NCBI RefSeq assembly: GCF_002215215.1
Contig: NZ_CP018632.1
Coordinates: 1,484,501-1,548,500, forward strand
Source: Granulosicoccus antarcticus IMCC3135
GTDB taxonomy: Bacteria; Pseudomonadota; Gammaproteobacteria; Granulosicoccales; Granulosicoccaceae
Direction of reading: 5' to 3'
DNA: 64,000 nucleotides
Positions 1 through 64,000 of this stretch are shown here, piece by piece (within the stretch, counting starts at the first letter, position 1; each line of letters starts with the position of its first letter). Both the position numbers and the translations under genes were made by a program. The notes under the pieces are model-generated. The model ran no database searches. It saw only the letters and a list, made by a program, of their open reading frames with translations, and was not told the origin of the DNA.

Positions 1-603
1 TTGGTTCAAACCGACATCAGGGTCTTCAAAACCATCGTCCGGATCAGTGAAGTCAATGCGCACTGTCGTCGGGGAGCCCTGCAGGGCAGTGGCAATCTGC
101 TGCGTATTGAATGTGATAGAGCGTTCCAGATCATCTGCTGCCAAGGTGTGCAGCGCGGTGTGAATGTGTAAAACGGCAAGATCATCGGCTGCCAGTGCCA
201 GGGAATGCAGTGCCTGGACAATATCTGACTGTGTCGGATCGTCGACTCGGGTTAACACAAGCAATGCATGACTACCGCCCTTGGCGGCGGCCAGGTCGAC
301 TGTCGGGTCATAGTGGGCTTCGCCCAGCCCGCGTGTATCCAGAAATCGCATGACCGGTGCGTCTTTTGGGTGATCATAGTGCTGGGAGCTTTGCGTGCAG
401 GGCTCAAAACCGTTACCTATCTCGGCTCGCGAGTCTCCCGTCAGACGCTGGATGATCGAGGTCTTGCCGGCACCTGTTTTGCCCAGTAGCCACAGTACCG
501 GCAGAGTATCCCGATGACGCGACAGTGCCGCTTCCAGTGCAGGGCTCGGTTCGGGTTGAACCAGCGCTTGAAACCAGCGTCGCCAACCTGGCAAGGTACT
601 CAT
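1..603 (-). CDS. Partial YfjP/Era-like P-loop GTPase
   Basis: The reading frame is open for 201 codons from ATG at 603 down to the window edge with no stop, so the C-terminus is missing. The N-terminus reads MSTLPGWRRWFQALVQPEPS. The G1/Walker A motif is LLGKTGAGKTS at about residue 40, the G3 motif is DTRGLG at about residue 84, and a G4-like TRVDD follows at about residue 112. These are the elements of a TRAFAC-class GTPase of the YfjP / 50S ribosome-binding GTPase type, whose members often carry a C-terminal DUF697 membrane domain; that part would lie outside the window. It is divergent from the small membrane gene and ABC exporter that begin at 652. The GTPase fold is clear; the cellular role is unknown. 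Confidence 0.75.
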   Translation of the reverse strand, partial: MSTLPGWRRWFQALVQPEPSPALEAALSRHRDTLPVLWLLGKTGAGKTSIIQRLTGDSRAEIGNGFEPCTQSSQHYDHPKDAPVMRFLDTRGLGEAHYDPTVDLAAAKGGSHALLVLTRVDDPTQSDIVQALHSLALAADDLAVLHIHTALHTLAADDLERSITFNTQQIATALQGSPTTVRIDFTDPDDGFEDPDVGLNQ

Positions 604-651
604 CTGCCGTATACTCCGTGCACGCAATCGGTCACGTCTGAGGCTGTTCTC

Positions 652-914
652 ATGAATGAACTACTAGAACTACAGACTGGCCAGGTGGCTTTCATTACCG
701 GTCTCATGTCAGGTTTTTCCCTGTCGATTGCTGCGCATGTCCTACGTTACGGCATTCGTAGCAGAATGGCGCAATTGGTTTTTCTCCTGTGGGCTGGTTG
801 GCAACCCGGCTTGTCGGAGTGTTGAGTTCTCTGATTGCAATGGGAACTCTGGTTACACTCTGGTTCGTTTGGCAGGATATCAATGCCATCAGCGTCGCTT
901 TGGAAAATTTATAA
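652..914 (+). pseudogene. Small two-helix membrane protein, frameshifted
   Basis: ATG at 652 opens a frame that gives a hydrophobic helix (VAFITGLMSGFSLSIAAHV) and runs to a stop at 823-825. From about 780 the -1 frame encodes a second clear membrane helix (LVGVLSSLIAMGTLVTLWF) and ends at TAA 912-914. That stop overlaps the ATG (914) of the ABC exporter as TAATG, the signature of translational coupling. Joining the frames at the run of five T after GG (about 779-784) gives one coherent protein of about 87 residues with two membrane segments. The break may be a real mutation, a sequencing or assembly error in a homopolymer, or a -1 slip at GGTTTTTC. I do not recognise the family. Confidence 0.5.
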
Positions 915-2791
915 TGAGCTTTGTGGACCGATTTCTGGGTTTTTTCGAGAAACGAATTTCTCCATTTCCCGAAGAGCCACCCAGTAGACCACCGGGAAAG
1001 CTGGTGCCGTTTCTATGGCACTACACGCGTGATTCCTGGGTATGGTTGCTGCTCATGGGGTTGCTTTCAGCCCTGATTTCGGTACTCGAAATCAGCCTGT
1101 TCAGCTTTTTGGGCAACCTTGTGGATTGGCTGGGTAATCGTGACCCTGCAACCTTGCTATCTGAAGAATCTGGCAGGCTGGCCTGGATGGCACTGGTCAT
1201 ACTGGTGCTGCTACCTCTGGCCAGCTTTACACATAGCTTGTTACTGCACCAGACGATCATAGGCAATTTCGTCATGTCCGTGCGCTGGAAAGCGCATCGG
1301 TGGATGTTGGGCCAGAGCTACTCCTTCTATCAGGATGAGTTTGCAGGCAGAGTTGCCACCAAGGTGATGCAGACCTCATTGGCCATACGTGATGCGGTCC
1401 TGAAAATACTGGATGTACTTGTCTATGTCGGTGTGTACTTCATCGGCGCCATGGTGCTGGTGTCCTCCTTCAGTGTCTGGATGATGTTGCCATTCATCAT
1501 CTGGCTGGTCTTGTATGTGCTCATGTTGCGCAATTTCATGCCGCGCTTGAAACAGATTTCGCGCAGTCAGGCCGACGCTCGTTCTGAGATGACCGGGCGA
1601 GTGGTGGATAGTTATACCAATATCATGACGGTCAAACTGTTTGCGCATGCCGGTCACGAAGCTTCTTATGCGCGTAGCAGCATGCAGACATTTCTGGGTA
1701 CCGTGCACCCGCAGTTCCGGATGGTAACCGGGCTGGACATCTGCCTGAACACTCTGAATGCACTGCTTCTGTTTTCAGTGGGTTCGGCCGGTTTGCTGTT
1801 ATGGGTAAATGGTCAGACAGGCGTTGGTGCACTGGCCGTGGGTGTTGGGCTGGTTTTACGCCTGCAGGGTATGTCCAACTGGATCATGTGGGAGTTGTCA
1901 GGCCTGTTCGAGAGTGTGGGCATCATCTACGATGGCATGCAGATGCTGTCGACTCGACAGGAGATCGTTGACAAGCCGGAAGCCGACGATCTGGACGTGC
2001 CTGCCGGACGTATTCAGTTCGAGGCGGTCGGTTTTCACTACGGACGCGATGCCGGCATCATCGAAGCTTTGAACCTGGACATTCGCGGCGGAGAGAAAAT
2101 CGGTTTGGTGGGACGCTCAGGTGCGGGCAAGACCACTTTGACCAATCTGTTGTTGCGACTCTACGAAGTGGAGAGTGGTCGCATTCTCATAGATGGTATG
2201 GACATCACGAGTGTCCGGCAGGAGAGTCTGCGCCAGCATATCGGCGTTGTGACCCAGGATACCTCGCTGTTGCATCGTTCCGTCTACGAAAATATTGCCT
2301 ATGGCCGACGTGATGCAAGCCGGGATGAAGTAGAGGCTGCTGCCCGGCGTGCCAATGCCCATGACTTCATCCTGGATCTGGAAGATACCTCAGGCAGAAA
2401 GGGCTATGAGGCACAGGTGGGGGAGCGAGGTGTCAAGCTCTCCGGAGGTCAGCGACAGCGTCTGGCGATTGCCCGCATGTTTCTGAAAGATGCACCAATT
2501 CTGGTTCTGGATGAGGCGACCTCAGCGCTGGATAGCGAAGTGGAGGCCGTTATTCAGGAGAATCTGAGTGCTCTGATGGACGGCAAGACGGTGATTGCAA
2601 TCGCTCATCGTTTGTCCACCATTGCTGCAATGGACCGATTGATCGTCATGGATGCAGGCGCCGTCGTTCAGGAAGGTTCCCATACCGAACTTTCTACGGG
2701 GGAGGGCTTGTATGCACAACTGTGGGCACGTCAATCCGGAGGCTTTCTGGATTTGCCCGAGGTGTCTGCTGAGGGTGACAATATTTCATAA
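914..2791 (+). CDS. ABC exporter, fused permease and ATPase (MsbA-like)
   Basis: This is a half-size ABC exporter of 625 residues. The N-terminal half holds the hydrophobic transmembrane domain. The C-terminal half is the nucleotide-binding domain with Walker A GRSGAGKTT (about residue 400), signature LSGGQ (about 508), Walker B ILVLDEATSALD (about 528) and H-loop AHRLST (about 563). It should work as a homodimer exporting a lipid, peptide or drug-like substrate; the sequence does not reveal which. I chose ATG 914 over an in-frame ATG at 728 because 914 overlaps the stop of the preceding small membrane gene (TAATG), and residues upstream of 914 look like out-of-frame translation of that gene. 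The small upstream membrane protein may be a partner. Confidence 0.9.
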   Translation: MSFVDRFLGFFEKRISPFPEEPPSRPPGKLVPFLWHYTRDSWVWLLLMGLLSALISVLEISLFSFLGNLVDWLGNRDPATLLSEESGRLAWMALVILVLLPLASFTHSLLLHQTIIGNFVMSVRWKAHRWMLGQSYSFYQDEFAGRVATKVMQTSLAIRDAVLKILDVLVYVGVYFIGAMVLVSSFSVWMMLPFIIWLVLYVLMLRNFMPRLKQISRSQADARSEMTGRVVDSYTNIMTVKLFAHAGHEASYARSSMQTFLGTVHPQFRMVTGLDICLNTLNALLLFSVGSAGLLLWVNGQTGVGALAVGVGLVLRLQGMSNWIMWELSGLFESVGIIYDGMQMLSTRQEIVDKPEADDLDVPAGRIQFEAVGFHYGRDAGIIEALNLDIRGGEKIGLVGRSGAGKTTLTNLLLRLYEVESGRILIDGMDITSVRQESLRQHIGVVTQDTSLLHRSVYENIAYGRRDASRDEVEAAARRANAHDFILDLEDTSGRKGYEAQVGERGVKLSGGQRQRLAIARMFLKDAPILVLDEATSALDSEVEAVIQENLSALMDGKTVIAIAHRLSTIAAMDRLIVMDAGAVVQEGSHTELSTGEGLYAQLWARQSGGFLDLPEVSAEGDNIS

Positions 2792-2862
2792 CGTGACACG
2801 TTTACGAGTAACTCTGCTGTCAATTTGCTGCAGAATCTTTACACTGCGCAGGAACAAATATC

Positions 2863-3654
2863 ATGACTGGATATAACTATATGAAAATCAGGCATCTGTC
2901 CGCTATCGCTCTGACTTGTGCTGTGGCCTCGTCTACCGTTTCTGCAGAAGATCTGCGACTGGGTACCGAAGGTGCTTATCCTCCGTTCAACTTCATTGAC
3001 GCCAGTGGCGAAATCAAAGGCTTTGACGTGGATATCGGTCTGGCCTTGTGCGAAAAAATTGAAGCCAATTGCAGCGTTGTCGCTCAGGACTGGGATGGCA
3101 TCATTCCGGGTCTGCTGGCTAACAAATATGATTTCATCATTGCCTCCATGTTCATCACCGATGAACGCAAGAAACAGGTTGATTTCTCTGATCCCTACTA
3201 TCTGGCGGCAATGACGCATGTCGTGGCCAAGGATTCTGACATCACTGAGATCTCCAACGAAGCATTGGCAGACATGGTCATTGGCGCGCAGTCCGGTACG
3301 ACTCAGGCGGACTACGCTGAGGCGACTTACCCGGATGCTGATGTCCGTTTATACCCCACGCAGGACGAAGTGAATCTGGATATGGCCAGCGGTCGAATCG
3401 ACATGGTCGTAGGTGATATGTTGCCGATGCTTGACTGGGTCAACAAGGCCGATGACGGTGCCTGTTGTGAGCTGATAGGCGAGCCTATTACCGATCCGGC
3501 TTTCGTGGGTGACGGTGTTGGCATCGCACTGCGTCAGGACGATGATGAACTGCGTGAGAGACTGAACGGTGCTTTACTTGAGATTCGTGCTGATGGTACT
3601 TACCAGGCCATTAACAAGAAATATTTCGATATCGATGTCTACACCATGAAGTAG
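2863..3654 (+). CDS. Polar amino acid ABC transporter, periplasmic binding protein
   Basis: A 263-residue solute-binding protein of SBP family 3 (HisJ/ArgT/LAO type). A signal peptide (KIRHLSAIALTCAVASSTVSA) is followed by the typical start of the mature protein, EDLRLGTEGAYPPFNF. The AQSGTTQADY segment and the GDMLPMLDW region are also characteristic. It should capture a basic or polar amino acid in the periplasm and deliver it to the two permeases and ATPase immediately downstream. ATG 2863 is preceded by AGGAAC at suitable spacing; ATG 2881, six codons later, also gives a complete signal peptide. It is first of a four-gene importer operon. Cationic amino acids are likely from family resemblance, but the ligand is not proven. 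Confidence 0.92.
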   Translation: MTGYNYMKIRHLSAIALTCAVASSTVSAEDLRLGTEGAYPPFNFIDASGEIKGFDVDIGLALCEKIEANCSVVAQDWDGIIPGLLANKYDFIIASMFITDERKKQVDFSDPYYLAAMTHVVAKDSDITEISNEALADMVIGAQSGTTQADYAEATYPDADVRLYPTQDEVNLDMASGRIDMVVGDMLPMLDWVNKADDGACCELIGEPITDPAFVGDGVGIALRQDDDELRERLNGALLEIRADGTYQAINKKYFDIDVYTMK

Positions 3655-3675
3655 ATCGGACTCGAGCTGCCAGCC

Positions 3676-4383
3676 GTGCTAGAGCTGTTCGCATTCGGTG
3701 ATACCGGCTGGGGTGATGAAATCCTGGCCGGGCTTGCTGTCACCCTGCAACTGGGTTTTGCCGCATTGCTGTTAGGGCTTTGCATCGGCTTTCTGGTTGC
3801 CTGGGCCTCCTTGTCGGCAAAGCCTGCGCTGCGTGCACTGGGTTTTGCCTACTCAACCGTCATGCGCGGTTTGCCCGAGCTGCTGACTCTGTTCGTTGTC
3901 TACAACGGCGTGGGTTTGCTGCTCAACAACGTATCGGCTCATTTTTTTCCCGATGCGAATCCCATTGATTTCAGTCCATTTGCTGCGGGTGTCGTGGCAC
4001 TGGGCATGGTTTTCGGAGCCTTTTCGGCTGAAGTGCTGAGAGGCGCATTCAATGCACTGGATGGTGGGCAAAGTGAGGCGGGATTTGCTGTGGGCATGTC
4101 CACTCGTCAAGTGTTTCTGCGTATCAAATTACCGCAGGCATGGCGTTTTGCCCTGCCGGGCCTGGGCAATCTGTGGATCAACTTGCTCAAGGACACCGCT
4201 CTGGTGTCCATCATTGCTCTGGATGATCTGATGCGAATGACCAAGGTGGCAGTGGGTGTGACTAAACTTCCATTCACGTTCTATCTTGCGGCGGCCCTGA
4301 TCTACTGGGCCTTGTGCATGATGTCCGAAGTCGGGCTTGCCAGCCTTGAAAAGCGGGCTAATCGAGGCGTCAGGAAAAGCTGA
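3676..4383 (+). CDS. Amino acid ABC transporter permease (HisQ-like)
   Basis: A 235-residue inner-membrane permease of the HisQ/HisM family. It carries the MRGLPELLTLFVVYNG segment near residue 60 and the EAA loop (EAGFAVGMSTRQVFLRIKLP) in the second half, which contacts the ATPase. It starts with GTG at 3676. Its TGA overlaps the ATG of the next permease (TGATG at 4381-4385), indicating translational coupling and equal production of the two subunits. It should form a heterodimer with the following gene product. HisQ rather than HisM is assigned by gene order. Confidence 0.92.
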   Translation: MLELFAFGDTGWGDEILAGLAVTLQLGFAALLLGLCIGFLVAWASLSAKPALRALGFAYSTVMRGLPELLTLFVVYNGVGLLLNNVSAHFFPDANPIDFSPFAAGVVALGMVFGAFSAEVLRGAFNALDGGQSEAGFAVGMSTRQVFLRIKLPQAWRFALPGLGNLWINLLKDTALVSIIALDDLMRMTKVAVGVTKLPFTFYLAAALIYWALCMMSEVGLASLEKRANRGVRKS

Positions 4384-5105
4384 TGGATCCTGTTTCCATT
4401 ATTACCAGCTATGGGCCGCGATTTCTGGACGGCACACTGATGACACTGCAACTGACGGGGTTGGGCGCCTTGATGGCAGCCTTCATCTCTCCGTTTTTTG
4501 CATTGCTGCGAGTCTCGACGCCAACCGCTGCTCAACTGCCCCTACGGCTCTATATCTCGTTCATACGGGGTACTCCGTTGCTGGTGCAACTGTTTCTTGT
4601 GTACTACGGCTCTGGCCAGTTTCGACCTGTGCTGCAGGAATGGGGGCTGTGGGGCTTCTTTCGCGATCCCTTCAACTGTGCGCTCTTTACCTTCGTAGTC
4701 AATTCAACGGCCTATCAGACGGAAATTCTGCGTGGTGCCTTGATGGGTGTTGATTTACGGGAAGTGGAGGCGGGCAAGGCCATTGGCATGTCGCGATGGC
4801 GTATCTTGCAACGTATCTATTTTCCACATGCCTACCGGATCGCCTGGCCAGCTCTGGGAAATGAGATCATTCTGTTGATGAAGGCAAGCGCTCTGGCGAG
4901 TGTGGTTACCGTCTTTGATCTGATGGGGCGAACCCGTCAGGTGTTTTCCCGGACATTCGATTTTTCCAGCTATCTGTGGGCCGCCCTTATCTATCTGGGT
5001 ATCACGATTATCTTTGTTTATGTGTGGCGACAAATGGAGCTACGCATGACCAGGCATATGCAGACCAAGAGCTCAGGAGCTGAAGGCAAACAACGACATG
5101 GCTGA
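4383..5105 (+). CDS. Amino acid ABC transporter permease (HisM-like)
   Basis: A 240-residue inner-membrane permease, second of the pair. The [17 protein letters not shown] motif near residue 60 is diagnostic of the polar amino acid uptake permeases, and the EAA loop reads [20 protein letters not shown]. Several hydrophobic segments are evident. It overlaps the upstream permease by one base and the downstream ATPase gene by eight bases, so the three genes form a tightly coupled unit. It should pair with the HisQ-like subunit to form the transmembrane channel. Confidence 0.92.
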
Positions 5106-5856
5106 CGACGACATTGTTCTCAAGGCAGAACAGATCTGCAAGTCCTTTGGTGCTCTGGAAGTGCTCAAGGGAGTTGATATAACCGCTCGCAAGCAGGATG
5201 TGATCTCCATTCTGGGCTCCTCGGGCTCAGGCAAGAGCACCCTGTTGCGTTGTCTCAATTTTCTTGAACCGCCGACCTCCGGCAAGGTGTATCTGCACGG
5301 CGAGGAGATCAGCGTTAGCAAGCAGGGAAAGCTGAATCAGAAGCAGGTAGAGCGATTGCGCAGTCGTCTCGGTATGGTGTTCCAGCAGTTCAACCTGTGG
5401 TCACACCGGACCGTTCTGGAAAACGTCATGGAAGGCCCGGTGATCGTCAAGGGTGAGTCCAGGGCAGTTGCCAGGCAGCGCGCAGAAATGCTGCTGGACA
5501 AGGTGGGGTTGGCAGAGCGCAAGTCCATGTATCCCTCGCAGCTCTCTGGAGGTCAGCAACAACGTGTCGCCATTGCACGTGCACTAGCCATGGAGCCTGA
5601 TGCCATCCTGTTTGATGAGCCGACGTCGGCGCTGGACCCTGAGCTGGTGGCAGAGGTGCTCAAGAGCATGAAAGCATTGGCGGAGGAGGGGCGTACCATG
5701 ATTGTTGTGACCCATGAAATGACTTTCGCCAGGGACGTGTCGACGCATGTGATCTTCATGCATGAAGGCAGAATTCTGGAGCAGGGCACCCCAGAGGAAA
5801 TGTTTGGTAATCCGAAAACCGAACCGTTCAGGCGGTTTATTGCCGACGTTAGCTGA
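5098..5856 (+). CDS. Amino acid ABC transporter ATP-binding protein (HisP/GlnQ-like)
   Basis: A 252-residue ABC ATPase. Walker A is [14 protein letters not shown] near residue 40, the Q-loop lies in [11 protein letters not shown], the signature is LSGGQQQR near 155, Walker B is [13 protein letters not shown] and the H-loop is VVTHEM. The FNLW(S)H and SALDPELV segments are typical of HisP/GlnQ-type ATPases that energise amino acid uptake. It is the last gene of the importer operon and overlaps the preceding permease by eight bases. It converges with the HNH gene, whose stop lies 20 bases away; no clear terminator is visible between them. Confidence 0.94.
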
Positions 5857-5875
5857 AACAGAGATGCTCTTCGGC

Positions 5876-6163
5876 TCAGCTTTTCTGCCGAGCTACCCAT
5901 GCCACATGTCTGGCAACCATCGGATCTTCACGCAGGGTAGCTTCGGTATTGAGCCGGCTACCCAGCTCCATCTCGCTGTAGAGCTTGTGGATGCCGCGAT
6001 GACATCGCCGGCATAGCATCAGCCCCTGATTGAGCTCTTCACGTGAGTACTTCTTTGCAAAGCGACTGCGCTTGTGTAGTTTTCTGGGGATCAGGTGGTG
6101 GAAGGTCAGCGCAGTTTCACGCTGACACAAGGTGCAGTGATCCTGTTTCTGGTTGCGCTTCAC
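5876..6163 (-). CDS. HNH endonuclease-fold protein
   Basis: A 95-residue protein with a complete HNH/His-Me nuclease core. An N-terminal CTLC knuckle is followed by FHHLIPRKLH, and the second half has LCRRCHRGIH. The two CxxC pairs probably bind a structural zinc, and the HH and downstream H supply the nuclease centre. Small stand-alone HNH proteins of this kind resemble YajD; most have no assigned biological role. The gene stands alone between the convergent amino acid transporter and the GH63-type glucosidase gene upstream on the same strand. Nuclease activity is inferred from the fold only. Confidence 0.8.
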   Translation of the reverse strand: MKRNQKQDHCTLCQRETALTFHHLIPRKLHKRSRFAKKYSREELNQGLMLCRRCHRGIHKLYSEMELGSRLNTEATLREDPMVARHVAWVARQKS

Positions 6164-6250
6164 TCGGCGACTACCTCCGACACTGACCGATTGGAAATAG
6201 TCGCCGCGCTGGCAAGCTGCGGGTAGGAATAAAAAAAGACTTGCCCGTAA

Positions 6251-8887
6251 TCAAAGGCACTGCATGTCTGCTTGCATCAGCAGCGCCACCAGACCGGTCC
6301 AACCTGTTTGATGACTGGCTCCCAGACCTTCGCCTGTATCGCCATGAAAATACTCGAAGAACTGGTGCATGCCCTCGTCACTGGCTGTTTGCAGATCCTG
6401 GTTTTCGCCACACCAGGGACGCTTCCCGGATTCGTCAGCGGTAAACAGCGAAATCAGGCGTTCGGAGAGTAGGTCGGCAACTTCACTCAGGGTCATCATT
6501 TGTCCTGAGCCGGTCGGGCATTCAACCGTGAATGATTGTCCGTGGAAGGCATGATAACGCCTCAATGATTCGATCAGCAGGTAGTTGATGGGGAACCAGA
6601 CAGGACCGCGCCAGTTCGAATTACCGCCAAACAGATCAGTCTCGCCTTCACCGGGTTCATAGCCGACACTGAGTTCGTGACCTGTGTCAGTTGTGTAGCT
6701 GAACGGGTGCTCGGCATGAAAACGCGACAGAGAGCGAATGCCATGCGGTGAGAGAAATTCTTCCTCGTCCAGTAGATAGCGCAATACACGTCGTAACCGG
6801 GTTTCATCCAGAAAGGAGAGCAGGTGGCGGTTCTTCTCTCCTGTGGTATCGACGTCTGCCATGGTGCCGGCCAGTTCAGGGCGGTGTTTTACCAGCCAGT
6901 TCATGCGACGCACAAAATCCGGGAACTCGCGATAGACATCATCTTCGAGTATGGAGGTGGCGATCATCGGCATCAGGCCAACCAGTGAGCGAACCTTCAG
7001 AGGCGCTGAACGGCCATCAGGCAGGTCCAGTCGATCGTAGAAGAAACCATCGGTTTCATCCCACAGTCCCGGGATCTGCTCGGTGCCGTTCATGGCGTGG
7101 GAGATGCGCAGATAATGTTCGAAGAACTTAGTGGCAATATCCTGATAGACGGGATTGTTGCGTGCCAGTTCGAGCGCCATGCGCAGCATGCAGGCTGCGA
7201 AAAATCCCATCCAGGCAGTGCCATCGGACTGGTTCAGAACGCCGCCGGTAGGCGGCTCCTCACTGCGGTCGAAGAGGCTGATATTATCGAGGCCCAGAAA
7301 GCCGCCTTCGAAGATCGAGTTGCCCTGACTGTCTTTCTGGTTGACCCACCAGGTGAAGTTGAGCAAGAGTTTCTGGAAGACACTTTCGAGAAACTGCAGA
7401 TCGCCCTGGCCCGTCGTCTTCTTTTCCATGCTGTAGACGCGCATGGTTGCCCAGGCGTGGACCGGTGGGTTCACATCGCCATAGGCCCATTCATAAGCCG
7501 GTAATTGACCGTTCGAGTGCATATACCACTCACGTGTGATCAGCAGGAGCTGGCGTTTGGCATAGGCGGTGTCGACAACGGCCAGTGGCAGCGTGTGAAA
7601 CGCGGTGTCCCAGACTGCATACCAGGGATATTCCCATTTGTCGGGCATCGACATGACATCAAAGTTGTCCATATGCTGCCAGTGTGAGTTGCGACCGTCT
7701 TCGCGATGCAGGGGCTTGCCCGGGTCACCGTGGATCCACTGATGCACATTGTAGTAATACAGTTGCTTGGACCACAGCATGCCGGCAAAGGCCTGGCGCT
7801 GAATGAGGCGTCGCTCATCGTCAAGATCATCTGACTGCAGCTGTTTGTAGAAGACGTCGGCTTCCGCCTTGCGGCGCATCATGGCTGGTTTGAAGCCTGC
7901 GAATGGTTTGGAGTTGCTCTTGCCGCAAAGTCGTAGTTGTATGGTTTTGGACGAATGTGCGTCGATCTGCAATGGGTAGTGCAAGCCTGCTTTGGTGCCT
8001 GTCAATGCCGGGTTCACAGCGTCCTGTTCACCATCGACAATGTGGCGATGAAATGCATCCTTGACCCAAGGCGTCTCATTGGGTACGCCAAAGAGTCTGT
8101 CAGTGTTGGTGTCGTTATTGGTCATCAGCAGCTCAGGACTGCCCTGCCAGTGCAGGTTGTAACGGCCCAGTAAAGGATGATCGGCCTGCAGAGAATTGCC
8201 TTGTGTATGACTGATTACTGGCTGAGTGGTGATATTGCCCTGCGGGCCCTGGGGGTAGCCCCAGCTCCAGGTATTGCGAAACCACAGTTGTGGGACCAGT
8301 GAAAGCTTGGCCTTTTCATCACCTCGATTATGGGCGGTGATGGTGATCAGCAGATCATCTTCATTGGCTTTGGCATAGTCGACGGTAATATCAAAGAATT
8401 TATTGTCAGCAAAAACCTGAGTATCGGTTATCTCGAATTCGCGGTCCTGATAACCCCTTTGTGCATTTTCATGCAGCAGTTGCTCATAAGGAAAAGCCTG
8501 CTGAGGGTAGCGATAACGCATGCTGGCATAGCTGTGGGTTGGCGTGCTGTCCAGATACCAATAGAGTTCCTTGACGTCCTCGCCGTGATTGCCTTCCGGG
8601 CTGGACAGGCCATACAGTCGTTCTTTCAGGAACGGATCTTGTCCATTCCATAGTCCCAATCCGAAACACAGAAACTGGTTGCGATCACAAAATCCTGCCA
8701 GTGCATCCTCATTCCAGCGGTAGGCGCGACTTCGTGCATGATCATGGGGAAAGAAGTCCCACGCTTTGCCGTCGGTGCTGTAGTCCTCGCGAACCGTGCC
8801 CCAGGCACGTTCGGAAAGGTAGGGGCCCCATTCTTTCCAATTGGCCTTGCGTTTCGCATGAGCCTTCAGTCGACGAGTTTCAGCGTT
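6251..8887 (-). CDS. Glycoside hydrolase family 63-type glucosidase
   Basis: A large cytosolic-looking protein of about 878 residues with the hallmarks of the bacterial GH63 / mannosyl-oligosaccharide glucosidase-like group, an (alpha/alpha)6-barrel family. Recognisable segments are WGPYLSERAWGTVREDYS near the N-terminus, KWEYPWYAVWDTAFHTLPLA in the middle, and NWRGPVWFPINYLL toward the C-terminus. Family members hydrolyse alpha-glucosidic bonds in oligosaccharides or glucosylglycerate-type compatible solutes; the substrate here is unknown. I chose ATG 8887 (MNAETRRLKAHAKRKANWKE) because homologues begin close to this point. An ATG at 8911 and a TTG at 8947 also lie in frame. No signal peptide is evident. 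A T-rich stretch follows the stop on the coding strand but the stem before it is weak. Confidence 0.82.
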   Translation of the reverse strand, partial: NAETRRLKAHAKRKANWKEWGPYLSERAWGTVREDYSTDGKAWDFFPHDHARSRAYRWNEDALAGFCDRNQFLCFGLGLWNGQDPFLKERLYGLSSPEGNHGEDVKELYWYLDSTPTHSYASMRYRYPQQAFPYEQLLHENAQRGYQDREFEITDTQVFADNKFFDITVDYAKANEDDLLITITAHNRGDEKAKLSLVPQLWFRNTWSWGYPQGPQGNITTQPVISHTQGNSLQADHPLLGRYNLHWQGSPELLMTNNDTNTDRLFGVPNETPWVKDAFHRHIVDGEQDAVNPALTGTKAGLHYPLQIDAHSSKTIQLRLCGKSNSKPFAGFKPAMMRRKAEADVFYKQLQSDDLDDERRLIQRQAFAGMLWSKQLYYYNVHQWIHGDPGKPLHREDGRNSHWQHMDNFDVMSMPDKWEYPWYAVWDTAFHTLPLAVVDTAYAKRQLLLITREWYMHSNGQLPAYEWAYGDVNPPVHAWATMRVYSMEKKTTGQGDLQFLESVFQKLLLNFTWWVNQKDSQGNSIFEGGFLGLDNISLFDRSEEPPTGGVLNQSDGTAWMGFFAACMLRMALELARNNPVYQDIATKFFEHYLRISHAMNGTEQIPGLWDETDGFFYDRLDLPDGRSAPLKVRSLVGLMPMIATSILEDDVYREFPDFVRRMNWLVKHRPELAGTMADVDTTGEKNRHLLSFLDETRLRRVLRYLLDEEEFLSPHGIRSLSRFHAEHPFSYTTDTGHELSVGYEPGEGETDLFGGNSNWRGPVWFPINYLLIESLRRYHAFHGQSFTVECPTGSGQMMTLSEVADLLSERLISLFTADESGKRPWCGENQDLQTASDEGMHQFFEYFHGDTGEGLGASHQTGWTGLVALLMQADMQCL

Positions 8888-9020
8888 CATTGGACGGTTT
8901 ATGATAGGCATGCTGGGTGAGTCTGTAGAGTAAGGGCAGTGTATCAAGTGAATCCAATGACCTGCCGCAACCCTCCGACCTTACAGTGAGGGTGTTAGAG
9001 AATAACGGAATCCCCTTCCC

Positions 9021-9680
9021 ATGACCGATGTAGAAACGTCATTGACGCGTAATACGCTGGCAATTGCCGTGCAGGCGCTGACACGTGAAGACCCACTCAT
9101 CTGTGGCTTGGTCAGACAATACGGCATGCCGCCGTTGTGGCAGCGTTCCCAGAGCTTTGCAACGCTGGTCCACATTATTCTGGAGCAGAAAGTATCGCTG
9201 GCCAGCGCCAAAGCCGTGATGTTACGAGTTCAGAAATTATGCCCTCAGATGAACCACAAACAGTTTCTGGGTGTTTCAGAGCAACGGCTGCGCCAGGTGG
9301 GTATCAGCGAACGCAAGCTGTCCTACTGTCGTTCGATTGCAGAAGCGATTGATACTGGCGAGCTTGACCTGTCACATCTAAGGCGCTGCACGGATGCACA
9401 AGTGATGGATGCGCTGACATCGATTCGGGGAATCGGGCCCTGGAGCGCCGGCGTCTATTTACTCATGGCTCTGCGGCGACCGGATGCCTGGGCCAGCGGT
9501 GATCGGGCGCTGGTTGTCAGTCTGGCTGAGTGTGCAGATCTGCCGGCGGTACCCGGTTATGCGGAGTTGGATCAGTGGGCCGAGCGTTGGCGGCCCTATC
9601 GAGCCGCCGCAGCCCGGGTGTTATGGCATGCCTATCTGAGTCGCCGCAGCCCGGGGGCCCGGCAAAAGAGATCCTCCTGA
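9021..9680 (+). CDS. DNA-3-methyladenine glycosylase II-like (AlkA family)
   Basis: A 219-residue HhH-GPD superfamily glycosylase that should remove alkylated bases in base-excision repair. The helix-hairpin-helix is LTSIRGIGPWSAGVYLL at about residues 133-149. The catalytic Asp follows in RRPDAWASGDRALV. There is no Cys4 iron-sulfur cluster and no N-terminal AlkA beta domain, so this is the short form of the family. The LEQKVSLASAKAV segment near residue 55 is also typical. It is transcribed convergently with dsbD. The family is secure; the exact lesion specificity is not. Confidence 0.85.
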   Translation: MTDVETSLTRNTLAIAVQALTREDPLICGLVRQYGMPPLWQRSQSFATLVHIILEQKVSLASAKAVMLRVQKLCPQMNHKQFLGVSEQRLRQVGISERKLSYCRSIAEAIDTGELDLSHLRRCTDAQVMDALTSIRGIGPWSAGVYLLMALRRPDAWASGDRALVVSLAECADLPAVPGYAELDQWAERWRPYRAAAARVLWHAYLSRRSPGARQKRSS

Positions 9681-9703
9681 GTGCAAGCTGCTTGATGCTG
9701 GTA

Positions 9704-12223
9704 TCAGATACCCGTGTCGCCCAGAACACGCTGCACATGATCGCCGAATTTCTCCGCATTCATGAAGCCGATGACACGTGCTGCCGGTAGTTCGCGTCCT
9801 GTGGCATCGTAAAAAATGATTCCAGGCGGACCAAACAAGTCAAATTGCTTAAGCAGGGCTTGATCGAGTGCATCGTTAGCTGTCACATCTGTCTGCACCA
9901 GCACCGCGTTGGCCAACAGATCCTGGACACGTTGATCGGTGAACGTGAACGCTTCCATTTCCTTGCAGCTGATGCACCAGTCAGCGTAAAAATCGAGCAT
10001 CACCGGGCGGCCTTGCTGTGTGGCTTGCAGAACCGCTTGCTGTAAACCATCAACGCCTTTGACGGTTACAAACTTCAGACCTTCGTGTGGCTGTGACGAA
10101 TTTCCAGCCTGGTCAGAAGAGACGCTGCCGAGACTCTTCAATGGTGTTCGGTAGCTGTTGTTGCCAGACAGTGCGCCCAGTAGCAGGGCCAGTCCGTAGA
10201 TGCCGATGATGATGCCAGAACCTTTGCCGAAGCGTTGCCAGCCGCTACTGTCGCGATTGGTCGAGTCGGTGGCGCCAAAGTAGATACCGCTCATGATGGC
10301 CAGTATGCCGTACAGCGCCATGGTGATCTGGACGGGCAGAAATCGTGAAATCATGTAGACCGCCATACCCAGAAGCAGAATGCCGAATACGTGTTTGGTG
10401 GCATTCATCCAGTTGCCCGTGCGGGGCAGCAGCCTGCCGGCTGAGGTACCAATCAATAACAGTGGTGCCCCCATGCCCAGGCCCAAGGCGAACAGGGCGG
10501 CACCGCCGATTACCGCATCACCCGTTTTGGCAATATAGATGAGCGCGCCCGCCAGTGGGGCCGTTACGCAGGGGCCGACAATAAGGGTGGAGATAAATCC
10601 CATGGCTGCCACACCGGTCACTTGTCCGCCACCTTGCTTGTTGGACCATTGGGTCAGTTTGGCTTGAATGCTGGCCGGCATTTGTAGTTCGAAGAATCCG
10701 AACATGGAAAGCGAGAGCGCCACGAACAATACGGCAATCAGCGATAGCACCCAGGGGTTCTGCAGGAAAATCTGCACGTTGTAGCCGGATAGGCCGACGA
10801 TTACACCGACAATGGCGTATGTGCTTGCCATGACCAGTACGTAAACGAGTGACAGAGAGAACGCGCGCCGAGTGCTCATGGATCCGCCTTGACCAACAAT
10901 GAGGCTGGAGAGAATCGGGATCATGGGTAATACGCAGGGGGTGAAAGCCAGCAATAGACCGAGACCAAAAAAAGTAGCCACGTTCAGCCACAGAGAGTTG
11001 GCGCTCAGCATCGAGAACAGACGATCCTGTTCAGACTGGGGCAGCTCGTCAGCCGGAGTCGGGGCTGCGATTTTCGGGGCTGTCTTTGCCGGTGATGTAC
11101 TGACTGGGCTTGAGGATGAGTCGCTGCTTGCTGCCAGCTTTGCTCTTAATGTCTCCTCATCCATGCCCGAAGGTGTGCTGTCGAAGCTGACAGGCAGGGT
11201 GGCGGTGCTGGGCGGGAAGCAGACTCCAATATCGGCACAACCCTGATAGTTCAGCTGCAGGCTGGCTTTTGCTGAGAGTGCAAGCTGTGCCGGTGGGTCA
11301 AGGATCAGCCGTGCTTCTGCGACATCACGCAGAATGCGGACATTGCCGAAAAATTCATCGTACTGCTCGACACCCGGATCTATGTCAGCGCTGACGACCT
11401 GTGCGCCACCGGCATCTGTGAGCGAGAAAGAGAGTTTGTCGCGATACAGGTAATAACCGGGTTCGATCTGCCAGCGGATGATCAGCTCCCGATCATTGGC
11501 TGTCATGACCTGTGGCAGGTAGGCCAGATCGGGTGGCAGGAGTTCTTCCTGGACAGGGCTGTCGCCGAAGAGTCCTGCGACCGGCTTGGCATTGATCAGC
11601 GGTGAGGCAAGGCTACTGCTTTCCTTGCTGCTGCCTAATGTGCTTTCCTTGTTGCTACCTGATGTGCTTTGCTGCGGCAGCTCGACATCCAGCTCGACGC
11701 TGGTGGGTGGATAACACAGTCCAATATCTGCGCATCCCTGGAACTTTACCGACAGTCTGACCGATTGCAGTGGTTCGCTCGTCGTGTAGTCCAGCCCCAT
11801 GCTCGCCGTGTCGCGAAAGGTTGCCTGTTCGCCGAAGAAATCATCGGAAACCACAATGGCTTCTGAAAATTCAGGCGCGCCCAGCGTGATACTTGCGGTG
11901 CTGGCCAGTCCGGAGGGCGACAGGGAGCTGACCTCTTCTACCTGAAAGCTGGTTTTGTCACGGTACAGGTAGTATCCGTCGGCAATGGCGAACTCAAGGC
12001 TGATCTTGTCTGCAGACACTTGCGTCACGGAGGGGACAAACGCCTCCAGAGGCGACATTGGGTCACTGCCACCGAGCAAATTGGTTGCGGCCATAGTGCC
12101 CAGGGGGAGCAATGCCAGTGTAGCAAGCAGGTACAAGCCTGCGGCCGATTGACGAGCGGCTGCAAAGCGTAGGCGAATGGATGAAAGCATGGCAGGAATC
12201 AAGCTGAGAGAATGCGAAGTCAC
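9704..12223 (-). CDS. dsbD: Thiol:disulfide interchange protein DsbD with duplicated alpha domain
   Basis: An 839-residue DsbD that carries reducing equivalents from cytoplasmic thioredoxin across the inner membrane to periplasmic thiols. After a signal-anchor come two tandem alpha (DsbDn) domains, each ending in QGCADIG(L/V)C(Y/F)PP, with cysteine pairs at 164/170 and 329/335. Then follows the beta domain with membrane cysteines in FTPCVLPM and VGPCVTAP, and a C-terminal thioredoxin-like gamma domain with WCISC. Usual DsbD has one alpha domain and about 570 residues, so the extra length is explained by the duplication plus Ser-rich linkers. GTG 12223 has GGAA upstream; ATG 12190 is an alternative. 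In Pseudomonas dsbD neighbours aroQ-accB; here it neighbours fxsA-groESL. Confidence 0.95.
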   Translation of the reverse strand: MTSHSLSLIPAMLSSIRLRFAAARQSAAGLYLLATLALLPLGTMAATNLLGGSDPMSPLEAFVPSVTQVSADKISLEFAIADGYYLYRDKTSFQVEEVSSLSPSGLASTASITLGAPEFSEAIVVSDDFFGEQATFRDTASMGLDYTTSEPLQSVRLSVKFQGCADIGLCYPPTSVELDVELPQQSTSGSNKESTLGSSKESSSLASPLINAKPVAGLFGDSPVQEELLPPDLAYLPQVMTANDRELIIRWQIEPGYYLYRDKLSFSLTDAGGAQVVSADIDPGVEQYDEFFGNVRILRDVAEARLILDPPAQLALSAKASLQLNYQGCADIGVCFPPSTATLPVSFDSTPSGMDEETLRAKLAASSDSSSSPVSTSPAKTAPKIAAPTPADELPQSEQDRLFSMLSANSLWLNVATFFGLGLLLAFTPCVLPMIPILSSLIVGQGGSMSTRRAFSLSLVYVLVMASTYAIVGVIVGLSGYNVQIFLQNPWVLSLIAVLFVALSLSMFGFFELQMPASIQAKLTQWSNKQGGGQVTGVAAMGFISTLIVGPCVTAPLAGALIYIAKTGDAVIGGAALFALGLGMGAPLLLIGTSAGRLLPRTGNWMNATKHVFGILLLGMAVYMISRFLPVQITMALYGILAIMSGIYFGATDSTNRDSSGWQRFGKGSGIIIGIYGLALLLGALSGNNSYRTPLKSLGSVSSDQAGNSSQPHEGLKFVTVKGVDGLQQAVLQATQQGRPVMLDFYADWCISCKEMEAFTFTDQRVQDLLANAVLVQTDVTANDALDQALLKQFDLFGPPGIIFYDATGRELPAARVIGFMNAEKFGDHVQRVLGDTGI

Positions 12224-12337
12224 TGATATTTCCGGGCAGACTGAGCCACCTTGTTAAAGCGTCATGCGAAGATGGGTTATTCGAGGTTCACTATTGTACG
12301 GCTTGCTTCTGACGTGAACCTGACAACGGCCAGCTTG

Positions 12338-12484
12338 TCATACGGGTTCCTGCTGTAAAATCTGCTGCCGTGTCCTGCCGGCAGGCGGTCTGACCTGTAG
12401 ACAGTTATCGTCACTACAGACAAAAGTCGTATCGTCGTAATCAGCCAACGCTTGTTTGAGCGGTAATACGTCGATAGGTTCCAT
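12338..12484 (-). CDS. Possible small protein (48 aa), unassigned
   Basis: An open frame of 48 codons from ATG 12484 to TGA at 12338-12340, beginning MEPIDVLPLKQALADYDD and containing two cysteines (VCSDDNC). It lies in the 282-base gap between the divergent dsbD and fxsA genes, so it is not a shadow of a larger gene. The composition looks like a soluble acidic protein. The ribosome-binding site is poor (CCGGAT) and I know no family match, so it may be chance. It would start 22 bases from the fxsA start on the opposite strand. Confidence 0.25.
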   Translation of the reverse strand: MEPIDVLPLKQALADYDDTTFVCSDDNCLQVRPPAGRTRQQILQQEPV

Positions 12485-12505
12485 TTTGAAAATCCGGAGT
12501 TTGTG

Positions 12506-13084
12506 ATGCCTTACGCACTACTGTTGTTCATATCATTGCCAATCATCGAGATCGCAGTAATGCTCAGGGTTGGAGACGCCATCGGCTGGCTCCCCACGTT
12601 GGCTATCGTCATTCTGACCGCCTTTATCGGCACCACATTATTACGACAGCAGGGTCTGGCCACGCTTAACACCGCTCGTCAGCGGCTGGATGCGGGTGAA
12701 ATGCCAGCTCAGCAAATGCTGGAAGGCATGCTGTTGCTGCTGGGTGGTGTCCTGTTGTTGACACCTGGTTTCGTGACCGATGCCTTCGGGTTTGCTTGCG
12801 TGCTGCCTGTCACTCGCCAATGGCTGGCGAACAAGATCGCTTCACGCTCCATTGTCAGTGTCGGTGGTGTTGTGGGATTTGGAAGTGGGGCGGGGCGGCA
12901 GCGAGGCGGCCCGTCAGCCAAGGGCGGAACCACGATTGGATCTGGATCGACCGCTGGTGCTCGTCATAGCGATGCCCACTCTGCAGAATCCAGCGCCAGT
13001 GGTGGTCGACCTCAGCCCTCGACTCCTAGTCCAGAGTCGTCCGGAGAGGTCATTGATGCCGATTTCAAGCGAATTGATAAATAG
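12506..13084 (+). CDS. fxsA: FxsA family membrane protein
   Basis: A 192-residue cytoplasmic-membrane protein of the FxsA family. In E. coli overproduction of FxsA relieves phage T7 exclusion by F plasmids; the normal role is unknown. The N-terminal half has the family pattern: LFISLPIIEIAVMLRVGDAIGW, then TAFIGTTLLRQQGL, and a third hydrophobic stretch LLLLGGVLLLTPGFVTDAFG. The C-terminal 60 residues are a Gly/Ser-rich low-complexity tail that varies in this family. ATG 12506 is preferred to the GTG one codon upstream because GGAG (12496-12499) lies six bases before it. FxsA next to groESL is a common gammaproteobacterial arrangement. Confidence 0.9.
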   Translation: MPYALLLFISLPIIEIAVMLRVGDAIGWLPTLAIVILTAFIGTTLLRQQGLATLNTARQRLDAGEMPAQQMLEGMLLLLGGVLLLTPGFVTDAFGFACVLPVTRQWLANKIASRSIVSVGGVVGFGSGAGRQRGGPSAKGGTTIGSGSTAGARHSDAHSAESSASGGRPQPSTPSPESSGEVIDADFKRIDK

Positions 13085-13188
13085 AATTATATTGCCTGAA
13101 ATGGCCGTCTGTAGCGCTTTATTGACTGAGTAGGTGTTTTTTGCCACCTGGTTCTGCAAGTTACAGGCAAATTTGTTGGTCCCGAGAC

Positions 13189-13216
13189 TTGATATTGTGG
13201 CTGTCGACATTAGAAT
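13189..13216 (+). promoter_or_regulatory. Probable sigma70 promoter of groESL
   Basis: TTGATA at 13189-13194 and TAGAAT at 13211-13216 are separated by 16 bases, a good match to the sigma70 -35 and -10 consensus. The predicted transcription start falls inside the adjacent CIRCE element, the usual arrangement for HrcA repression. I see no strong sigma32 promoter, though one could be present in degenerate form. Confidence 0.65.
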
Positions 13217-13242
13217 TAGCACTCCTTAGGGGAGAGTGCTAA
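13216..13242 (+). promoter_or_regulatory. CIRCE operator (HrcA binding site)
   Basis: A perfect inverted repeat TTAGCACTC, nine-base spacer, GAGTGCTAA matches the CIRCE consensus exactly. CIRCE is the operator of the heat-shock repressor HrcA. It sits 66 bases before the groES start and overlaps the predicted start of transcription, so groESL should be repressed by HrcA and induced by heat. E. coli lacks this system, whereas several other gammaproteobacteria have it. The hrcA gene is not in the window. Confidence 0.95.
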
Positions 13243-13308
13243 CAATGGTGCTCAACGCTCCTTTTGGACCTTATTTTTCACAGTTGATTTTTTCGGAGTC
13301 GTATTGGT

Positions 13309-13596
13309 ATGAACATTCGTCCGTTGCATGACCGCGTGGTCGTCAAGCGCATGGAAGAAGAGCGCACGAGTGCCGGTGGCATTGTAATTCCTGATTCAGC
13401 TACTGAGAAGCCAGTTCGTGGTGAAGTGCTGTCAGTTGGTAAAGGCAAAATCGCTGAAAATGGCGATGTACGCCCTCTGGACCTGAAAGTAGGTGACCAG
13501 GTTCTGTTCGGCAAGTATTCCGGCACCGAAATCAAGATTGACGGTGAAGAAGTACTGGTTATGCGTGAAGACGACATCATGGGTGTTTTCGAGTAA
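13309..13596 (+). CDS. groES: Co-chaperonin GroES
   Basis: A 95-residue GroES that forms the heptameric lid of the GroEL folding chamber. It begins [20 protein letters not shown], contains the mobile loop [15 protein letters not shown] and ends in [12 protein letters not shown], all typical. It follows the CIRCE-controlled promoter and is co-transcribed with groEL after a 90-base gap. Full length and intact. Confidence 0.98.
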
Positions 13597-13662
13597 AACC
13601 CCGCAGTCGTGTCCCAACTGGCTGGCGGTTGCAGCTAGAGCTCCCATCCAGTCATTTCCTGA

Positions 13663-15330
<1,668 letters not shown>

Positions 15331-15375
15331 GGCATTCGCCTTTATCATGTGAGTTAACGCTCATCAAGTAGTATC

Positions 15376-15403
15376 AAAACCCCCGCTCAATGCGGGGGTT
15401 TTG
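15376..15403 (+). terminator. Rho-independent terminator after groEL
   Basis: AAAACCCCCGC and GCGGGGGTTTT form an eleven-base perfect stem with a five-base loop, the distal arm ending in TTTT. It follows groEL by 45 bases and would terminate the groESL transcript; the A-run on the other arm means it could also work in reverse. Confidence 0.92.
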
Positions 15404-15508
15404 CGTTGTGGATGTGACAAAGTGTGGCGAGTTCGATTCGTGCTTAAGCGTCTGGGGATGGTGCCGATACCAGTTTTATCGGGATGCTAATACCTGCATT
15501 TCACTCCC

Positions 15509-17632
15509 ATGTACCCAACAGGACGGGATTTTTTGAATTTTCGCGCATTCACAAGCACGGTCTATCGCTCGCGGGCAATACAAGCATTGTCCGGATCGGT
15601 TGCACTCACGCTATTGATCGTGCAGCTGACGTTGTTCTACCCGTCGATCTACGAACAATACGAGTCTCAGATCATCGAGCAATCGAGAGTAGAGCTGGCG
15701 TTGGTACGTGCCGCTTTTTTCAACGCGGACCCTGAGCAGATAAGCGTCCCGGACACGCTGTTGAGTGATTCTCTGGTGGGCCTGGTACTTGTGGATGCCT
15801 CGGGCAGGCTTCTGCTCAACAAGGGCAACACCTTCGACTATGTGCATGACAGCGGTGCCAGCGTAACTGAGTCCGGTACTGTGCATTCAGAAAACTGGAC
15901 CATCCCGGCGAAGACGAGTTCTCTGTCAGGTATCGGCTTTATTGAGCGTGAGCAAATTGTGAACGCTGCACTGTTCAAGGCATTGGGGCTCAGTGCATTT
16001 GCCTTGCTAACCAGTTTGACAGGCGCTCTTGTGGCCATGTTTGGCGCACACCGATGGTATGTCGGCCCTATAGAGCAGCTGATCGGTGCGCTCAGGGACA
16101 GCCGTGAGAATAGTGAGGGACAGTTGCCGGAGTCTATCGAGGTTACTGATGGAAACGATTTGCGTCCTCTGGCTGAAGAGTTCAACGGTCTGATCGAGGC
16201 TCAGCGCAAGGCTGCCAGGCAGGTGAAGGTCAAGCAGCAGTATCTGGAATTCGCCGCTCACCATGATCCGCTGACTCATTTGCCCAACCGGCTCATGTTC
16301 GAGGATACCTTGAAGCGTACGGTGACTGAGACCATTGCTTCAGGCCTCAAGTTTGCTGTTTTTCTTGTTGATCTGGACAATTTCAAATTCTTCAACGATC
16401 AGTACGGGCATCTGGTTGGTGACAAGATGGTGGCGGAGGTGGGCAATCGTTTGCGCACCATGATGCGAGATATTGATCTGGTTGCACGGCTTGACGGTGA
16501 TGAGTTTGTGGTTATCCAGAGAGATGTGGAAGATACGGATTCGGCTGAAGAGGTTGCCAGGCGCATCATGAACGTTGCGACAGCTCCTTATGAATACCGG
16601 GGCTTTACGCTCAAGACGGCGGTGTCCGTCGGAATTTCATCGTTTCCTGATGATGTGCATGTGCAGCAGGACGAGCATATGCTGGGCGAGGAAATCGTCA
16701 ACAATGCCGCCGTGGCGCTTCAGGAAGCGAAGAGTAACGGCAAGAATCAGTATCAGCTGTTCAACGAAAAAATGCGGCTCAGGCTGACAGCCAGAATCAG
16801 GCTGGAGCAAGACCTTAAAATTGCTTTGCAGGATGAGCAGTTTGAGGTGTATTACCAGCCCAAGATCAACATCCATACTCGCCAATGCACGGGGGCTGAA
16901 GCATTGGTTCGTTGGCGTCATCCAGTCAATGGTTTTGTCTCCCCCGATGCGTTTGTGCCGGTTTGTGAAGAGACGGGTCTCATTATTGAGTTGGGGGCCT
17001 GGATTTTAAGGACTGCCTGTATCAAGACGCGTGAGTTGCAGGAGCAGGGTTATCCGGGACTGAATGTCGCTGTCAATATATCGGCTGTCCAGTTCACCGA
17101 TGGTGGGCTCTTGCCTATGGTTGTTCGGGCACTGGAAGAGTCTGGTCTCGCTTCCGAATTACTGGAATTGGAGATCACCGAAAGTGCTGTGATGCACGAT
17201 CCTGAAGAAGTTATCCTGTCTTTGCACGAGCTGAGTGAACACGGCATGAAGCTGGCAATTGACGACTTCGGTACAGGATATTCTTCGTTGGCGTATCTCA
17301 AACGCTTCCCTGTCAACACCTTGAAGATCGATCGGGCATTCATTACTGATATATCCAGTGATAATGATGATGTAGCGATTGTCGAAGCGGTGCTGGGGTT
17401 GGGCAAGCACTTCAATATGAAAGTTGTTGCGGAAGGCGTCGAAGACGAGGAGCAGCTGAATTTTCTGAAAGCCCAGGGCTGTGATATCGCTCAGGGGTAT
17501 TTCATCAGCAAACCGTTAAGCTCGGAGCAATACAATCATTGGCTTGAACGCTGGCCATATGGCGTGCAGTCCGGCAGCGTAATCAGAATGCCTGAGTTAC
17601 CTGCACCAGACAGAACCGGAACAGACGATTGA
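15509..17632 (+). CDS. Membrane GGDEF/EAL c-di-GMP phosphodiesterase
   Basis: A 707-residue signalling protein. An N-terminal membrane helix (about residues 25-45), an extracytoplasmic segment of about 110 residues and a second helix (about 150-180) frame a periplasmic sensor. A HAMP-like linker follows, then GGDEF and EAL domains. The GGDEF signature is altered to DGDEF, so cyclase activity is doubtful. The EAL domain looks intact: EALVRW, VNISAVQF, LEITESA, IDDFGTGYSS, LKIDRAF, AEGVED and AQGYFISKP supply the metal and catalytic residues. It should degrade c-di-GMP, possibly with GTP regulation through the altered GGDEF. The start lacks a strong ribosome-binding site. The gene stands alone between groEL and tag. 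Confidence 0.88.
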   Translation: MYPTGRDFLNFRAFTSTVYRSRAIQALSGSVALTLLIVQLTLFYPSIYEQYESQIIEQSRVELALVRAAFFNADPEQISVPDTLLSDSLVGLVLVDASGRLLLNKGNTFDYVHDSGASVTESGTVHSENWTIPAKTSSLSGIGFIEREQIVNAALFKALGLSAFALLTSLTGALVAMFGAHRWYVGPIEQLIGALRDSRENSEGQLPESIEVTDGNDLRPLAEEFNGLIEAQRKAARQVKVKQQYLEFAAHHDPLTHLPNRLMFEDTLKRTVTETIASGLKFAVFLVDLDNFKFFNDQYGHLVGDKMVAEVGNRLRTMMRDIDLVARLDGDEFVVIQRDVEDTDSAEEVARRIMNVATAPYEYRGFTLKTAVSVGISSFPDDVHVQQDEHMLGEEIVNNAAVALQEAKSNGKNQYQLFNEKMRLRLTARIRLEQDLKIALQDEQFEVYYQPKINIHTRQCTGAEALVRWRHPVNGFVSPDAFVPVCEETGLIIELGAWILRTACIKTRELQEQGYPGLNVAVNISAVQFTDGGLLPMVVRALEESGLASELLELEITESAVMHDPEEVILSLHELSEHGMKLAIDDFGTGYSSLAYLKRFPVNTLKIDRAFITDISSDNDDVAIVEAVLGLGKHFNMKVVAEGVEDEEQLNFLKAQGCDIAQGYFISKPLSSEQYNHWLERWPYGVQSGSVIRMPELPAPDRTGTDD

Positions 17633-17729
17633 GGCTGGGAATTGTCGGGTAGGTGTACGATGCCAGTGACTGGCATTATATCCAGTTGCCGTGTAAGCTT
17701 TTGCTTTCCATGGCGATGACTGACTGACG

Positions 17730-18305
17730 ATGGCCGACTCTCTTGATTTGCGCTGCAGCTGGTGTCAGGGTAGTGATTTATATCGCCACTACCACGACAC
17801 TGAATGGGGCGTGCCCTGCAGGGATTCAATGCAGCTGTTCGAGTTGCTTAATCTGGAAGGTCAGCAGGCCGGGCTCAGCTGGATCACCATTCTCAACAAG
17901 CGCGAAGGCTATCGGCAGTTGTTTGCAGGCTTTGATCCGGTCAAGATTGCCCGCTTCACGGATGCCAAACTTGACAAGATTGCGAGCAATCCGCTCATCG
18001 TGCGGCATCGGCAAAAGGTGGAATCCATTCGCAGTAATGCGCACGCCTGGCTGGCGATGAGGGAGGCAGGTCAGGATTTTTCAGAGTTTGTCTGGTCCTA
18101 CGTCAACCACGAAGCTATCGACAATGCGCGTACTTGCATGAGTGAGGTGCCGGCTAAAACAGATGCTTCAACGGCTATGAGTAAGCAGCTGAAGAAGCTG
18201 GGCTTTGCCTTTGTCGGACCGACAACCTGTTACGCCTTCATGCAAGCGGGCGGAATGGTGAACGATCACCTGACAAGCTGCCCTAGACATCCTGAAGTTG
18301 CCTGA
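17730..18305 (+). CDS. tag: DNA-3-methyladenine glycosylase I
   Basis: A 191-residue Tag glycosylase that excises 3-methyladenine from alkylated DNA. Family segments are CSWCQGSDLYRHYHDTEWGVP at the N-terminus, LNLEGQQAGLSWITILNKRE near residue 45, FAFVGPTTCYAFMQAGGMVNDH near 155 and a closing CPRH. The N-terminal Cys and C-terminal His/Cys are the structural zinc ligands. The window also carries an unrelated AlkA-type glycosylase, so two alkylation-repair enzymes are present. It is convergent with the DUF924 gene. Confidence 0.95.
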   Translation: MADSLDLRCSWCQGSDLYRHYHDTEWGVPCRDSMQLFELLNLEGQQAGLSWITILNKREGYRQLFAGFDPVKIARFTDAKLDKIASNPLIVRHRQKVESIRSNAHAWLAMREAGQDFSEFVWSYVNHEAIDNARTCMSEVPAKTDASTAMSKQLKKLGFAFVGPTTCYAFMQAGGMVNDHLTSCPRHPEVA

Positions 18306-18384
18306 TTAGCTGAAATCTTGGGAGCCTGTCCGAGAATCGCACCCGCAGTCGACCTGTCTATTCCCGGATTGGCTTCTGGGCCCG

Positions 18385-19023
18385 CTATTGACCGAAACGC
18401 TTGTTGCTTTGCGCCATCCAGTCCAGTTCTTCGCTTGTGCTGGTGCGACCCAGTGCCTTGTTTCGATAAGGGTAGCGGCCAAATTGGTCGACAATTCGCT
18501 TGTGTTCATGCGCGGATGACAAGGTGCTGGTAGCAAATTTGTGCAGCTCCGGAGTGCCCTGCTCGCGTGTCAGGGCTTCGAACAGTGCAACGGATCTGAG
18601 CTGAGATTCTGGCGATTCGTCATGTTCCAGGGGCAAGTAGCAAAATACTTTCTGAGTCAGCGAGAATGACTCCACGTAGCGCATGGAAATAGCATGTTGA
18701 CAGGCTGCCAGTGCCTGATCGTCAGCAGCAAAGGCATCGGCTGTGCCACGATGAATATTGCGATTGAACTGATCAAGAAGGACAATCAGTGCCAGTGTGC
18801 TGTCCGCCGATTGCAGCCAGTGGTCCAGTTGGCCGCTCCGGGCGAGCTCGAGCAGGTCGCCAAAGCGGGTTTGTAGTTCCAGGTCCAGTTTTTTTCCACC
18901 GCTGAACCAGCGTTTGGACTGGGGCAGGTCCATCCGTCCACTGGCCTCATCTTTGAACCAGAACCGGAGTACGGATTCAGGAGTTTGCTCAACAGAGGGC
19001 TGATTGTCGGTGATTGCATTCAT
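18385..19023 (-). CDS. DUF924 family protein
   Basis: About 212 residues of the DUF924 family, a helical TPR-like fold of unknown function. Recognisable are VLRFWFKDEASGRMD, KRWFSGGKKLD, LIVLLDQFNRNIHRGTADAF, FCYLPLEHDESPESQLRSVA, RIVDQFGRYPYRNKALGR and TSEELDWM. The frame stays open upstream to 19266, but residues before the ATG at 19023 are Asn/Ser-rich and unlike the family, which normally begins just before LRFWF; ATG 19149 is the main alternative. No operon partner is evident; it is convergent with tag and divergent from the DUF4197 gene. Confidence 0.85.
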   Translation of the reverse strand: MNAITDNQPSVEQTPESVLRFWFKDEASGRMDLPQSKRWFSGGKKLDLELQTRFGDLLELARSGQLDHWLQSADSTLALIVLLDQFNRNIHRGTADAFAADDQALAACQHAISMRYVESFSLTQKVFCYLPLEHDESPESQLRSVALFEALTREQGTPELHKFATSTLSSAHEHKRIVDQFGRYPYRNKALGRTSTSEELDWMAQSNKRFGQ

Positions 19024-19301
19024 GGGGAGGGCAGAAGTGTTGTCTGGTATGGGTGTATTGCTTGAATAGCGAGTTTGTGGCATTGCGATGACACTGCCCT
19101 TGCTGTTGATACTGGGCAATGTGCCGTTATTGTTATTGACATTCGTCATTGTGCCGTGTAATTGGCGATGAGCTTTGCACTGTATCCATACTCGGTCTAT
19201 GGTCAGTGCTTTGATATACTCCGTGTCATGCGCAGCTGGCAGACCTTTACAGGCCGCTGAAAGCACCTGCGGTACTACCTACAATTGTGGAAAATCTTCA
19301 T

Positions 19302-20036
19302 ATGAGTGTACGCGTTACGAGTCTTATCCTCTGCGGTGCCCTGTTAGGCGGCTGTGCAAGTAATAACCCTCAGCTAGCAGACCTTAAAGCCGCTGCGGAA
19401 TCAGCGCTGAGTGGTGAGTCGTCCAGTGGTCCTCTGAGTATTGACGAGATCACACGCGGCCTCAAGGAGGCATTGACAACTGGCTCCAATGCGGTTGTGG
19501 CGCAACTGGGCAAGCCAAACGGTTTCAGTGATGACCCCATTATTCATATCCCACTGCCTAGTTCTCTGGCCAAGGCGCGTGATTTTGCCAGCAAAGTGGG
19601 TCTGGAAGGCTCATTTGACGATCTGGAGCTGAAACTCAACCAAGCTGCAGAGCAGGCTACGCCAAAGGCGCAGGCCTTGTTCGTTGATGCTATCAGCGAG
19701 ATGAGTGTCGATGATGCCAAAGGCATTCTGTCGGGCCCTGACGATGCGGCTACCAGCTATTTTCGTGACAAGACCGGGTCCCAGTTGCAGTCGCAAATGC
19801 GGCCTATCATCGATCAGGCGCTGGCCAGTGTAGGGGCGGTTGGTACATTCAACGATCTTTTGTCCAAGTACAATAATATTCCCCTGGCACCGAAACTCGA
19901 TGCCGATCTGACCGGTTATGTGACCGAAGAAGGATCAGAAGGCATTTTTCATTATCTGGCAGAGGAAGAAAAAGCGATTCGCGAGAACCCGCTTAAACGC
20001 ACCTCTGAAATCCTGCGCCGCGTATTCGGAAGCTGA
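19302..20036 (+). CDS. DUF4197 family lipoprotein
   Basis: A 244-residue predicted lipoprotein. The signal ends in the lipobox LLGGC, so the mature protein would be lipid-anchored from Cys near residue 18. The rest matches the DUF4197 family: [37 protein letters not shown] and FRDKTGSQL. The function of this family is unknown. ATG 19302 is chosen over an in-frame GTG at 19287; it has TGGAAA about ten bases before it and gives a standard signal peptide. It ends seven bases before fabA. Confidence 0.85.
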
Positions 20037-20043
20037 AACCAAC

Positions 20044-20574
20044 ATGAACCCCCCAGAACTGACTGACCGACATTCATTCGACCGTGAAGAACTTATCGCC
20101 TGTGGACGCGGCGAATTGTTCGGTGAGGGCAATGCCCGACTGCCTTTACCGAATATGCTCATGTTCGATCGCATCACCAGTATTACAGCCGATGGAGGAG
20201 CTGCAGGCAAAGGGCAGGTCATCGCTGAACTGGACATCAACCCTGAGCTGTGGTTCTTCGGATGCCATTTTGAGAGCGATCCGGTCATGCCGGGTTGTCT
20301 GGGACTGGATGCCATGTGGCAGCTGGTTGGCTTCTTTCTTGGCTGGAAGGGCAATCCGGGCAGGGGACGAGCGCTGGGTTCTGGTGAAGTGAAATTCTTC
20401 GGTCAGGTCCTGCCAACCGCCAAGGTGGTACGCTATGAACTTACTATCAACCGACTTATCGAAAGAAAGCTGGTCATGGGCATCGCCGATGGCCGCATGC
20501 TGGTCGACGACCGTGAAATCTACACGGCTCGTGACCTGCGAGTTGGTCTATTCACATCCACTGAAGATTTCTAA
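20044..20574 (+). CDS. fabA: 3-hydroxydecanoyl-ACP dehydratase/isomerase FabA
   Basis: A 176-residue FabA that dehydrates 3-hydroxydecanoyl-ACP and isomerises trans-2- to cis-3-decenoyl-ACP, committing carbon to unsaturated fatty acids. The catalytic His75 lies in [14 protein letters not shown] and Asp89 in LGLDAMWQ, equivalent to the E. coli pair. The length is close to the usual 171. It is followed after 12 bases by fabB, the standard pair of the anaerobic unsaturated fatty acid pathway. Confidence 0.97.
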
Positions 20575-20586
20575 AGAGATCGCATC

Positions 20587-21801
20587 ATGCGCAGAGCGGT
20601 AATAACCGGCATTGGTATCATTTCCTGTCTGGGAAATGACAAGGAGTCGGTAACAGAATCATTGCGACTGGCCAAATCGGGCATCACGAAACGCGAGATC
20701 TATAAGGAAATGGGCATGCGCAGCCACGTGGCTGCGGCGCCGGACATCGACCTTAAAGAATCCATCGATCGCAAGCAATTTCGTTTTATGGGCGGGGCTG
20801 CTGCCTATGCCTATCTGGCCATGCAGGCGGCGATTGCGGATGCAGGCCTGAGTGATGACGAGGTGTCGAATGTTCGAACGGGCATTATTGCAGGCTCGGG
20901 TGGCGGTTCTTCAGCCAGTCAGGTTGATTCTGCCGATATTCTGCGTGATCGTGGCATTCGGCGAGTAGGGCCCTATCGAGTTACTCAGACCATGGGTAGT
21001 ACGGTATCTGCCTGTCTGGCAACGCCTTTCAAGATCAAGGGCATCAACTACTCCATATCATCAGCCTGTTCCACCAGTGCACATTGCATTGGTAATGCGC
21101 TGGAGCTCATCCAGCTGGGCAAGCAGGATCGCGTGTTTGCCGGTGGTGGCGAAGAGGAGCATTGGACACTAAGCAGTCTGTTCGATGCCATGGGCGCGCT
21201 GTCGACCAAATACAATGACACGCCAGAGCTGGCCTCACGCGCCTACGATGCGAACCGGGATGGTTTTGTCATTGCCGGTGGCGGTGGCATGGTGGTGGTA
21301 GAAGAACTGGAAACTGCCAAGGCACGTGGGGCAACCATCTATGCTGAGGTCGTCGGTTATGGTGCCACTTCAGATGGTTACGACATGGTTGCACCGTCCG
21401 GTGAAGGGGCAATGCGTTGCATGCAAATGGCCAAGGCAACGGTTGATACGCCTATCGATTACATCAATGCCCACGGCACCAGCACGCCGGTTGGTGATGT
21501 GGCCGAGCTGCGTGCGGTAAAAATGGCTTTCGAAGAAGGCCAGGTTCCCCATATTGGTTCTACCAAGTCTCTGTCGGGACATTCGCTGGGAGCCGCAGGT
21601 GTACAGGAGGCTATCTATACGCTTCTGATGCAGCAAGCCGGTTTTATTGCCGAATCTGCCAACATCACAGATCTTGATGAAGCTGCAAGCGATTTGCCGA
21701 TTGTTCGCAGTCGTATCGATAACGCAAAGATCGATACGGTGATGTCCAACAGTTTTGGTTTTGGCGGCACAAACGCCTCGCTCGTCTTTCGACGCGTTTA
21801 G
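20587..21801 (+). CDS. fabB: 3-oxoacyl-ACP synthase I (FabB)
   Basis: A 404-residue beta-ketoacyl-ACP synthase I that elongates the cis-3-decenoyl-ACP made by FabA. The active-site Cys161 is in [12 protein letters not shown], His296 in NAHGTSTP, Lys327 in STKSLSGH and His332 in SGHSLGAAG. The C-terminal [14 protein letters not shown] is typical of condensing enzymes. It belongs to the fabA operon. An inverted repeat about 60 bases downstream may end transcription. Confidence 0.97.
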
Positions 21802-21860
21802 TCGATCGGCTCTGAATCACCAGGCGCAGATCATCTGGTCTGTGTCTGGTGAGAGCCTTT

Positions 21861-21886
21861 ACTCGTCCTGCCGTCCCCGGACGAGT
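21861..21886 (+). terminator. Inverted repeat after fabB, possible terminator
   Basis: ACTCGTCC and GGACGAGT form a perfect eight-base stem around a ten-base loop. There is no U-run after it (TAATTG), so it is a weak or factor-assisted terminator at best. Confidence 0.4.
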
Positions 21887-22006
21887 TAATTGTCAATTGT
21901 GCGACGCACGATGGCAAAATTGACGGTTACTTTGCCCTGATACAGCCTACAAAGTTCGGTGTTTTGGTCGTTACTTCTCATGTCCATTTGAATTGGTTTG
22001 AGATAC

Positions 22007-22375
22007 ATGAAAGTAATGATTGTCGACGATTCAAAGTCCATGCGGATGATCGTAAAGCGCACTCTTAAACAGGCTGGCTTCGATACTATGGAGTTTGAAG
22101 AGGCCGAAGACGGCACAGATGCGCTTGCCAAAATTGATGATTACATGCCGCAACTGGTACTTTGCGACTGGAATATGCCCGAGATGAATGGCATTGATTT
22201 CCTGAAAGCGATCAGAGCCGCAGGGAATACAGTCAAATTCGGATTCGTGACGACCGAATCCACTGCTGAGATGCGAGCGGAGGCAAAAGCGGCTGGAGCC
22301 CAGTTTCTTATTGCCAAGCCGTTTACGGCAGAAACGTTCGAGAAAACGTTGCAGCCGGTTCTCCGACAGCCATGA
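22007..22375 (+). CDS. CheY-like single-domain response regulator
   Basis: A 122-residue stand-alone receiver domain. The acidic pair is Asp7/Asp8 (IVDDSKSMRM), the phosphoacceptor Asp54 (LCDWNMPEMNG), the switch Thr82/Thr83 (FVTTEST) and the conserved Lys104 (AKPF), so it should be phosphorylatable. There is no output domain. It closely resembles CheY and receiver proteins that act on partner proteins. ATG 22007 is chosen; a TTG three codons earlier is the alternative. Its stop overlaps the next gene's start (ATGA), so the two proteins probably work together. No kinase gene is adjacent. Confidence 0.88.
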   Translation: MKVMIVDDSKSMRMIVKRTLKQAGFDTMEFEEAEDGTDALAKIDDYMPQLVLCDWNMPEMNGIDFLKAIRAAGNTVKFGFVTTESTAEMRAEAKAAGAQFLIAKPFTAETFEKTLQPVLRQP

Positions 22376-22827
22376 ACTATCAGGCTCCGGAGGCACGCGC
22401 GCTCAGCGATATGCTCTCGATGATAATCGGTGGTGAAGCCAAGGCCAAAGTAGCGCCTGCGCTGGAAGGTGACTCCCCCGATTTTGTGGCGATTTACATC
22501 AACAGGGATGATGAAGTGGTGGCAACCTGCTGTAGTAAGTTGCACACGGCAGCCTCTCTGGGGAGCGCTCTGTCCATGATTCCTGCAGGTGGCGTCAAGA
22601 GCATGGAGGAGGAGAATCAAATCTCGAAAATGGCATTAGATAATTTTTATGAGGTGATGAATATCTTTTCCAGCCTGTTGATGAACGACAAGACAGAGCA
22701 TCTACGGTTGTCAGAAGTAGTTCGAGATGCTGGCAAACGTTTGAAGGTGGACAATAGTGAAGAGGTGATTTTCACGTTGGAACTCGGTAACTATGGGGCG
22801 GGTGAGCTGGTGTTCAATTTCACCTGA
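22372..22827 (+). CDS. Possible CheX/CheC-type protein partnered with CheY-like regulator
   Basis: A 151-residue soluble protein coupled by a four-base overlap to the CheY-like gene. It begins MNYQAPEARALSDMLSMIIG and has a central region EEENQISKMALDNFYEVMNIFSSLL, which loosely resembles the E..N helices of CheC/CheX/FliY phosphatases. The pairing and length are consistent with a CheY-P phosphatase or adaptor, but the resemblance is weak and I do not recognise the family with confidence. It ends ten bases from the convergent srkA gene. Confidence 0.6.
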   Translation: MNYQAPEARALSDMLSMIIGGEAKAKVAPALEGDSPDFVAIYINRDDEVVATCCSKLHTAASLGSALSMIPAGGVKSMEEENQISKMALDNFYEVMNIFSSLLMNDKTEHLRLSEVVRDAGKRLKVDNSEEVIFTLELGNYGAGELVFNFT

Positions 22828-22836
22828 ATCCAGTAT

Positions 22837-23835
22837 TCAGTAGATGAGGCTGGGTTCCTCAAGAGCTGCACGTTGTTCTCGTAGCGACTGGATATGTTCG
22901 TCCCAGAATCTGCCGCTGGCGAAGAACGGAAAAGCCTGTGTAAAAGCCGGATCTTCCCAGCGTCTGGCAATCCACGCAGCGTAATGGATGATTCGCAAGG
23001 TTCGCAAAGGCTCTATGAGGGCCAGCTCGCGTTCGTCAAATTCGCGAAACTCATGGTAACCATCGAGAAGATCGCCCAGCCGTGCTTGAGCATACTGACG
23101 ATCGCCAGAGATGAACATCCAGAGGTCCTGAATGGCAGGACCCAGGGCGCAGTCGTCAAAATCCAGCAGGTGCGGTGTGCCATCACTACCCCATAGAATA
23201 TTGCCCGGGTGGAAATCACCATGCAGGCAGATCTCACGATAAGGGACTGCATCGATGCGCTCATGCACTTCGGGCATCAGATCGTCAATGACAGACTCAT
23301 AGACCTGCGCCAGATGGTCGGGCAGGATATCGGAATCCAGTAGATAGTCGGCGCATTCATCACCCAGTCTGCTGGCATCGATGAATGGGCGGTGTTGGAA
23401 GTCCAGTGTGTCAGCTACCAGGTGCAAACGACCCAGTGTTCGGCCGATAACAGCTAGCTGTTCGGGGTTGTCCAGCTCGGGAGGACGACCACCTGCACGG
23501 GGGAACAGACAGAATCGAAATGGCCCATGGTTATGCAGACTCTGACCTTCAGCATCACTTAATGGTGCGATAACCGGAATGTCATGTTCAAGTAGTGCGT
23601 TGCAGAACGCATGTTCCTCCAGAATGGTTTCATCGCTCCAGCGACCTGGCCGATAGAACTTGGCAATCACGGTTGTGCCATCGTCCAGGCCAACGGAATA
23701 AACGCGATTTTCGTAGCTGTTGAGCGCACTGACACGACCATCGGTGTGCCAGCCAACGCTGTCAATTGCATCGAGTATCTGGTTCGGGTCCAGTGACCGA
23801 AAGGCCAGAGATGCATCAGTATCCTGGATGATCAT
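22837..23835 (-). CDS. srkA: Stress response kinase A (SrkA/YihE)
   Basis: A 332-residue kinase of the aminoglycoside-phosphotransferase fold. SrkA phosphorylates protein Ser/Thr and protects E. coli from stress-induced death through the MazEF pathway. Motifs: NSYENRVYSVGLDDGTTVIAKFYRPGRW (nucleotide-binding Lys), HLVADTLDF, the catalytic loop CLHGDFHPGNILW and the metal-binding HLLDFDDCALGPAIQDLWMF. ATG 23835 has AAGGAG just upstream; an in-frame TTG at 23865 is less likely. The gene is divergent from aroQ. Confidence 0.93.
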   Translation of the reverse strand: MIIQDTDASLAFRSLDPNQILDAIDSVGWHTDGRVSALNSYENRVYSVGLDDGTTVIAKFYRPGRWSDETILEEHAFCNALLEHDIPVIAPLSDAEGQSLHNHGPFRFCLFPRAGGRPPELDNPEQLAVIGRTLGRLHLVADTLDFQHRPFIDASRLGDECADYLLDSDILPDHLAQVYESVIDDLMPEVHERIDAVPYREICLHGDFHPGNILWGSDGTPHLLDFDDCALGPAIQDLWMFISGDRQYAQARLGDLLDGYHEFREFDERELALIEPLRTLRIIHYAAWIARRWEDPAFTQAFPFFASGRFWDEHIQSLREQRAALEEPSLIY

Positions 23836-23970
23836 TAACTCCTTATTGTCGGTATAGGTCGCCAACTGTCTGTAAATAAGCCCTATTTGATGCTATCTTT
23901 CACAGTTACCGTCACGATTGACCTTTTGGTCGATTACGTGCATCAAATTTCATAACTGGAGCGTTGGAGT

Positions 23971-24414
23971 ATGTCACAGGTGTTGGTTCTCAATGGGCCT
24001 AACCTCAACCTGCTAGGTACTCGTGAGCCTGAACGATATGGTTCGGTACGATTGGCGGACATCGAAGCACAACTGGCTGAACAAGCTGAGCAATCGGGAG
24101 TCAGTATTGACTTCTTTCAGAGTAACAGCGAGGGGGCATTGATTGACCGAGTACAGGCGGCTCCGGCAGAAGGGTGTCAGATCGCGATCATCAACCCGGG
24201 TGGCTATAGCCATACGAGCGTTGCTCTGCGCGATGCCTTTCTCGGTGTGGCACTACCTCTGATTGAAATACACGTTAGCAACATCTATCAACGTGAACCA
24301 TTCAGACATCATTCGTATTTTTCCGATATCTCTGTCGGCACATTACTGGGTTTTGGCCCTGCCGGGTACAGCATGGCGCTGACGGCAGCCATCGCCCGAA
24401 TCAAACAATCTTAA
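23971..24414 (+). CDS. aroQ: Type II 3-dehydroquinate dehydratase
   Basis: A 147-residue type II dehydroquinase, third step of the shikimate pathway, normally a dodecamer. The lid and active-site loop [17 protein letters not shown] near residue 8 holds the catalytic Arg/Tyr. [16 protein letters not shown] and the catalytic His in LIEIHVSN follow. It is upstream of accBC, as in Pseudomonas. aroE also occurs in this window, 12 kb away. Confidence 0.97.
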
Positions 24415-24448
24415 TACCACCGAACCGGAATACAGATCAGGACTGCCC

Positions 24449-24904
24449 ATGGATATTCGCAAGATCAAGAAGTTGATCGAGTTACTGGAAGATTCGGATG
24501 TTTCCGAAATCGAGATCGTCGAGGGCGAGGAGTCCGTACGGATCGCACGTTCATCTGGTGTGACCTACGCACCCGTGCAACCTCAAGCAACTCAAGTCGC
24601 GCAGCCCGTCGCGGCAGCACCAGCGGCCGTGGGCGCCAGCGCACCAGCGCCGGAGAACCTACTGCCACCAGGTACCATCATGGAATCTCCCATGGTCGGC
24701 ACCTTTTACCGTTCCTCGTCTCCTACTGCCAAGGCTTTTGCCGACGTTGGGCAGGTTGTCAATAAGGGTGACACGATCTGCATCATTGAAGCGATGAAGA
24801 TCATGAACCAGATTGAAGCCGAAGTCAGCGGTACCGTACGCGCCATTCTTGTCGAAGATGGCCAGCCGGTTGAGTACGGCGAGCCATTGATCGTCATCGA
24901 CTGA
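24449..24904 (+). CDS. accB: Acetyl-CoA carboxylase biotin carboxyl carrier protein
   Basis: A 151-residue BCCP. The N-terminus [20 protein letters not shown] mediates contact with AccC, a Pro/Ala-rich linker spans about residues 40-70, and the biotinyl domain holds the biotin-accepting Lys117 in [14 protein letters not shown]. The thumb-region [13 protein letters not shown] is also present. It carries CO2 between the biotin carboxylase and the carboxyltransferase AccAD. It is followed after 11 bases by accC. Confidence 0.98.
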
Positions 24905-24915
24905 GTATCTGACTC

Positions 24916-26268
24916 ATGGTTACTCCAATCAAGAAACTGCTGATCGCCAATCGTGGCGAGATTGCCCTGCGTATCATGCGCTGCTGCCGTGATCTGGGTA
25001 TCCAGACCGTTGCTGTCTATTCGACGGCTGACCGGGATCTCAAGCATGTCAGGCTGGCCGATGAAGCGGTATGTATCGGGCCGCCACCTTCCGCTAAAAG
25101 CTATCTCAATGTGCCTGCCATTATCAGTGCGGCCGAGATAACTCGCTCCGAGGCTATTCACCCGGGTTACGGGTTTCTGGCTGAGAACGCCGATTTTGCC
25201 GAACGGGTTGAATCAAGCGGGTTCAAGTTCATTGGTCCAACCTCGGACACTATCCGTTTGATGGGTGACAAGGTCAGTGCCATTGCCGAAATGAAAGCCG
25301 CAGGCGTTCCCTGTGTGCCTGGCAGTGATGGGCCTCTGGGTAACGATATTGCCAAAAATATCAAGATTGCCAACAAGATCGGTTATCCGATCATCATCAA
25401 GGCGGCCGGCGGCGGCGGCGGGCGTGGCATGCGTGTCGTTCGTTCGGATGATGATCTGGAAGAATCCATTGCCATGACACAGAACGAAGCCGGTACTGCC
25501 TTCGGCAATCCGGTTGTGTACATGGAAAAGTATCTGGAAACCCCTCGACATATCGAGTTTCAGGTCATCTGCGATGAATTGGGCAATGCCATTCATCTGG
25601 GGGAGCGTGACTGCTCCATGCAGCGTCGCCACCAGAAGGTTGTGGAGGAGGCGCCAGCACCGGGCATCGATGCAGCCACTCGTGCCGATATGGGCGCCCG
25701 CTGCGTCGAGGCGTGCAAACGCATGGGGTACCATGGTGCAGGTACGTTCGAGTTCTTGTATGAAAACGGTAATTTCTACTTCATAGAAATGAACACCCGT
25801 GTGCAGGTCGAACACCCTGTGACCGAAATGATTACGGGAATCGATATCATCAAGGAGCAGATTTTTGCTGCTGAAGGTCGCGAGCTGCGCTGGAAGCAGG
25901 AAGACATCAAGATCAAGGGACATGCATTCGAGTGCCGCATCAATGCCGAAGACCCGGTCACTTTCATGCCTTCCCCTGGCACCATCCGGCAATATCATCC
26001 AGCCGGCGGACTTGGTGTGCGTGTGGAGACCCATATCTATAACGGGTATACAGTACCGCCACATTATGACTCCATGATTGCCAAACTGATCGTGTCTGCC
26101 AATACTCGAGAGTCAGCCCTGGCACGCATGCGTGGTGCCCTCAGTGAAGTATTCATCGACGGCATCAAGACAAACATTCCCCTGCACATCGATATCTTCA
26201 ATGATCCTGCCTTTCAGGAAGGGGGCACCAATATTCATTACCTGGAAAAGAAACTGGGACTGAACTGA
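24916..26268 (+). CDS. accC: Acetyl-CoA carboxylase biotin carboxylase subunit
   Basis: A 450-residue ATP-grasp enzyme that carboxylates biotin on AccB, first committed step of fatty acid synthesis. Visible are [22 protein letters not shown] at the N-terminus, the Gly-rich loop [14 protein letters not shown] near residue 160, [20 protein letters not shown] and [14 protein letters not shown] with catalytic residues. Full length compared with E. coli AccC (449). It forms an operon with accB and probably the downstream genes. Confidence 0.98.
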
Positions 26269-26352
26269 CGGCATGCTGGTGGATCGGACGCCAGCGACCG
26301 GCATAACGGAACCTGCGCTCTGATTCACCACCTGGACGTTAGAAAGATCAAC

Positions 26353-27282
26353 ATGACTGCAGCTCCTGAATGGCTTGAAATCACGCTTAAGACATCGCGT
26401 GATGAGGTTGAAACACTCGAAAACTGGCTTTTCAAATCCGGTGCCTTATCCGTGACGTTGCTGGACAGCGTGGACGATGAAGAGTTGTCGCACGCTGTTC
26501 TGGAGCCCGTGCCGGGAGAGGTGCGGCTTTGGGACGACATCACGCTAGTGGGTCTGTACGCTCGAGAAACCTTGCTGGATGAGCTGCACGATGCTTTGCA
26601 TCTGGCAGCGGCCATGCTCGAGATTGCAGTGCCCGCGTTCACCGCCTCTCGATTACAGGAGCGAGAGTGGGAGCGAACCTGGATGGATACCTTCAAACCC
26701 ATGCAGTTTGGCGAACACTTCTGGATATGCCCAACCGAGCAGGAAGCCCCAGATCCGAGTGCTATCAACCTGCGGCTGGATCCGGGCATGGCTTTTGGTA
26801 CTGGCACACATGCAACCACTGCGCAATGTCTGGCGTGGATGGGCGCTGAAACGGCACGTACATTGCGTCCTCTGGAGGGTTGCCGTGTCATCGACTATGG
26901 TTGCGGTTCAGGTGTTCTGGCTATTGCCGCTTTGTTGCTGGGAGCGGAACGGGCCTGGGCGGTGGATATCGATCCACAGGCGTTGAGCGCTACACGAGAC
27001 AATGCTCGGCAAAATGGTGTACTGGACAAGCTTGAGGTGGGTATGCCCGAGTTGGTGAATGATCTTTCCGTGGAGCTGGTGTTGGCCAATATTCTTTTCA
27101 AACCTCTGATGGATCTGGCGGATACGCTGACAGCGTCCGTGAAACCGGGTGGGCGTCTGGTGGTGTCCGGCATTCTGCGAGAGCAGATGGAACCGCTGCG
27201 TGAGCGATACAGCGAGCATTTCGAATTTGAACCCGGTCAGGATCAAGATGGCTGGGCGCTGATGACTGCAATACGTCGTTGA
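26353..27282 (+). CDS. prmA: Ribosomal protein L11 methyltransferase
   Basis: A 309-residue SAM-dependent methyltransferase that trimethylates ribosomal protein L11. The N-terminal substrate-recognition domain begins EWLEITLKTSRDEVETLENWL. The linker LDPGMAFGTGTHATTAQCL and the SAM-binding VIDYGCGSGVLAIAALLLG are typical, as is the catalytic-domain LVLANILFKPL. It follows accC after 84 bases in the same order as in Pseudomonas. Confidence 0.96.
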   Translation: MTAAPEWLEITLKTSRDEVETLENWLFKSGALSVTLLDSVDDEELSHAVLEPVPGEVRLWDDITLVGLYARETLLDELHDALHLAAAMLEIAVPAFTASRLQEREWERTWMDTFKPMQFGEHFWICPTEQEAPDPSAINLRLDPGMAFGTGTHATTAQCLAWMGAETARTLRPLEGCRVIDYGCGSGVLAIAALLLGAERAWAVDIDPQALSATRDNARQNGVLDKLEVGMPELVNDLSVELVLANILFKPLMDLADTLTASVKPGGRLVVSGILREQMEPLRERYSEHFEFEPGQDQDGWALMTAIRR

Positions 27283-27288
27283 TACGGC

Positions 27289-28704
27289 ATGGGCAGACGC
27301 AGCCAGAAATCTCGAACAGGCCAGCAAGCCCGAGAACGGTTCAAGCACTCGGTCAAGGAGACGGAAGGCTCGGATGACAATGGGGCTAAATCTGTCGACA
27401 TCTCAGCAGCTGGCGGCAATGACTCTGGCAAGCGAAAAAAGGCCAGAGCACTGAAGAGCGAATCAGAAGGTGACTTTGATGGTGATGAGGCAGATGCGAT
27501 AGCAGCTGGCTATGCCAGTATCGAGGTGGATCAGAATCCGCAAACTTGCTGCTCCAACTGCAAGACCATCTTTGAAGTATCGAAAGAGTTGCTTTCGTCC
27601 AGTGATACGCGAGTCAGGTGTGGGGAATGCCTTAGCATTTTCGATGCACTGGCTAATCTGCGGCAGCCATCCGACGAGGAGGCCGAAGAGTCTGATTCAG
27701 AATCGTCCGACGAAAATGCACAAAATGTTGGCGAAGAGTCAACCGGGGACGGGCATTCCGTTGCTTCCAGTTTGCCTGATGCCAGTGCCGCGGCATTGGC
27801 TGGACTGGCTAATAATGCCTCTCCACTGGATGTGACCTACGCAGATTTCAGTCTGTTTTCCGCCGATGCGGCACTACAGAATGTTGACTATCTGGATGAA
27901 ACCGTTGAAGTACAGTCTTTCGACTTCGATGATCCGGCTGGCGACGACGAACTGGATGATACCTATAGCGAAACCCTGTTTGCCCAAGGTCCCGAGGTGG
28001 ACGCCCGCTCTGCCATCAATGAGACCGATAGCGGCTCTGTCAGAGACGCAACGCTGGTAATTCCAGCCCATGCCAGTGCCGGCATCTTGGTGGCTGACAC
28101 AGGCGCGGAGGAGGAGGGCGCTCTTGAGCACCACGACGATCCGCTGTCAGACACCATTGCTGGCGATGGAGTGGATGAATTACTGGAGTCTCTCGAACGG
28201 GCGCAGGCCCAGAAGCCTCCGGTAGAGGTGCGAAAGACCGGATCGTGGCGGTTCAAAGGTGCACTCTTGTTACTGGCGGTGTCGTTGGCGGTGGCTCTGT
28301 ACGGATATCGTGAACGACAGTCGTTGCAAAATAGCCGGTATGTACGACCTTTGCTGGAAGTCGTGTGTTCTGTGACGGGGTGCACGCTTGAGGAGCAAGT
28401 GGATCTTGATTCATTACAAGTTCTGAAGCGATCGGTTTTTTCTCACCCTACGATTGAAGATGCTTTACTCATCAATATCGGTTTCATCAACAAGGCCTCT
28501 TTTGGGCAACGTTACCCTGTGCTTGAAATTCGATTGACCGATCGAAACGGTCGCCTGGTGGTGAAGAACAGCTTCGAACCCTCGGATTATCTTGATAATT
28601 GGCAGCAAGGCGATGTATTTGCAGCCGGCAAGCAGCTTGACGTTACATTGAATCTCGATGACCCCGGCAATGAGGCCATGTCCTTCGAGCTGGACTTCAG
28701 ATAG
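27289..28704 (+). CDS. Zinc-ribbon DUF3426 membrane protein
   Basis: A 471-residue protein. A charged N-terminal region of about 80 residues precedes an MJ0042-type zinc ribbon with CSNC and CGEC at about residues 88-115. A very acidic, low-complexity linker of roughly 180 residues follows, then one membrane helix (GALLLLAVSLAVALYGY, about 325-341) and a C-terminal DUF3426 domain. In the family the ribbon normally starts at the very N-terminus, so the 80-residue extension is unusual. It sits between prmA and dusB as in Pseudomonas. The function is unknown; the layout suggests a cytoplasmic metal-binding head with an extracytoplasmic beta domain. Confidence 0.85.
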   Translation: MGRRSQKSRTGQQARERFKHSVKETEGSDDNGAKSVDISAAGGNDSGKRKKARALKSESEGDFDGDEADAIAAGYASIEVDQNPQTCCSNCKTIFEVSKELLSSSDTRVRCGECLSIFDALANLRQPSDEEAEESDSESSDENAQNVGEESTGDGHSVASSLPDASAAALAGLANNASPLDVTYADFSLFSADAALQNVDYLDETVEVQSFDFDDPAGDDELDDTYSETLFAQGPEVDARSAINETDSGSVRDATLVIPAHASAGILVADTGAEEEGALEHHDDPLSDTIAGDGVDELLESLERAQAQKPPVEVRKTGSWRFKGALLLLAVSLAVALYGYRERQSLQNSRYVRPLLEVVCSVTGCTLEEQVDLDSLQVLKRSVFSHPTIEDALLINIGFINKASFGQRYPVLEIRLTDRNGRLVVKNSFEPSDYLDNWQQGDVFAAGKQLDVTLNLDDPGNEAMSFELDFR

Positions 28705-28816
28705 AGGTGATTTGAGCCCTATGTCGCTGTAAATTGCCAACTGCTGTTCCCTCATACGGTATTTTTAAGCGCTGATCTGTATTAGGATATACGGCCCGCT
28801 CAAGCCCACCTCACCC

Positions 28817-29803
28817 ATGATCGAGATAGGAACACACGTCGTAGAAAATCCTGTGTTTCTGGCACCGATGGCGGGCGTAACCGACCGGCCCTTTCGTGAT
28901 GCCTGTGCCCGCGAAGGCGTAGGCTATGCGGCATCGGAGATGATCTCAAGCGATACTCTGTTGTACGCAACGGCCAAAACCCGCCATCGTATCGTGCGTG
29001 CTGAAAACGATTTGCCGCATGCTGTGCAGATCGCAGGGGCAGACCCTGTTGCGATGGCTGATGCCGCTGCACTGAATGTTGCTCATGGTGCCCAGATTAT
29101 TGACATCAATATGGGCTGTCCTGCCAAGAAGGTCTGCAATCGCCTGGCAGGCTCTGCATTGCTGGAACATCCTGATCTGGTCCGGGATATTCTGCGTTTG
29201 GTGGTGGCTCGTGTGGATGTGCCCGTCACTCTGAAGATTCGTACCGGGCCTACTCCTGACAATCGCAACGGCGTGGCTATCGCACGTCTGGCGCAAAGTG
29301 AGGGTATCGCCTGTCTGGCGGTGCACGGTCGAACTCGTAGCGATCGCTTCAAGGGGCAGGCAGAGTACGACACCATTGCTGCCATCGTCGATGCCGTTTC
29401 CATTCCAGTGATTGCCAATGGCGACATCTGTAATGGCGAACAGGCACTTCAGGTGCTGCGTACAACAGGGGCCGCAGGTATCATGGTAGGACGTGCGGCG
29501 CAGGGGAATCCCTGGATATTCAGAGAAATCAACGCCGCCTTGCAGGGCCTGCCTGCGCCATTACCTCCGTCTCTGGACGAGGTTGGTGCAACGTTGATGA
29601 CGCATCTGCTCGGTTGCCACAAGCTCTATGGCGAATATCGAGGGGTGCGTATTGCCCGTAAGCATATTGCCTGGTATTGCAAGGGTTTGAGACACGCGGC
29701 CGCATTTAGGGAGGCGGTCAACAAGGTAGAAGATTCCAACGATCAACTTCGGCTGGTAGAGAGCTTTTTCTCCCAGCCTGCACTGTTTGAAGCCGCCGCT
29801 TGA
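28817..29803 (+). CDS. dusB: tRNA-dihydrouridine synthase B
   Basis: A 328-residue FMN enzyme that reduces U17-type uridines in the tRNA D-loop. Landmarks are NPVFLAPMAGVTDRPFRDAC at the N-terminus, the catalytic Cys in INMGCPAKKVCNRLAGSALL near residue 100, AVHGRTRSDRFKG and IMVGRAAQGNPWIFREI. Length and motifs fit DusB. The fis ATG lies one base after the dusB stop, and dusB-fis is one of the most conserved gene pairs of gammaproteobacteria. Confidence 0.97.
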   Translation: MIEIGTHVVENPVFLAPMAGVTDRPFRDACAREGVGYAASEMISSDTLLYATAKTRHRIVRAENDLPHAVQIAGADPVAMADAAALNVAHGAQIIDINMGCPAKKVCNRLAGSALLEHPDLVRDILRLVVARVDVPVTLKIRTGPTPDNRNGVAIARLAQSEGIACLAVHGRTRSDRFKGQAEYDTIAAIVDAVSIPVIANGDICNGEQALQVLRTTGAAGIMVGRAAQGNPWIFREINAALQGLPAPLPPSLDEVGATLMTHLLGCHKLYGEYRGVRIARKHIAWYCKGLRHAAAFREAVNKVEDSNDQLRLVESFFSQPALFEAAA

Positions 29804-29804
29804 T

Positions 29805-30245
29805 ATGACTATTTCTTATACTCCGATTCACAAATCTGGAAATACGACCTTTGCCAACTCTATTCCCAGTAGTGTCACGCACATGAGTGCTCCTGCATCC
29901 CGTAGTGCCAAAGGTGGCAATGTCGACAAGACGGAAGAGGGCAGTGTCGCCAAGGCCGTTGCCGAGGGTCTGGCAAAGGTCAAGTCGGGCAAGCCTTCAA
30001 TGAGCAAAACGGTCGATGCCGGAGGGACTGCCATCGCCAGCTGTGTGCGGGACGAACTGGGTCGCTATTTCGACATGCTCGATGGTGAGAAACCATCAGG
30101 TCTGTACCGCATGGTGATTCGTCAGGCAGAGCACGCTCTGTTGAGTGCTGTCATGCGTGAGTGTGGTGGTAATCAGAGTAAGGCGGCAGAATGGCTGGGA
30201 ATCAGTCGTGGCAATCTGCGCAACAAGCTGGCAGAAATGGAATAA
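29805..30245 (+). CDS. fis: DNA-binding protein Fis with N-terminal extension
   Basis: A 146-residue Fis, a nucleoid-associated dimer that bends DNA and activates rRNA and other growth genes. The C-terminal part is standard: RECGGNQSKAAEWLGISRGNLRNKLAE forms the Fis helix-turn-helix, and the preceding ELGRYFDMLDGEKPSGLYRM is the dimer core. E. coli Fis has 98 residues; here about 50 extra residues, rich in Ser, Lys and Ala, precede the core. ATG 29805 directly follows the dusB stop. A frame-internal start around residue 65-70 could give a conventional form, but there is no good start site there. Confidence 0.93.
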   Translation: MTISYTPIHKSGNTTFANSIPSSVTHMSAPASRSAKGGNVDKTEEGSVAKAVAEGLAKVKSGKPSMSKTVDAGGTAIASCVRDELGRYFDMLDGEKPSGLYRMVIRQAEHALLSAVMRECGGNQSKAAEWLGISRGNLRNKLAEME

Positions 30246-30313
30246 GGCAAGCTTCCCCAGGCAGCTTTCCCACGAACAAAACAAACACATCGAATAACCG
30301 GATATATTATTAA

Positions 30314-31900
30314 GTGGCTGAAAAACTCGCAGGCTCTTGCGCATTGCTGAGCGTCTCTGACAAGCAGGGAATCGAACAACTGGCTCAGGCATTCGTGAGC
30401 AAGGGCATCAAGCTGCTGTCCACGGGAGGGACCGCCGAGGCCTTGCGCAAGGCAGGTCTACCGGTAACCGATGTCTCGGAACATACCGGGGCCGCAGAAA
30501 TGATGGCTGGACGAGTCAAGACGCTTCACCCGACTGTGCATGGTGGAATTCTGGGGCGACGTGGCATTGATGACGAGGTCATGGTCGCACGTGGTATCGC
30601 ACCTATCGACTATGTTGTTGTCAATTTATATCCGTTCGCCGCGACAGTTGCGCGCGAGGGTGTGAGTTTCGAGGATGCCATTGAGAATATTGATATCGGT
30701 GGACCTGCAATGGTCCGCTCTGCAGCCAAGAATCATGCATCTGTAGCCATCGTTACCGATCCTGCTGATTACTCGCGCATCATTGAATCTCTGGATGCAT
30801 CAACAGAGCAGCAAGGCGCTCTGCGTTTCGACCTGGCGGTGAAAGCTTTCGAGCATACGGCAGCTTACGATGGCATGATCGCTGACTATTTCGGACGTCG
30901 CACGGGTGAGGCATCACATGCCGAGCCAGCTGATTTCCCACGTACGCTCAACACGCAGTTTGTGCTGAACGAAACGCTGCGCTACGGGGAAAACCCACAT
31001 CAGCGCGCAGCGTTCTATCGTTCGGCAGATGCCGGTCCCGGCACTATCGCAGCAGCCCATCTGCTGCAGGGCAAGGCCATGTCATATAACAACGTGATGG
31101 ATGCCGATGCGGCTCTAGCGTGTGTACGACAGTTTACCGAGGCTGCCTGTGTCATCGTCAAGCATGCCAATCCATGTGGTGTTGCTGTAGGAGCCAATCA
31201 ACTAGAGGCTTACGATCTGGCTTATCGCACAGATCCGACTTCCGCATTTGGAGGCATCATCGCTTTCAATCGTCCACTGAGTGAGCAAGTGGTCAAGGAA
31301 ATCATTGCCCGCCAATTTGTCGAAGTCATCGTGGCTCCCGGTGTCGAACCGGCAGCGCTGGCATTGCTTGAAGGCAAACCGAATGTACGGGTCCTTGATT
31401 GCGAGAGTTTGTCATTGGGAGGCACGGCAGAGAGTAGCTGGCTGTATCGTCCGGTTGCCGGCGGCCTGCTGGTACAGGATGATGATGTGCTCAATGTCGA
31501 GCTGGATTCTTTGAAAGTCGTCAGCAAGCGACAGCCAAGCGAGGCGGAGCTCACTGATCTTCTGTTCACCTGGCGTGTTGCCAAGTTCGTCAAATCCAAC
31601 GCTATTGTCTATGGCCGGAATTCCAGCACAGTAGGCGTCGGCGCCGGTCAGATGAGCCGTGTCTATTCAGCCAGAATCGCAGGTATCAAGGCTGCCGACG
31701 AAGGCTTGCAAGTCGCAGGTGCCGTTATGGCCTCCGATGCTTTTTTCCCATTCCGGGATGGTATCGACAATGCTGCTGAAGCTGGCATCGTGGCTGTCAT
31801 ACAGCCTGGTGGTTCCAGGAATGATGCGGAAGTCATTGCGGCGGCGGATGAGCACAACATGGCAATGGTCTTCACGGGAGTTCGACACTTTCGTCATTAG
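30314..31900 (+). CDS. purH: Bifunctional AICAR transformylase/IMP cyclohydrolase
   Basis: A 528-residue enzyme of the last two steps of purine synthesis. The N-terminal cyclohydrolase begins [19 protein letters not shown] and includes [21 protein letters not shown]. The C-terminal transformylase holds [15 protein letters not shown] with the catalytic Lys-His and [12 protein letters not shown]. It begins with GTG 30314. It follows fis by 68 bases as in Pseudomonas, but purD, normally next, is absent and a CPBP protease gene is found instead. Confidence 0.97.
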
Positions 31901-31924
31901 TCCTTCAGGAGCGGCTAAACGGAT

Positions 31925-32356
31925 TTAACCGAATAGCCAGATGAAGCCTGCGTTGTACAGTATGTGCAGTGCAATGGGAGATAGCAGGGTCTGGTGACGT
32001 TCCCAGGCCCAGCCGAATACCAGTGAAGGCAGAATAACCAGCGCCGCCCATAGGGGCGGCTGGTTCAGCAGATGCATTGCGGCAAATACCGATGAGGCCA
32101 GCACATTGGCCAGGCTGATCTGGAGCCAGGTGTGACGCATCGAAATACGTGTCAGCAGCCAGGCTTGCAAGCCGCCACGAAACACGATTTCTTCCAGTAC
32201 CGGGCTGACGATGACGATCTGCAAGAGCGTCATGAGGGGCAGTGCTGTCTGGCGCAGAGGCACATCCAGCTGGGTAAGAAGTAGCCAGCAAAGCGGTGCA
32301 GCCACCGCTGCCAGCCAGAAATACCTGTCAAGCCAGAAGCGGTGTTTGCGTGTCAT
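31925..32356 (-). CDS. CPBP family intramembrane glutamic protease
   Basis: A 143-residue membrane protein of the CPBP (CAAX protease and bacteriocin-processing) family. It has about four hydrophobic segments, the catalytic EEIVFRGGLQ motif near residue 55, an Asn/His pair near FAAMHLL, and a final HILYN motif near the C-terminus, matching the usual three catalytic blocks. It is unusually short. Family roles include prenyl-protein processing, bacteriocin immunity and sorting of C-terminal anchor proteins; small stand-alone forms resemble sorting-associated proteases, but no sortable partner is evident here. Convergent with purH. Confidence 0.82.
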   Translation of the reverse strand: MTRKHRFWLDRYFWLAAVAAPLCWLLLTQLDVPLRQTALPLMTLLQIVIVSPVLEEIVFRGGLQAWLLTRISMRHTWLQISLANVLASSVFAAMHLLNQPPLWAALVILPSLVFGWAWERHQTLLSPIALHILYNAGFIWLFG

Positions 32357-32373
32357 CGTTGAGGCATGGGTTA

Positions 32374-33993
32374 TTACGGGTTCTCGAGTACCTCGATGCG
32401 ATTATTGCGGCGACGTCCATCCGTTGTCGTATTGTCGAAATTGGGTCTTGATCCGCCGTATGAGCGCAGCAACAGCCTGTCCTGGCTGACACCGTGGCGC
32501 ACAAGGTAGACGCCTATGCTGCGCAGGCGTTGTCGTGTCAACTCGGATTGTTGCGCTTCTGTACCGGTGTTGTCTGTATGGGCGACCAGTTCGATGTAGG
32601 TATCCGGAAAGTCGAGCAGCTGCTGGACTAGTGTGTCCAGTACGGCGTAGCTCGTGGAGCTCAGATCGGCGGTTTGTTCATTGAACGTCAGCTCTGGCAG
32701 CATTCCACCAAAGACAGGGCAGCCTCGGGCAGTAACCGGGTAGCCTGGCGTAGAGTCAGGGCATTTATCCAGTTCGTCCGTAATACCATCAGCATCGGTG
32801 TCCGTTGGTGGTACCACGACTTCCGGCTTTGTCTGGGTTTCCGTGGCAGTTCCCATGATTTCGACATCCGGAACCGTATCGGTTGCGATATCGATCTCGG
32901 CAAGCTCTGGAGTCTCAACGGCGGGCAGTGTGTTTTTCGTGGAGTCACCCATCAGTTTGACTTCGGGGAAGCCGGAGTCGCCGATCGGTGTGGTTTCAGG
33001 GGGTTCAATCGCCGGGGTAGCTATGGGGGCGGGTATTGATTCAGGAAGCTGTTCTGGAATCTGAGAAATCGCGGTGTCCGAGTCATTCAGATCAGGCAGT
33101 GGTGTCAGTTCGATAGGGGCTTCCGCACTGCCAGGTACCGCATTCATACCCGGTTGTGCAGCCAGATCGATCGGCGCTCCGGCACTGTCCGGAACATCAT
33201 AATCTATGGTTTCAGGTAATGTTGCCGCCGTGTCTGTCGTGGACAACTCTGTGTCGATGGCCGGCTGGCCGGCAGGAGGCGGAATATAGGTTTCCGGCAG
33301 TTCGGCCGATATGGCGACGGCATCCTTCTGCGTTGTATTGCTTGTCACCGCCGTTTCGAGCTCGGTTTCGGCTTCAGTAACTGGGCTGATTATGGGTTTG
33401 ACAGCCGTTGAGGGCAGCGCTGATGGACGGCGTCCGCCAAAGCGATTGACCAGTGTCAGTGTTGCTGAGGTTACATCTGTGTCGTGATAGAGCGCTTCGA
33501 GCCGCACGGCCAGGTTGAACGTCAGAAATGTCTCTATACCGGCACCGGCGCCAAAGTAGACAGGTGTATCAGTGTCCAGTAACAGGTCTGAATCGCGCTG
33601 CATGAAGCCGAAGCCAAATCGACCATACAAGGCAGCGCCAAACAGTGTTCCTCTGGGTTTGCTATCTCTGGAATCGTAAAAACGATATAACAAGGAGGCA
33701 TCACCGCCCGTGTAACCGGCACTGCTCTGCTCGTCGCCGTACTGTGCATCACCCAGTGAATAAAGTTGCAATTGCCCGCTACTGCGATTGTCAAAATCCC
33801 TGCCAATGAAAAGAGTACCTACCTGACCATTTTCGTCACTGACATCTATTGATGTGTCGACAATGTCAGGCTTCAAGGTCGAGATTCCGCCCCCGATTCC
33901 CAGATACCACTGATCACCCAGAGCTGACGCTGTGCCTGAGAGGCTGGCCAAGAGGCCAGCCAGAGCTATTTTGTACGCAATTTTGTTTAGCAC
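32374..33993 (-). CDS. OmpA-family outer membrane protein with TSP3-like linker
   Basis: About 539 residues. A signal peptide (VLNKIAYKIALAGLLASL) leads into an outer-membrane beta-barrel-like domain (DQWYLGIGGGISTLKPDIVD onward, about 190 residues). A long Pro/Thr/Glu-rich region follows, then a thrombospondin type-3-like calcium motif (DTDADGITDELDKCPDSTPG) and a C-terminal OmpA peptidoglycan-binding domain (YIELVAHTDNTGTEAQQSELTRQRL, ending RRNNRIEV). It should link outer membrane and cell wall. The start is uncertain: GTG 33993 gives a clean signal peptide, TTG 34029 adds 12 residues. It lies downstream of hemB on the same strand. Confidence 0.86.
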   Translation of the reverse strand: MLNKIAYKIALAGLLASLSGTASALGDQWYLGIGGGISTLKPDIVDTSIDVSDENGQVGTLFIGRDFDNRSSGQLQLYSLGDAQYGDEQSSAGYTGGDASLLYRFYDSRDSKPRGTLFGAALYGRFGFGFMQRDSDLLLDTDTPVYFGAGAGIETFLTFNLAVRLEALYHDTDVTSATLTLVNRFGGRRPSALPSTAVKPIISPVTEAETELETAVTSNTTQKDAVAISAELPETYIPPPAGQPAIDTELSTTDTAATLPETIDYDVPDSAGAPIDLAAQPGMNAVPGSAEAPIELTPLPDLNDSDTAISQIPEQLPESIPAPIATPAIEPPETTPIGDSGFPEVKLMGDSTKNTLPAVETPELAEIDIATDTVPDVEIMGTATETQTKPEVVVPPTDTDADGITDELDKCPDSTPGYPVTARGCPVFGGMLPELTFNEQTADLSSTSYAVLDTLVQQLLDFPDTYIELVAHTDNTGTEAQQSELTRQRLRSIGVYLVRHGVSQDRLLLRSYGGSRPNFDNTTTDGRRRNNRIEVLENP

Positions 33994-34050
33994 GGCTGTT
34001 TGCAGTCTTGTGTTACATGGATAACACAATGATAGTTGGCTTAGGCTTGT

Positions 34051-35100
<1,050 letters not shown>

Positions 35101-35299
35101 TTACGGATTGATATGAGGCGCTGAGCACAAGTCAATTGATACTCATTGGTGGCGAACTGATGAGTGTCGAGTTACCATTTGCACCAAAGTCGGTAACTTA
35201 GCCTGAATCTGACTGTTTGTCTCGTTTTGGCCATGCCTCCAAGGCACAAATATGCTCGCACACCGGCTTACCCTATCTCACAGGCATTCCTTGTAAATC

Positions 35300-36019
35300 A
35301 TGAACCCCATCGTCAAGGTATTGATTGCAGCTGCATTGTTTTGTCTCGCTCTGTACTACGGAATCGCCTTTTTACTGGGTTCGACGAACGAGCTGGAAGA
35401 GTCTCTGGATGTTAAGTCTCTGTCCTATATTCGCGAAGATGACGACACCTCCAGAGTAAAGCCCGAGATCGTAGTCGCCCCGGATGAGGCGTTGGCCGGA
35501 AAATCCGACGCTGACCCTGGCGATGTTCCAGCGCTTGAGACAGCTCAGGCTCCGGAAAGGGTGGTTCCAGCTGATAGCTTGCAGGCTGATAGAGTGCACG
35601 CGGCAACGGCCGAGACTGAGATCGAATCTCTGGAAGAAAGTGCCAGGCAGACTGATTCGTCTGCAAAGCGCCTGAAAGAGACGCTGAATGTCGTCGAACC
35701 TCCACCTCCGGTCAGAGCGGTGGATGTGGCTTTCGAGATTCCCGCAAACTGTGACGCCAGCGACGTAGTCCTTGCGCCATTGTCGGTAAAGTACCGCTAT
35801 GAATCTCCCAGCATCAAAGGTGAAAGCATCGGCGAATTGCAATCATTCGCTGCCGAGTATCACCGGTGTGAAGGCGGCATCTTCCGTCTTTCACATAACC
35901 CGCTGGGAAGAGAGGACTCCACGCCCATGCTGATGCAACGTCGACTTGACGAAATCAAATATTTTTTCCTTCAACACAGAGTGCCGAAATCGGCATTGAA
36001 ATATCCAGACAATTCATGA
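35300..36019 (+). CDS. Membrane-anchored protein with possible degenerate OmpA-like domain
   Basis: A 239-residue protein of unrecognised family. An N-terminal anchor (IVKVLIAAALFCLALYYGIAF) precedes an acidic, low-complexity stretch of about 110 residues and a Pro-rich hinge (VVEPPPPVRA). The last 100 residues, including GESIGELQSFAAEYHRCEGG, RLSHNPLGREDS and QRRLDEIKYFFLQHRVPKSA, have the spacing of an OmpA C-terminal domain, though the usual NxxLSxxRA residues are replaced. It overlaps aroE by four bases (ATGA), so the two are co-translated, but no functional link to shikimate synthesis is apparent. Confidence 0.7.
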   Translation: MNPIVKVLIAAALFCLALYYGIAFLLGSTNELEESLDVKSLSYIREDDDTSRVKPEIVVAPDEALAGKSDADPGDVPALETAQAPERVVPADSLQADRVHAATAETEIESLEESARQTDSSAKRLKETLNVVEPPPPVRAVDVAFEIPANCDASDVVLAPLSVKYRYESPSIKGESIGELQSFAAEYHRCEGGIFRLSHNPLGREDSTPMLMQRRLDEIKYFFLQHRVPKSALKYPDNS

Positions 36020-36840
36020 TTAATCGGTACACGGTGATCGGACAACCGATCGCGCACAGTCTTTCGCCAGTCGTGCATCAGCTGTTCGGCGAGCTGACCC
36101 AGCGCAAGATTCACTACACGCGCACCGAGGCCAGCCCTGAAACGTTTGCCGATACGGTCATTGACTGGCAAAAGTCGGGCGCACGCGGCTGCAATGTGAC
36201 AGCGCCTTTCAAGGAGCTGGCCGTTGAGGTCAGTGATCGACTAAGCCCCAATGCCCTGCGAGCAGGCTCTGTTAATACCATTCACATGCACCGTGATGGT
36301 TCTCGTGTGGGTCACAACACGGATGGGCTTGGCCTGGTGGCAGATATTCAAAGTAATCTTCGACGACCGCTGGAAGGGCAACGTATTCTGCTTCTGGGAG
36401 CGGGTGGTGCAGCCAGAGGTGTCATGGCACCTTTGCTGGCAACAAAGCCAGCCTTGTTGCATGTGGCGAACCGAACTGCCTCAAAAGCTGAGCTACTGAG
36501 TTCCTTGTTCGAGGATCTGGGAGCGGTCAGTGGTAGTGGCTTCGAAGAGTTGGAAGGCTGGGATAAATTCGATATTGTTATCAATGCAACAACGGTCAGC
36601 ATGAACGGAGGCCTGCCGCCGTTGCCCGAAGACATTATTTCTCATCAGAGTCTTGCCTACGACATGACGTACAGTACTCGTGACACCTTGTTCATGGGGT
36701 GGTGCAAGGCGCGTGGCGCCAGTGCCAGCAATGGACTGGGCATGTTGGTCGAACAAGCGGCAGAGGCTTTTCTGATCTGGGAGGGTGTTCGCCCTAAAAC
36801 GCGTATGGCCTTTCCTCGATTACGCGAACTGATATCCTGA
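36016..36840 (+). CDS. aroE: Shikimate dehydrogenase
   Basis: A 274-residue NADP-dependent enzyme reducing 3-dehydroshikimate to shikimate. The substrate site is YTVIGQPIAHSLSPVVHQL at the N-terminus and GCNVTAPFKELA with the catalytic Lys near residue 66; HNTDGLGLVADI supplies Asn/Asp. The NADP site is ILLLGAGGAARGVMAPL, followed by VANRTASKAE. Full length, overlapping the upstream membrane protein gene by four bases. Confidence 0.96.
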   Translation: MINRYTVIGQPIAHSLSPVVHQLFGELTQRKIHYTRTEASPETFADTVIDWQKSGARGCNVTAPFKELAVEVSDRLSPNALRAGSVNTIHMHRDGSRVGHNTDGLGLVADIQSNLRRPLEGQRILLLGAGGAARGVMAPLLATKPALLHVANRTASKAELLSSLFEDLGAVSGSGFEELEGWDKFDIVINATTVSMNGGLPPLPEDIISHQSLAYDMTYSTRDTLFMGWCKARGASASNGLGMLVEQAAEAFLIWEGVRPKTRMAFPRLRELIS

Positions 36841-36906
36841 AATCACTGTCGGTCTGAGACATGACCGACTCTCTATTCTGATCGTTCCACAATCAGGGAG
36901 TTGTGC

Positions 36907-37443
36907 ATGAACTACGGCGATTATTCAAATCGACGCTACCCGATAATCAAGGTGGGTGCTCATCGGCCGCAGTTCCGTGCTGCCCATCCTGTCTGGCGAG
37001 TGACTACGGTTCTTTTCGGTTTGGTAGTTACGCTCTGCGTGCTGTTTGCTGGCAATGTGCCGGCACAGGAAACAGAGGCACAACCGATATTGCCTGGTGT
37101 GACTCTGATGATCGATGGCAAGCCGCTAAAGACTGAGATTGCCGCCACCAGCCAGCAGCGCTACATGGGACTGAGCTTTCGCCCATCCATGGCCGATGAT
37201 GCGGGCATGCTGTTTGTGTATGACGCCGAGCGTCCGCTGACCTTCACCATGCGCAATACGCTCATCCCCTTGTCCATTGCCTTTATTTCTGCGGATCTTG
37301 TCATCAACGAGATTCACGATATGGATGTCGGCCCCAATCAACTGTTTGATTCCAGAAACATTGCCATGTTTGCACTGGAGGTCAATCAGGGATGGTTCGA
37401 GCAAAATGGTATCAAAGCAGGTGCTCAGATCGTCATGCAGTGA
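36907..37443 (+). CDS. DUF192 family exported protein
   Basis: A 178-residue protein. A charged N-terminus precedes a membrane/signal segment (VTTVLFGLVVTLCVLFAGNVPAQ), then the DUF192 domain: IAATSQQRYMGLSFRP, GMLFVYDAERPLTFTMRNTLIPL, and EVNQGWFEQNGIKAGAQIVM. DUF192 proteins are small beta-barrel proteins of unknown biochemical function. ATG 36907 has GGGAG six bases before it and is preferred to the TTG two codons earlier. Confidence 0.88.
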   Translation: MNYGDYSNRRYPIIKVGAHRPQFRAAHPVWRVTTVLFGLVVTLCVLFAGNVPAQETEAQPILPGVTLMIDGKPLKTEIAATSQQRYMGLSFRPSMADDAGMLFVYDAERPLTFTMRNTLIPLSIAFISADLVINEIHDMDVGPNQLFDSRNIAMFALEVNQGWFEQNGIKAGAQIVMQ

Positions 37444-37494
37444 GCCGATGCGGTAGCATGTCTGTCTTATGCTTACATCGCAGGAACTTGCAAA

Positions 37495-38352
37495 GTGTCT
37501 ACCGACAATCCAATCTTAACTTTTCATGATGGGCAGTGGCAGCAAGGGAGCGTGCCCGTCATGCGATCAGCTGATCATGGTACGTGGCTAGGTACTCTTG
37601 TATTCGATGGCGCACGCCAGTTTGAAGGCGTCACCCCGGATCTGGAGCCTCATTGCGAAAGAGTCAATCGTTCTGCATTGAGCCTGGGCATGAATCCGAC
37701 TTTGAGCACCGATGAGATCGTGGCGCGAGTCGACGAAGGTCTGGCACAATTCCATAAAGACGCAGCTGTCTATATTCGTCCGATGTACTGGTCAACGGGC
37801 TATGGCGATGGTTTCATCAGTGCCGATCCTGACTCCACCGATTTCTGCCTGTGTCTGCAGGAAATTCCCATGCCTCCTGCGGCAACTGCCGCACGTCTGA
37901 CCACCACGCAATTCCATCGGCCCTCGCTGGACGTTGCCACGGTGAACGCCAAGGCTGCCTGCTTGTATCCCAATAACGCGCGCATGATGCGTGAAGCGGT
38001 CAGCAAGGGTTTTACCAATGCCCTGGTTTGCGACAGTCTTGGAAATGTGGCCGAGTCGGCGACCAGCAACATCTTCATGGTTCTTGATGGTGAAGTGTTT
38101 ACCCCGGTTCCCAACGGTACTTTTCTGGACGGCATCACGCGGCGACGTATCATGGGGCTGTTGAGCGATGCAGGCATCACTGTTCACGAGAGCGTTCTCA
38201 GACCTGAGGATTTTCATGCAGCGGATGAAGTCTTCCTGACGGGCAACCTTGCCAAGGTAACTCCCGTTATCGCTTTTGATGAAACTCAGTACGAGATCGG
38301 ACCGATCACCAAGCGTGCTCGTGAAACCTATATGGATTGGGCGCATACCTGA
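37495..38352 (+). CDS. Class IV aminotransferase (branched-chain type)
   Basis: A 285-residue PLP enzyme of fold type IV. The lysine that binds PLP is Lys153 in TVNAKAACLYPNNARM, and DSLGNVAESATSNIFMV plus GTFLDGITRRRI contact the cofactor phosphate. The overall arrangement resembles branched-chain amino acid aminotransferase, but D-amino acid aminotransferase or aminodeoxychorismate lyase members share these motifs. The GTG start at 37495 has AGGAA at good spacing. It is followed after 20 bases by an aldo/keto reductase. Confidence 0.88.
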   Translation: MSTDNPILTFHDGQWQQGSVPVMRSADHGTWLGTLVFDGARQFEGVTPDLEPHCERVNRSALSLGMNPTLSTDEIVARVDEGLAQFHKDAAVYIRPMYWSTGYGDGFISADPDSTDFCLCLQEIPMPPAATAARLTTTQFHRPSLDVATVNAKAACLYPNNARMMREAVSKGFTNALVCDSLGNVAESATSNIFMVLDGEVFTPVPNGTFLDGITRRRIMGLLSDAGITVHESVLRPEDFHAADEVFLTGNLAKVTPVIAFDETQYEIGPITKRARETYMDWAHT

Positions 38353-38372
38353 ACGCCTGACAGGAAACGACT

Positions 38373-39416
38373 ATGAAAATGCGTTCGCTGGGAAGAACAG
38401 AGACTCAGGTTAGTCAGCTATGTCTGGGTAGCATGACTTGGGGTACTCAGAATACCTACGCTGAGGCGGCAGAACAGATTGCCTGTGCGCTGGAGCATGG
38501 CGTCAATTTCATTGATACGGCCGAGATGTATCCCACCACGCCTCTGACTGAGGCGACTCTGGGGGATACGGAAACCATTATTGGTCAGTGGGTGGCACAA
38601 TCCGGTCGTCGTAATGATGTGGTACTGGCGACCAAGGTTACGGGCAATGGGCGCGAATGGATATATGGTGGTAAGGATATTACTGCCGAGAAGATTCGTA
38701 TCTCAGTCGAGCGCAGTCTCAAACGACTGCAAACCGACCGCATCGATCTGTACCAGCTGCACTGGCCCAACCGAGGTAGCTATGCCTTTCGACAGGCCCT
38801 GACGTTTGATCCGTCAGGGCAGGAGACGGACAAGGTACGTGACAACATTCACGAGGTGTTGCGCGAGCTGGACGCACAAGTCAAGGCAGGTAGAATTCTG
38901 CATATCGGTCTGTCCAATGAAAGTTGCTGGGGAACGAGTCAGTATCTGAGTATTGCCAGGCAGGAAAATCTGCCTCAAGTGGTCAGTGTGCAGAATGAAT
39001 ACAATCTGCTGAATCGCCTGTACGATCTTGATATGGCGGAAATGTCCCACCATGAAGGTGTAGGCCTTCTGGCATTTTCACCTCTGGCTGCTGGCATGCT
39101 GACCGGTAAATATGACAATGAGGCTCTGCCTGAGGGTTCGCGACGTACCTTGAACGCGAATCTGGGTGGTCGCTATATGGAACGTAGCAAGCCTGTTTGC
39201 GAAAAATATGTCGCGCTGGCTCGGGAGCATGATCTGGATCCGGCACAAATGGCGCTGGCTTTTTGCCTGACACGTCCATTCATGACTTCCGCCATTATTG
39301 GTGCTACCACCATGGAGCAGCTAAAGGTCAATCTGGCCGCCGCAGCTCTTGAACTCTCGGATGAGGTCAAGGCTGGCATTCAGAATATCTACGAACATTT
39401 TCCAGTACCCATGTAG
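38373..39416 (+). CDS. Aldo/keto reductase (Tas-like)
   Basis: A 347-residue NADPH-dependent oxidoreductase with a TIM barrel. The catalytic tetrad is visible: Asp and Tyr in NFIDTAEMYPT, Lys in VLATKVTG, and His in LYQLHWPNRG. GLSNESCWGTSQYL, LAFSPLAAGMLTGKY and TSAIIGATTMEQL are typical of the Tas subgroup. The substrate is unknown. It sits between an aminotransferase and nfsA on the same strand. Confidence 0.92.
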   Translation: MKMRSLGRTETQVSQLCLGSMTWGTQNTYAEAAEQIACALEHGVNFIDTAEMYPTTPLTEATLGDTETIIGQWVAQSGRRNDVVLATKVTGNGREWIYGGKDITAEKIRISVERSLKRLQTDRIDLYQLHWPNRGSYAFRQALTFDPSGQETDKVRDNIHEVLRELDAQVKAGRILHIGLSNESCWGTSQYLSIARQENLPQVVSVQNEYNLLNRLYDLDMAEMSHHEGVGLLAFSPLAAGMLTGKYDNEALPEGSRRTLNANLGGRYMERSKPVCEKYVALAREHDLDPAQMALAFCLTRPFMTSAIIGATTMEQLKVNLAAAALELSDEVKAGIQNIYEHFPVPM

Positions 39417-39467
39417 TCCTCATCAATGAGGCGGGTACTTCCTACCCTTGAAACTTGAAAGGTATTA

Positions 39468-40217
39468 ATGAGCTTCCAAACAAACCCCACCATCGAGATG
39501 CTCCGTGCACATCGCTCCATTCGCAAGTTTGAAGATCGTCCGGTGGAAGATGAGACCGTACAGCAGATAGTCGCCTGTGGTCAGGCGGCGGCAACATCCA
39601 GTAATGTTCAGGCGGTCAGCGTCATCCAGGTCAAGTCGCCTGAGCGTCGCCAACGGTTAGCAGAACTGGCAGGTGGACAGGGCTATGTTGCCAGTGCCGG
39701 TGCTTTTCTAGTGTATTGCGCCGACCTGAAGCGATCTGCTGCTGCCTGCGCGTCGCAGGGTGGAGAGTTCGAGCCGGGCATGACAGAACATTTCATCATC
39801 GCAACGGTTGATGTCGGGCTATCTGCACAGACAGCAGTTATCGCTGCTGAATCCATGGGCTTGGGAATCTGCTACATCGGTGGCTTGCGAAATCATCCAG
39901 CCGAAGTCAGTGAATTGTTGCAACTGCCTGAGCAGGTGTATCCGGTTTTCGGCTTGTGCCTCGGCTATCCGGCTCAGGATCCGGAGGTAAAGCCGCGACT
40001 TGCCGTTGAATCTGTACTGATGCAAGAGGTTTATGACACAGAGAGTCAGGCTGGACATATTGCCGACTACGACAAGCAGCTGTCTGCCTACTATCAATCG
40101 CGTACAGGTGGTACCAAGGACAGCAACTGGAGTCAGGAAATGAAGGCGCTGGTGGGCAAGGAATCAAGGCCTCATATGAGTGGTTTTCTGAAAGATCGTG
40201 GTTTTACAATGCGTTGA
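39468..40217 (+). CDS. nfsA: Oxygen-insensitive NADPH nitroreductase (NfsA-like)
   Basis: A 249-residue FMN flavoprotein of the NfsA/FRP group that reduces nitro compounds and quinones by two electrons. HRSIRKFEDRPVEDE near residue 15, AAATSSNVQAVSVIQV, ESMGLGICYIGGLRN and PVFGLCLGYPAQDPEVKPRL are characteristic. GAAAGG lies at suitable distance before ATG 39468. A hairpin between this gene and the convergent CHRD gene may terminate both. Confidence 0.92.
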   Translation: MSFQTNPTIEMLRAHRSIRKFEDRPVEDETVQQIVACGQAAATSSNVQAVSVIQVKSPERRQRLAELAGGQGYVASAGAFLVYCADLKRSAAACASQGGEFEPGMTEHFIIATVDVGLSAQTAVIAAESMGLGICYIGGLRNHPAEVSELLQLPEQVYPVFGLCLGYPAQDPEVKPRLAVESVLMQEVYDTESQAGHIADYDKQLSAYYQSRTGGTKDSNWSQEMKALVGKESRPHMSGFLKDRGFTMR

Positions 40218-40276
40218 TAGCATCAGGCCGTGGATGTCCGGAGCCTTGCTGATTGAGTTACCCATTGTTGTAAAAC

Positions 40277-40309
40277 GCCCGGATTCTGCAAATTCTGCGG
40301 AATCCGGGC
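40277..40309. terminator. Hairpin between convergent nfsA and CHRD genes
   Basis: GCCCGGATTC and GAATCCGGGC make a perfect ten-base stem with a 13-base loop. It lies 60 bases after nfsA and 43 bases after the CHRD gene end on the other strand, so it may stop transcription from both sides. The U-run is weak on either side. Confidence 0.6.
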
Positions 40310-40351
40310 AGTAGTCACGGGTGTAAGGCTGATCCGTGTCTCTATCTTTGA

Positions 40352-41167
40352 TTAAGGTGTGCTGACAGTGACGCTGGCTGAAGCTGCTGATTCGTTTGCT
40401 TCGTTATCAATGGCCACCACGTAGTATTCGTAGCTGGTGCCACTCATCAGGTTGTCGTCGAAAAAGCTGTTGCCGTCAGCATTGCCATAAGCTTGTCCGT
40501 CACGGTAGACATCGTAGCTGCTGACGACACCATTATCGGTGGAGCGATCCCAGAAGAGTTCCAGAGCTGAGCTTGAGTAAACCTGTGCTGTCAGGTTCAT
40601 CGGGACCGTGGGTGCATCGCCAGACATCATGTCACCATCATCGTCGTCATGTGTGTGCTCATGAATCTGATTGGCCAGTTGGCCACGAATGGCACCGTCC
40701 GGAAAGTCCGGATTATGCACATTGATGTAGAACTGCTCGGGATTGTTCAGGATACGTTGCACGATTCCCGCCTCGCCGGTGGGGAATTTACCCGTTTCGC
40801 CTTCGGTCAGACAATCTGCCGCGTTGCCATCTTCGGGGCCTGCAAGCGCTGCGACCACGGGGCCGTTTGAGTCACGCAAGCCTTCGTGGATGTGTGCGGC
40901 CATACCTTCACCAACGGGTACCAAATCGATCTTTTCGACTGTCAAAACGTAGCAAAGAGTTGTCGGATCACCATCTATTCCGGAGACATAGGCCTCACCC
41001 TTGCCATCAGGATCACCCGCAAGGCGAGTGGTAGGGTCGGAGCCGACCTCTTCACGTCCATCAAGCGTCGCCTCCAGTAATTCATTGGTGTGTCCTGCCA
41101 TGGCGCCGAAGCTGGCTGAGGCGCACAGGGCGCTGAGAGCGCAGGTTCTTAAAGTCATTCTCTTCAC
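40352..41167 (-). CDS. Secreted CHRD domain protein with fibronectin III-like module
   Basis: A 271-residue exported protein. The signal peptide (TLRTCALSALCASASFGAMA) is followed by a CHRD domain at about residues 25-170: LEATLDGREEVGSDPTTRLA near its start, GMAAHIHEGLRDSNG in the middle and YINVHNPDFPDGAIRGQL at the end. A short His/Asp stretch (EHTHDDDDGDMMSGD) leads into a fibronectin type III-like module (PTVPMNLTAQVYSSSALELF to ASASVTVST). CHRD domains occur in chordin and many bacterial secreted proteins of unknown role. It probably functions extracellularly. Confidence 0.88.
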   Translation of the reverse strand: MKRMTLRTCALSALCASASFGAMAGHTNELLEATLDGREEVGSDPTTRLAGDPDGKGEAYVSGIDGDPTTLCYVLTVEKIDLVPVGEGMAAHIHEGLRDSNGPVVAALAGPEDGNAADCLTEGETGKFPTGEAGIVQRILNNPEQFYINVHNPDFPDGAIRGQLANQIHEHTHDDDDGDMMSGDAPTVPMNLTAQVYSSSALELFWDRSTDNGVVSSYDVYRDGQAYGNADGNSFFDDNLMSGTSYEYYVVAIDNEANESAASASVTVSTP

Positions 41168-41236
41168 GTATTTCTCCTTAGGGTTAAAGGGATACGCTTT
41201 TTGATTTACGTATCGCCTGTTAACCGATACGCAGAC

Positions 41237-41266
41237 TGACGCCAGAAAGTTGCACCTGGCGTCAGT
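41237..41266. terminator. Perfect hairpin between two secreted-protein genes
   Basis: CTGACGCCAG and CTGGCGTCAG form a perfect ten-base stem with a ten-base loop. It lies 60 bases downstream of the lipoprotein gene and 70 bases upstream of the CHRD gene, both on the minus strand. It may terminate the former. The T-rich side (TTAATTTT) faces the plus direction, so the orientation is ambiguous. Nearby GATACG/CGTATC repeats at about 41190-41232 add to the symmetry. Confidence 0.5.
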
Positions 41267-41326
41267 TAATTTTCGAGTGCTGGTCAGTAAGGCGATTGAA
41301 GCTATCTGGAGCTGCTCGAAAAACGG

Positions 41327-41827
41327 TTATTCAAATATGTTATCGCAGCCTGCAAGGTCGTCTGTAGATACACCGCTTACCGCTGTCCAATCCTGCAGTG
41401 GTTGCTCTGCGAATGTAATACTGAGAATGCTGCCGTCTGTGCTGCTGGTCGCGTTGAAAGTACGATCGTCCGGCAGGCTATAGGCATTATTTGCGGGGTC
41501 CTCGGGCGTCAGCGTCAAAGGCGCGCTGCGCAGATAGCAGTTGCCATCATCTGCCAGGTCATCCTGACGGAAGTCGTATTCTAGATACACACCATCAGTG
41601 GATATTTCTACATAACGCTCATCAACGCTACCGGCTTCACCGTTGCGGGCATCCCATAGTCCGGCGATGGCGCTGGTATCACCACCGGGCGCGCTGGGCA
41701 GTGGGTTTTCAGGTACGTCGCTGTCCGGGGCTGGATTGGAGGTCTGGTCAGGCTGGTTATCATCGCTACTACAGCCTGCGAGCAATATCAGGAACAGACA
41801 GGTGCACAGGTGTTTTCCTGGATTCAT
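41327..41827 (-). CDS. Small lipoprotein, unassigned
   Basis: A 166-residue predicted lipoprotein with lipobox LLAGC (Cys near residue 19). The mature part starts with an Asp/Asn/Pro-rich stretch and continues with a beta-rich domain: GLWDARNGEAGSVDERYVEI, GVYLEYDFRQDDLADDGNCY and ISGVSTDDLAGCDNIFE-like C-terminus with cysteines. I do not recognise the family. ATG 41827 gives a clean signal peptide; an in-frame TTG at 41842 is the alternative. It lies upstream of the CHRD gene on the same strand. Confidence 0.7.
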   Translation of the reverse strand: MNPGKHLCTCLFLILLAGCSSDDNQPDQTSNPAPDSDVPENPLPSAPGGDTSAIAGLWDARNGEAGSVDERYVEISTDGVYLEYDFRQDDLADDGNCYLRSAPLTLTPEDPANNAYSLPDDRTFNATSSTDGSILSITFAEQPLQDWTAVSGVSTDDLAGCDNIFE

Positions 41828-41842
41828 TGTCAGTATTCTCAA

Positions 41843-42198
41843 ATCAGGTGTGGAGGGAGGTCACCACCTCGGTTGGTGGTGATTCATGAGTAGTGCAATT
41901 GGGATTAAATGCCTAAATATTGCTTTCGTCAATCAAATTTGTGAAAACCGAAGGTAATAAGCCAGAGGCGTTGGGAAGTTCAGCTTTCACGACATGCGCT
42001 GTAAAAATTGCTGTCATTGCCAGCCTGGCATTGAGCGCCAATCTGTCGAGTTAGCATTGATCCCATGCATATCGGAATGTCTGTTTTTCAACGTTCCTCG
42101 CGCTTGCTTTTCAACATCATCGACTACATAGACCCTGCATTCAGTTGCACTGAGTTCCGGGCGCCTTGGCGCCTGGTTTCGTATAAAAAGAGAAAATC
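41843..42198. other. Intergenic region before the old-yellow-enzyme gene
   Basis: A 356-base AT-richer gap between the divergent lipoprotein and OYE genes. It holds a perfect hairpin TCACCACC/GGTGGTGA at 41861-41882, just upstream of the lipoprotein start, and a GGCGCC-TT-GGCGCC repeat near 42160 before the OYE gene. Either could be an operator; I see no convincing promoter pair or open frame. Confidence 0.5.
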
Positions 42199-43290
42199 AT
42201 GAGTCACGCTTTATTTTCCCCGATCACTGTTGGTGATCTGCATCTGGCGAATCGTCTCGTCATGGCGCCGTTAACCCGGAATCGTGCCGATGTTGATGGC
42301 GATGTTCCGCACAAGCTGCACGAGACCTATTACGCACAGCGCGCCAGCGCTGGCCTGATCATCACAGAAGCTACCCAAATATCCCCCGAAGGCAAAGGCT
42401 ATTACCGGACTCCCGGCATTTACAGCGAAGCACAGGTTGCTGGCTGGAAGCGCGTCACTGATGCTGTGCATGCCAAGGGTGGGAAGATATTTGCCCAGCT
42501 ATGGCATGTCGGCCGCGTGTCCCATACATCACTGCAGATAGACGGCCAGGCGCCGGTTGCCCCGTCCGCGTTACGTGCTGAGGCGAAGACCTTTATCGAA
42601 TCAGGATTTGTAGATACATCAACTCCACGTGCTCTTGAAACTGATGAAATTCCCAGACTGATTGAGGATTTTGCGCACGCTGCACGCCAGGCGAAGGTGG
42701 CAGGGTTTGATGGCGTAGAATTGCACGCCGCCAATGGTTATCTGCTGGATCAGTTCATGCGTACATCATCTAATCATCGCGACGATGCCTACGGTGGTTC
42801 GGTGGAGAATCGTACGCGGTTGCTCGGAGAGGTTATCGATGCGTTGTTGACTGTATGGTCACCCGGTTGTGTCGGTGTTCGTTTCAGCCCTTTTTCACAC
42901 GCCGGTGGTGTGGAGATTGATGATCAGATGGAAATTTTTCTTGCAGCCATTGCTCATGCTGAGCGTGCCGGACTTGCATATATGCACATTGTGGAGGGTG
43001 AAACCGGCGGAGAGAGGACGGCAACTACTGCACAACTTGCGACACTTCGTTCAGCGTTCAGTGGCAAATACATGGGTAACAACGGTTATGATCGTTCGAT
43101 GGCCATGCGTGCGATTGAAGATCGAGACGTCGATCTGGTTTGTATTGGTCGCCCCTTCATTTCGAACCCTGATCTGGTAGAGCGCTTTGAAATCGATGCC
43201 CCTCTGAATTCACTGGATCCGGATACTCTATATGGCGGTGCTGCGGAAGGCTATACCGATTACCCTTTTATGAGTGAGGTAACGGCCTGA
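42199..43290 (+). CDS. Alkene reductase, old yellow enzyme family (NemA-like)
   Basis: A 363-residue FMN-dependent ene-reductase. LFSPITVGDLHLANRLVMAPLTRNRAD opens the barrel; GKIFAQLWHVGRVSH, GVELHAANGYLLDQFMR (His/Asn substrate pair) and NHRDDAYGGSVENR with the following RTRLLGEVIDAL are diagnostic. Near the end VCIGRPFISNPDLVERF binds the FMN phosphate. NemA-type members reduce activated alkenes, N-ethylmaleimide and nitrate esters. AGAG lies before ATG 42199. Confidence 0.94.
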   Translation: MSHALFSPITVGDLHLANRLVMAPLTRNRADVDGDVPHKLHETYYAQRASAGLIITEATQISPEGKGYYRTPGIYSEAQVAGWKRVTDAVHAKGGKIFAQLWHVGRVSHTSLQIDGQAPVAPSALRAEAKTFIESGFVDTSTPRALETDEIPRLIEDFAHAARQAKVAGFDGVELHAANGYLLDQFMRTSSNHRDDAYGGSVENRTRLLGEVIDALLTVWSPGCVGVRFSPFSHAGGVEIDDQMEIFLAAIAHAERAGLAYMHIVEGETGGERTATTAQLATLRSAFSGKYMGNNGYDRSMAMRAIEDRDVDLVCIGRPFISNPDLVERFEIDAPLNSLDPDTLYGGAAEGYTDYPFMSEVTA

Positions 43291-43464
43291 GCATCAGGTC
43301 CTGCAAAGTCACGGTCGTTGCCACAACCATGACTTTTTGCAGTACAGTCCAACTGTAAAGGGCAAACCTTCAGCCAATGTGCTGAACGCCACAATTAACC
43401 CCAAATACCCTGACCTGGGCTTGCCAGTATCAGTGCATCCTAACGTTTTAATGTCGAGATTCGC

Positions 43465-43872
43465 ATGAACCCCGCTATTGTCATTTCTACCCTTGATGTT
43501 GATCGATTGGAAAGTCTGATGCGCAAGCTGCCTGCGTCCGAATTCCCTGGTCGCGAATCCTTACAGGCGGAGCTTGATCGAGCGCAGGTGGTGGATCCGC
43601 AGGAGATACCTGCAACAGTCGTCACGATGAATTCCACCGTACGATTTGCCATTGTCGAGACATCGGAGGTCTTCAGTCTGACACTGGTGTATCCGAATGA
43701 CATGGGGGATGGTGAAGGCCGGATATCCATTCTTGCACCTGTTGGTAGTGCATTGCTCGGGCTGAAGGAGGGCGATATCATCGAATGGCCCAAGCCCGGT
43801 GGCAGTGTGCAGAATGTGCGAATTGAAGAGGTTATGTATCAGCCGGAAAGAGAAGGGCAGTTTCATCGCTGA
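43465..43872 (+). CDS. rnk: Regulator of nucleoside diphosphate kinase (Rnk)
   Basis: A 135-residue protein of the Rnk/GreA-GreB C-terminal family. Rnk binds RNA polymerase near the secondary channel and influences nucleoside diphosphate kinase levels. The N-terminal helix DRLESLMRKLPASEFPG replaces the long coiled coil of GreA, and the C-terminal FKBP-like domain includes VTMNSTVRFAIVETSEVFSLTLVYP and ILAPVGSALLGLKEGDIIEW. It is convergent with the histidine kinase gene, 33 bases away. Confidence 0.92.
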   Translation: MNPAIVISTLDVDRLESLMRKLPASEFPGRESLQAELDRAQVVDPQEIPATVVTMNSTVRFAIVETSEVFSLTLVYPNDMGDGEGRISILAPVGSALLGLKEGDIIEWPKPGGSVQNVRIEEVMYQPEREGQFHR

Positions 43873-43905
43873 GAAAAGCCCAGCGCAGTCTTTCGTTGTA
43901 CAAAC

Positions 43906-45183
43906 TCAGTGAAGCATGTCAGGAATGACAAGCTTCACTGAGGTGCCCTTGCCCAGCTCGGATTCAAGCGTCACGGTGCCGCCCAGCTCACGCATGGCTT
44001 CAGCCACCAGGTACAAACCCAATCCTTCACCACTGACCGAATGCGTATCGTCCAGATGAGCATGGGCACGGACACGCATTCCCAGCACCTGTGATAATTG
44101 CTCTTCCGGGATCCCCAGGCCATTGTCTCTGACGTTCAGCTCCAGCGAGCCGTCAGCATGATCCTTGCGCGTAATCCACACATCTCGGCTCTGTTTCTGA
44201 GGGTCACTGTATTTGATGGCATTGGATAACAGGTTGCTCAGGAACAGTTTCAGTCGACTGGTCTCCAGGTAGATTTCCCCCAGATCGTCGGGGACATGTA
44301 TCGAGACATCCCGTGTCTGCAGTGCCCCTGATAATTGTCGGCAGAGATCGGTAATCAGGGGTGTCAGAGGCAAATTCTGTCTAAGCGGGCTATCGACGGG
44401 ATCGGACTGGTCGATGGCGACCAGACGTTCCACATTATCAATGACCGAGGCCGCCTCTAGAAGAGACTGGCGAATGTGTTCAAGATCCGTACGCTGTTGT
44501 TCTGTCAGTTCGTCAGATTCGTTCAATAGTTCGACGCCGAGCAAGGCGCCGTTCAGCGGCGTGCGGATTTCATGGCTCACAAAGCGATTGAAGGAGGCCA
44601 GTTTGTCTGTCTGTTTTTCGATAGTTGCCATATAGCTTTCGGTAAAGGCATCCATGGTGTATTGCTGGATCAGACGAATGATTGAGTTGATGATATCGCT
44701 GACTTGCAGAACTTCACGCAAGGGGGCATTGCCTTCAAATTCGTCAATCGAGCGAAGCTGGTAATCAGCCAGAACACATGCAAGCAGATCGTATTCACGC
44801 AGCAACTGACTGATGGTGGCTTTTTGTGTGTGTCGCAGACGTCCCAGTTCAAGTGCCTTGTGGCTGATGACCGAGTTGACCATGCTCAGTTCGCTGTTTT
44901 CACTCTCCAGGATGATACCGAGCTGTTCGATCATTGCAGGAATGTGGTCAAGGTATTGGTCCGTGGGAAAGATGTCCACGGTCTTCTCATTGACGACGAC
45001 TTCCAGGCGGTTCAGCCAGTCACTGGCAAGCGCACGGCTGACTGATTTGATGTTCTGCGATACGAATAGTCGATAAGTTGTAGCACTAGCCTGCATCGAT
45101 GAGGTGCGATTCAGCTTGTGTGTGTCCTCAGTGTGCGTGCAGGCATTCGGATGGGTGTCGTCGCTACGATCATCGGTATGCAT
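43906..45183 (-). CDS. Soluble sensor histidine kinase with RsbRD-like N-terminus
   Basis: A 425-residue kinase without membrane helices. The N-terminal half (RLFVSQNIKSVSRALASDWL to about residue 190) resembles the RsbRD/RsbT co-antagonist N-terminal four-helix sensor. The HisKA domain has the phosphoacceptor in RFVSHEIRTPLNG, and the HATPase domain has NLLSNAIKYS (N box), VRDNGLGIPEE (G1), GEGLGLYLVAEAM and GKGTSVKL. No receiver partner is adjacent. ATG 45183 has AGGTGAG upstream; the frame runs open to 45354 but that stretch is not protein-like. It is divergent from the YcaO gene and could regulate that cluster; this is inference from position only. Confidence 0.88.
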   Translation of the reverse strand: MHTDDRSDDTHPNACTHTEDTHKLNRTSSMQASATTYRLFVSQNIKSVSRALASDWLNRLEVVVNEKTVDIFPTDQYLDHIPAMIEQLGIILESENSELSMVNSVISHKALELGRLRHTQKATISQLLREYDLLACVLADYQLRSIDEFEGNAPLREVLQVSDIINSIIRLIQQYTMDAFTESYMATIEKQTDKLASFNRFVSHEIRTPLNGALLGVELLNESDELTEQQRTDLEHIRQSLLEAASVIDNVERLVAIDQSDPVDSPLRQNLPLTPLITDLCRQLSGALQTRDVSIHVPDDLGEIYLETSRLKLFLSNLLSNAIKYSDPQKQSRDVWITRKDHADGSLELNVRDNGLGIPEEQLSQVLGMRVRAHAHLDDTHSVSGEGLGLYLVAEAMRELGGTVTLESELGKGTSVKLVIPDMLH

Positions 45184-45497
45184 TTTTACACGCTCACCTG
45201 AGCTTGGGCTGAAAGTACCACTGTACCGTACACCACCGATGCTCGCTAAACCTGACCCGCGAAATTGATAAAAACAGCAAGGTTTTTCCCAGTTAAGCAT
45301 CGCACTTGATGATGAATGAGGCCATCCGTACTCGCATCGTTGCGAAGCTTGCAAAGTTTCAAGTACAGTGAGAAGTTACAGCGGCGGCAGCTTGGGCTGA
45401 AATGGATCATGGATCAACTCGGTTTAGCCTCAAAAACCGGAATGATCGTCGAGTGACTGGTTGCCTGGAATGAACATATAGCATCGATTGCGAGGCA
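45184..45497. other. Divergent control region between kinase and YcaO cluster
   Basis: A 314-base gap between the kinase start and the YcaO start. It should contain the promoters of both transcripts. I find no clear -35/-10 pair, riboswitch or strong inverted repeat. The sequence GGCGGCAGC and an A/T-rich stretch before the YcaO start are the only visible features. Confidence 0.45.
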
Positions 45498-46760
45498 ATG
45501 CATTTGCAGGATTCATGTCACCCTATCACCTACCGAGTCGGCACACACCGTATTTGCGATCCTGAAGAGACGCTTACGCTCGTCAGGCCCTATATGCCAG
45601 CCATGGGCATTACTCGTATAGCCGATGTTACCGGGCTGGATACCATCGGCATACCGGTGGTCATGGTCTGCCGCCCCAACTCTCGTTCTGTTTCTGTCTC
45701 GCAAGGCAAAGGCAGCACACTGGCAGCTGCCAGCGCATCGGGATTGATGGAGAGCGTCGAAGGGTTTCATGCCGAACACATTACGCTGCCGCTTAGAATT
45801 GCCTCGGTTGTGGACATGCAGAACTCGGGGTGTCGGGTGAGCATCGAAGGCTTGCCAACGGTCGAAAATTCACCGTTTCATCGACATTTTCCTATCGCCT
45901 GGATCGAAGCGGTAGACCTGTTGCGGCAACAATCCTCATGGGTGCCCTATGAAATGGTGCATACCAACTACACCTGGCCACGACCCTCTGGCAGTGGTTG
46001 TTTTCCTGCCAGCAGTAATGGTCTGGCTTCCGGGAATTGTCTTGCAGAAGCAACCATTCATGCCATTTGTGAGGTTATCGAGCGTGATGCGATTACGCTC
46101 TGGCATCAACTCGGGGCTCAGGCTATCGATCGTACTTCCATCAATCCGGATACCATTGATGATCCGCTTTGCCTTGAGACTCTGGGTAAGCTTGAAGAGG
46201 CCGGGCAGGATACGTATCTATGGGATATCACATCAGATTCAGGTATTCCAAGCTACTTTGCAGTCATCATGGATCGACAATCGCACACGCGGCATATCGG
46301 TGTTGGGTCGGGCACCCATTTGTCCCGCCATGTTGCGTTGTTACGAGCCCTGCACGAGGCCGTACAGGTCAGAACCACTTATATAGTCGGCGCTCGTGAT
46401 GATCTGACTCCCCGTGAGTACACTTCGGAAGGTATTGATGAAAAACAGCGCTTTTTCAGCAATATCATACGACGCTCATCATTTTTGACCGACTATTCAG
46501 ACAGGACAGACATACATTCGGCATCGGTGGAAGAGGATCTGGATACGCTGCTGCAGTGCTTGCAGAGAATCGCGATTTCCCAAATGCTGCTCGTGGATTT
46601 AAGCAAGCCCGAATATGACATTGCGGTCGTTAGGGTGATCATCCCTGGGCTGGAATCTCCCCATGATGATGATGGCTATATACCCGGAGCACGCGCACTG
46701 GGTGTACGCAATGAGGCGGATAATGGTTTTCAGCAGCAGCGCGAGTCACTGGGCGAATGA
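45498..46760 (+). CDS. YcaO-domain peptide-modifying enzyme (TfuA-associated)
   Basis: A 420-residue YcaO protein, ATP-dependent and acting on peptide backbone amides. YcaO enzymes form azolines from Cys/Ser/Thr or, with a TfuA partner, backbone thioamides. ATP-site residues are visible: Ser81, Glu85 and Glu88 in SGLMESVEGFHAEH, Asn/Gly in SSNGLASGN at 172-180, and Glu192, Glu195 and Arg196 in AICEVIERDAI. The C-terminus contains YIPGARALG. There is no fused cyclodehydratase C/E1-like domain and none nearby. Its end overlaps the TfuA gene by four bases (ATGA), so the two are co-translated. ATG 45498 has GAGG too close; TTG 45504 with GAGG eight bases away is an alternative. Confidence 0.93.
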   Translation: MHLQDSCHPITYRVGTHRICDPEETLTLVRPYMPAMGITRIADVTGLDTIGIPVVMVCRPNSRSVSVSQGKGSTLAAASASGLMESVEGFHAEHITLPLRIASVVDMQNSGCRVSIEGLPTVENSPFHRHFPIAWIEAVDLLRQQSSWVPYEMVHTNYTWPRPSGSGCFPASSNGLASGNCLAEATIHAICEVIERDAITLWHQLGAQAIDRTSINPDTIDDPLCLETLGKLEEAGQDTYLWDITSDSGIPSYFAVIMDRQSHTRHIGVGSGTHLSRHVALLRALHEAVQVRTTYIVGARDDLTPREYTSEGIDEKQRFFSNIIRRSSFLTDYSDRTDIHSASVEEDLDTLLQCLQRIAISQMLLVDLSKPEYDIAVVRVIIPGLESPHDDDGYIPGARALGVRNEADNGFQQQRESLGE

Positions 46761-48076
46761 ATGTCGTATTCGCAGGTCCCACGATCAGTCATGAAGAAAT
46801 ACGACGTCACCATGACTGCGTCTGTCTGCCTCCCGTGAGCCACGGTGACATTCTTCGGGTGTTGCAGGACAAACCGGCGGCGATCGGCATTATCGATGGC
46901 TATTTTGAAGGAGCGCCATCCGTCTGGCACAAGGAGATTCTGTACGCCCTGGATCAGGGTGTGCGGGTGTATGGCAGCTCCAGCATGGGTGCTCTGCGTG
47001 CTGTCGAGTTATATCCATTCGGTATGAAGGGGGTCGGGCAGGTATTTCAGTGGTACCGGGACGGTGTCATTACCGATGATGATGAGGTTGCCGTTTTGCA
47101 TGGCCCTGAGCAAGTCGGGTTCGTGATGGCCTCCGAACCCATGGTCAATATTCGTGCAACGCTGGCTTTGGCCTGTCAGCAACAAGTCATAAACGATGTA
47201 CAGAAGTCGAGCTTGCTGGATATTGCCAAGAATACGTTTTACAAGAAACGCCGTTGGTCAGATCTGCTTGAAGCGGCGATTGGTTTGTTTGAAAACAAGG
47301 CGCAGGCTCGTTTGATAGCTGAGTGGTTGCAGCAAAACCGTGTTGATCTGAAAAAGCAGGACGCACGATGCCTGCTGGCAGAGATGCATCAGGATGCTGT
47401 CGAAGATCTGGATGTTCCACCAACAGATTTTCATTTTGAATGGACCGTTGTCTGGGATGTTGCATTCAAAGAAAATGAGCGAATGCTGGCATCAGCGATA
47501 ACGCTGACAAATGACGACAGGAAGGTGCTTGATCAGTTGCGTCTCTATCCAGAGCAATATGAGCGCTACCAGGACAAATCCCTGCTGAACTGGATGAGTT
47601 TTGATCATGCAGAAACTATCATTTCGGATAGTGCCTTGAAGACTGCACTGAATCAGTTCAGGGCTCACAACCGACTTGCCTCACGCAGTATGCTGATGAG
47701 CTATCTGGAGAGGGCAGATCTGGACGAGTCGAAGCTGACAGCGTTGATGCACGGGGTTTCTCGCCTGGAATCGCATCGTCGATCAGCCGGTGATCTGCAG
47801 CCTGGAATCATCGATCAACTCAAACTTGATGGTCAGTATTTCAGGTTTCTTGACCTTGCCAATCTGAAGATTGCGACACTTGCGAGCGCTGAGATTGATT
47901 CTGCGCAGTCAGGTTTGCTACCACCACAGCTGATTGCATGGTATTTTGAGAAAAAGCTGGGTGGCGCGATTCCACCGCGACTCGATATTCATCTGGCTAA
48001 AAACGGTTTTGAAGGTACTGATCATTTTCATCAATTGATTGGGAAAGAATATCTGTACTGGAAAGAGTGCAGGTGA
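46757..48076 (+). CDS. TfuA-like protein, YcaO partner
   Basis: A 439-residue protein whose first 120 residues are a canonical TfuA domain: FAGPTISHEEI, CLPPVSHGDILRVLQ, IGIIDGYFEGAPSVWHKEIL, GVRVYGSSSMGALRAVEL, GMKGVGQVFQWYRDG and DDDEVAVLHGP. TfuA proteins work with YcaO enzymes; in thioviridamide-type systems and in methyl-coenzyme M reductase maturation the pair makes thioamides, with TfuA thought to supply or deliver sulfur. The remaining 300 residues are mostly helical with no motif I recognise; they may bind the precursor. The start overlaps the YcaO stop by four bases. Confidence 0.92.
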   Translation: MNVVFAGPTISHEEIRRHHDCVCLPPVSHGDILRVLQDKPAAIGIIDGYFEGAPSVWHKEILYALDQGVRVYGSSSMGALRAVELYPFGMKGVGQVFQWYRDGVITDDDEVAVLHGPEQVGFVMASEPMVNIRATLALACQQQVINDVQKSSLLDIAKNTFYKKRRWSDLLEAAIGLFENKAQARLIAEWLQQNRVDLKKQDARCLLAEMHQDAVEDLDVPPTDFHFEWTVVWDVAFKENERMLASAITLTNDDRKVLDQLRLYPEQYERYQDKSLLNWMSFDHAETIISDSALKTALNQFRAHNRLASRSMLMSYLERADLDESKLTALMHGVSRLESHRRSAGDLQPGIIDQLKLDGQYFRFLDLANLKIATLASAEIDSAQSGLLPPQLIAWYFEKKLGGAIPPRLDIHLAKNGFEGTDHFHQLIGKEYLYWKECR

Positions 48077-48132
48077 TGGTGTCTTGCAAAATCAGGTAAT
48101 CAGGCAGGAGCGCTCTGAGGGATATTGATCAC

Positions 48133-49548
48133 GTGGGCACGTTGTTCAGACTATTTCCACAAACGCAGACAGGTGAGAACAGCCTGCCTGCGGAGATAAT
48201 CGAAATCTCGTCACCAGCGGGCAGCATTGGTCCTGGGCCGAGTGACGATCGAATGTATGTCATCTTTCCGGTCGACAAGGCTCAGGAATATGGCTTGCAT
48301 GAAGATGAAAATGGCTACCCCTATGTTTATCTACCGCCATGGGATGGGCCGGTTTACGCGCCAGCCATGCCCGATGACAATGGTCATTTTCTGCATTACG
48401 ATAATCCGGATGACCCTGCTTTCCATGCCGCTCATACCTATGCATCAATACGGTTTACCCTGGATATCTGGGAGAGATATTTCGGTCAACCTATAGAGTG
48501 GTATTTTCACAAGTTCTATCAGCAAGCAGAAGTTGTAATACTTCCGAAGTTTGAGAACGCGCAAATCGGACGGGGCTTTATCGAAATCGGTACCGATGTA
48601 AACAAGCAGGATGGCTCTCTCTCTCCGTTCACTTTGAATTTTGATGTCATTGCCCATGAAGTGGGGCATGGTGTTTTGCTGACCCTGGTGGGAGAGCCTG
48701 AGCAGGGTCGTGAAACGGCTGAGTTTCTAGGCTTTCAGGAGTCCAGCGGCGATGTAGTCTCAATGATTTCAGCACTTCATTTTGATTCCGTTGTTGACCA
48801 GGTGCTTGAATCTACTTCAGGTAATCTGTATCGCGCTAATCATCTGAGTCGATTCGCTGAAACCTCGTCGATCGATCAGATTCGGATGGCCAATAATAAT
48901 TCCAGACTGTCAGATTTTACTGCTGGATGGAAGGACTCTCATTTACTGGCACAACCACTGACGGGTGCCATTTACGATATTCTGGTCGATGTGTTTCACG
49001 AAGAGCTGGTCCGTGTGGGGGCCATCTCAAGCACACTCGAAGAGCTATCCGACAGCCTGGAAGGATCGCCCGAGTACGAGCAGTATTTGCAGGCTGATTT
49101 TGAAGCAGCCTACGCAGCGGCACCTGAACTGTTTCGCGAGTCGTTGCTATATGCCCGAGACGCGGTGGCGACTCTGCTGATCGATACATGGGCCCGCTTA
49201 TCACCCAATGATCTGCATTACACGGATTTTCATCATGCGATGCTGAAAGCCGAGAAGGCTTTGTTTGATGGGCAATATCGCAATATCATCAATGTGAATT
49301 TTATCTGGCGCGACATCGGTTCAGCCACGGTTGGGCCGAGACTGCCGAAGGACAAGGATGAAAAACACAGCGCCGCTGGGCACAGTCACAAGAGCGAGTA
49401 CGATCACGCCGAGCACGATCACGCCAAGCAAGATCATGAGGCTTCGGAGGCTGAGCAAACGAGTGGTCTGGTAGCGAATGCTGCTGGACGCAGAGGACGA
49501 GTCAGACCGTCTTTTGCCGAACGTTACTGGCAGGCCAGAGCTGGCTGA
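48133..49548 (+). CDS. Thermolysin-like (gluzincin) metallopeptidase, likely cluster protease
   Basis: A 471-residue protein with a gluzincin active site: HEVGH at residues 175-179 (two zinc ligands and the catalytic Glu) and a third-ligand helix FQESSGDVVS with Glu203 and Asp207, as in family M4. No signal peptide is seen, so it should act in the cytoplasm, unlike typical secreted M4 enzymes. Near the C-terminus a His/Asp/Glu-rich stretch (KSEYDHAEHDHAKQDHEASE) could bind metal, and the tail is Arg-rich. It starts with GTG 48133, with GAGGGA upstream. It lies between TfuA and the repeat protein, so leader removal or cleavage of the repeats is the natural hypothesis. Confidence 0.82.
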   Translation: MGTLFRLFPQTQTGENSLPAEIIEISSPAGSIGPGPSDDRMYVIFPVDKAQEYGLHEDENGYPYVYLPPWDGPVYAPAMPDDNGHFLHYDNPDDPAFHAAHTYASIRFTLDIWERYFGQPIEWYFHKFYQQAEVVILPKFENAQIGRGFIEIGTDVNKQDGSLSPFTLNFDVIAHEVGHGVLLTLVGEPEQGRETAEFLGFQESSGDVVSMISALHFDSVVDQVLESTSGNLYRANHLSRFAETSSIDQIRMANNNSRLSDFTAGWKDSHLLAQPLTGAIYDILVDVFHEELVRVGAISSTLEELSDSLEGSPEYEQYLQADFEAAYAAAPELFRESLLYARDAVATLLIDTWARLSPNDLHYTDFHHAMLKAEKALFDGQYRNIINVNFIWRDIGSATVGPRLPKDKDEKHSAAGHSHKSEYDHAEHDHAKQDHEASEAEQTSGLVANAAGRRGRVRPSFAERYWQARAG

Positions 49549-49620
49549 ACATGCACAAGACAGACGCTCTGATCGATAAGCAGATTTTTAAAAAATCCAA
49601 TACCCGGAGACAGTAAAACA

Positions 49621-50088
49621 ATGGCTGAAACACTACTGAGTATATCTGAGGTCCTGCTCTACGGAGAAACAGTGACTGATATGAAGTACAAGGATAAGGA
49701 TGGAGACCCGGCACGGTATTTCGTACGTGTCTATGGGTTTTCTCATGAAGGCGGCTATTACGGAATGGTTGCCCCCGTCATCATGTTGCTGGAAGGCAAG
49801 GGGGCCTCCCTGGCGGCATCCACCCCTGAGGATGTCAGAAATTCCTACTCAAGCGATATCAGACAGTGGCAGTGTGACAAATCCGATCATTCGGCCAGGC
49901 TGGATGAGCTGACTGGCAGTATCGAGGATATTCTGCTCGATATCGAGATAGGTGATGATGGGCAGGGTGGACGCGTCAGTGGTGGCCGGGTTAGCGGCGG
50001 TCGCGTCAGTGGAGGCAGGGTGAGTGGCGGTCGCGTCAGTGGTGGTAGAGTGAGCGGCGGCCGTGTCAGTGGTGGCAAGAGTGACTGA
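49621..50088 (+). CDS. Putative RiPP precursor with seven GGRVS repeats
   Basis: A 155-residue protein of two parts. Residues 1-115 form a soluble, possibly folded leader with an acidic end (SIEDILLDIEIGDDGQ) and one Cys. Residues 116-150 are seven exact tandem copies of Gly-Gly-Arg-Val-Ser, then GGKSD. It has no signal peptide. GGAG lies before ATG 49621. It is the last gene of the YcaO-TfuA-peptidase set, as expected of their substrate. Thiovarsolin precursors, also modified by YcaO-TfuA, likewise have short tandem core repeats. The leader is much longer than usual, so a repeat-tailed structural protein remains an alternative. Confidence 0.72.
   Translation: MAETLLSISEVLLYGETVTDMKYKDKDGDPARYFVRVYGFSHEGGYYGMVAPVIMLLEGKGASLAASTPEDVRNSYSSDIRQWQCDKSDHSARLDELTGSIEDILLDIEIGDDGQGGRVSGGRVSGGRVSGGRVSGGRVSGGRVSGGRVSGGKSD
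49966..50070 (+). repeat. Seven 15-bp tandem units encoding GGRVS
   Basis: Seven in-frame 15-base units, each coding Gly-Gly-Arg-Val-Ser, with many synonymous differences: Arg is CGC, CGG, AGG, AGA or CGT, Val is GTC, GTT or GTG, Ser is AGT or AGC. The peptide is identical in every unit while the DNA has drifted. Confidence 0.97.
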
Positions 50089-50126
50089 GTGATTCAGTAT
50101 CGGTGGGGCCGGGCGGTGCGAAAGTT

Positions 50127-51920
50127 CTACGCCAGTCCCGCCAATCTCAGTCCATGCACGAAGTGCTCAGTGTCCTTGGGGTTTACATCTGGCTGAACGT
50201 TTTCCCAATGAGTCAGACTGAAGTTCGGATAGGCTTCCATGACCTTGGTGGCATGGAATTTTGCTTCCTCTTTTTTACCCAGGTAGGCATAACAGGCCGC
50301 CAGTAGTCTTCTGCTTTCAGTCGGACTGTTCATTCTTTTCAGCGTCTTGACGGCATCATCATATTGCTTGAGATTGAAATAGGCACCGCCCAGATACCAC
50401 AGATATTGGTCGGGGTAGAACGGATTGAGCAGCAGCGAGCGTTTAAGCAGAATAATGGCTTCTTCTGATCGGCCACAATGCGCTAGAGCATCCGCCATAT
50501 TCGACATGATGTCGGTGTCATTGGGATTGAGTTGCAAGGCTGTTTCGAATGCAGCCAGACTGGCGTCGTGGTCCTTGCGATACAGATTGACGAACCCCAG
50601 CTCTCCATAGCCTCTGGCATCGCTGGGGTCGACCACAACCGACTCCTGAGCCAGCTCATGGGCTTTTTCCAGTGCAAATTCCGGATGTTCTGTCCAGGAG
50701 TAACGCCAGTCAAGGTTATAGGTACGCGATAGTGCCGCCATGGCCCGACTATAATCAGATTCGTTTTCAAGAGCGGCTTCGTACATTTGCCTGGCCTGAA
50801 AGTTCTGTTCTCGGTTGTACTTGAATATCTTCTGCTGTCCCTGCAGTACCAGAGTGTAGGATTCGATCAGTGCAGGAACCTGAATTCTGCCCATTGATTT
50901 GTCTGCAGACTGCGCCTGGACAGCCACGGCAGAAGAGATGACATCAGTAATTTCATCCTGTAAGTCAAAGATGTCGTTCACTTCGCGGTTATAGCGTTCA
51001 CGCCAGACCGAGACACCTGCTCGGCAATCAAAGAGCTCGACTGTGAGCCTGAGGCGATTGGCAGATTTTCTGATTGAACCGGTGACGACATACTGAATGC
51101 CCAGTTCTTTGCCAACTTGCTTCAATGGCATTTCTCTATTCTTGTAGACAAACGTCGAGCTACGCGAGATGACCGCCAGAGCATGAAAACGGGACAGATT
51201 GGTAATGAGATCCTCAGTTACGCCGTCGGCAAAGAATCCGTCGTGATCATTGCTGTCAAGGTTGGTGAACGGCAACACGGCAATCGAAGGTTTGCCGGCA
51301 ACAGGGCTCTCCTGTGGCTCTGTGCTGTGCTGTGTGTCTCGCGCGCGCGGGCTGGCTGAAAGCAGTACCGTCTGGGTGTCATTGGATATCTGGTAGATAT
51401 CGACCGGATCGGGAATGTTCTTCAGGCTGATACGACCAATATACTCAAAGCCCAGATTGAGTTTGTGTTTGACCTGTTCATAGACGGCCCCGGAAATACA
51501 GACACTGCCGACACGGGCATTGGATTCGATTCGAGACGCTATGTTGACGCTGTCACCCACATACTGATTCGTAACGCGCATGACATCACCCATGTGTATG
51601 CCGATGCGCATCTGAATTTTCTTGTCATCAGGCAGAATGTCACTTTCGAGTGCTATGAGTTTCTGCACCTTCACGGCAAGGTTGACGGCATCTTCGACAC
51701 TATCAAACAGAAAAAACAGACCATCCCCTCGAGTCTGCGCTAATTCTCCATTGAAGCTCACTCCAAGGGCTTCACATCTCTCGAACAAGCTGGCAATTCG
51801 GGTCGAAGTATCGTTCTCATCCACCGCCATCAGACGCGAATATCCGACTACATCGCCGAACAGGATGGCTCGCAGGCGGCGCGGGTGTTTCTGATGGTTA
51901 TCGGTGGAGAGTTCTTTCAT
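50127..51920 (-). CDS. Class III adenylate/guanylate cyclase with TPR repeats
   Basis: A 597-residue soluble protein. The N-terminal class III cyclase domain has AILFGDVVGYSRLM (metal Asp), QTRGDGLFFLFDS (second metal Asp) and IGIHMGDVM with VGDSVNIASRIES. A central region (SIAVLPFTNLDSNDHDGFFADG and YVVTGSIRK) is the TolB-like/adenylate-cyclase-associated module common in these proteins. The C-terminal 250 residues are TPR repeats, for example LNPNDTDIMSNMADALAHCG. It should make cAMP or cGMP in response to protein contacts. It ends 38 bases from the repeat-protein gene in the convergent orientation; membership in the RiPP cluster is uncertain. Confidence 0.9.
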   Translation of the reverse strand: MKELSTDNHQKHPRRLRAILFGDVVGYSRLMAVDENDTSTRIASLFERCEALGVSFNGELAQTRGDGLFFLFDSVEDAVNLAVKVQKLIALESDILPDDKKIQMRIGIHMGDVMRVTNQYVGDSVNIASRIESNARVGSVCISGAVYEQVKHKLNLGFEYIGRISLKNIPDPVDIYQISNDTQTVLLSASPRARDTQHSTEPQESPVAGKPSIAVLPFTNLDSNDHDGFFADGVTEDLITNLSRFHALAVISRSSTFVYKNREMPLKQVGKELGIQYVVTGSIRKSANRLRLTVELFDCRAGVSVWRERYNREVNDIFDLQDEITDVISSAVAVQAQSADKSMGRIQVPALIESYTLVLQGQQKIFKYNREQNFQARQMYEAALENESDYSRAMAALSRTYNLDWRYSWTEHPEFALEKAHELAQESVVVDPSDARGYGELGFVNLYRKDHDASLAAFETALQLNPNDTDIMSNMADALAHCGRSEEAIILLKRSLLLNPFYPDQYLWYLGGAYFNLKQYDDAVKTLKRMNSPTESRRLLAACYAYLGKKEEAKFHATKVMEAYPNFSLTHWENVQPDVNPKDTEHFVHGLRLAGLA

Positions 51921-51993
51921 GAGTCGCAGGCAAATGGGTTGCCTTTGTCTGGCAAATATGAAGATGGCTCTGGTTTTGTTTTTCTTGCGATCA

Positions 51994-52656
51994 TCAACGG
52001 GTTCCAGGCCAGCGCCACTCGGTTGATGATCGTGGCCCCAGCTCTACGATCACTTTGTTACTGAGCATCGTTCGTAACGCGGGTCTGGCCTGTTCCCATT
52101 CATCCAGAAGCAGGCCCACATTCATTAAATCAAAATACTGCCCATGGCTGAACCATGATTGCCTGGCAACGCCTTCCTGTTTGAACCCCAGTCGATCCAA
52201 TAAGGCTGCAGAGGGACCATTATCGGCTCGATAGATGGTTGAAACTCGATGCAATCGTAGCTGTTTGAACGCAAGGTCGATCATCATGCATGCCATACGG
52301 ATACCTATACCTGATCGTCGACAGGGTTCCGTGATAAATAACGGCAATATAGCATGACCATGCAGCAGGTTAATGCCTTCAAGACCCGTCATGCCAATCG
52401 CAGTCCCATCAGTGGACTCAGCAATAAACCAGCGGCATTTCTGCTTTTTCTGATCGGAGACCAAGGATTTTATCAGTGATAAAACATCGGTATGGTTGAT
52501 GGGCAGAGGCAGCTGCCGGTCGAATATCGAGACATCTTCGAGATGCTGAAACCAGTCTGCAACGATATCTGCATCTGATATTTCTATCGGGCGCATTCTG
52601 ACTAGTTGCTGATTTTCAGAGACATTCTGTTCGGGCTGAAGTGTAACGTCACTCAT
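51994..52656 (-). CDS. GNAT acetyltransferase (RimJ/RimL type)
   Basis: A 220-residue N-acetyltransferase. After an N-terminal QLVRMRPIEISDADIVADWF, the acetyl-CoA site is seen around ILPLFITEPCRRSGIGIRMA, and YRADNGPSAALLDRLGFKQEGVARQSWF is the characteristic RimL-type C-terminal half. It acetylates an amine; the substrate is unknown. GAGGT lies nine bases before ATG 52656. It is upstream of the cyclase on the same strand. If linked to the neighbouring RiPP cluster it could cap the peptide product, but this is speculative. Confidence 0.85.
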   Translation of the reverse strand: MSDVTLQPEQNVSENQQLVRMRPIEISDADIVADWFQHLEDVSIFDRQLPLPINHTDVLSLIKSLVSDQKKQKCRWFIAESTDGTAIGMTGLEGINLLHGHAILPLFITEPCRRSGIGIRMACMMIDLAFKQLRLHRVSTIYRADNGPSAALLDRLGFKQEGVARQSWFSHGQYFDLMNVGLLLDEWEQARPALRTMLSNKVIVELGPRSSTEWRWPGTR

Positions 52657-52805
52657 TCAAAAATACCTCGGTATCCGCGCCCCTTGGAATGCACCTTATC
52701 ACGGAAAAATAGGGCCTCCTAGCGAATGCTGACGTGGATAGCTGAGTGTTACGCCGATCATGGTATTGTCTCGCGCTCCTGTGTTTATCAGTAGGTTATT
52801 CAGTC

Positions 52806-53246
52806 ATGCCGTGGTTAGCGATAGGTCTTACGATAACTCTGGGTGTCGTGTTCGCCCAACAGCCGATTATCAACGCTGCGGTGTCACGGGTCGTAGGTTC
52901 GCCGGTGGCGGCTGCCATTTGCTCGGTATTCATAACCCTGTGCTGTCTGCTGGTCATGTTGCCTTTCACCAGTGGCACATTGCGTCCAACTGTTCTGGCA
53001 ACACTGCCGTGGTGGACGGTTCTGGGTGGTTTCATCGGGATCGGTATCGTTGCCGGAGCGGCGGCACTGGCGCCCATGACAGGCGCTGCTCTGTTTTTCA
53101 TCTGCCTGGTGGGTGGGCAGTTGATGGGCGCTGCCATGGCGGATCATTTTGGTGCATTTGGCTTGCCGGTCAAAGAGCTGTCCATGACTCGGGTGGCAGG
53201 CCTTTTATTGGTGTTACTGGGAGCTCTGCTGGCCAGCCGAGGTTAG
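52806..53246 (+). CDS. DMT superfamily (YdcZ/DUF606) membrane protein
   Basis: A 146-residue protein with five hydrophobic segments and no charged domain. WLAIGLTITLGVVFAQQPIINAAV, the start of the YdcZ/DUF606 family, is followed by GSPVAAAICSVFITL, GGFIGIGIVAGAA and LFFICLVGGQLMGAAMADHFG. These half-size DMT transporters usually dimerise; the substrate is unknown. The frame is open from an upstream start at 52746, but ATG 52806 matches family length and has TAGG upstream. It overlaps the convergent thioesterase by four bases. Confidence 0.85.
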   Translation: MPWLAIGLTITLGVVFAQQPIINAAVSRVVGSPVAAAICSVFITLCCLLVMLPFTSGTLRPTVLATLPWWTVLGGFIGIGIVAGAAALAPMTGAALFFICLVGGQLMGAAMADHFGAFGLPVKELSMTRVAGLLLVLLGALLASRG

Positions 53247-53752
53247 CGTCGAGCTGCAATCCAGCGCTGGATTGGTTCTGGCAAGCTCGGAGATGGTTGA
53301 TCGAGGCCCAGACAGTCCAGTAGTTCCTGAATGGTGACTTTGCCGCCTGCCTTTGCCAGAAAGCGTCCCTCGATGTAGATGACCGCCACCCGCGTGTCAC
53401 CATGGGTAAAGGTCTGCTCCAGATACAAGGCACGCTCATCCCAGCCGACTACCTGCGTGTGGATAAAGAAGCGCTGGCCCAGTGTCAGAGATTTCCTGAA
53501 CTGGATATTGGCCACTGCGACAACCGGGTACCAGCCGCGCTCGCGCACCATCTGGAAAATACCGGATCGCAACATGAGATCGGTGCGACCCAGATCAGCA
53601 TAGGTCAGGTACACGCCGTTGTTGACGTGCATGAAAATATCGAGATCGTTCGGCAATACCCGAAGTGGCGTACTGACCGAGTCCATGATACCGACGCGGC
53701 TGCGTCTGGATTGCGTCAGCAATATCCAGATCAAACGGAAGAACAGTTTCAT
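53243..53752 (-). CDS. Hotdog-fold thioesterase (4HBT/THEM6-like)
   Basis: A 169-residue acyl-CoA thioesterase-like protein. PNDLDIFMHVNNGVYLTYADLGR, with the catalytic Asp/Asn region of 4-hydroxybenzoyl-CoA thioesterases, is at about residue 35-57, and the FRKSLTLGQRFFIHTQVVGWDERALYLE core follows. The N-terminus is hydrophobic. It belongs to the THEM6-like branch often annotated as acyl-CoA thioesterase; the acyl substrate is unknown. It is downstream of hemF on the same strand with a 33-base gap. Confidence 0.85.
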   Translation of the reverse strand: MKLFFRLIWILLTQSRRSRVGIMDSVSTPLRVLPNDLDIFMHVNNGVYLTYADLGRTDLMLRSGIFQMVRERGWYPVVAVANIQFRKSLTLGQRFFIHTQVVGWDERALYLEQTFTHGDTRVAVIYIEGRFLAKAGGKVTIQELLDCLGLDQPSPSLPEPIQRWIAARR

Positions 53753-53785
53753 GTCAGTTTCGGGGTTGGTAAGAGGTGTGAGAGC

Positions 53786-54727
53786 TCACGCCAGCCAGTT
53801 CTGTGGCTGAAGATAGCGGCTGGTCAGTTCAGCTTCGGGCGAGCCGGCCTCTGGTTGGTAGTTGTAAACCCAGCTGACGTGTGGTGGCAGTGACATGAGG
53901 ATAGATTCGGTGCGTCCACCCGATTGCAAGCCGAAGAGTGTTCCACGATCGTGTACCAGATTGAATTCCACGTAGCGGCCACGTCGGAGCAGCTGGAAAT
54001 CGCGCTCTCGTTTCGCATAGGGGATATCGCGTCGACGTTGTGCAATAGGGGCAAATGCTTCGTAGAAATGCTTGCCAACCGATTGCATGAGACCAAAGGC
54101 ATGATCGAATCCGCCTTCTGAAAAATCATCGAAGAACAGGCCACCAATACCGCGTGCCTCGCCACGATGCCCCAGATAGAAATAATCATCACACCAGTTC
54201 TTGAGCTTGTCGTGCAGATGCTCGCCGTAGGGTTGTACGGCATTGAGCGCCGTCTGATGCCAATGCACGCAGTCTTCCTCAAAGCCGTAGTAGGGCGTCA
54301 GATCGAAGCCACCACCAAACCACCAGACCGGTTGTTCACCTTCCTTGTTTGCCCGGAAGAAACGGATATTGGCGTGGGTGGTCGGTACATAGGGATTAAG
54401 TGGATGGAGCACCAGCGATACGCCCATCGCCTCCCAGTTTCTTCCAGCCAGCTCTGGCCTGTGCGCAGATGCTGAAGGTGGCAGAGTCGAGCCATTGACC
54501 CGAGAGAAGGCCACACCCGCCTTTTCGAACAAAGCACCGTCGGTCAGGGTTCGGGTCAGTCCACCACCTCCTTCAGGCCGTGTCCAGGCATCATCAACAA
54601 AACTTGCCTCTCCATCCAGGGCTTCCAGCTGTTGACACAGGGTGTCGTGGAAGCGGGTCAGAAAGGTCTGTACCGCATCACTGTCAACAGTATCGGTAGA
54701 GGCGTTATTACTAGTGGTTTGAGTCAT
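53786..54727 (-). CDS. hemF: Oxygen-dependent coproporphyrinogen III oxidase
   Basis: A 313-residue HemF that oxidatively decarboxylates coproporphyrinogen III to protoporphyrinogen IX. Diagnostic segments are [74 protein letters not shown] and [19 protein letters not shown]. Oxygen is a co-substrate, so the organism is at least facultatively aerobic. Full length. Confidence 0.97.
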
Positions 54728-54923
54728 GGCGTATATCAGCGACGGCCGGTCAGTCAGAGTCGGAGGGCATTGTCATCCCGATGCCAATTCTACCTCAGCT
54801 CTGTCATTGACAGCCCGACGGGGCAGGTGAGCCAATGTTGATGCTGTCGTTGCTGTTGGACATATGCTGCATCAGACCGTAAAGTGCCTTTTCGATTTTC
54901 AAAGATTCGAAAGAGAGGCTCCC

Positions 54924-55949
54924 TTGACAGTTACACGCGTGGCATTGGTTGGTCTGGGTATGGCGTCGAAGCCACATCTGGAAGCACTCAAACAGCTAGA
55001 AGGAAAGGTTGAAATTGCGGGGGTCTACAACCGGAGCCCGGGCCCTGCATTGAAGGTAGCAGAGCAATATGGTGTGCCGGTATTCGACTCCATCGATGCC
55101 ATTACGGCAGATGAATCGGTGACGGCAGTCATTCTGGTGACTCCTCCTGATCAGCGAGAGGCCCTGGTCAGGACGTTTGCTGCTGCAGGCAAGCACATCC
55201 TTACCGAGAAACCTATCGAGCGCAGCAGCGAGCAGGCGAGTGCACTGGTCGAGATCTGCGAGGCGGCATCGGTCAACTTTGGTGTGGTGTTCCAGCATCG
55301 CTTTCGAGCAGGTGCCTTGCGCCTGACTGAGATCATGAATAATGGACTGCTGGGTGAGATTGCCAGTGTGCGTGTTCAGGTGCCCTGGTGGCGTGAGCAG
55401 TCCTACTATGATGTGCCCGGTCGCGGTAGCTACGCACGAGATGGCGGGGGAGTGCTGATCAGTCAGGCGATTCACGTACTCGACTTGATGTTGAGTCTGA
55501 CGGGGCCTGCGCAATCGGTACAGGCATTGTGTGCCACCACACCGATACATCAGCTGGAAGCTGAGGATTTTGCTGCCGGCTGTGTACGCTTTGCCAGTGG
55601 AGCTGTTGGTTCAATTGTGGCGACGACAGTCGCCTTTCCAGGTGGTGCCGAGACCTTGTGTATCGACGGAACACTGGGAAGTGCGATCCTTGAAGCGGGT
55701 AAATTAAGCGTTCACTGGCGTGATGGCAGTAGCGAGGAACTGGGAGAGACTACGGGCACGGGCGGTGGGGCGGATCCCATGGCATTTCCCTGTGACTGGC
55801 ACCGGGATTTGATCGAGGATTTTGTCGACAGCATTCAGGCTGGTGTGCAACCACGCATTAGCGGTCGGGAAGGCCTACGTGTACATAATCTGATTGATGC
55901 CCTGGTCGCCTCGTCGCGACAGGGGCAGCAGGTTGATGTGAAGTCTTGA
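54924..55949 (+). CDS. Gfo/Idh/MocA family oxidoreductase
   Basis: A 341-residue NAD(P)-dependent dehydrogenase. The Rossmann domain starts VTRVALVGLGMASKPHLEAL and includes AVILVTPPDQREALVRT and the EKP motif HILTEKPIERS at about residue 97. The C-terminal substrate domain has GVVFQHRFRAGALRL and SQAIHVLDLMLSLTG. Usual substrates are sugars, inositols or related compounds. The TTG start at 54924 is preferred because AGAGAGG lies five bases before it and the Rossmann strand begins directly after; an ATG at 54864 adds 20 residues of unlikely sequence. Confidence 0.9.
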   Translation: MTVTRVALVGLGMASKPHLEALKQLEGKVEIAGVYNRSPGPALKVAEQYGVPVFDSIDAITADESVTAVILVTPPDQREALVRTFAAAGKHILTEKPIERSSEQASALVEICEAASVNFGVVFQHRFRAGALRLTEIMNNGLLGEIASVRVQVPWWREQSYYDVPGRGSYARDGGGVLISQAIHVLDLMLSLTGPAQSVQALCATTPIHQLEAEDFAAGCVRFASGAVGSIVATTVAFPGGAETLCIDGTLGSAILEAGKLSVHWRDGSSEELGETTGTGGGADPMAFPCDWHRDLIEDFVDSIQAGVQPRISGREGLRVHNLIDALVASSRQGQQVDVKS

Positions 55950-56032
55950 GCGTTGTGTTGTGAGCTAAACGGGTCAGCATCGAGTATTCGTTGTCAGGAG
56001 AGGCGTGTCATTGTCAGCTTCTCAGGCGAGCA

Positions 56033-56485
56033 TCAACGATCAACAATGTCATTGTGCATCGGGGCATACAATTCAAGCAGACGGTTTTGTGTGCCCTGTG
56101 GGATGTTGTTCTTATCCATTGCGAGCATTAATGCCTCGACAATCGCCGTGAACTCAACGCGCGTAATTTTCATGCCGGCGTGGGTGCGTAGCATGTCATC
56201 GCCGGTATAGGTACAGCCACCACCTGTCAACAGACACATCTGCTCGCCCATCATGCGGTGGAAGCGACCAATGTCAGAGTCTCGATAGCGACCTTTTATT
56301 CGTTCGTCGGCAGCAATTTTACGAATGAAGTCAGTCGTGAGGGTATCAACGCCAGCAGCGCCTCCCAGTTCCTCATAGAGTGTGGGTGCGCTGCGCTGTG
56401 TTGTGAGGGTGCAGGCGCTTATTGGTGTCAGTGCGATTAAAAGCAGCAGTGTCAGTGTTCGGCTGTTGCGAAATACCTGAATCAT
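56033..56485 (-). CDS. Group I truncated hemoglobin, predicted lipoprotein
   Basis: About 150 residues. A signal peptide with lipobox-like PISAC at about residue 25 precedes a truncated globin domain: TLYEELGGAAGVDTLTTDF, GRYRDSDIGRFHRMMGEQMC, GGGCTYTGDDMLRTHAGMKI (His as proximal haem ligand) and VEALMLAMDKNNIPQGTQN. Truncated hemoglobins usually bind O2 or NO in the cytoplasm; export as a lipid-anchored form is uncommon. The start is uncertain: ATG 56485 gives a clean signal, while ATG 56506 and 56518 are also in frame. It follows the DUF3034 gene directly, so co-transcription is likely. Confidence 0.85.
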   Translation of the reverse strand: MIQVFRNSRTLTLLLLIALTPISACTLTTQRSAPTLYEELGGAAGVDTLTTDFIRKIAADERIKGRYRDSDIGRFHRMMGEQMCLLTGGGCTYTGDDMLRTHAGMKITRVEFTAIVEALMLAMDKNNIPQGTQNRLLELYAPMHNDIVDR

Positions 56486-56518
56486 ATCGGCGAGTGTGTA
56501 TTGCATTCGTGAGCACAT

Positions 56519-57376
56519 CTATTGGCTGAGTTGCAATGACAGATAGAGACCTTTCTGATCATCCAGTCCTGCGATGGAACCCAGGTCTGACCAGGCTGCC
56601 ACCAGCGAGAGTCGTTTCGTCGGAAACCAGCCGACGAACACGTCGTACCAGTCGTCTTCTCTGGCGAAAGACAGCTTGTCGGGTTTCTGTCGATACTCCA
56701 TGCCGATCACCCATTGGCGTGTAATGAACAGACCGGTACTGACTTCACCCAACAGTTCGAGTTGATTGCCCTGATCACCACCAAAGCCAAGCAGGCCCAT
56801 CTGATTGGCTCGCGAGGCGCGCAGGGTGGTATTCAAAAACAGTGAGCGGTTAAACGGACCATTCAGCCAGAGTTTGCTGGCCGCCAGGTACATATCCAGA
56901 GCACTGTCCTGTCGGGCGCCTACGGCATCGGGAATCGTGTAAGTATCGTTTTTCTTGTATTGCAGACCCAGGGTGATTTGCGGCAATGCCGAGTACACCA
57001 ATTCGCCTGCCAGACGAATCTTGCCGCCAATGATGGTCTGTTCAAGTTCTTCGCCCGGTATCACTTTGTCGATATCGAACTGTTGCTTGCCAATCGAGAG
57101 CTCGATCGAGTTGTTCAACGAAACTGCCGCCCCGTAAGCTCGCAAGGTAAAATCAGTTGGTCGTACTTGCGTATACCAGGCAGTAGCGCCAAATTGCCGG
57201 TTTTCACCGTAGCCAGCGAGTAACGCCCAAGGGACGATTCCACCTCCGGCAGCACCTTCCACGCTCATCGCACCCCCGGTCGCGATCAATCGTGCTCCGG
57301 GCGCAGCCATGGCTTGCGTGGTGGAGACGATCGGAATCAGGCACAACAGGATTGTGCGTATGATCGGTCTTATCAA
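56519..57376 (-). CDS. DUF3034 family outer-membrane-like protein
   Basis: A 285-residue exported protein with signal peptide (IRTILLCLIPIVSTTQAMAAP). It has a long alternation of aromatic/hydrophobic and polar residues typical of a beta-barrel, and segments such as GGAMSVEGAAGGGIVPWALLAGYG, RPTDFTLRAYGAAVSLNNSIELS and ITRQWVIGMEYRQKPDKL. It matches the DUF3034 family, of unknown function. It is followed by the globin lipoprotein gene and preceded by a GGDEF/EAL gene and a cupredoxin-like gene on the same strand. Confidence 0.82.
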   Translation of the reverse strand: MIRPIIRTILLCLIPIVSTTQAMAAPGARLIATGGAMSVEGAAGGGIVPWALLAGYGENRQFGATAWYTQVRPTDFTLRAYGAAVSLNNSIELSIGKQQFDIDKVIPGEELEQTIIGGKIRLAGELVYSALPQITLGLQYKKNDTYTIPDAVGARQDSALDMYLAASKLWLNGPFNRSLFLNTTLRASRANQMGLLGFGGDQGNQLELLGEVSTGLFITRQWVIGMEYRQKPDKLSFAREDDWYDVFVGWFPTKRLSLVAAWSDLGSIAGLDDQKGLYLSLQLSQ

Positions 57377-57430
57377 AGGGGGCCTCGTACGGGGGCGGAA
57401 TAGGTGCTCTGCCTCGAATCAAAGCAAGGA

Positions 57431-59776
57431 TCAGGCCGCCAGGTTTTTCCCGTTGATCTGATGTTCAAGCCACCAGGCAGTAAAATCATCGGCGAGCAGA
57501 GGCCGTGATATGTAATAACCCTGGATCGTGTTGCTGCCAAGTTCATTCAACAGGTCCCATTCTTCGCGAGTCTCGATGCCCTCTGTCGTGATGCTCATGT
57601 TCATGCTGTGGCCCAGATCAATGATTGCCTTGACGATCAAAGCCTCGGTTGTGTCTGGTTTGATATCGATGATGAACGAGCGGTCAATCTTCAGTTCATC
57701 GATAGGCAGCTCGCGAAGTTTTGCCAGGGATGAGTAGCCTGTGCCGAAATCATCAATGGAGACAGAGAAACCACTATCACGCAGTCTGTGCAGGATCGTC
57801 AGTGCCTTGTCCGCATCGCGCATCATGGCGCTTTCAGTGACTTCGATGATCAGGTCTGTACTGACGAGTCCATATTTTGCAAGATAACCTTCGATCCGAT
57901 TGGGTAGGCCATCATCCTGTAGGTCCATTGCAGACAGGTTGACAGCCGACTTTACAGTCACACCTGCGGCCCGCCACAACGCAATCTGAGAGATGACAGC
58001 TTGCAGGATCCAGTTACTCAGCATGCTGATGTTGCCGGACTTCTCCGCCAGTCCAATGAATTCATCGGGTGGCATGAAGCCGTGTATCGGATGAATCCAG
58101 CGCACCAGTGCCTCAACGCTGCTGACGGTACCGCTTGCCATGCAGATTTTCGGCTGATAGTGCATCACGAACTGGTTTTCATCCACCGCTCGTTTCAGAT
58201 CCGCCACAATGGATAGCTGTCGTAGATGGTTCTCGTCGCGACCGTGCTGGTAGAATTCGATCTCTCTCATGCTTTCGCGAGCATCAGTCAGTGCAATGTC
58301 TGCGCGCCTGATCAGTTCAGTCTCATCCGTACCATGTTCCGGGTAGAGTGATACGCCAGCCGAGATACGGGGCGTTAGCTCAGCATCATCAAGCAGAATC
58401 GGCTGAGACATCTGCAAGACGATATCTCGGGTGAGTGCTCGTACTGTCATTTCGTCAGCATTGCCGCTGATGATCAGAAATTCATCGTTGGATACGCGCG
58501 CTACGGTGTCGCCTTCGCGCAGCTGCCTGGATACGCGTCTGGCCAGCTCTTTGATCAGACGCTCGCCGATCAGGTGCCCCAGCGTTTCTGTCACCTGCTT
58601 GTATCGATCAACACCCAACACGATAATGGCGACCGACTCATCCTGACGGTCGGCGATGCTTATCTGTTGTTTGAGTCGATCGCGGGCAAGGCGTAAATTG
58701 GGTAGCTGGGTCAGTTCATCGTGGAAGGCCAGATGTGCAATATGCTCTTCGCGTTCGGAAATGCCAGTCTGCATTCGGTTGAAGGTATCAGCCAGCTGGC
58801 CGAACTCATCGCAACGTTGTAAATCAAGACGTGTGCCGTAGTGGCCATCCTTTATTCGTGCGGCCGCTGCCGATAGCATTTGCAGTGGTCGGGTCACACT
58901 GTGGGCCATCCAGAAGGCCAGAGCGATGGCCAAGGCCAGGCTCAGGCTGGTCAGCAGGATGAGCCGGTTTCGTAATCGTTGATAGGATTGCAAGGCACTG
59001 TCGAGTGACTTTTGCAGAATCGCCGAGACGCCTCCGTTGAGCCGGTCAAGCACCACAAGCTGTGTCAGGAATGCCTCGTTCTGCAAGAGGGCAATCTGGC
59101 CGGCTGTAGAATGGGTTAGCTCATTGATGGCGCGAGGTAGGGCGGCCCTTTGTTCCGGCGGCAAGGTGGAACCGAAATAATGCTGTCGATCGCCAAGCTG
59201 TCCCGAGAATGAAACCTGCATGCCGATCTGACTGGCCAGATCATTGGCCAGTGAATCATTGAGTGAAAACCCGAGCAACAGCCAGCCGATGGTCAACGGC
59301 GCTTTGACAGGTACTACGACCACCTGACGTGCCTTGTCGGCAAGAACCAGAGTCTCCATGAAGTGACCCGAGACGCCTGCTTTGCTTGCGACTCGTGCAT
59401 ACTTTTCTGCATCCTCGTTGACGCTATGGGTCGTACTGATCAGCCGGCCATCAAGAGAGATCAGGCTGGCCAGGTCGGCATCCACACGCACAACGTTGTT
59501 GCTCAGTGCCGAATTGATGGTTCCCTGGTCACGGCTGGCAATGGCTGACTTGAAGCCATAATCAGCCGCCAGTACCTGGGCACTATTGAGTAGCAGCTGG
59601 CTGCGTTTATCAACCAGCTGAGTGAGCAGCGTGCTGCCCGCATTGAGTTGTTGGCGAGTTTCCGCCTTTATATCCTTATCGAGCGTGCTGAGCAGGGCCA
59701 GAAACGTTGTCAGTTGTGCAACAACGACAAGGCCAACCACCAGCAACAGAATGCGCAGATAGAAAGAGTTGAACAT
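57431..59776 (-). CDS. Membrane GGDEF/EAL protein with extracytoplasmic sensor
   Basis: A 781-residue signalling protein. Two membrane helices (about 5-30 and 275-298) bracket a periplasmic sensor that resembles a double Cache domain. HAMP follows (HSVTRPLQMLSAAAARIKDG), then GGDEF and EAL domains. The GGDEF signature is degenerate (VSNDEF), so it is unlikely to make c-di-GMP. The EAL domain is intact: VEALVRW, NLSAMDL, IEVTESAMM, IDDFGTGYSS, LKIDRSF, TTEGIET and IQGYYISRPL. It should be a c-di-GMP phosphodiesterase controlled by the sensor. ATG 59776 is used; the upstream TTG 59788 overlaps the cupredoxin gene end. Confidence 0.87.
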   Translation of the reverse strand: MFNSFYLRILLLVVGLVVVAQLTTFLALLSTLDKDIKAETRQQLNAGSTLLTQLVDKRSQLLLNSAQVLAADYGFKSAIASRDQGTINSALSNNVVRVDADLASLISLDGRLISTTHSVNEDAEKYARVASKAGVSGHFMETLVLADKARQVVVVPVKAPLTIGWLLLGFSLNDSLANDLASQIGMQVSFSGQLGDRQHYFGSTLPPEQRAALPRAINELTHSTAGQIALLQNEAFLTQLVVLDRLNGGVSAILQKSLDSALQSYQRLRNRLILLTSLSLALAIALAFWMAHSVTRPLQMLSAAAARIKDGHYGTRLDLQRCDEFGQLADTFNRMQTGISEREEHIAHLAFHDELTQLPNLRLARDRLKQQISIADRQDESVAIIVLGVDRYKQVTETLGHLIGERLIKELARRVSRQLREGDTVARVSNDEFLIISGNADEMTVRALTRDIVLQMSQPILLDDAELTPRISAGVSLYPEHGTDETELIRRADIALTDARESMREIEFYQHGRDENHLRQLSIVADLKRAVDENQFVMHYQPKICMASGTVSSVEALVRWIHPIHGFMPPDEFIGLAEKSGNISMLSNWILQAVISQIALWRAAGVTVKSAVNLSAMDLQDDGLPNRIEGYLAKYGLVSTDLIIEVTESAMMRDADKALTILHRLRDSGFSVSIDDFGTGYSSLAKLRELPIDELKIDRSFIIDIKPDTTEALIVKAIIDLGHSMNMSITTEGIETREEWDLLNELGSNTIQGYYISRPLLADDFTAWWLEHQINGKNLAA

Positions 59777-59784
59777 GGTCAGGC

Positions 59785-60429
59785 TCAATCGTCGAACAAA
59801 GCCTGCAATGGGCTGACTTCGGGTTTGGGAGTCTGGGCTCGCTGACCGGTTGGTAGCCGAACAGTAATCGCCTGATGACCTTCTGTCAGGGTGATCTTCT
59901 GGTGTTCATAATTCATTCCCAGATCTGGGTGCCACACTTGAAGTGTATAGTTGCCGCCGGGAATCTGGTCGATACTGGCCAGGCCATCTATTTCTGTTTT
60001 TGAGAACCAGGGGGTGTCGACCACTTGCAGATAACCGATCATGCCATCGTGAATGTTGCACCCCAGAACGACGATGCCGGGTTCATCAAAGCTGATCGGC
60101 TTGTTCTTCTCGCCGTGGTAAAGCTTCAGCTCGAAGTTGTTTGGATATGAGAACGAGTAGACATGATGGCGCACATCATCCGAGTTTGGAAATGAGACTT
60201 TTGTACCTTGTTGAATAGGTAGCACCGAGGGCGCAAATTGACGCTCACGCTGGTCCATGACAGCAAGCGCAGCATCGCCAGTAGCCATTTGGGAGACTTT
60301 GCCATGAATCGAGATGACAGCGTGTTCCAATCGGTTTCCTTCACTGTCGGTGACCGTCACCAGTAATGAGCTGGCCCAGGCAGAACTGTTGCACAGCACG
60401 TACAGCAACATTGTGCAGGCAAATCTCAT
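59785..60429 (-). CDS. Cupredoxin-like exported protein
   Basis: About 214 residues, exported by a signal peptide (FACTMLLYVLCNSSAWA). The first mature domain has the type 1 copper pattern: a His in DDVRHHVYSFSYP and Cys, His and Met in GCNIHDGMIGYLQVVDTP. Proteins like this are often labelled methylamine utilisation proteins, but no mau genes are nearby. The C-terminal part (GNYTLQVWHPDLGMNYEH) looks like a carboxypeptidase-regulatory-type domain. ATG 60429 has GGAG about ten bases before it. It is directly upstream of the GGDEF/EAL gene; a haem or copper related signal sensed by that protein is possible but unproven. Confidence 0.82.
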   Translation of the reverse strand: MRFACTMLLYVLCNSSAWASSLLVTVTDSEGNRLEHAVISIHGKVSQMATGDAALAVMDQRERQFAPSVLPIQQGTKVSFPNSDDVRHHVYSFSYPNNFELKLYHGEKNKPISFDEPGIVVLGCNIHDGMIGYLQVVDTPWFSKTEIDGLASIDQIPGGNYTLQVWHPDLGMNYEHQKITLTEGHQAITVRLPTGQRAQTPKPEVSPLQALFDD

Positions 60430-60616
60430 GAGTGGTTGCTCCGGAAACATTCTGGCTTGAACATCCACTAGCGGCCTGATCGGCCTGGACTTTATCCAGA
60501 TTAATGAATCTGGATTTATGGCCCAACGAGCCTATCGAGGTAACTGTAGTGTTGCCTGCCATCACATCAACAGGCACGATAGTCTCAGTGACGTGTCACT
60601 ACCGATTCACGATCCC

Positions 60617-61453
60617 TCAGGCGGTAGAAATAACTTCGTTGCGGGCGTCGTCAATCTTCTGGTTAGGGTCGATTGCCTGCACTGTCATGGAGGTTAGTGT
60701 GGCCTGACCGATCAAGGTGGCGAAGGCCACATCGGCGGCGTCTCGTCCAGCGCCAATTCTTACAAAACCGCTTACCGGAGCCAGTTTTGTGGCATCGAAC
60801 AGAATCCAGTCGCCGCCCAAAAAGGCTTCGAAGAAACCGTGAAAATCCGGTGGATTAAGATTAACCGCATACCCCGAGACATAGCGTGCAGGAATTCCCA
60901 GTGCGCGGCACAGGGCGATAGAGACGTGTGCGAAATCTCGACAAACGCCAGTGCGTTGCAATAGCACGTCACAAGCAGTTGTACTGGGGCCTGTGCTGCC
61001 AGGGGTGTAAGCCAGGCTGTTATAGACCCAGTCTGTGATCTTGCTGACTCGATCGTAGCCACGATTCATATTGCCAAACAGATCGGTTGCAAATTTATAC
61101 AGTTTGTCGGATTCACAATAGCGGCTTGGATTCAGGTACGGCAGTACATCAGCAGGCAGCTCGGTGTAGTCGAGTTCAAACAGATTTCCATCGTAGGGCT
61201 CTTTGGGTTCCAGAGTTGCCGTTGCGGAATAATGAATGACGGTGGCACCGGGTTGCAGGATCAGGCGGCTGGCGCGGTTACCCAGTGGTCCTGTCTGCAA
61301 GAAATCGACGGGGGTAGAAGGGTTGACCGTCAGTAGTTCATCACTGATGAACTGTCTGCTCGTGTGCATGGCCGCCACTTGTAGCAAGATGGTTGTGGGA
61401 GTGTCCACGGAGTACGCCAGCTCGCTGTGTAGTTTCACAGTACGTTCGGTCAT
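60617..61453 (-). CDS. Transglutaminase-like cysteine peptidase family protein
   Basis: A 278-residue soluble protein. An N-terminal transglutaminase-N beta domain is followed by a papain-like transglutaminase core with catalytic Cys in RTGVCRDFAHVSIALCRALG at about residue 175, His in DFHGFFEAFLG and Asp in WILFDATKLAP. The Asn/Gly context is that of bacterial transglutaminase-like proteins often paired with circularly permuted ATP-grasp proteins; those partners are not here. The substrate is unknown. ATG 61453 is preferred over an in-frame upstream start at 61468. Confidence 0.88.
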   Translation of the reverse strand: MTERTVKLHSELAYSVDTPTTILLQVAAMHTSRQFISDELLTVNPSTPVDFLQTGPLGNRASRLILQPGATVIHYSATATLEPKEPYDGNLFELDYTELPADVLPYLNPSRYCESDKLYKFATDLFGNMNRGYDRVSKITDWVYNSLAYTPGSTGPSTTACDVLLQRTGVCRDFAHVSIALCRALGIPARYVSGYAVNLNPPDFHGFFEAFLGGDWILFDATKLAPVSGFVRIGAGRDAADVAFATLIGQATLTSMTVQAIDPNQKIDDARNEVISTA

Positions 61454-61633
61454 TGAGAGTATCGCCATTCAATTGAGTAGAAACCGGGAAGCGCCGCTCT
61501 GCGTTTTTCCTTGTAGGGAATATTCAAGAACGGGCTGTCTATTTCGCGAACGTTATCACTACTGTCTGAGCCCTGTTAGGGCTTTTGTAGAATACACAGT
61601 ATTTGCTGTGCCCGGGCAGCGACTACTAAATGC

Positions 61634-62179
61634 TCAGCGCAGCTGAGCTCCGGTGCGGACATCGATGATTCGAGTCGGGGCGCTCAGTGTACCGATCTGG
61701 CCCTGGACGATGGCATCAAGCTGCGGACCAAAAAGTGTTGTTGCGGTTGCCGTGTCACGACAAGGCTCCTGGCCGGAACGATTGGCACTGGTGGATACGA
61801 TTGCGCCACCAAAATCCTCGCATAGGCGTTGTACCAGTGGGTGGTTGCTGACCCTTACAGCCAGTGTGTCCCTGGAGCCTGAGAGCAGCTCGCTGATGCC
61901 CTGGCGTGCAGGTACAACAAAGGTGACAGGCCCTGGCCAGGCAGCGTCGAATTGCGTCTGCCAGGACGGCTCTATCGGGGCCAGAAAGGGGCTCAGCTGA
62001 GCTTGAGTCGCGGCAATGAGAATGAAGCCTTTGTGCGCATCACGGCTCTTGATGTCAATGATGCGCGCAAGCGCTGCTTCGTCATGCGGGTCGCAGCCGA
62101 GTCCGAATACCGCTTCGGTCGGGTAGGCGATGACACCACCAGATCGCAAGGCTGAAACAGCCTTGCTGAGATCCGGCAT
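61634..62179 (-). CDS. tsaC: Threonylcarbamoyl-AMP synthase TsaC
   Basis: A 181-residue YrdC-domain protein that makes threonylcarbamoyl-AMP for the t6A37 modification of tRNA. The binding pocket is visible in VIAYPTEAVFGLGCDPHDE, KSRDAHKGFILIAA, AWPGPVTFVVPA and VSTSANRSGQEPC. It lacks the extra Sua5 domain, so it is TsaC rather than Sua5. ATG 62179 is preferred; a GTG at 62185 overlaps the topA stop, so the gene is coupled to topA. Confidence 0.96.
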   Translation of the reverse strand: MPDLSKAVSALRSGGVIAYPTEAVFGLGCDPHDEAALARIIDIKSRDAHKGFILIAATQAQLSPFLAPIEPSWQTQFDAAWPGPVTFVVPARQGISELLSGSRDTLAVRVSNHPLVQRLCEDFGGAIVSTSANRSGQEPCRDTATATTLFGPQLDAIVQGQIGTLSAPTRIIDVRTGAQLR

Positions 62180-62181
62180 GT

Positions 62182-64000
62182 TCACTCAGCCTTGGAGCTA
62201 TCACTGGAGGCTGCGGCTTTTTTCTTGGCTGCAGCTTTTTTACTGGCAGCACTTTTTTTCTTGCTGGCGGCGCTTTTCTTTTTGCTGGCGCTTTTCTTCT
62301 TGGTCTTCTTCTTTGCGACCGCTTTTTTCTTGGCAGTGGCCTCTGTCTTCTTGGCTACAGCTTTCTTCTTGCCGCGACCGCGCCGCTCTGGCGCTTCGGC
62401 CAGCAGTTTCTGGCAGGTCTCCAGATCAATCGCTGCCGGGGTCTCTTTCAATTCTTTGGGGATTTTTGCGTTCTTGCTGCCGTCGGTGATATAGGCGCCC
62501 CAGCGACCATTGAGTATCTGAATGTCGGTGCCTTCAAACTCCTTGACCAGCTTGTTGGCATCAGCAATCTTCTTCTCGGCGACGATCTCCAGTGCCCGTT
62601 CCAGCGTTACGGTGTAAGGATCGTCTTCCTTGAGCGATACGAACTTGGAGGCGTATTTGATATAGGGACCAAACCGACCAATATTGGCCGTGATTTTCTC
62701 ACCTTCAGCAGATTCACCCAGATCTCGGGGCAGGTCGAATAGCTGAATGGCTTGTTCCAGTGTGATGGTGTTCATGCGTTGACCGGGACGCAGCCCTGCG
62801 AACTTGGGCTTGTCCTCATCATCGCGGGTACCGATCTGGACAAACGCACCGTACTGACCAATGCGAACGGTGATCGGCTTACCGGATTCTTCGTCTGTTC
62901 CGAGTTCACGGGCCTGAATGGCCTCATCCTTCGAGACGTTCTCCAGCTTGTCGTCTACCTGTTCCTTGAAAGGTTTCCAGAACTCAGCCAACAAGGGCAC
63001 CCAGTCTTTCTCGCCACGTGATACGGCATCCAGCTCATCTTCCAGATTGGCCGTAAAGTCGTAGTCCACGTACTTGTCGAAATGCTTGGCAAGAAACGTT
63101 GCGACCACTCGACCCGTATCGGTCGGGAAGAAGCGGCGACTTTCAATTTCCACATATTCTCGTGACTGCAGCGTGGAAATGATGGAGGCATAGGTTGACG
63201 GTCGTCCAATTCCATATTCTTCCAGCGTCTTGACCAGGCTTGCCTCAGAGAAGCGCGGCGGAGGCTCAGTGAAATGCTGTGTCAGTTTGATGTCCTGCAA
63301 CGGGACCTGGTCGCCTTCCTTCATCTCTGGCAACACTTTCTCATCGTCGTCAGACTTTTTCTTGTCGTCCTCATCTTCCTTGTAGACGGTCATGAAACCG
63401 GGGAAGTGGATAGTCGAACCGGTAGCGCGAAACAGATTGCCTTCACCGCAGGCGAAATCCACGGCAACCTGGTCGATGGTGGCGAAGATCATCTGGCTAG
63501 CGACGGTTCGTTTCCAGATCAGGTTATAGAGCTTGTACTGATCTTCTTCGAGAAATTGCTTGATCTCGTCGGGGGCGCGCATCACCGATGAAGGGCGAAT
63601 CGCCTCGTGCGCTTCCTGCGCATTCTTGGATTTGTTCTTGTAGACGTTGATTGCCTCGGGCAGGTATTCCTTGCCAAAGCGTTTTGGTATCAGCTCCCGC
63701 AATTCGTCAAGGCATTCCTGAGACAGCGTAATGGAGTCGGTACGCATATAGGTGATCAAACCGGTGGGGCCTTCCTCACCAATTTTTATACCTTCGTATA
63801 GTTTCTGGGCGGTGCGCATGGTTCGCTGAGCACCAAATCCGAGTTTTCGTGACGCTTCCTGCTGCAGAGTCGAGGTGGTGAACGGTGCTGTCGGGTTGCG
63901 TTTACGCTGTTTCTTCTCGACCTTGACGGCCGTGAGCGTGCCATTGGCATTGCTCAGCAACATATCGCGAGTCGAGTTGGCCAGTTCGCCATTGTTGACG
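62182..64000 (-). CDS. topA: DNA topoisomerase I, 3' part
   Basis: The C-terminal 605 or so residues of a type IA topoisomerase; the N-terminus with Toprim lies beyond the right edge. Seen are the catalytic-region motif GPTGLITYMRTDSITLSQE (active Tyr and Arg), ASLVKTLEEYGIGRPSTYASI and TDTGRVVATFLAKHF, all core type IA elements. The C-terminal part has repeats of the IGRFGPYIKY/IGQYGAFVQIG type, as in topoisomerases with glycine-rich C-terminal repeats, and lacks the Cys4 zinc fingers of E. coli TopA. It ends in a Lys/Ala/Ser-rich tail of about 70 residues that probably binds DNA. It relaxes negative supercoils. tsaC follows with overlap. Confidence 0.96.
   Translation of the reverse strand, partial: VNNGELANSTRDMLLSNANGTLTAVKVEKKQRKRNPTAPFTTSTLQQEASRKLGFGAQRTMRTAQKLYEGIKIGEEGPTGLITYMRTDSITLSQECLDELRELIPKRFGKEYLPEAINVYKNKSKNAQEAHEAIRPSSVMRAPDEIKQFLEEDQYKLYNLIWKRTVASQMIFATIDQVAVDFACGEGNLFRATGSTIHFPGFMTVYKEDEDDKKKSDDDEKVLPEMKEGDQVPLQDIKLTQHFTEPPPRFSEASLVKTLEEYGIGRPSTYASIISTLQSREYVEIESRRFFPTDTGRVVATFLAKHFDKYVDYDFTANLEDELDAVSRGEKDWVPLLAEFWKPFKEQVDDKLENVSKDEAIQARELGTDEESGKPITVRIGQYGAFVQIGTRDDEDKPKFAGLRPGQRMNTITLEQAIQLFDLPRDLGESAEGEKITANIGRFGPYIKYASKFVSLKEDDPYTVTLERALEIVAEKKIADANKLVKEFEGTDIQILNGRWGAYITDGSKNAKIPKELKETPAAIDLETCQKLLAEAPERRGRGKKKAVAKKTEATAKKKAVAKKKTKKKSASKKKSAASKKKSAASKKAAAKKKAAASSDSSKAE

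Follow-up and report, generated by a model that had tools for sequence, protein, structure and literature searches.

YcaO-TfuA pairs are common in Proteobacteria, above all in rhizobia, and their substrates are mostly unknown. In the thiovarsolin cluster of Streptomyces varsoviensis (varA/varY/varT), such a pair adjoins the gene of a precursor with tandem short units, and the products are described as small, N-acetylated, thioamidated tripeptides (PMC6511847). Methanogens use a YcaO-TfuA system for the thioamidation of an McrA glycine (PMC5589413), and NHLP-type RiPPs are described as azoline-forming systems in which the YcaO substrate carries an unusually long, structured leader (PMC12455567). 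In a graspetide survey, some loci of these ATP-grasp RiPPs are described as containing adenylate cyclases and metallopeptidases, and YcaO-TfuA is associated with ATP-grasp branch 6; there is thus precedent for cyclases and peptidases close to RiPP genes (PMC8939145). A global mining survey counted more than 500 YcaO-TfuA clusters in Rhizobium; some loci of the family described here are therefore probably among them (PMC8120280). In the main text of that survey, the words repeat, cyclase, protease, metallo-, guanylate, and tandem do not occur, and "peptidase" occurs once; a figure legend names a prolyl endopeptidase (S9).

We analyzed a stretch of 64,000 nucleotides from Granulosicoccus antarcticus IMCC3135 (here, the window), in which one gene cluster appears to make a short repeated peptide that is chemically modified and cut from a long precursor protein. 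Gene sets of this kind, each with a lineage-specific repeated word and usually an adjoining cyclase gene, occur in marine and soil bacteria and have apparently not been described so far. The features are as follows.

45498..46760, plus strand: YcaO-domain enzyme, 420 aa (Pfam YcaO 3e-76, 257 bits; cut-off 25.7)
46757..48076, plus strand: TfuA protein, 439 aa (Pfam TfuA 1e-46, 158 bits; cut-off 30)
48133..49548, plus strand: gluzincin metallopeptidase, 471 aa, GTG start (HEVGH 175-179, E203, H270)
49621..50088, plus strand: repeat precursor, 155 aa, seven GGRVS units and then GGKSD
49621..49965, plus strand: N-terminal leader-like domain of the precursor, 115 aa, kept in homologues with variable C termini
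49966..50070, plus strand: core of seven contiguous exact GGRVS units, with synonymous changes between units
50071..50088, plus strand: closing GGKSD with the stop codon; many precursors of the family end in an acidic residue
50127..51920, minus strand: protein with a class III nucleotide cyclase domain, a TolB_N-like part, and TPRs, 597 aa (Pfam)
51994..52656, minus strand: GNAT acetyltransferase (Acetyltransf_3), 220 aa (Pfam 4.5e-15)

The sequence-only reading had proposed four consecutive genes on one strand, a 4-base YcaO/TfuA overlap, and seven GGRVS repeats. All of this was confirmed by the coordinates, the Pfam matches, and the array itself: the four plus-strand ORFs are consecutive, and the YcaO stop and TfuA start share 4 bp (46757-46760). 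Its limit of four genes left the cluster incomplete: the neighboring cyclase-TPR and GNAT genes, inherited along with the four, were missed. The cyclase-TPR gene converges with the precursor gene across a gap of about 40 bp.

With the thiovarsolin cluster, the locus shares adjacent YcaO and TfuA genes and tandem short units in the precursor, whereas leader and core differ, and the APR/GPR core unit is not among the units of the window family. The window adds a peptidase, a GNAT, and a cyclase, while release and acetylation of the var products were ascribed to endogenous enzymes (PMC6511847). A Pfam scan of eight window genes showed no var tailoring gene (heme oxygenase, ATP-grasp, amidinotransferase, or MFS), and none was recognized among recurrent neighbors judged by eye. 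Graspetides are defined by ATP-grasp ligases (PMC8939145), and none was seen among the window cluster genes scanned. With NHLP-type RiPPs, the likeness lies in a YcaO substrate whose leader is unusually long and structured; those systems form azolines (PMC12455567).

The earlier proposal of a precursor of about 155 residues, with a leader and a repeat core, held up in homologues, in which the leader-like domain is conserved and the repeated core varies. Complete precursors are 144 to 274 aa long and conserved in the N-terminal domain. Across the 26 precursors compared, 18 arrays comprised 10 unit types (GGRVS, SGARV, SGAKV, SGSKV, SGSRV, RGASV, SGANL, SRADLT, YSGGKA, and TGRSMM), with periods of 5 or 6 and 3 to 10 copies within this one family. 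Seven of the 26 had no tandem repeat, and the last residue was D or E in 21. A constant N-terminal domain joined to a changing C-terminal unit suggests the leader/variable core pattern of RiPPs. Among the seven GGRVS units, we counted at least 11 synonymous and no nonsynonymous codon changes, for which a simple random-substitution binomial gives a P value of about 1e-6; this value is optimistic, as a pattern served to choose the units, leaving the degenerate GGKSD aside, and copy genealogy was ignored. Much silent change with no amino acid change over seven contiguous units indicates that the array is kept at the protein level. Within-array copies across the family likewise differ mostly by synonymous codons, in units picked by pattern.

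Pfam gave no match to the repeat protein of the window, and a PDB profile search returned only matches with E values of 0.24 or more. The letters GGRVS retrieved nothing relevant from the literature by title or abstract start. Two sets of matches were taken as chance: five repeat-only matches (L014-L018), whose fetched stretches contained no YcaO, TfuA, or peptidase match, and weak matches in four genomes (L008-L011), confined to the repeat region (E values, 1e-4 to 1e-3).

The gene order YcaO-TfuA-peptidase-precursor recurs in the class of the window, Gammaproteobacteria, and in Alphaproteobacteria. Co-occurrence of the four families elsewhere, the check proposed by the sequence-only reading, was examined with the peptidase profile alone. 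It found 14 new loci, all with YcaO-TfuA upstream (TfuA adjoining YcaO in each) and 12 with a precursor downstream; the other two stop at contig ends. In the genus of the window, TfuA was present in 14 of 15 precursor genomes versus 0 of 13 precursor-free genomes. The data support the view that the four genes form a conserved unit. Homologues of the repeat protein spread widely apart from YcaO-TfuA neighbors, which that reading had named as evidence against itself, were found in part. In one metagenome-assembled genome (L013), a peptidase-precursor pair had no adjacent YcaO-TfuA, and neither gene was found elsewhere in the genome. The peptidase-precursor pair also occurs on Rhizobium plasmids (49 records), and at the two loci of the R. 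etli p42c type whose flanks were inspected, no YcaO-TfuA was present there; R. etli CFN 42 has a YcaO-TfuA pair on a different plasmid (NC_007765.1). Upstream genes in three genomes (G001, G006, and G007), namely DUF3095, a second GNAT-like gene, and in part an ABC transporter, were left out of the cluster because they had no match in the window or at the other loci compared.

The peptidase is assigned to the gluzincins by its HExxH, Glu, and His residues, which we take to be the clan motif (HExxH, a downstream Glu zinc ligand, and a downstream catalytic His). H175, E176, H179, E203, and H270 were invariant in 10 peptidase sequences, and a PDB profile search matched the zinc-site region weakly to angiotensin-converting enzyme. 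The enzyme had been called a thermolysin- or M4-type peptidase; it has no visible signal peptide and looks cytosolic, but it is not a curated M4 or M36 member, with no match to Pfam M4 and sub-threshold matches to M36 (19.4 bits; cut-off 23.3) and Reprolysin_4 (14.7 bits; cut-off 22). AlphaFold models of the precursor (mean pLDDT, 36) and the peptidase (33) were too low in confidence for use. The peptidase is missing in one genome (G006) and was not found between TfuA and the precursor at three loci (L023, L027, and L130), two of which (L027 and L130) lack it; release by this peptidase therefore cannot be universal.

The best NCBIfam model for the YcaO was the McrA-glycine thioamidation YcaO (TIGR03266; 234.8 bits, equivalog cut-off 365), and TfuA scored 223.5 bits over residues 3-211 against NF033432 (ThioGly_TfuA_rel; equivalog cut-off 235.2). 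Both proteins thus fall outside the McrA-glycine thioamidation families, TfuA by a little; about 230 aa of TfuA lie outside the stretch matched by TfuA models, and the candidate substrate is the repeat protein of the operon, unlike in the methanogen system (PMC5589413). The closest solved YcaO relative was MJ1094 (6pe3/6peu; E value, 5e-42), and thioamidation seems the likeliest chemistry. S81, E85, E88, E192, E195, R196, Q290, and R292 were invariant among 19 cluster YcaOs. We propose that the YcaO is an ATP-dependent, backbone-activating, thioamide-forming enzyme with TfuA as its partner. Adjacent ycaO and tfuA genes and an operon precursor with a conserved leader and a variable core suggest a place for the locus among the YcaO-TfuA (thioamide-type) RiPPs.

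On balance, we favor a RiPP-type modification cluster, a reading that we consider fairly probable. The N-terminal domain of the precursor would serve for recognition and the C-terminal array would supply short, lineage-specific units. TfuA would deliver sulfide, and YcaO would modify backbone amides in each unit, most likely giving a thioamide on a small residue (Gly/Ala/Ser) before a variable polar residue. The cytosolic gluzincin would then cleave the precursor. In the GGRVS/SGARV branch, the GNAT may acetylate the freed peptides or protect against them, and the adjacent class III cyclase protein may tie peptide production or action to cyclic-nucleotide signaling.

A different, unlikely reading is that YcaO-TfuA thioamidates the repeats of an intact protein, as with McrA, and that the peptidase-like protein merely turns this protein over. 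The length of the precursors and their conserved N-terminal domain fit such a reading, as do the dispensability of the peptidase in G006 and the McrA-modifying models scoring best for YcaO and TfuA. A conserved exporter was likewise not found: no single family recurs beside most loci; a generic ABC-ATPase group lies near loci in five genomes, and an ABC transporter group does so in three. Against it stand the RiPP core pattern, with unit type, length, and number varying beside a constant domain, and the retained catalytic residues of the peptidase. Azolines, or another product at Ser/Thr of the units in place of thioamides, are improbable. Ser or Thr is present in all 10 unit types, but the SagD-type model (TOMM_cyclo_SagD) gave the window YcaO 134 bits, well under the cut-off of 219 for azoline-forming TOMM/LAP clusters; TfuA adjoins YcaO at the loci examined; and individual units occur without Ser (GGRVA in L013 and GARVA in L107). 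Nor did a Pfam scan of window genes reveal an E1-like or ocin-ThiF partner with an RRE, and none was recognized by eye among recurrent neighbor families. Still less probable is a small, structural, unmodified beta-solenoid of the pentapeptide- or hexapeptide-repeat kind, for which Pentapeptide PF00805 matches in 2 of 8 precursors scanned (L111, 17.0 bits; L034, 17.2 bits) fail the gathering score of 20.2 and a Hexapep match (L113, 14.1 bits) that of 27, and which sits poorly with the shifting period and copy number, the array-free members, and the Pfam-negative window precursor and leaves the YcaO-TfuA linkage unexplained.

In this family, YcaO-TfuA has a definite candidate substrate whose sequence follows a readable rule (a conserved domain plus a short word specific to each lineage), along with a putative processing protease and genetic linkage to nucleotide cyclases. 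Its hosts include culturable, tractable bacteria such as Rhizobium etli CFN 42, and the targets of bacterial TfuA-YcaO pairs are therefore directly testable.

The cyclase-TPR protein matched Pfam Guanylate_cyc (46.7 bits) and TPR above the cut-off and TolB_N below it (17.9 bits; cut-off 22.4). Its orthologue (>1000 bits) was found in 8 of the 15 precursor genomes and in none of the 13 precursor-free genomes; the GNAT (E value of ≤1e-20) occurred in the identical eight, was not found in the other seven, and was likewise absent from all 13. In close relatives, the presence of these two genes tracks that of the cluster. A further reading, rather improbable, gives the modified repeat peptide a signaling role inside the cell: as a RiPP-derived ligand, produced and trimmed in the cytoplasm, it would bind to, or be sensed by, the class III cyclase-TPR (or cyclase-ATPase-TPR) protein inherited along with the cluster. 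The peptide word of each lineage would then be read by its own cyclase, and the input to this peptide-to-cyclic-nucleotide relay would be a peptide modified after translation. PADLOC gave no matches for the four cluster proteins, and its PycC models matched the cyclase domain with no more than 30.8 bits, a weak score. At two loci (L107 and L111), no cyclase was found within the stretch examined. In 23 of the 25 loci whose available flanks reach 2.9 kb or more in each direction, a cyclase gene lay no more than 1 kb away; for comparison, the 15 genomes used for a background count have about 0.4 to 5.9 cyclase genes per Mb. The cyclase-TPR and GNAT genes also stand in matching arrangement in a genome of another class (G483, locus L034).

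The window cluster belongs to the YcaO-TfuA kind and is apparently undescribed in this form. The positions that a sequence-only reading had assigned to its four genes were borne out on the window sequence, as was the four-base overlap claimed between the YcaO and TfuA genes. With two adjoining neighbors, the genes are as follows.

45498-46760, + strand, YcaO
46757-48076, + strand, TfuA
48133-49548, + strand, gluzincin peptidase
49621-50088, + strand, precursor (repeat protein)
50127-51920, - strand, cyclase-TPR protein
51994-52656, - strand, GNAT acetyltransferase

The repeat protein (155 residues) consists of 115 leader-like residues, seven GGRVS units (49966-50070), and a terminal GGKSD. Across the seven units, at least 11 silent and no nonsynonymous codon changes were counted (simple binomial P of ~1e-6). 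Among 18 arrays tested (17 of the 18 arrays in a comparison of 26 precursors, plus that of Rhizobium etli locus L121), nonsynonymous changes numbered 0 to 3 per array (P of 1e-6 to 1e-2); all these P values are optimistic, because copy genealogy was ignored and units were picked by pattern, which dropped degenerate end units (GGKSD in the window, AGRVS in locus L019, and GGSVS in locus L013). Maintenance of the repeats at the protein level is concluded from adjoining units that are identical as peptides despite many silent differences.

Tandem arrays were found in 18 of the 26 precursors, with 10 unit types (number of precursors in parentheses):

GGRVS (6), SGARV (2), SGAKV, SGSKV, SGSRV (2), RGASV (2)
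SGANL-x, SRADLT, YSGGKA, TGRSMM

The array of locus L027 is degenerate, and seven precursors lack repeats, their tails resembling LPGKRSPxxYxxxMxxxHRxGRLxx. The last residue is D or E in 21 of the 26. The N-terminal domain could be aligned across the 13 precursors compared, with few invariant columns. A second small open reading frame (ORF) of unknown family lies 3' of the precursor at two rhizobial-type loci (L038:7930-8607 and L055:10769-11266); other small ORFs follow the precursor in L121 (10977-11315) and L126 (10677-11117).

A precursor search of 143 relatives revealed homologs in genomes G001, G045, and G006, one in G029 matching from residue 31 onward (contig edge), a 31-residue contig-edge fragment in G007, and four more weak matches restricted to the repeat. 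Scanning genome contigs added loci L012 (identical in DNA to the G045 locus) and L013, together with five matches to the repeat only. With a profile of the leader, homologs were also found in G140 and G310 among 369 genomes of the window's class and in G483, G418, G519, G566, and G647 among 398 genomes of the phylum. In the latter set, a peptidase profile matched 10 genomes at an E value of ≤1e-10, seven of them at >500 bits; six of these seven were the six precursor-positive genomes of the leader search, and the seventh, G446, also carries the precursor. The remaining three matches were weak and partial (≤73 bits). In the order of G566, the peptidase profile matched 17 of 297 genomes (18 loci, four previously known). 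YcaO and TfuA were directly upstream of the peptidase in all 14 new loci, and the precursor was directly downstream in 12; the other two (L118 and L119) terminate at contig ends. Among Alphaproteobacteria identified by name, carriers of the full gene order include Mesorhizobium WSM1497, R. etli IE4803, and R. leguminosarum Vaf10 plasmids; in S. meliloti Ak57, an annotated YcaO precedes a TfuA frame that looks broken.

We compared 15 precursor genomes with 13 precursor-free genomes of the window's genus, which we chose from the 143 relatives at ≥90% completeness. TfuA was detected in 14 of the former versus none of the latter, and YcaO (E value of ≤1e-20) in 14 versus two, both of the latter being weak matches within open frames of ~770 amino acids. 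The peptidase was present in 13 of the 15 (G310 was not covered genome-wide) and absent in G006. GNAT was found in eight precursor genomes, and the same eight had cyclase-TPR matches of >1,000 bits, versus no control for either; other cyclase-TPR matches reached at most ~500 bits (≤392 bits in the controls). Each of these two profiles contained five family members, whose own scores are flattered because of their inclusion; G001, G007, and G045 were not among them. Outside this genome set, GNAT also occurs at loci L108, L109, and L116.

The best-scoring model for the window YcaO was that for McrA-glycine thioamidation, under its equivalog cutoff, with SagD scoring lower, and MJ1094 was its closest solved relative. 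S81, E85, E88, E192, E195, R196, Q290, and R292 are invariant in this protein and 18 further cluster YcaOs; we take such residues to bind ATP. The TfuA score was slightly under the McrA-type equivalog cutoff. The peptidase, to which no curated family was assigned, has HEVGH, E203, and H270 invariant across ten homologs, and no signal peptide was visible by eye in the window protein. Its C-terminal tail, variable among homologs, contains in the window (49395-49436) an imperfect 15-bp tandem repeat encoding a His/Asp-rich stretch (DHAEHDHAKQDH) and may bind metal.

The gene set has exceptions. Locus L013 has peptidase, precursor, cyclase-TPR, and GNAT genes, and neither YcaO nor TfuA was found in its MAG (completeness not stated). 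R. etli CFN 42 p42c and R. sp. N324 both carry cyclase-TPR, peptidase, and precursor in that order, with SRSGG units and no YcaO-TfuA annotated within 9 kb; this peptidase-precursor pair was matched in 49 plasmid records, in 48 of them over ≥80% of its length (flanks inspected in two). CFN 42 does carry YcaO and TfuA as a pair on NC_007765.1, so they may act in trans. G006, L027, and Paracoccus L130 have YcaO-TfuA-precursor with no peptidase in between, and in Paracoccus L127 and Azospirillum L128, YcaO-TfuA stands without a recognized precursor or peptidase. From G007, the peptidase gene is able to move out of the cluster: there it lies (G007:C235:3204-3794, L057), followed by unrelated genes, on a contig different from that of YcaO-TfuA-precursor.

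A class III cyclase-domain gene lay within 1 kb in 23 of 25 loci (exceptions, L107 and L111), several of which are closely related and whose own cyclases were used to build the profile. These 25 of 42 loci had a precursor or peptidase and at least 2.9 kb of flank on both sides; the other 17 were excluded for short flanks or for having neither gene, and a cyclase was present in the available stretch of six of them and not in 11. The PF00211 background was 2 to 28 per genome (~0.4 to 5.9 per Mb; 15 genomes), an underestimate because the model misses some of the cyclases, such as L037; by our estimate, even a threefold density would put a cyclase beside only two or three of 25 loci. The cyclases differ in build: some are cyclase-TPR, others are cyclase-ATPase-TPR and lie upstream of YcaO, and L019 has a dCache-type together with one further type. 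With the window protein as sole query, the cyclase-TPR of L034 (the G483 locus, from another class) was 46% identical, and five fetched of its seven G483 paralogs were 29 to 32% identical. L034 grouped with the cluster proteins in a tree with full support, subject to a long-branch warning. The link may reach past this precursor family, judging from L128:767-7526 on an Azospirillum oryzae plasmid, where YcaO-TfuA accompanies a cyclase-ATPase protein and a Crp/Fnr gene, with no peptidase or recognized precursor.

Two relatives carry GNAT and cyclase-TPR together but away from the YcaO cluster, on separate contigs (L090:2734-5999 and L091:2568-6000), where the pair is adjoined by a large ABC transporter and a protein resembling a cyclic-nucleotide-binding domain. 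At L019:1-10636, L023:3126-9743, and L078:1-6058, YcaO comes after a block with a second GNAT-like gene and DUF3095, in some with apparent glycosyltransferases and an ABC transporter; this looks like a separate locus with the cluster beside it.

Arguing from these parts, the leader would guide YcaO-TfuA modification of each unit, and proteolysis would follow. Thiovarsolins are N-acetylated peptides with their thioamide between Pro and Arg (PMC6511847); by analogy, we would guess that each unit has its thioamide just ahead of Arg/Lys and that GNAT carries out acetylation. The cyclase may serve upstream control or downstream sensing, and the data favor neither. A literature search, judged by titles and abstract openings, found no paper naming this combination; PMC8120280 surveys TfuA clusters, Rhizobium included, and PMC8939145 notes the presence of adenylate cyclases and metallopeptidases at RiPP loci of other kinds.

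Another YcaO-TfuA pair is very common in rhizobia (L129:2524-7076, with 115 Rhizobium/Sinorhizobium plasmid records) and has a BTAD/TPR regulator and tiny ORFs as neighbors. Among these records is R. anhuiense NZ_CP098801.1, from the species to which the trifolitoxin producer T24 belongs (PMC9670871), so this pair may include the original tfuA.
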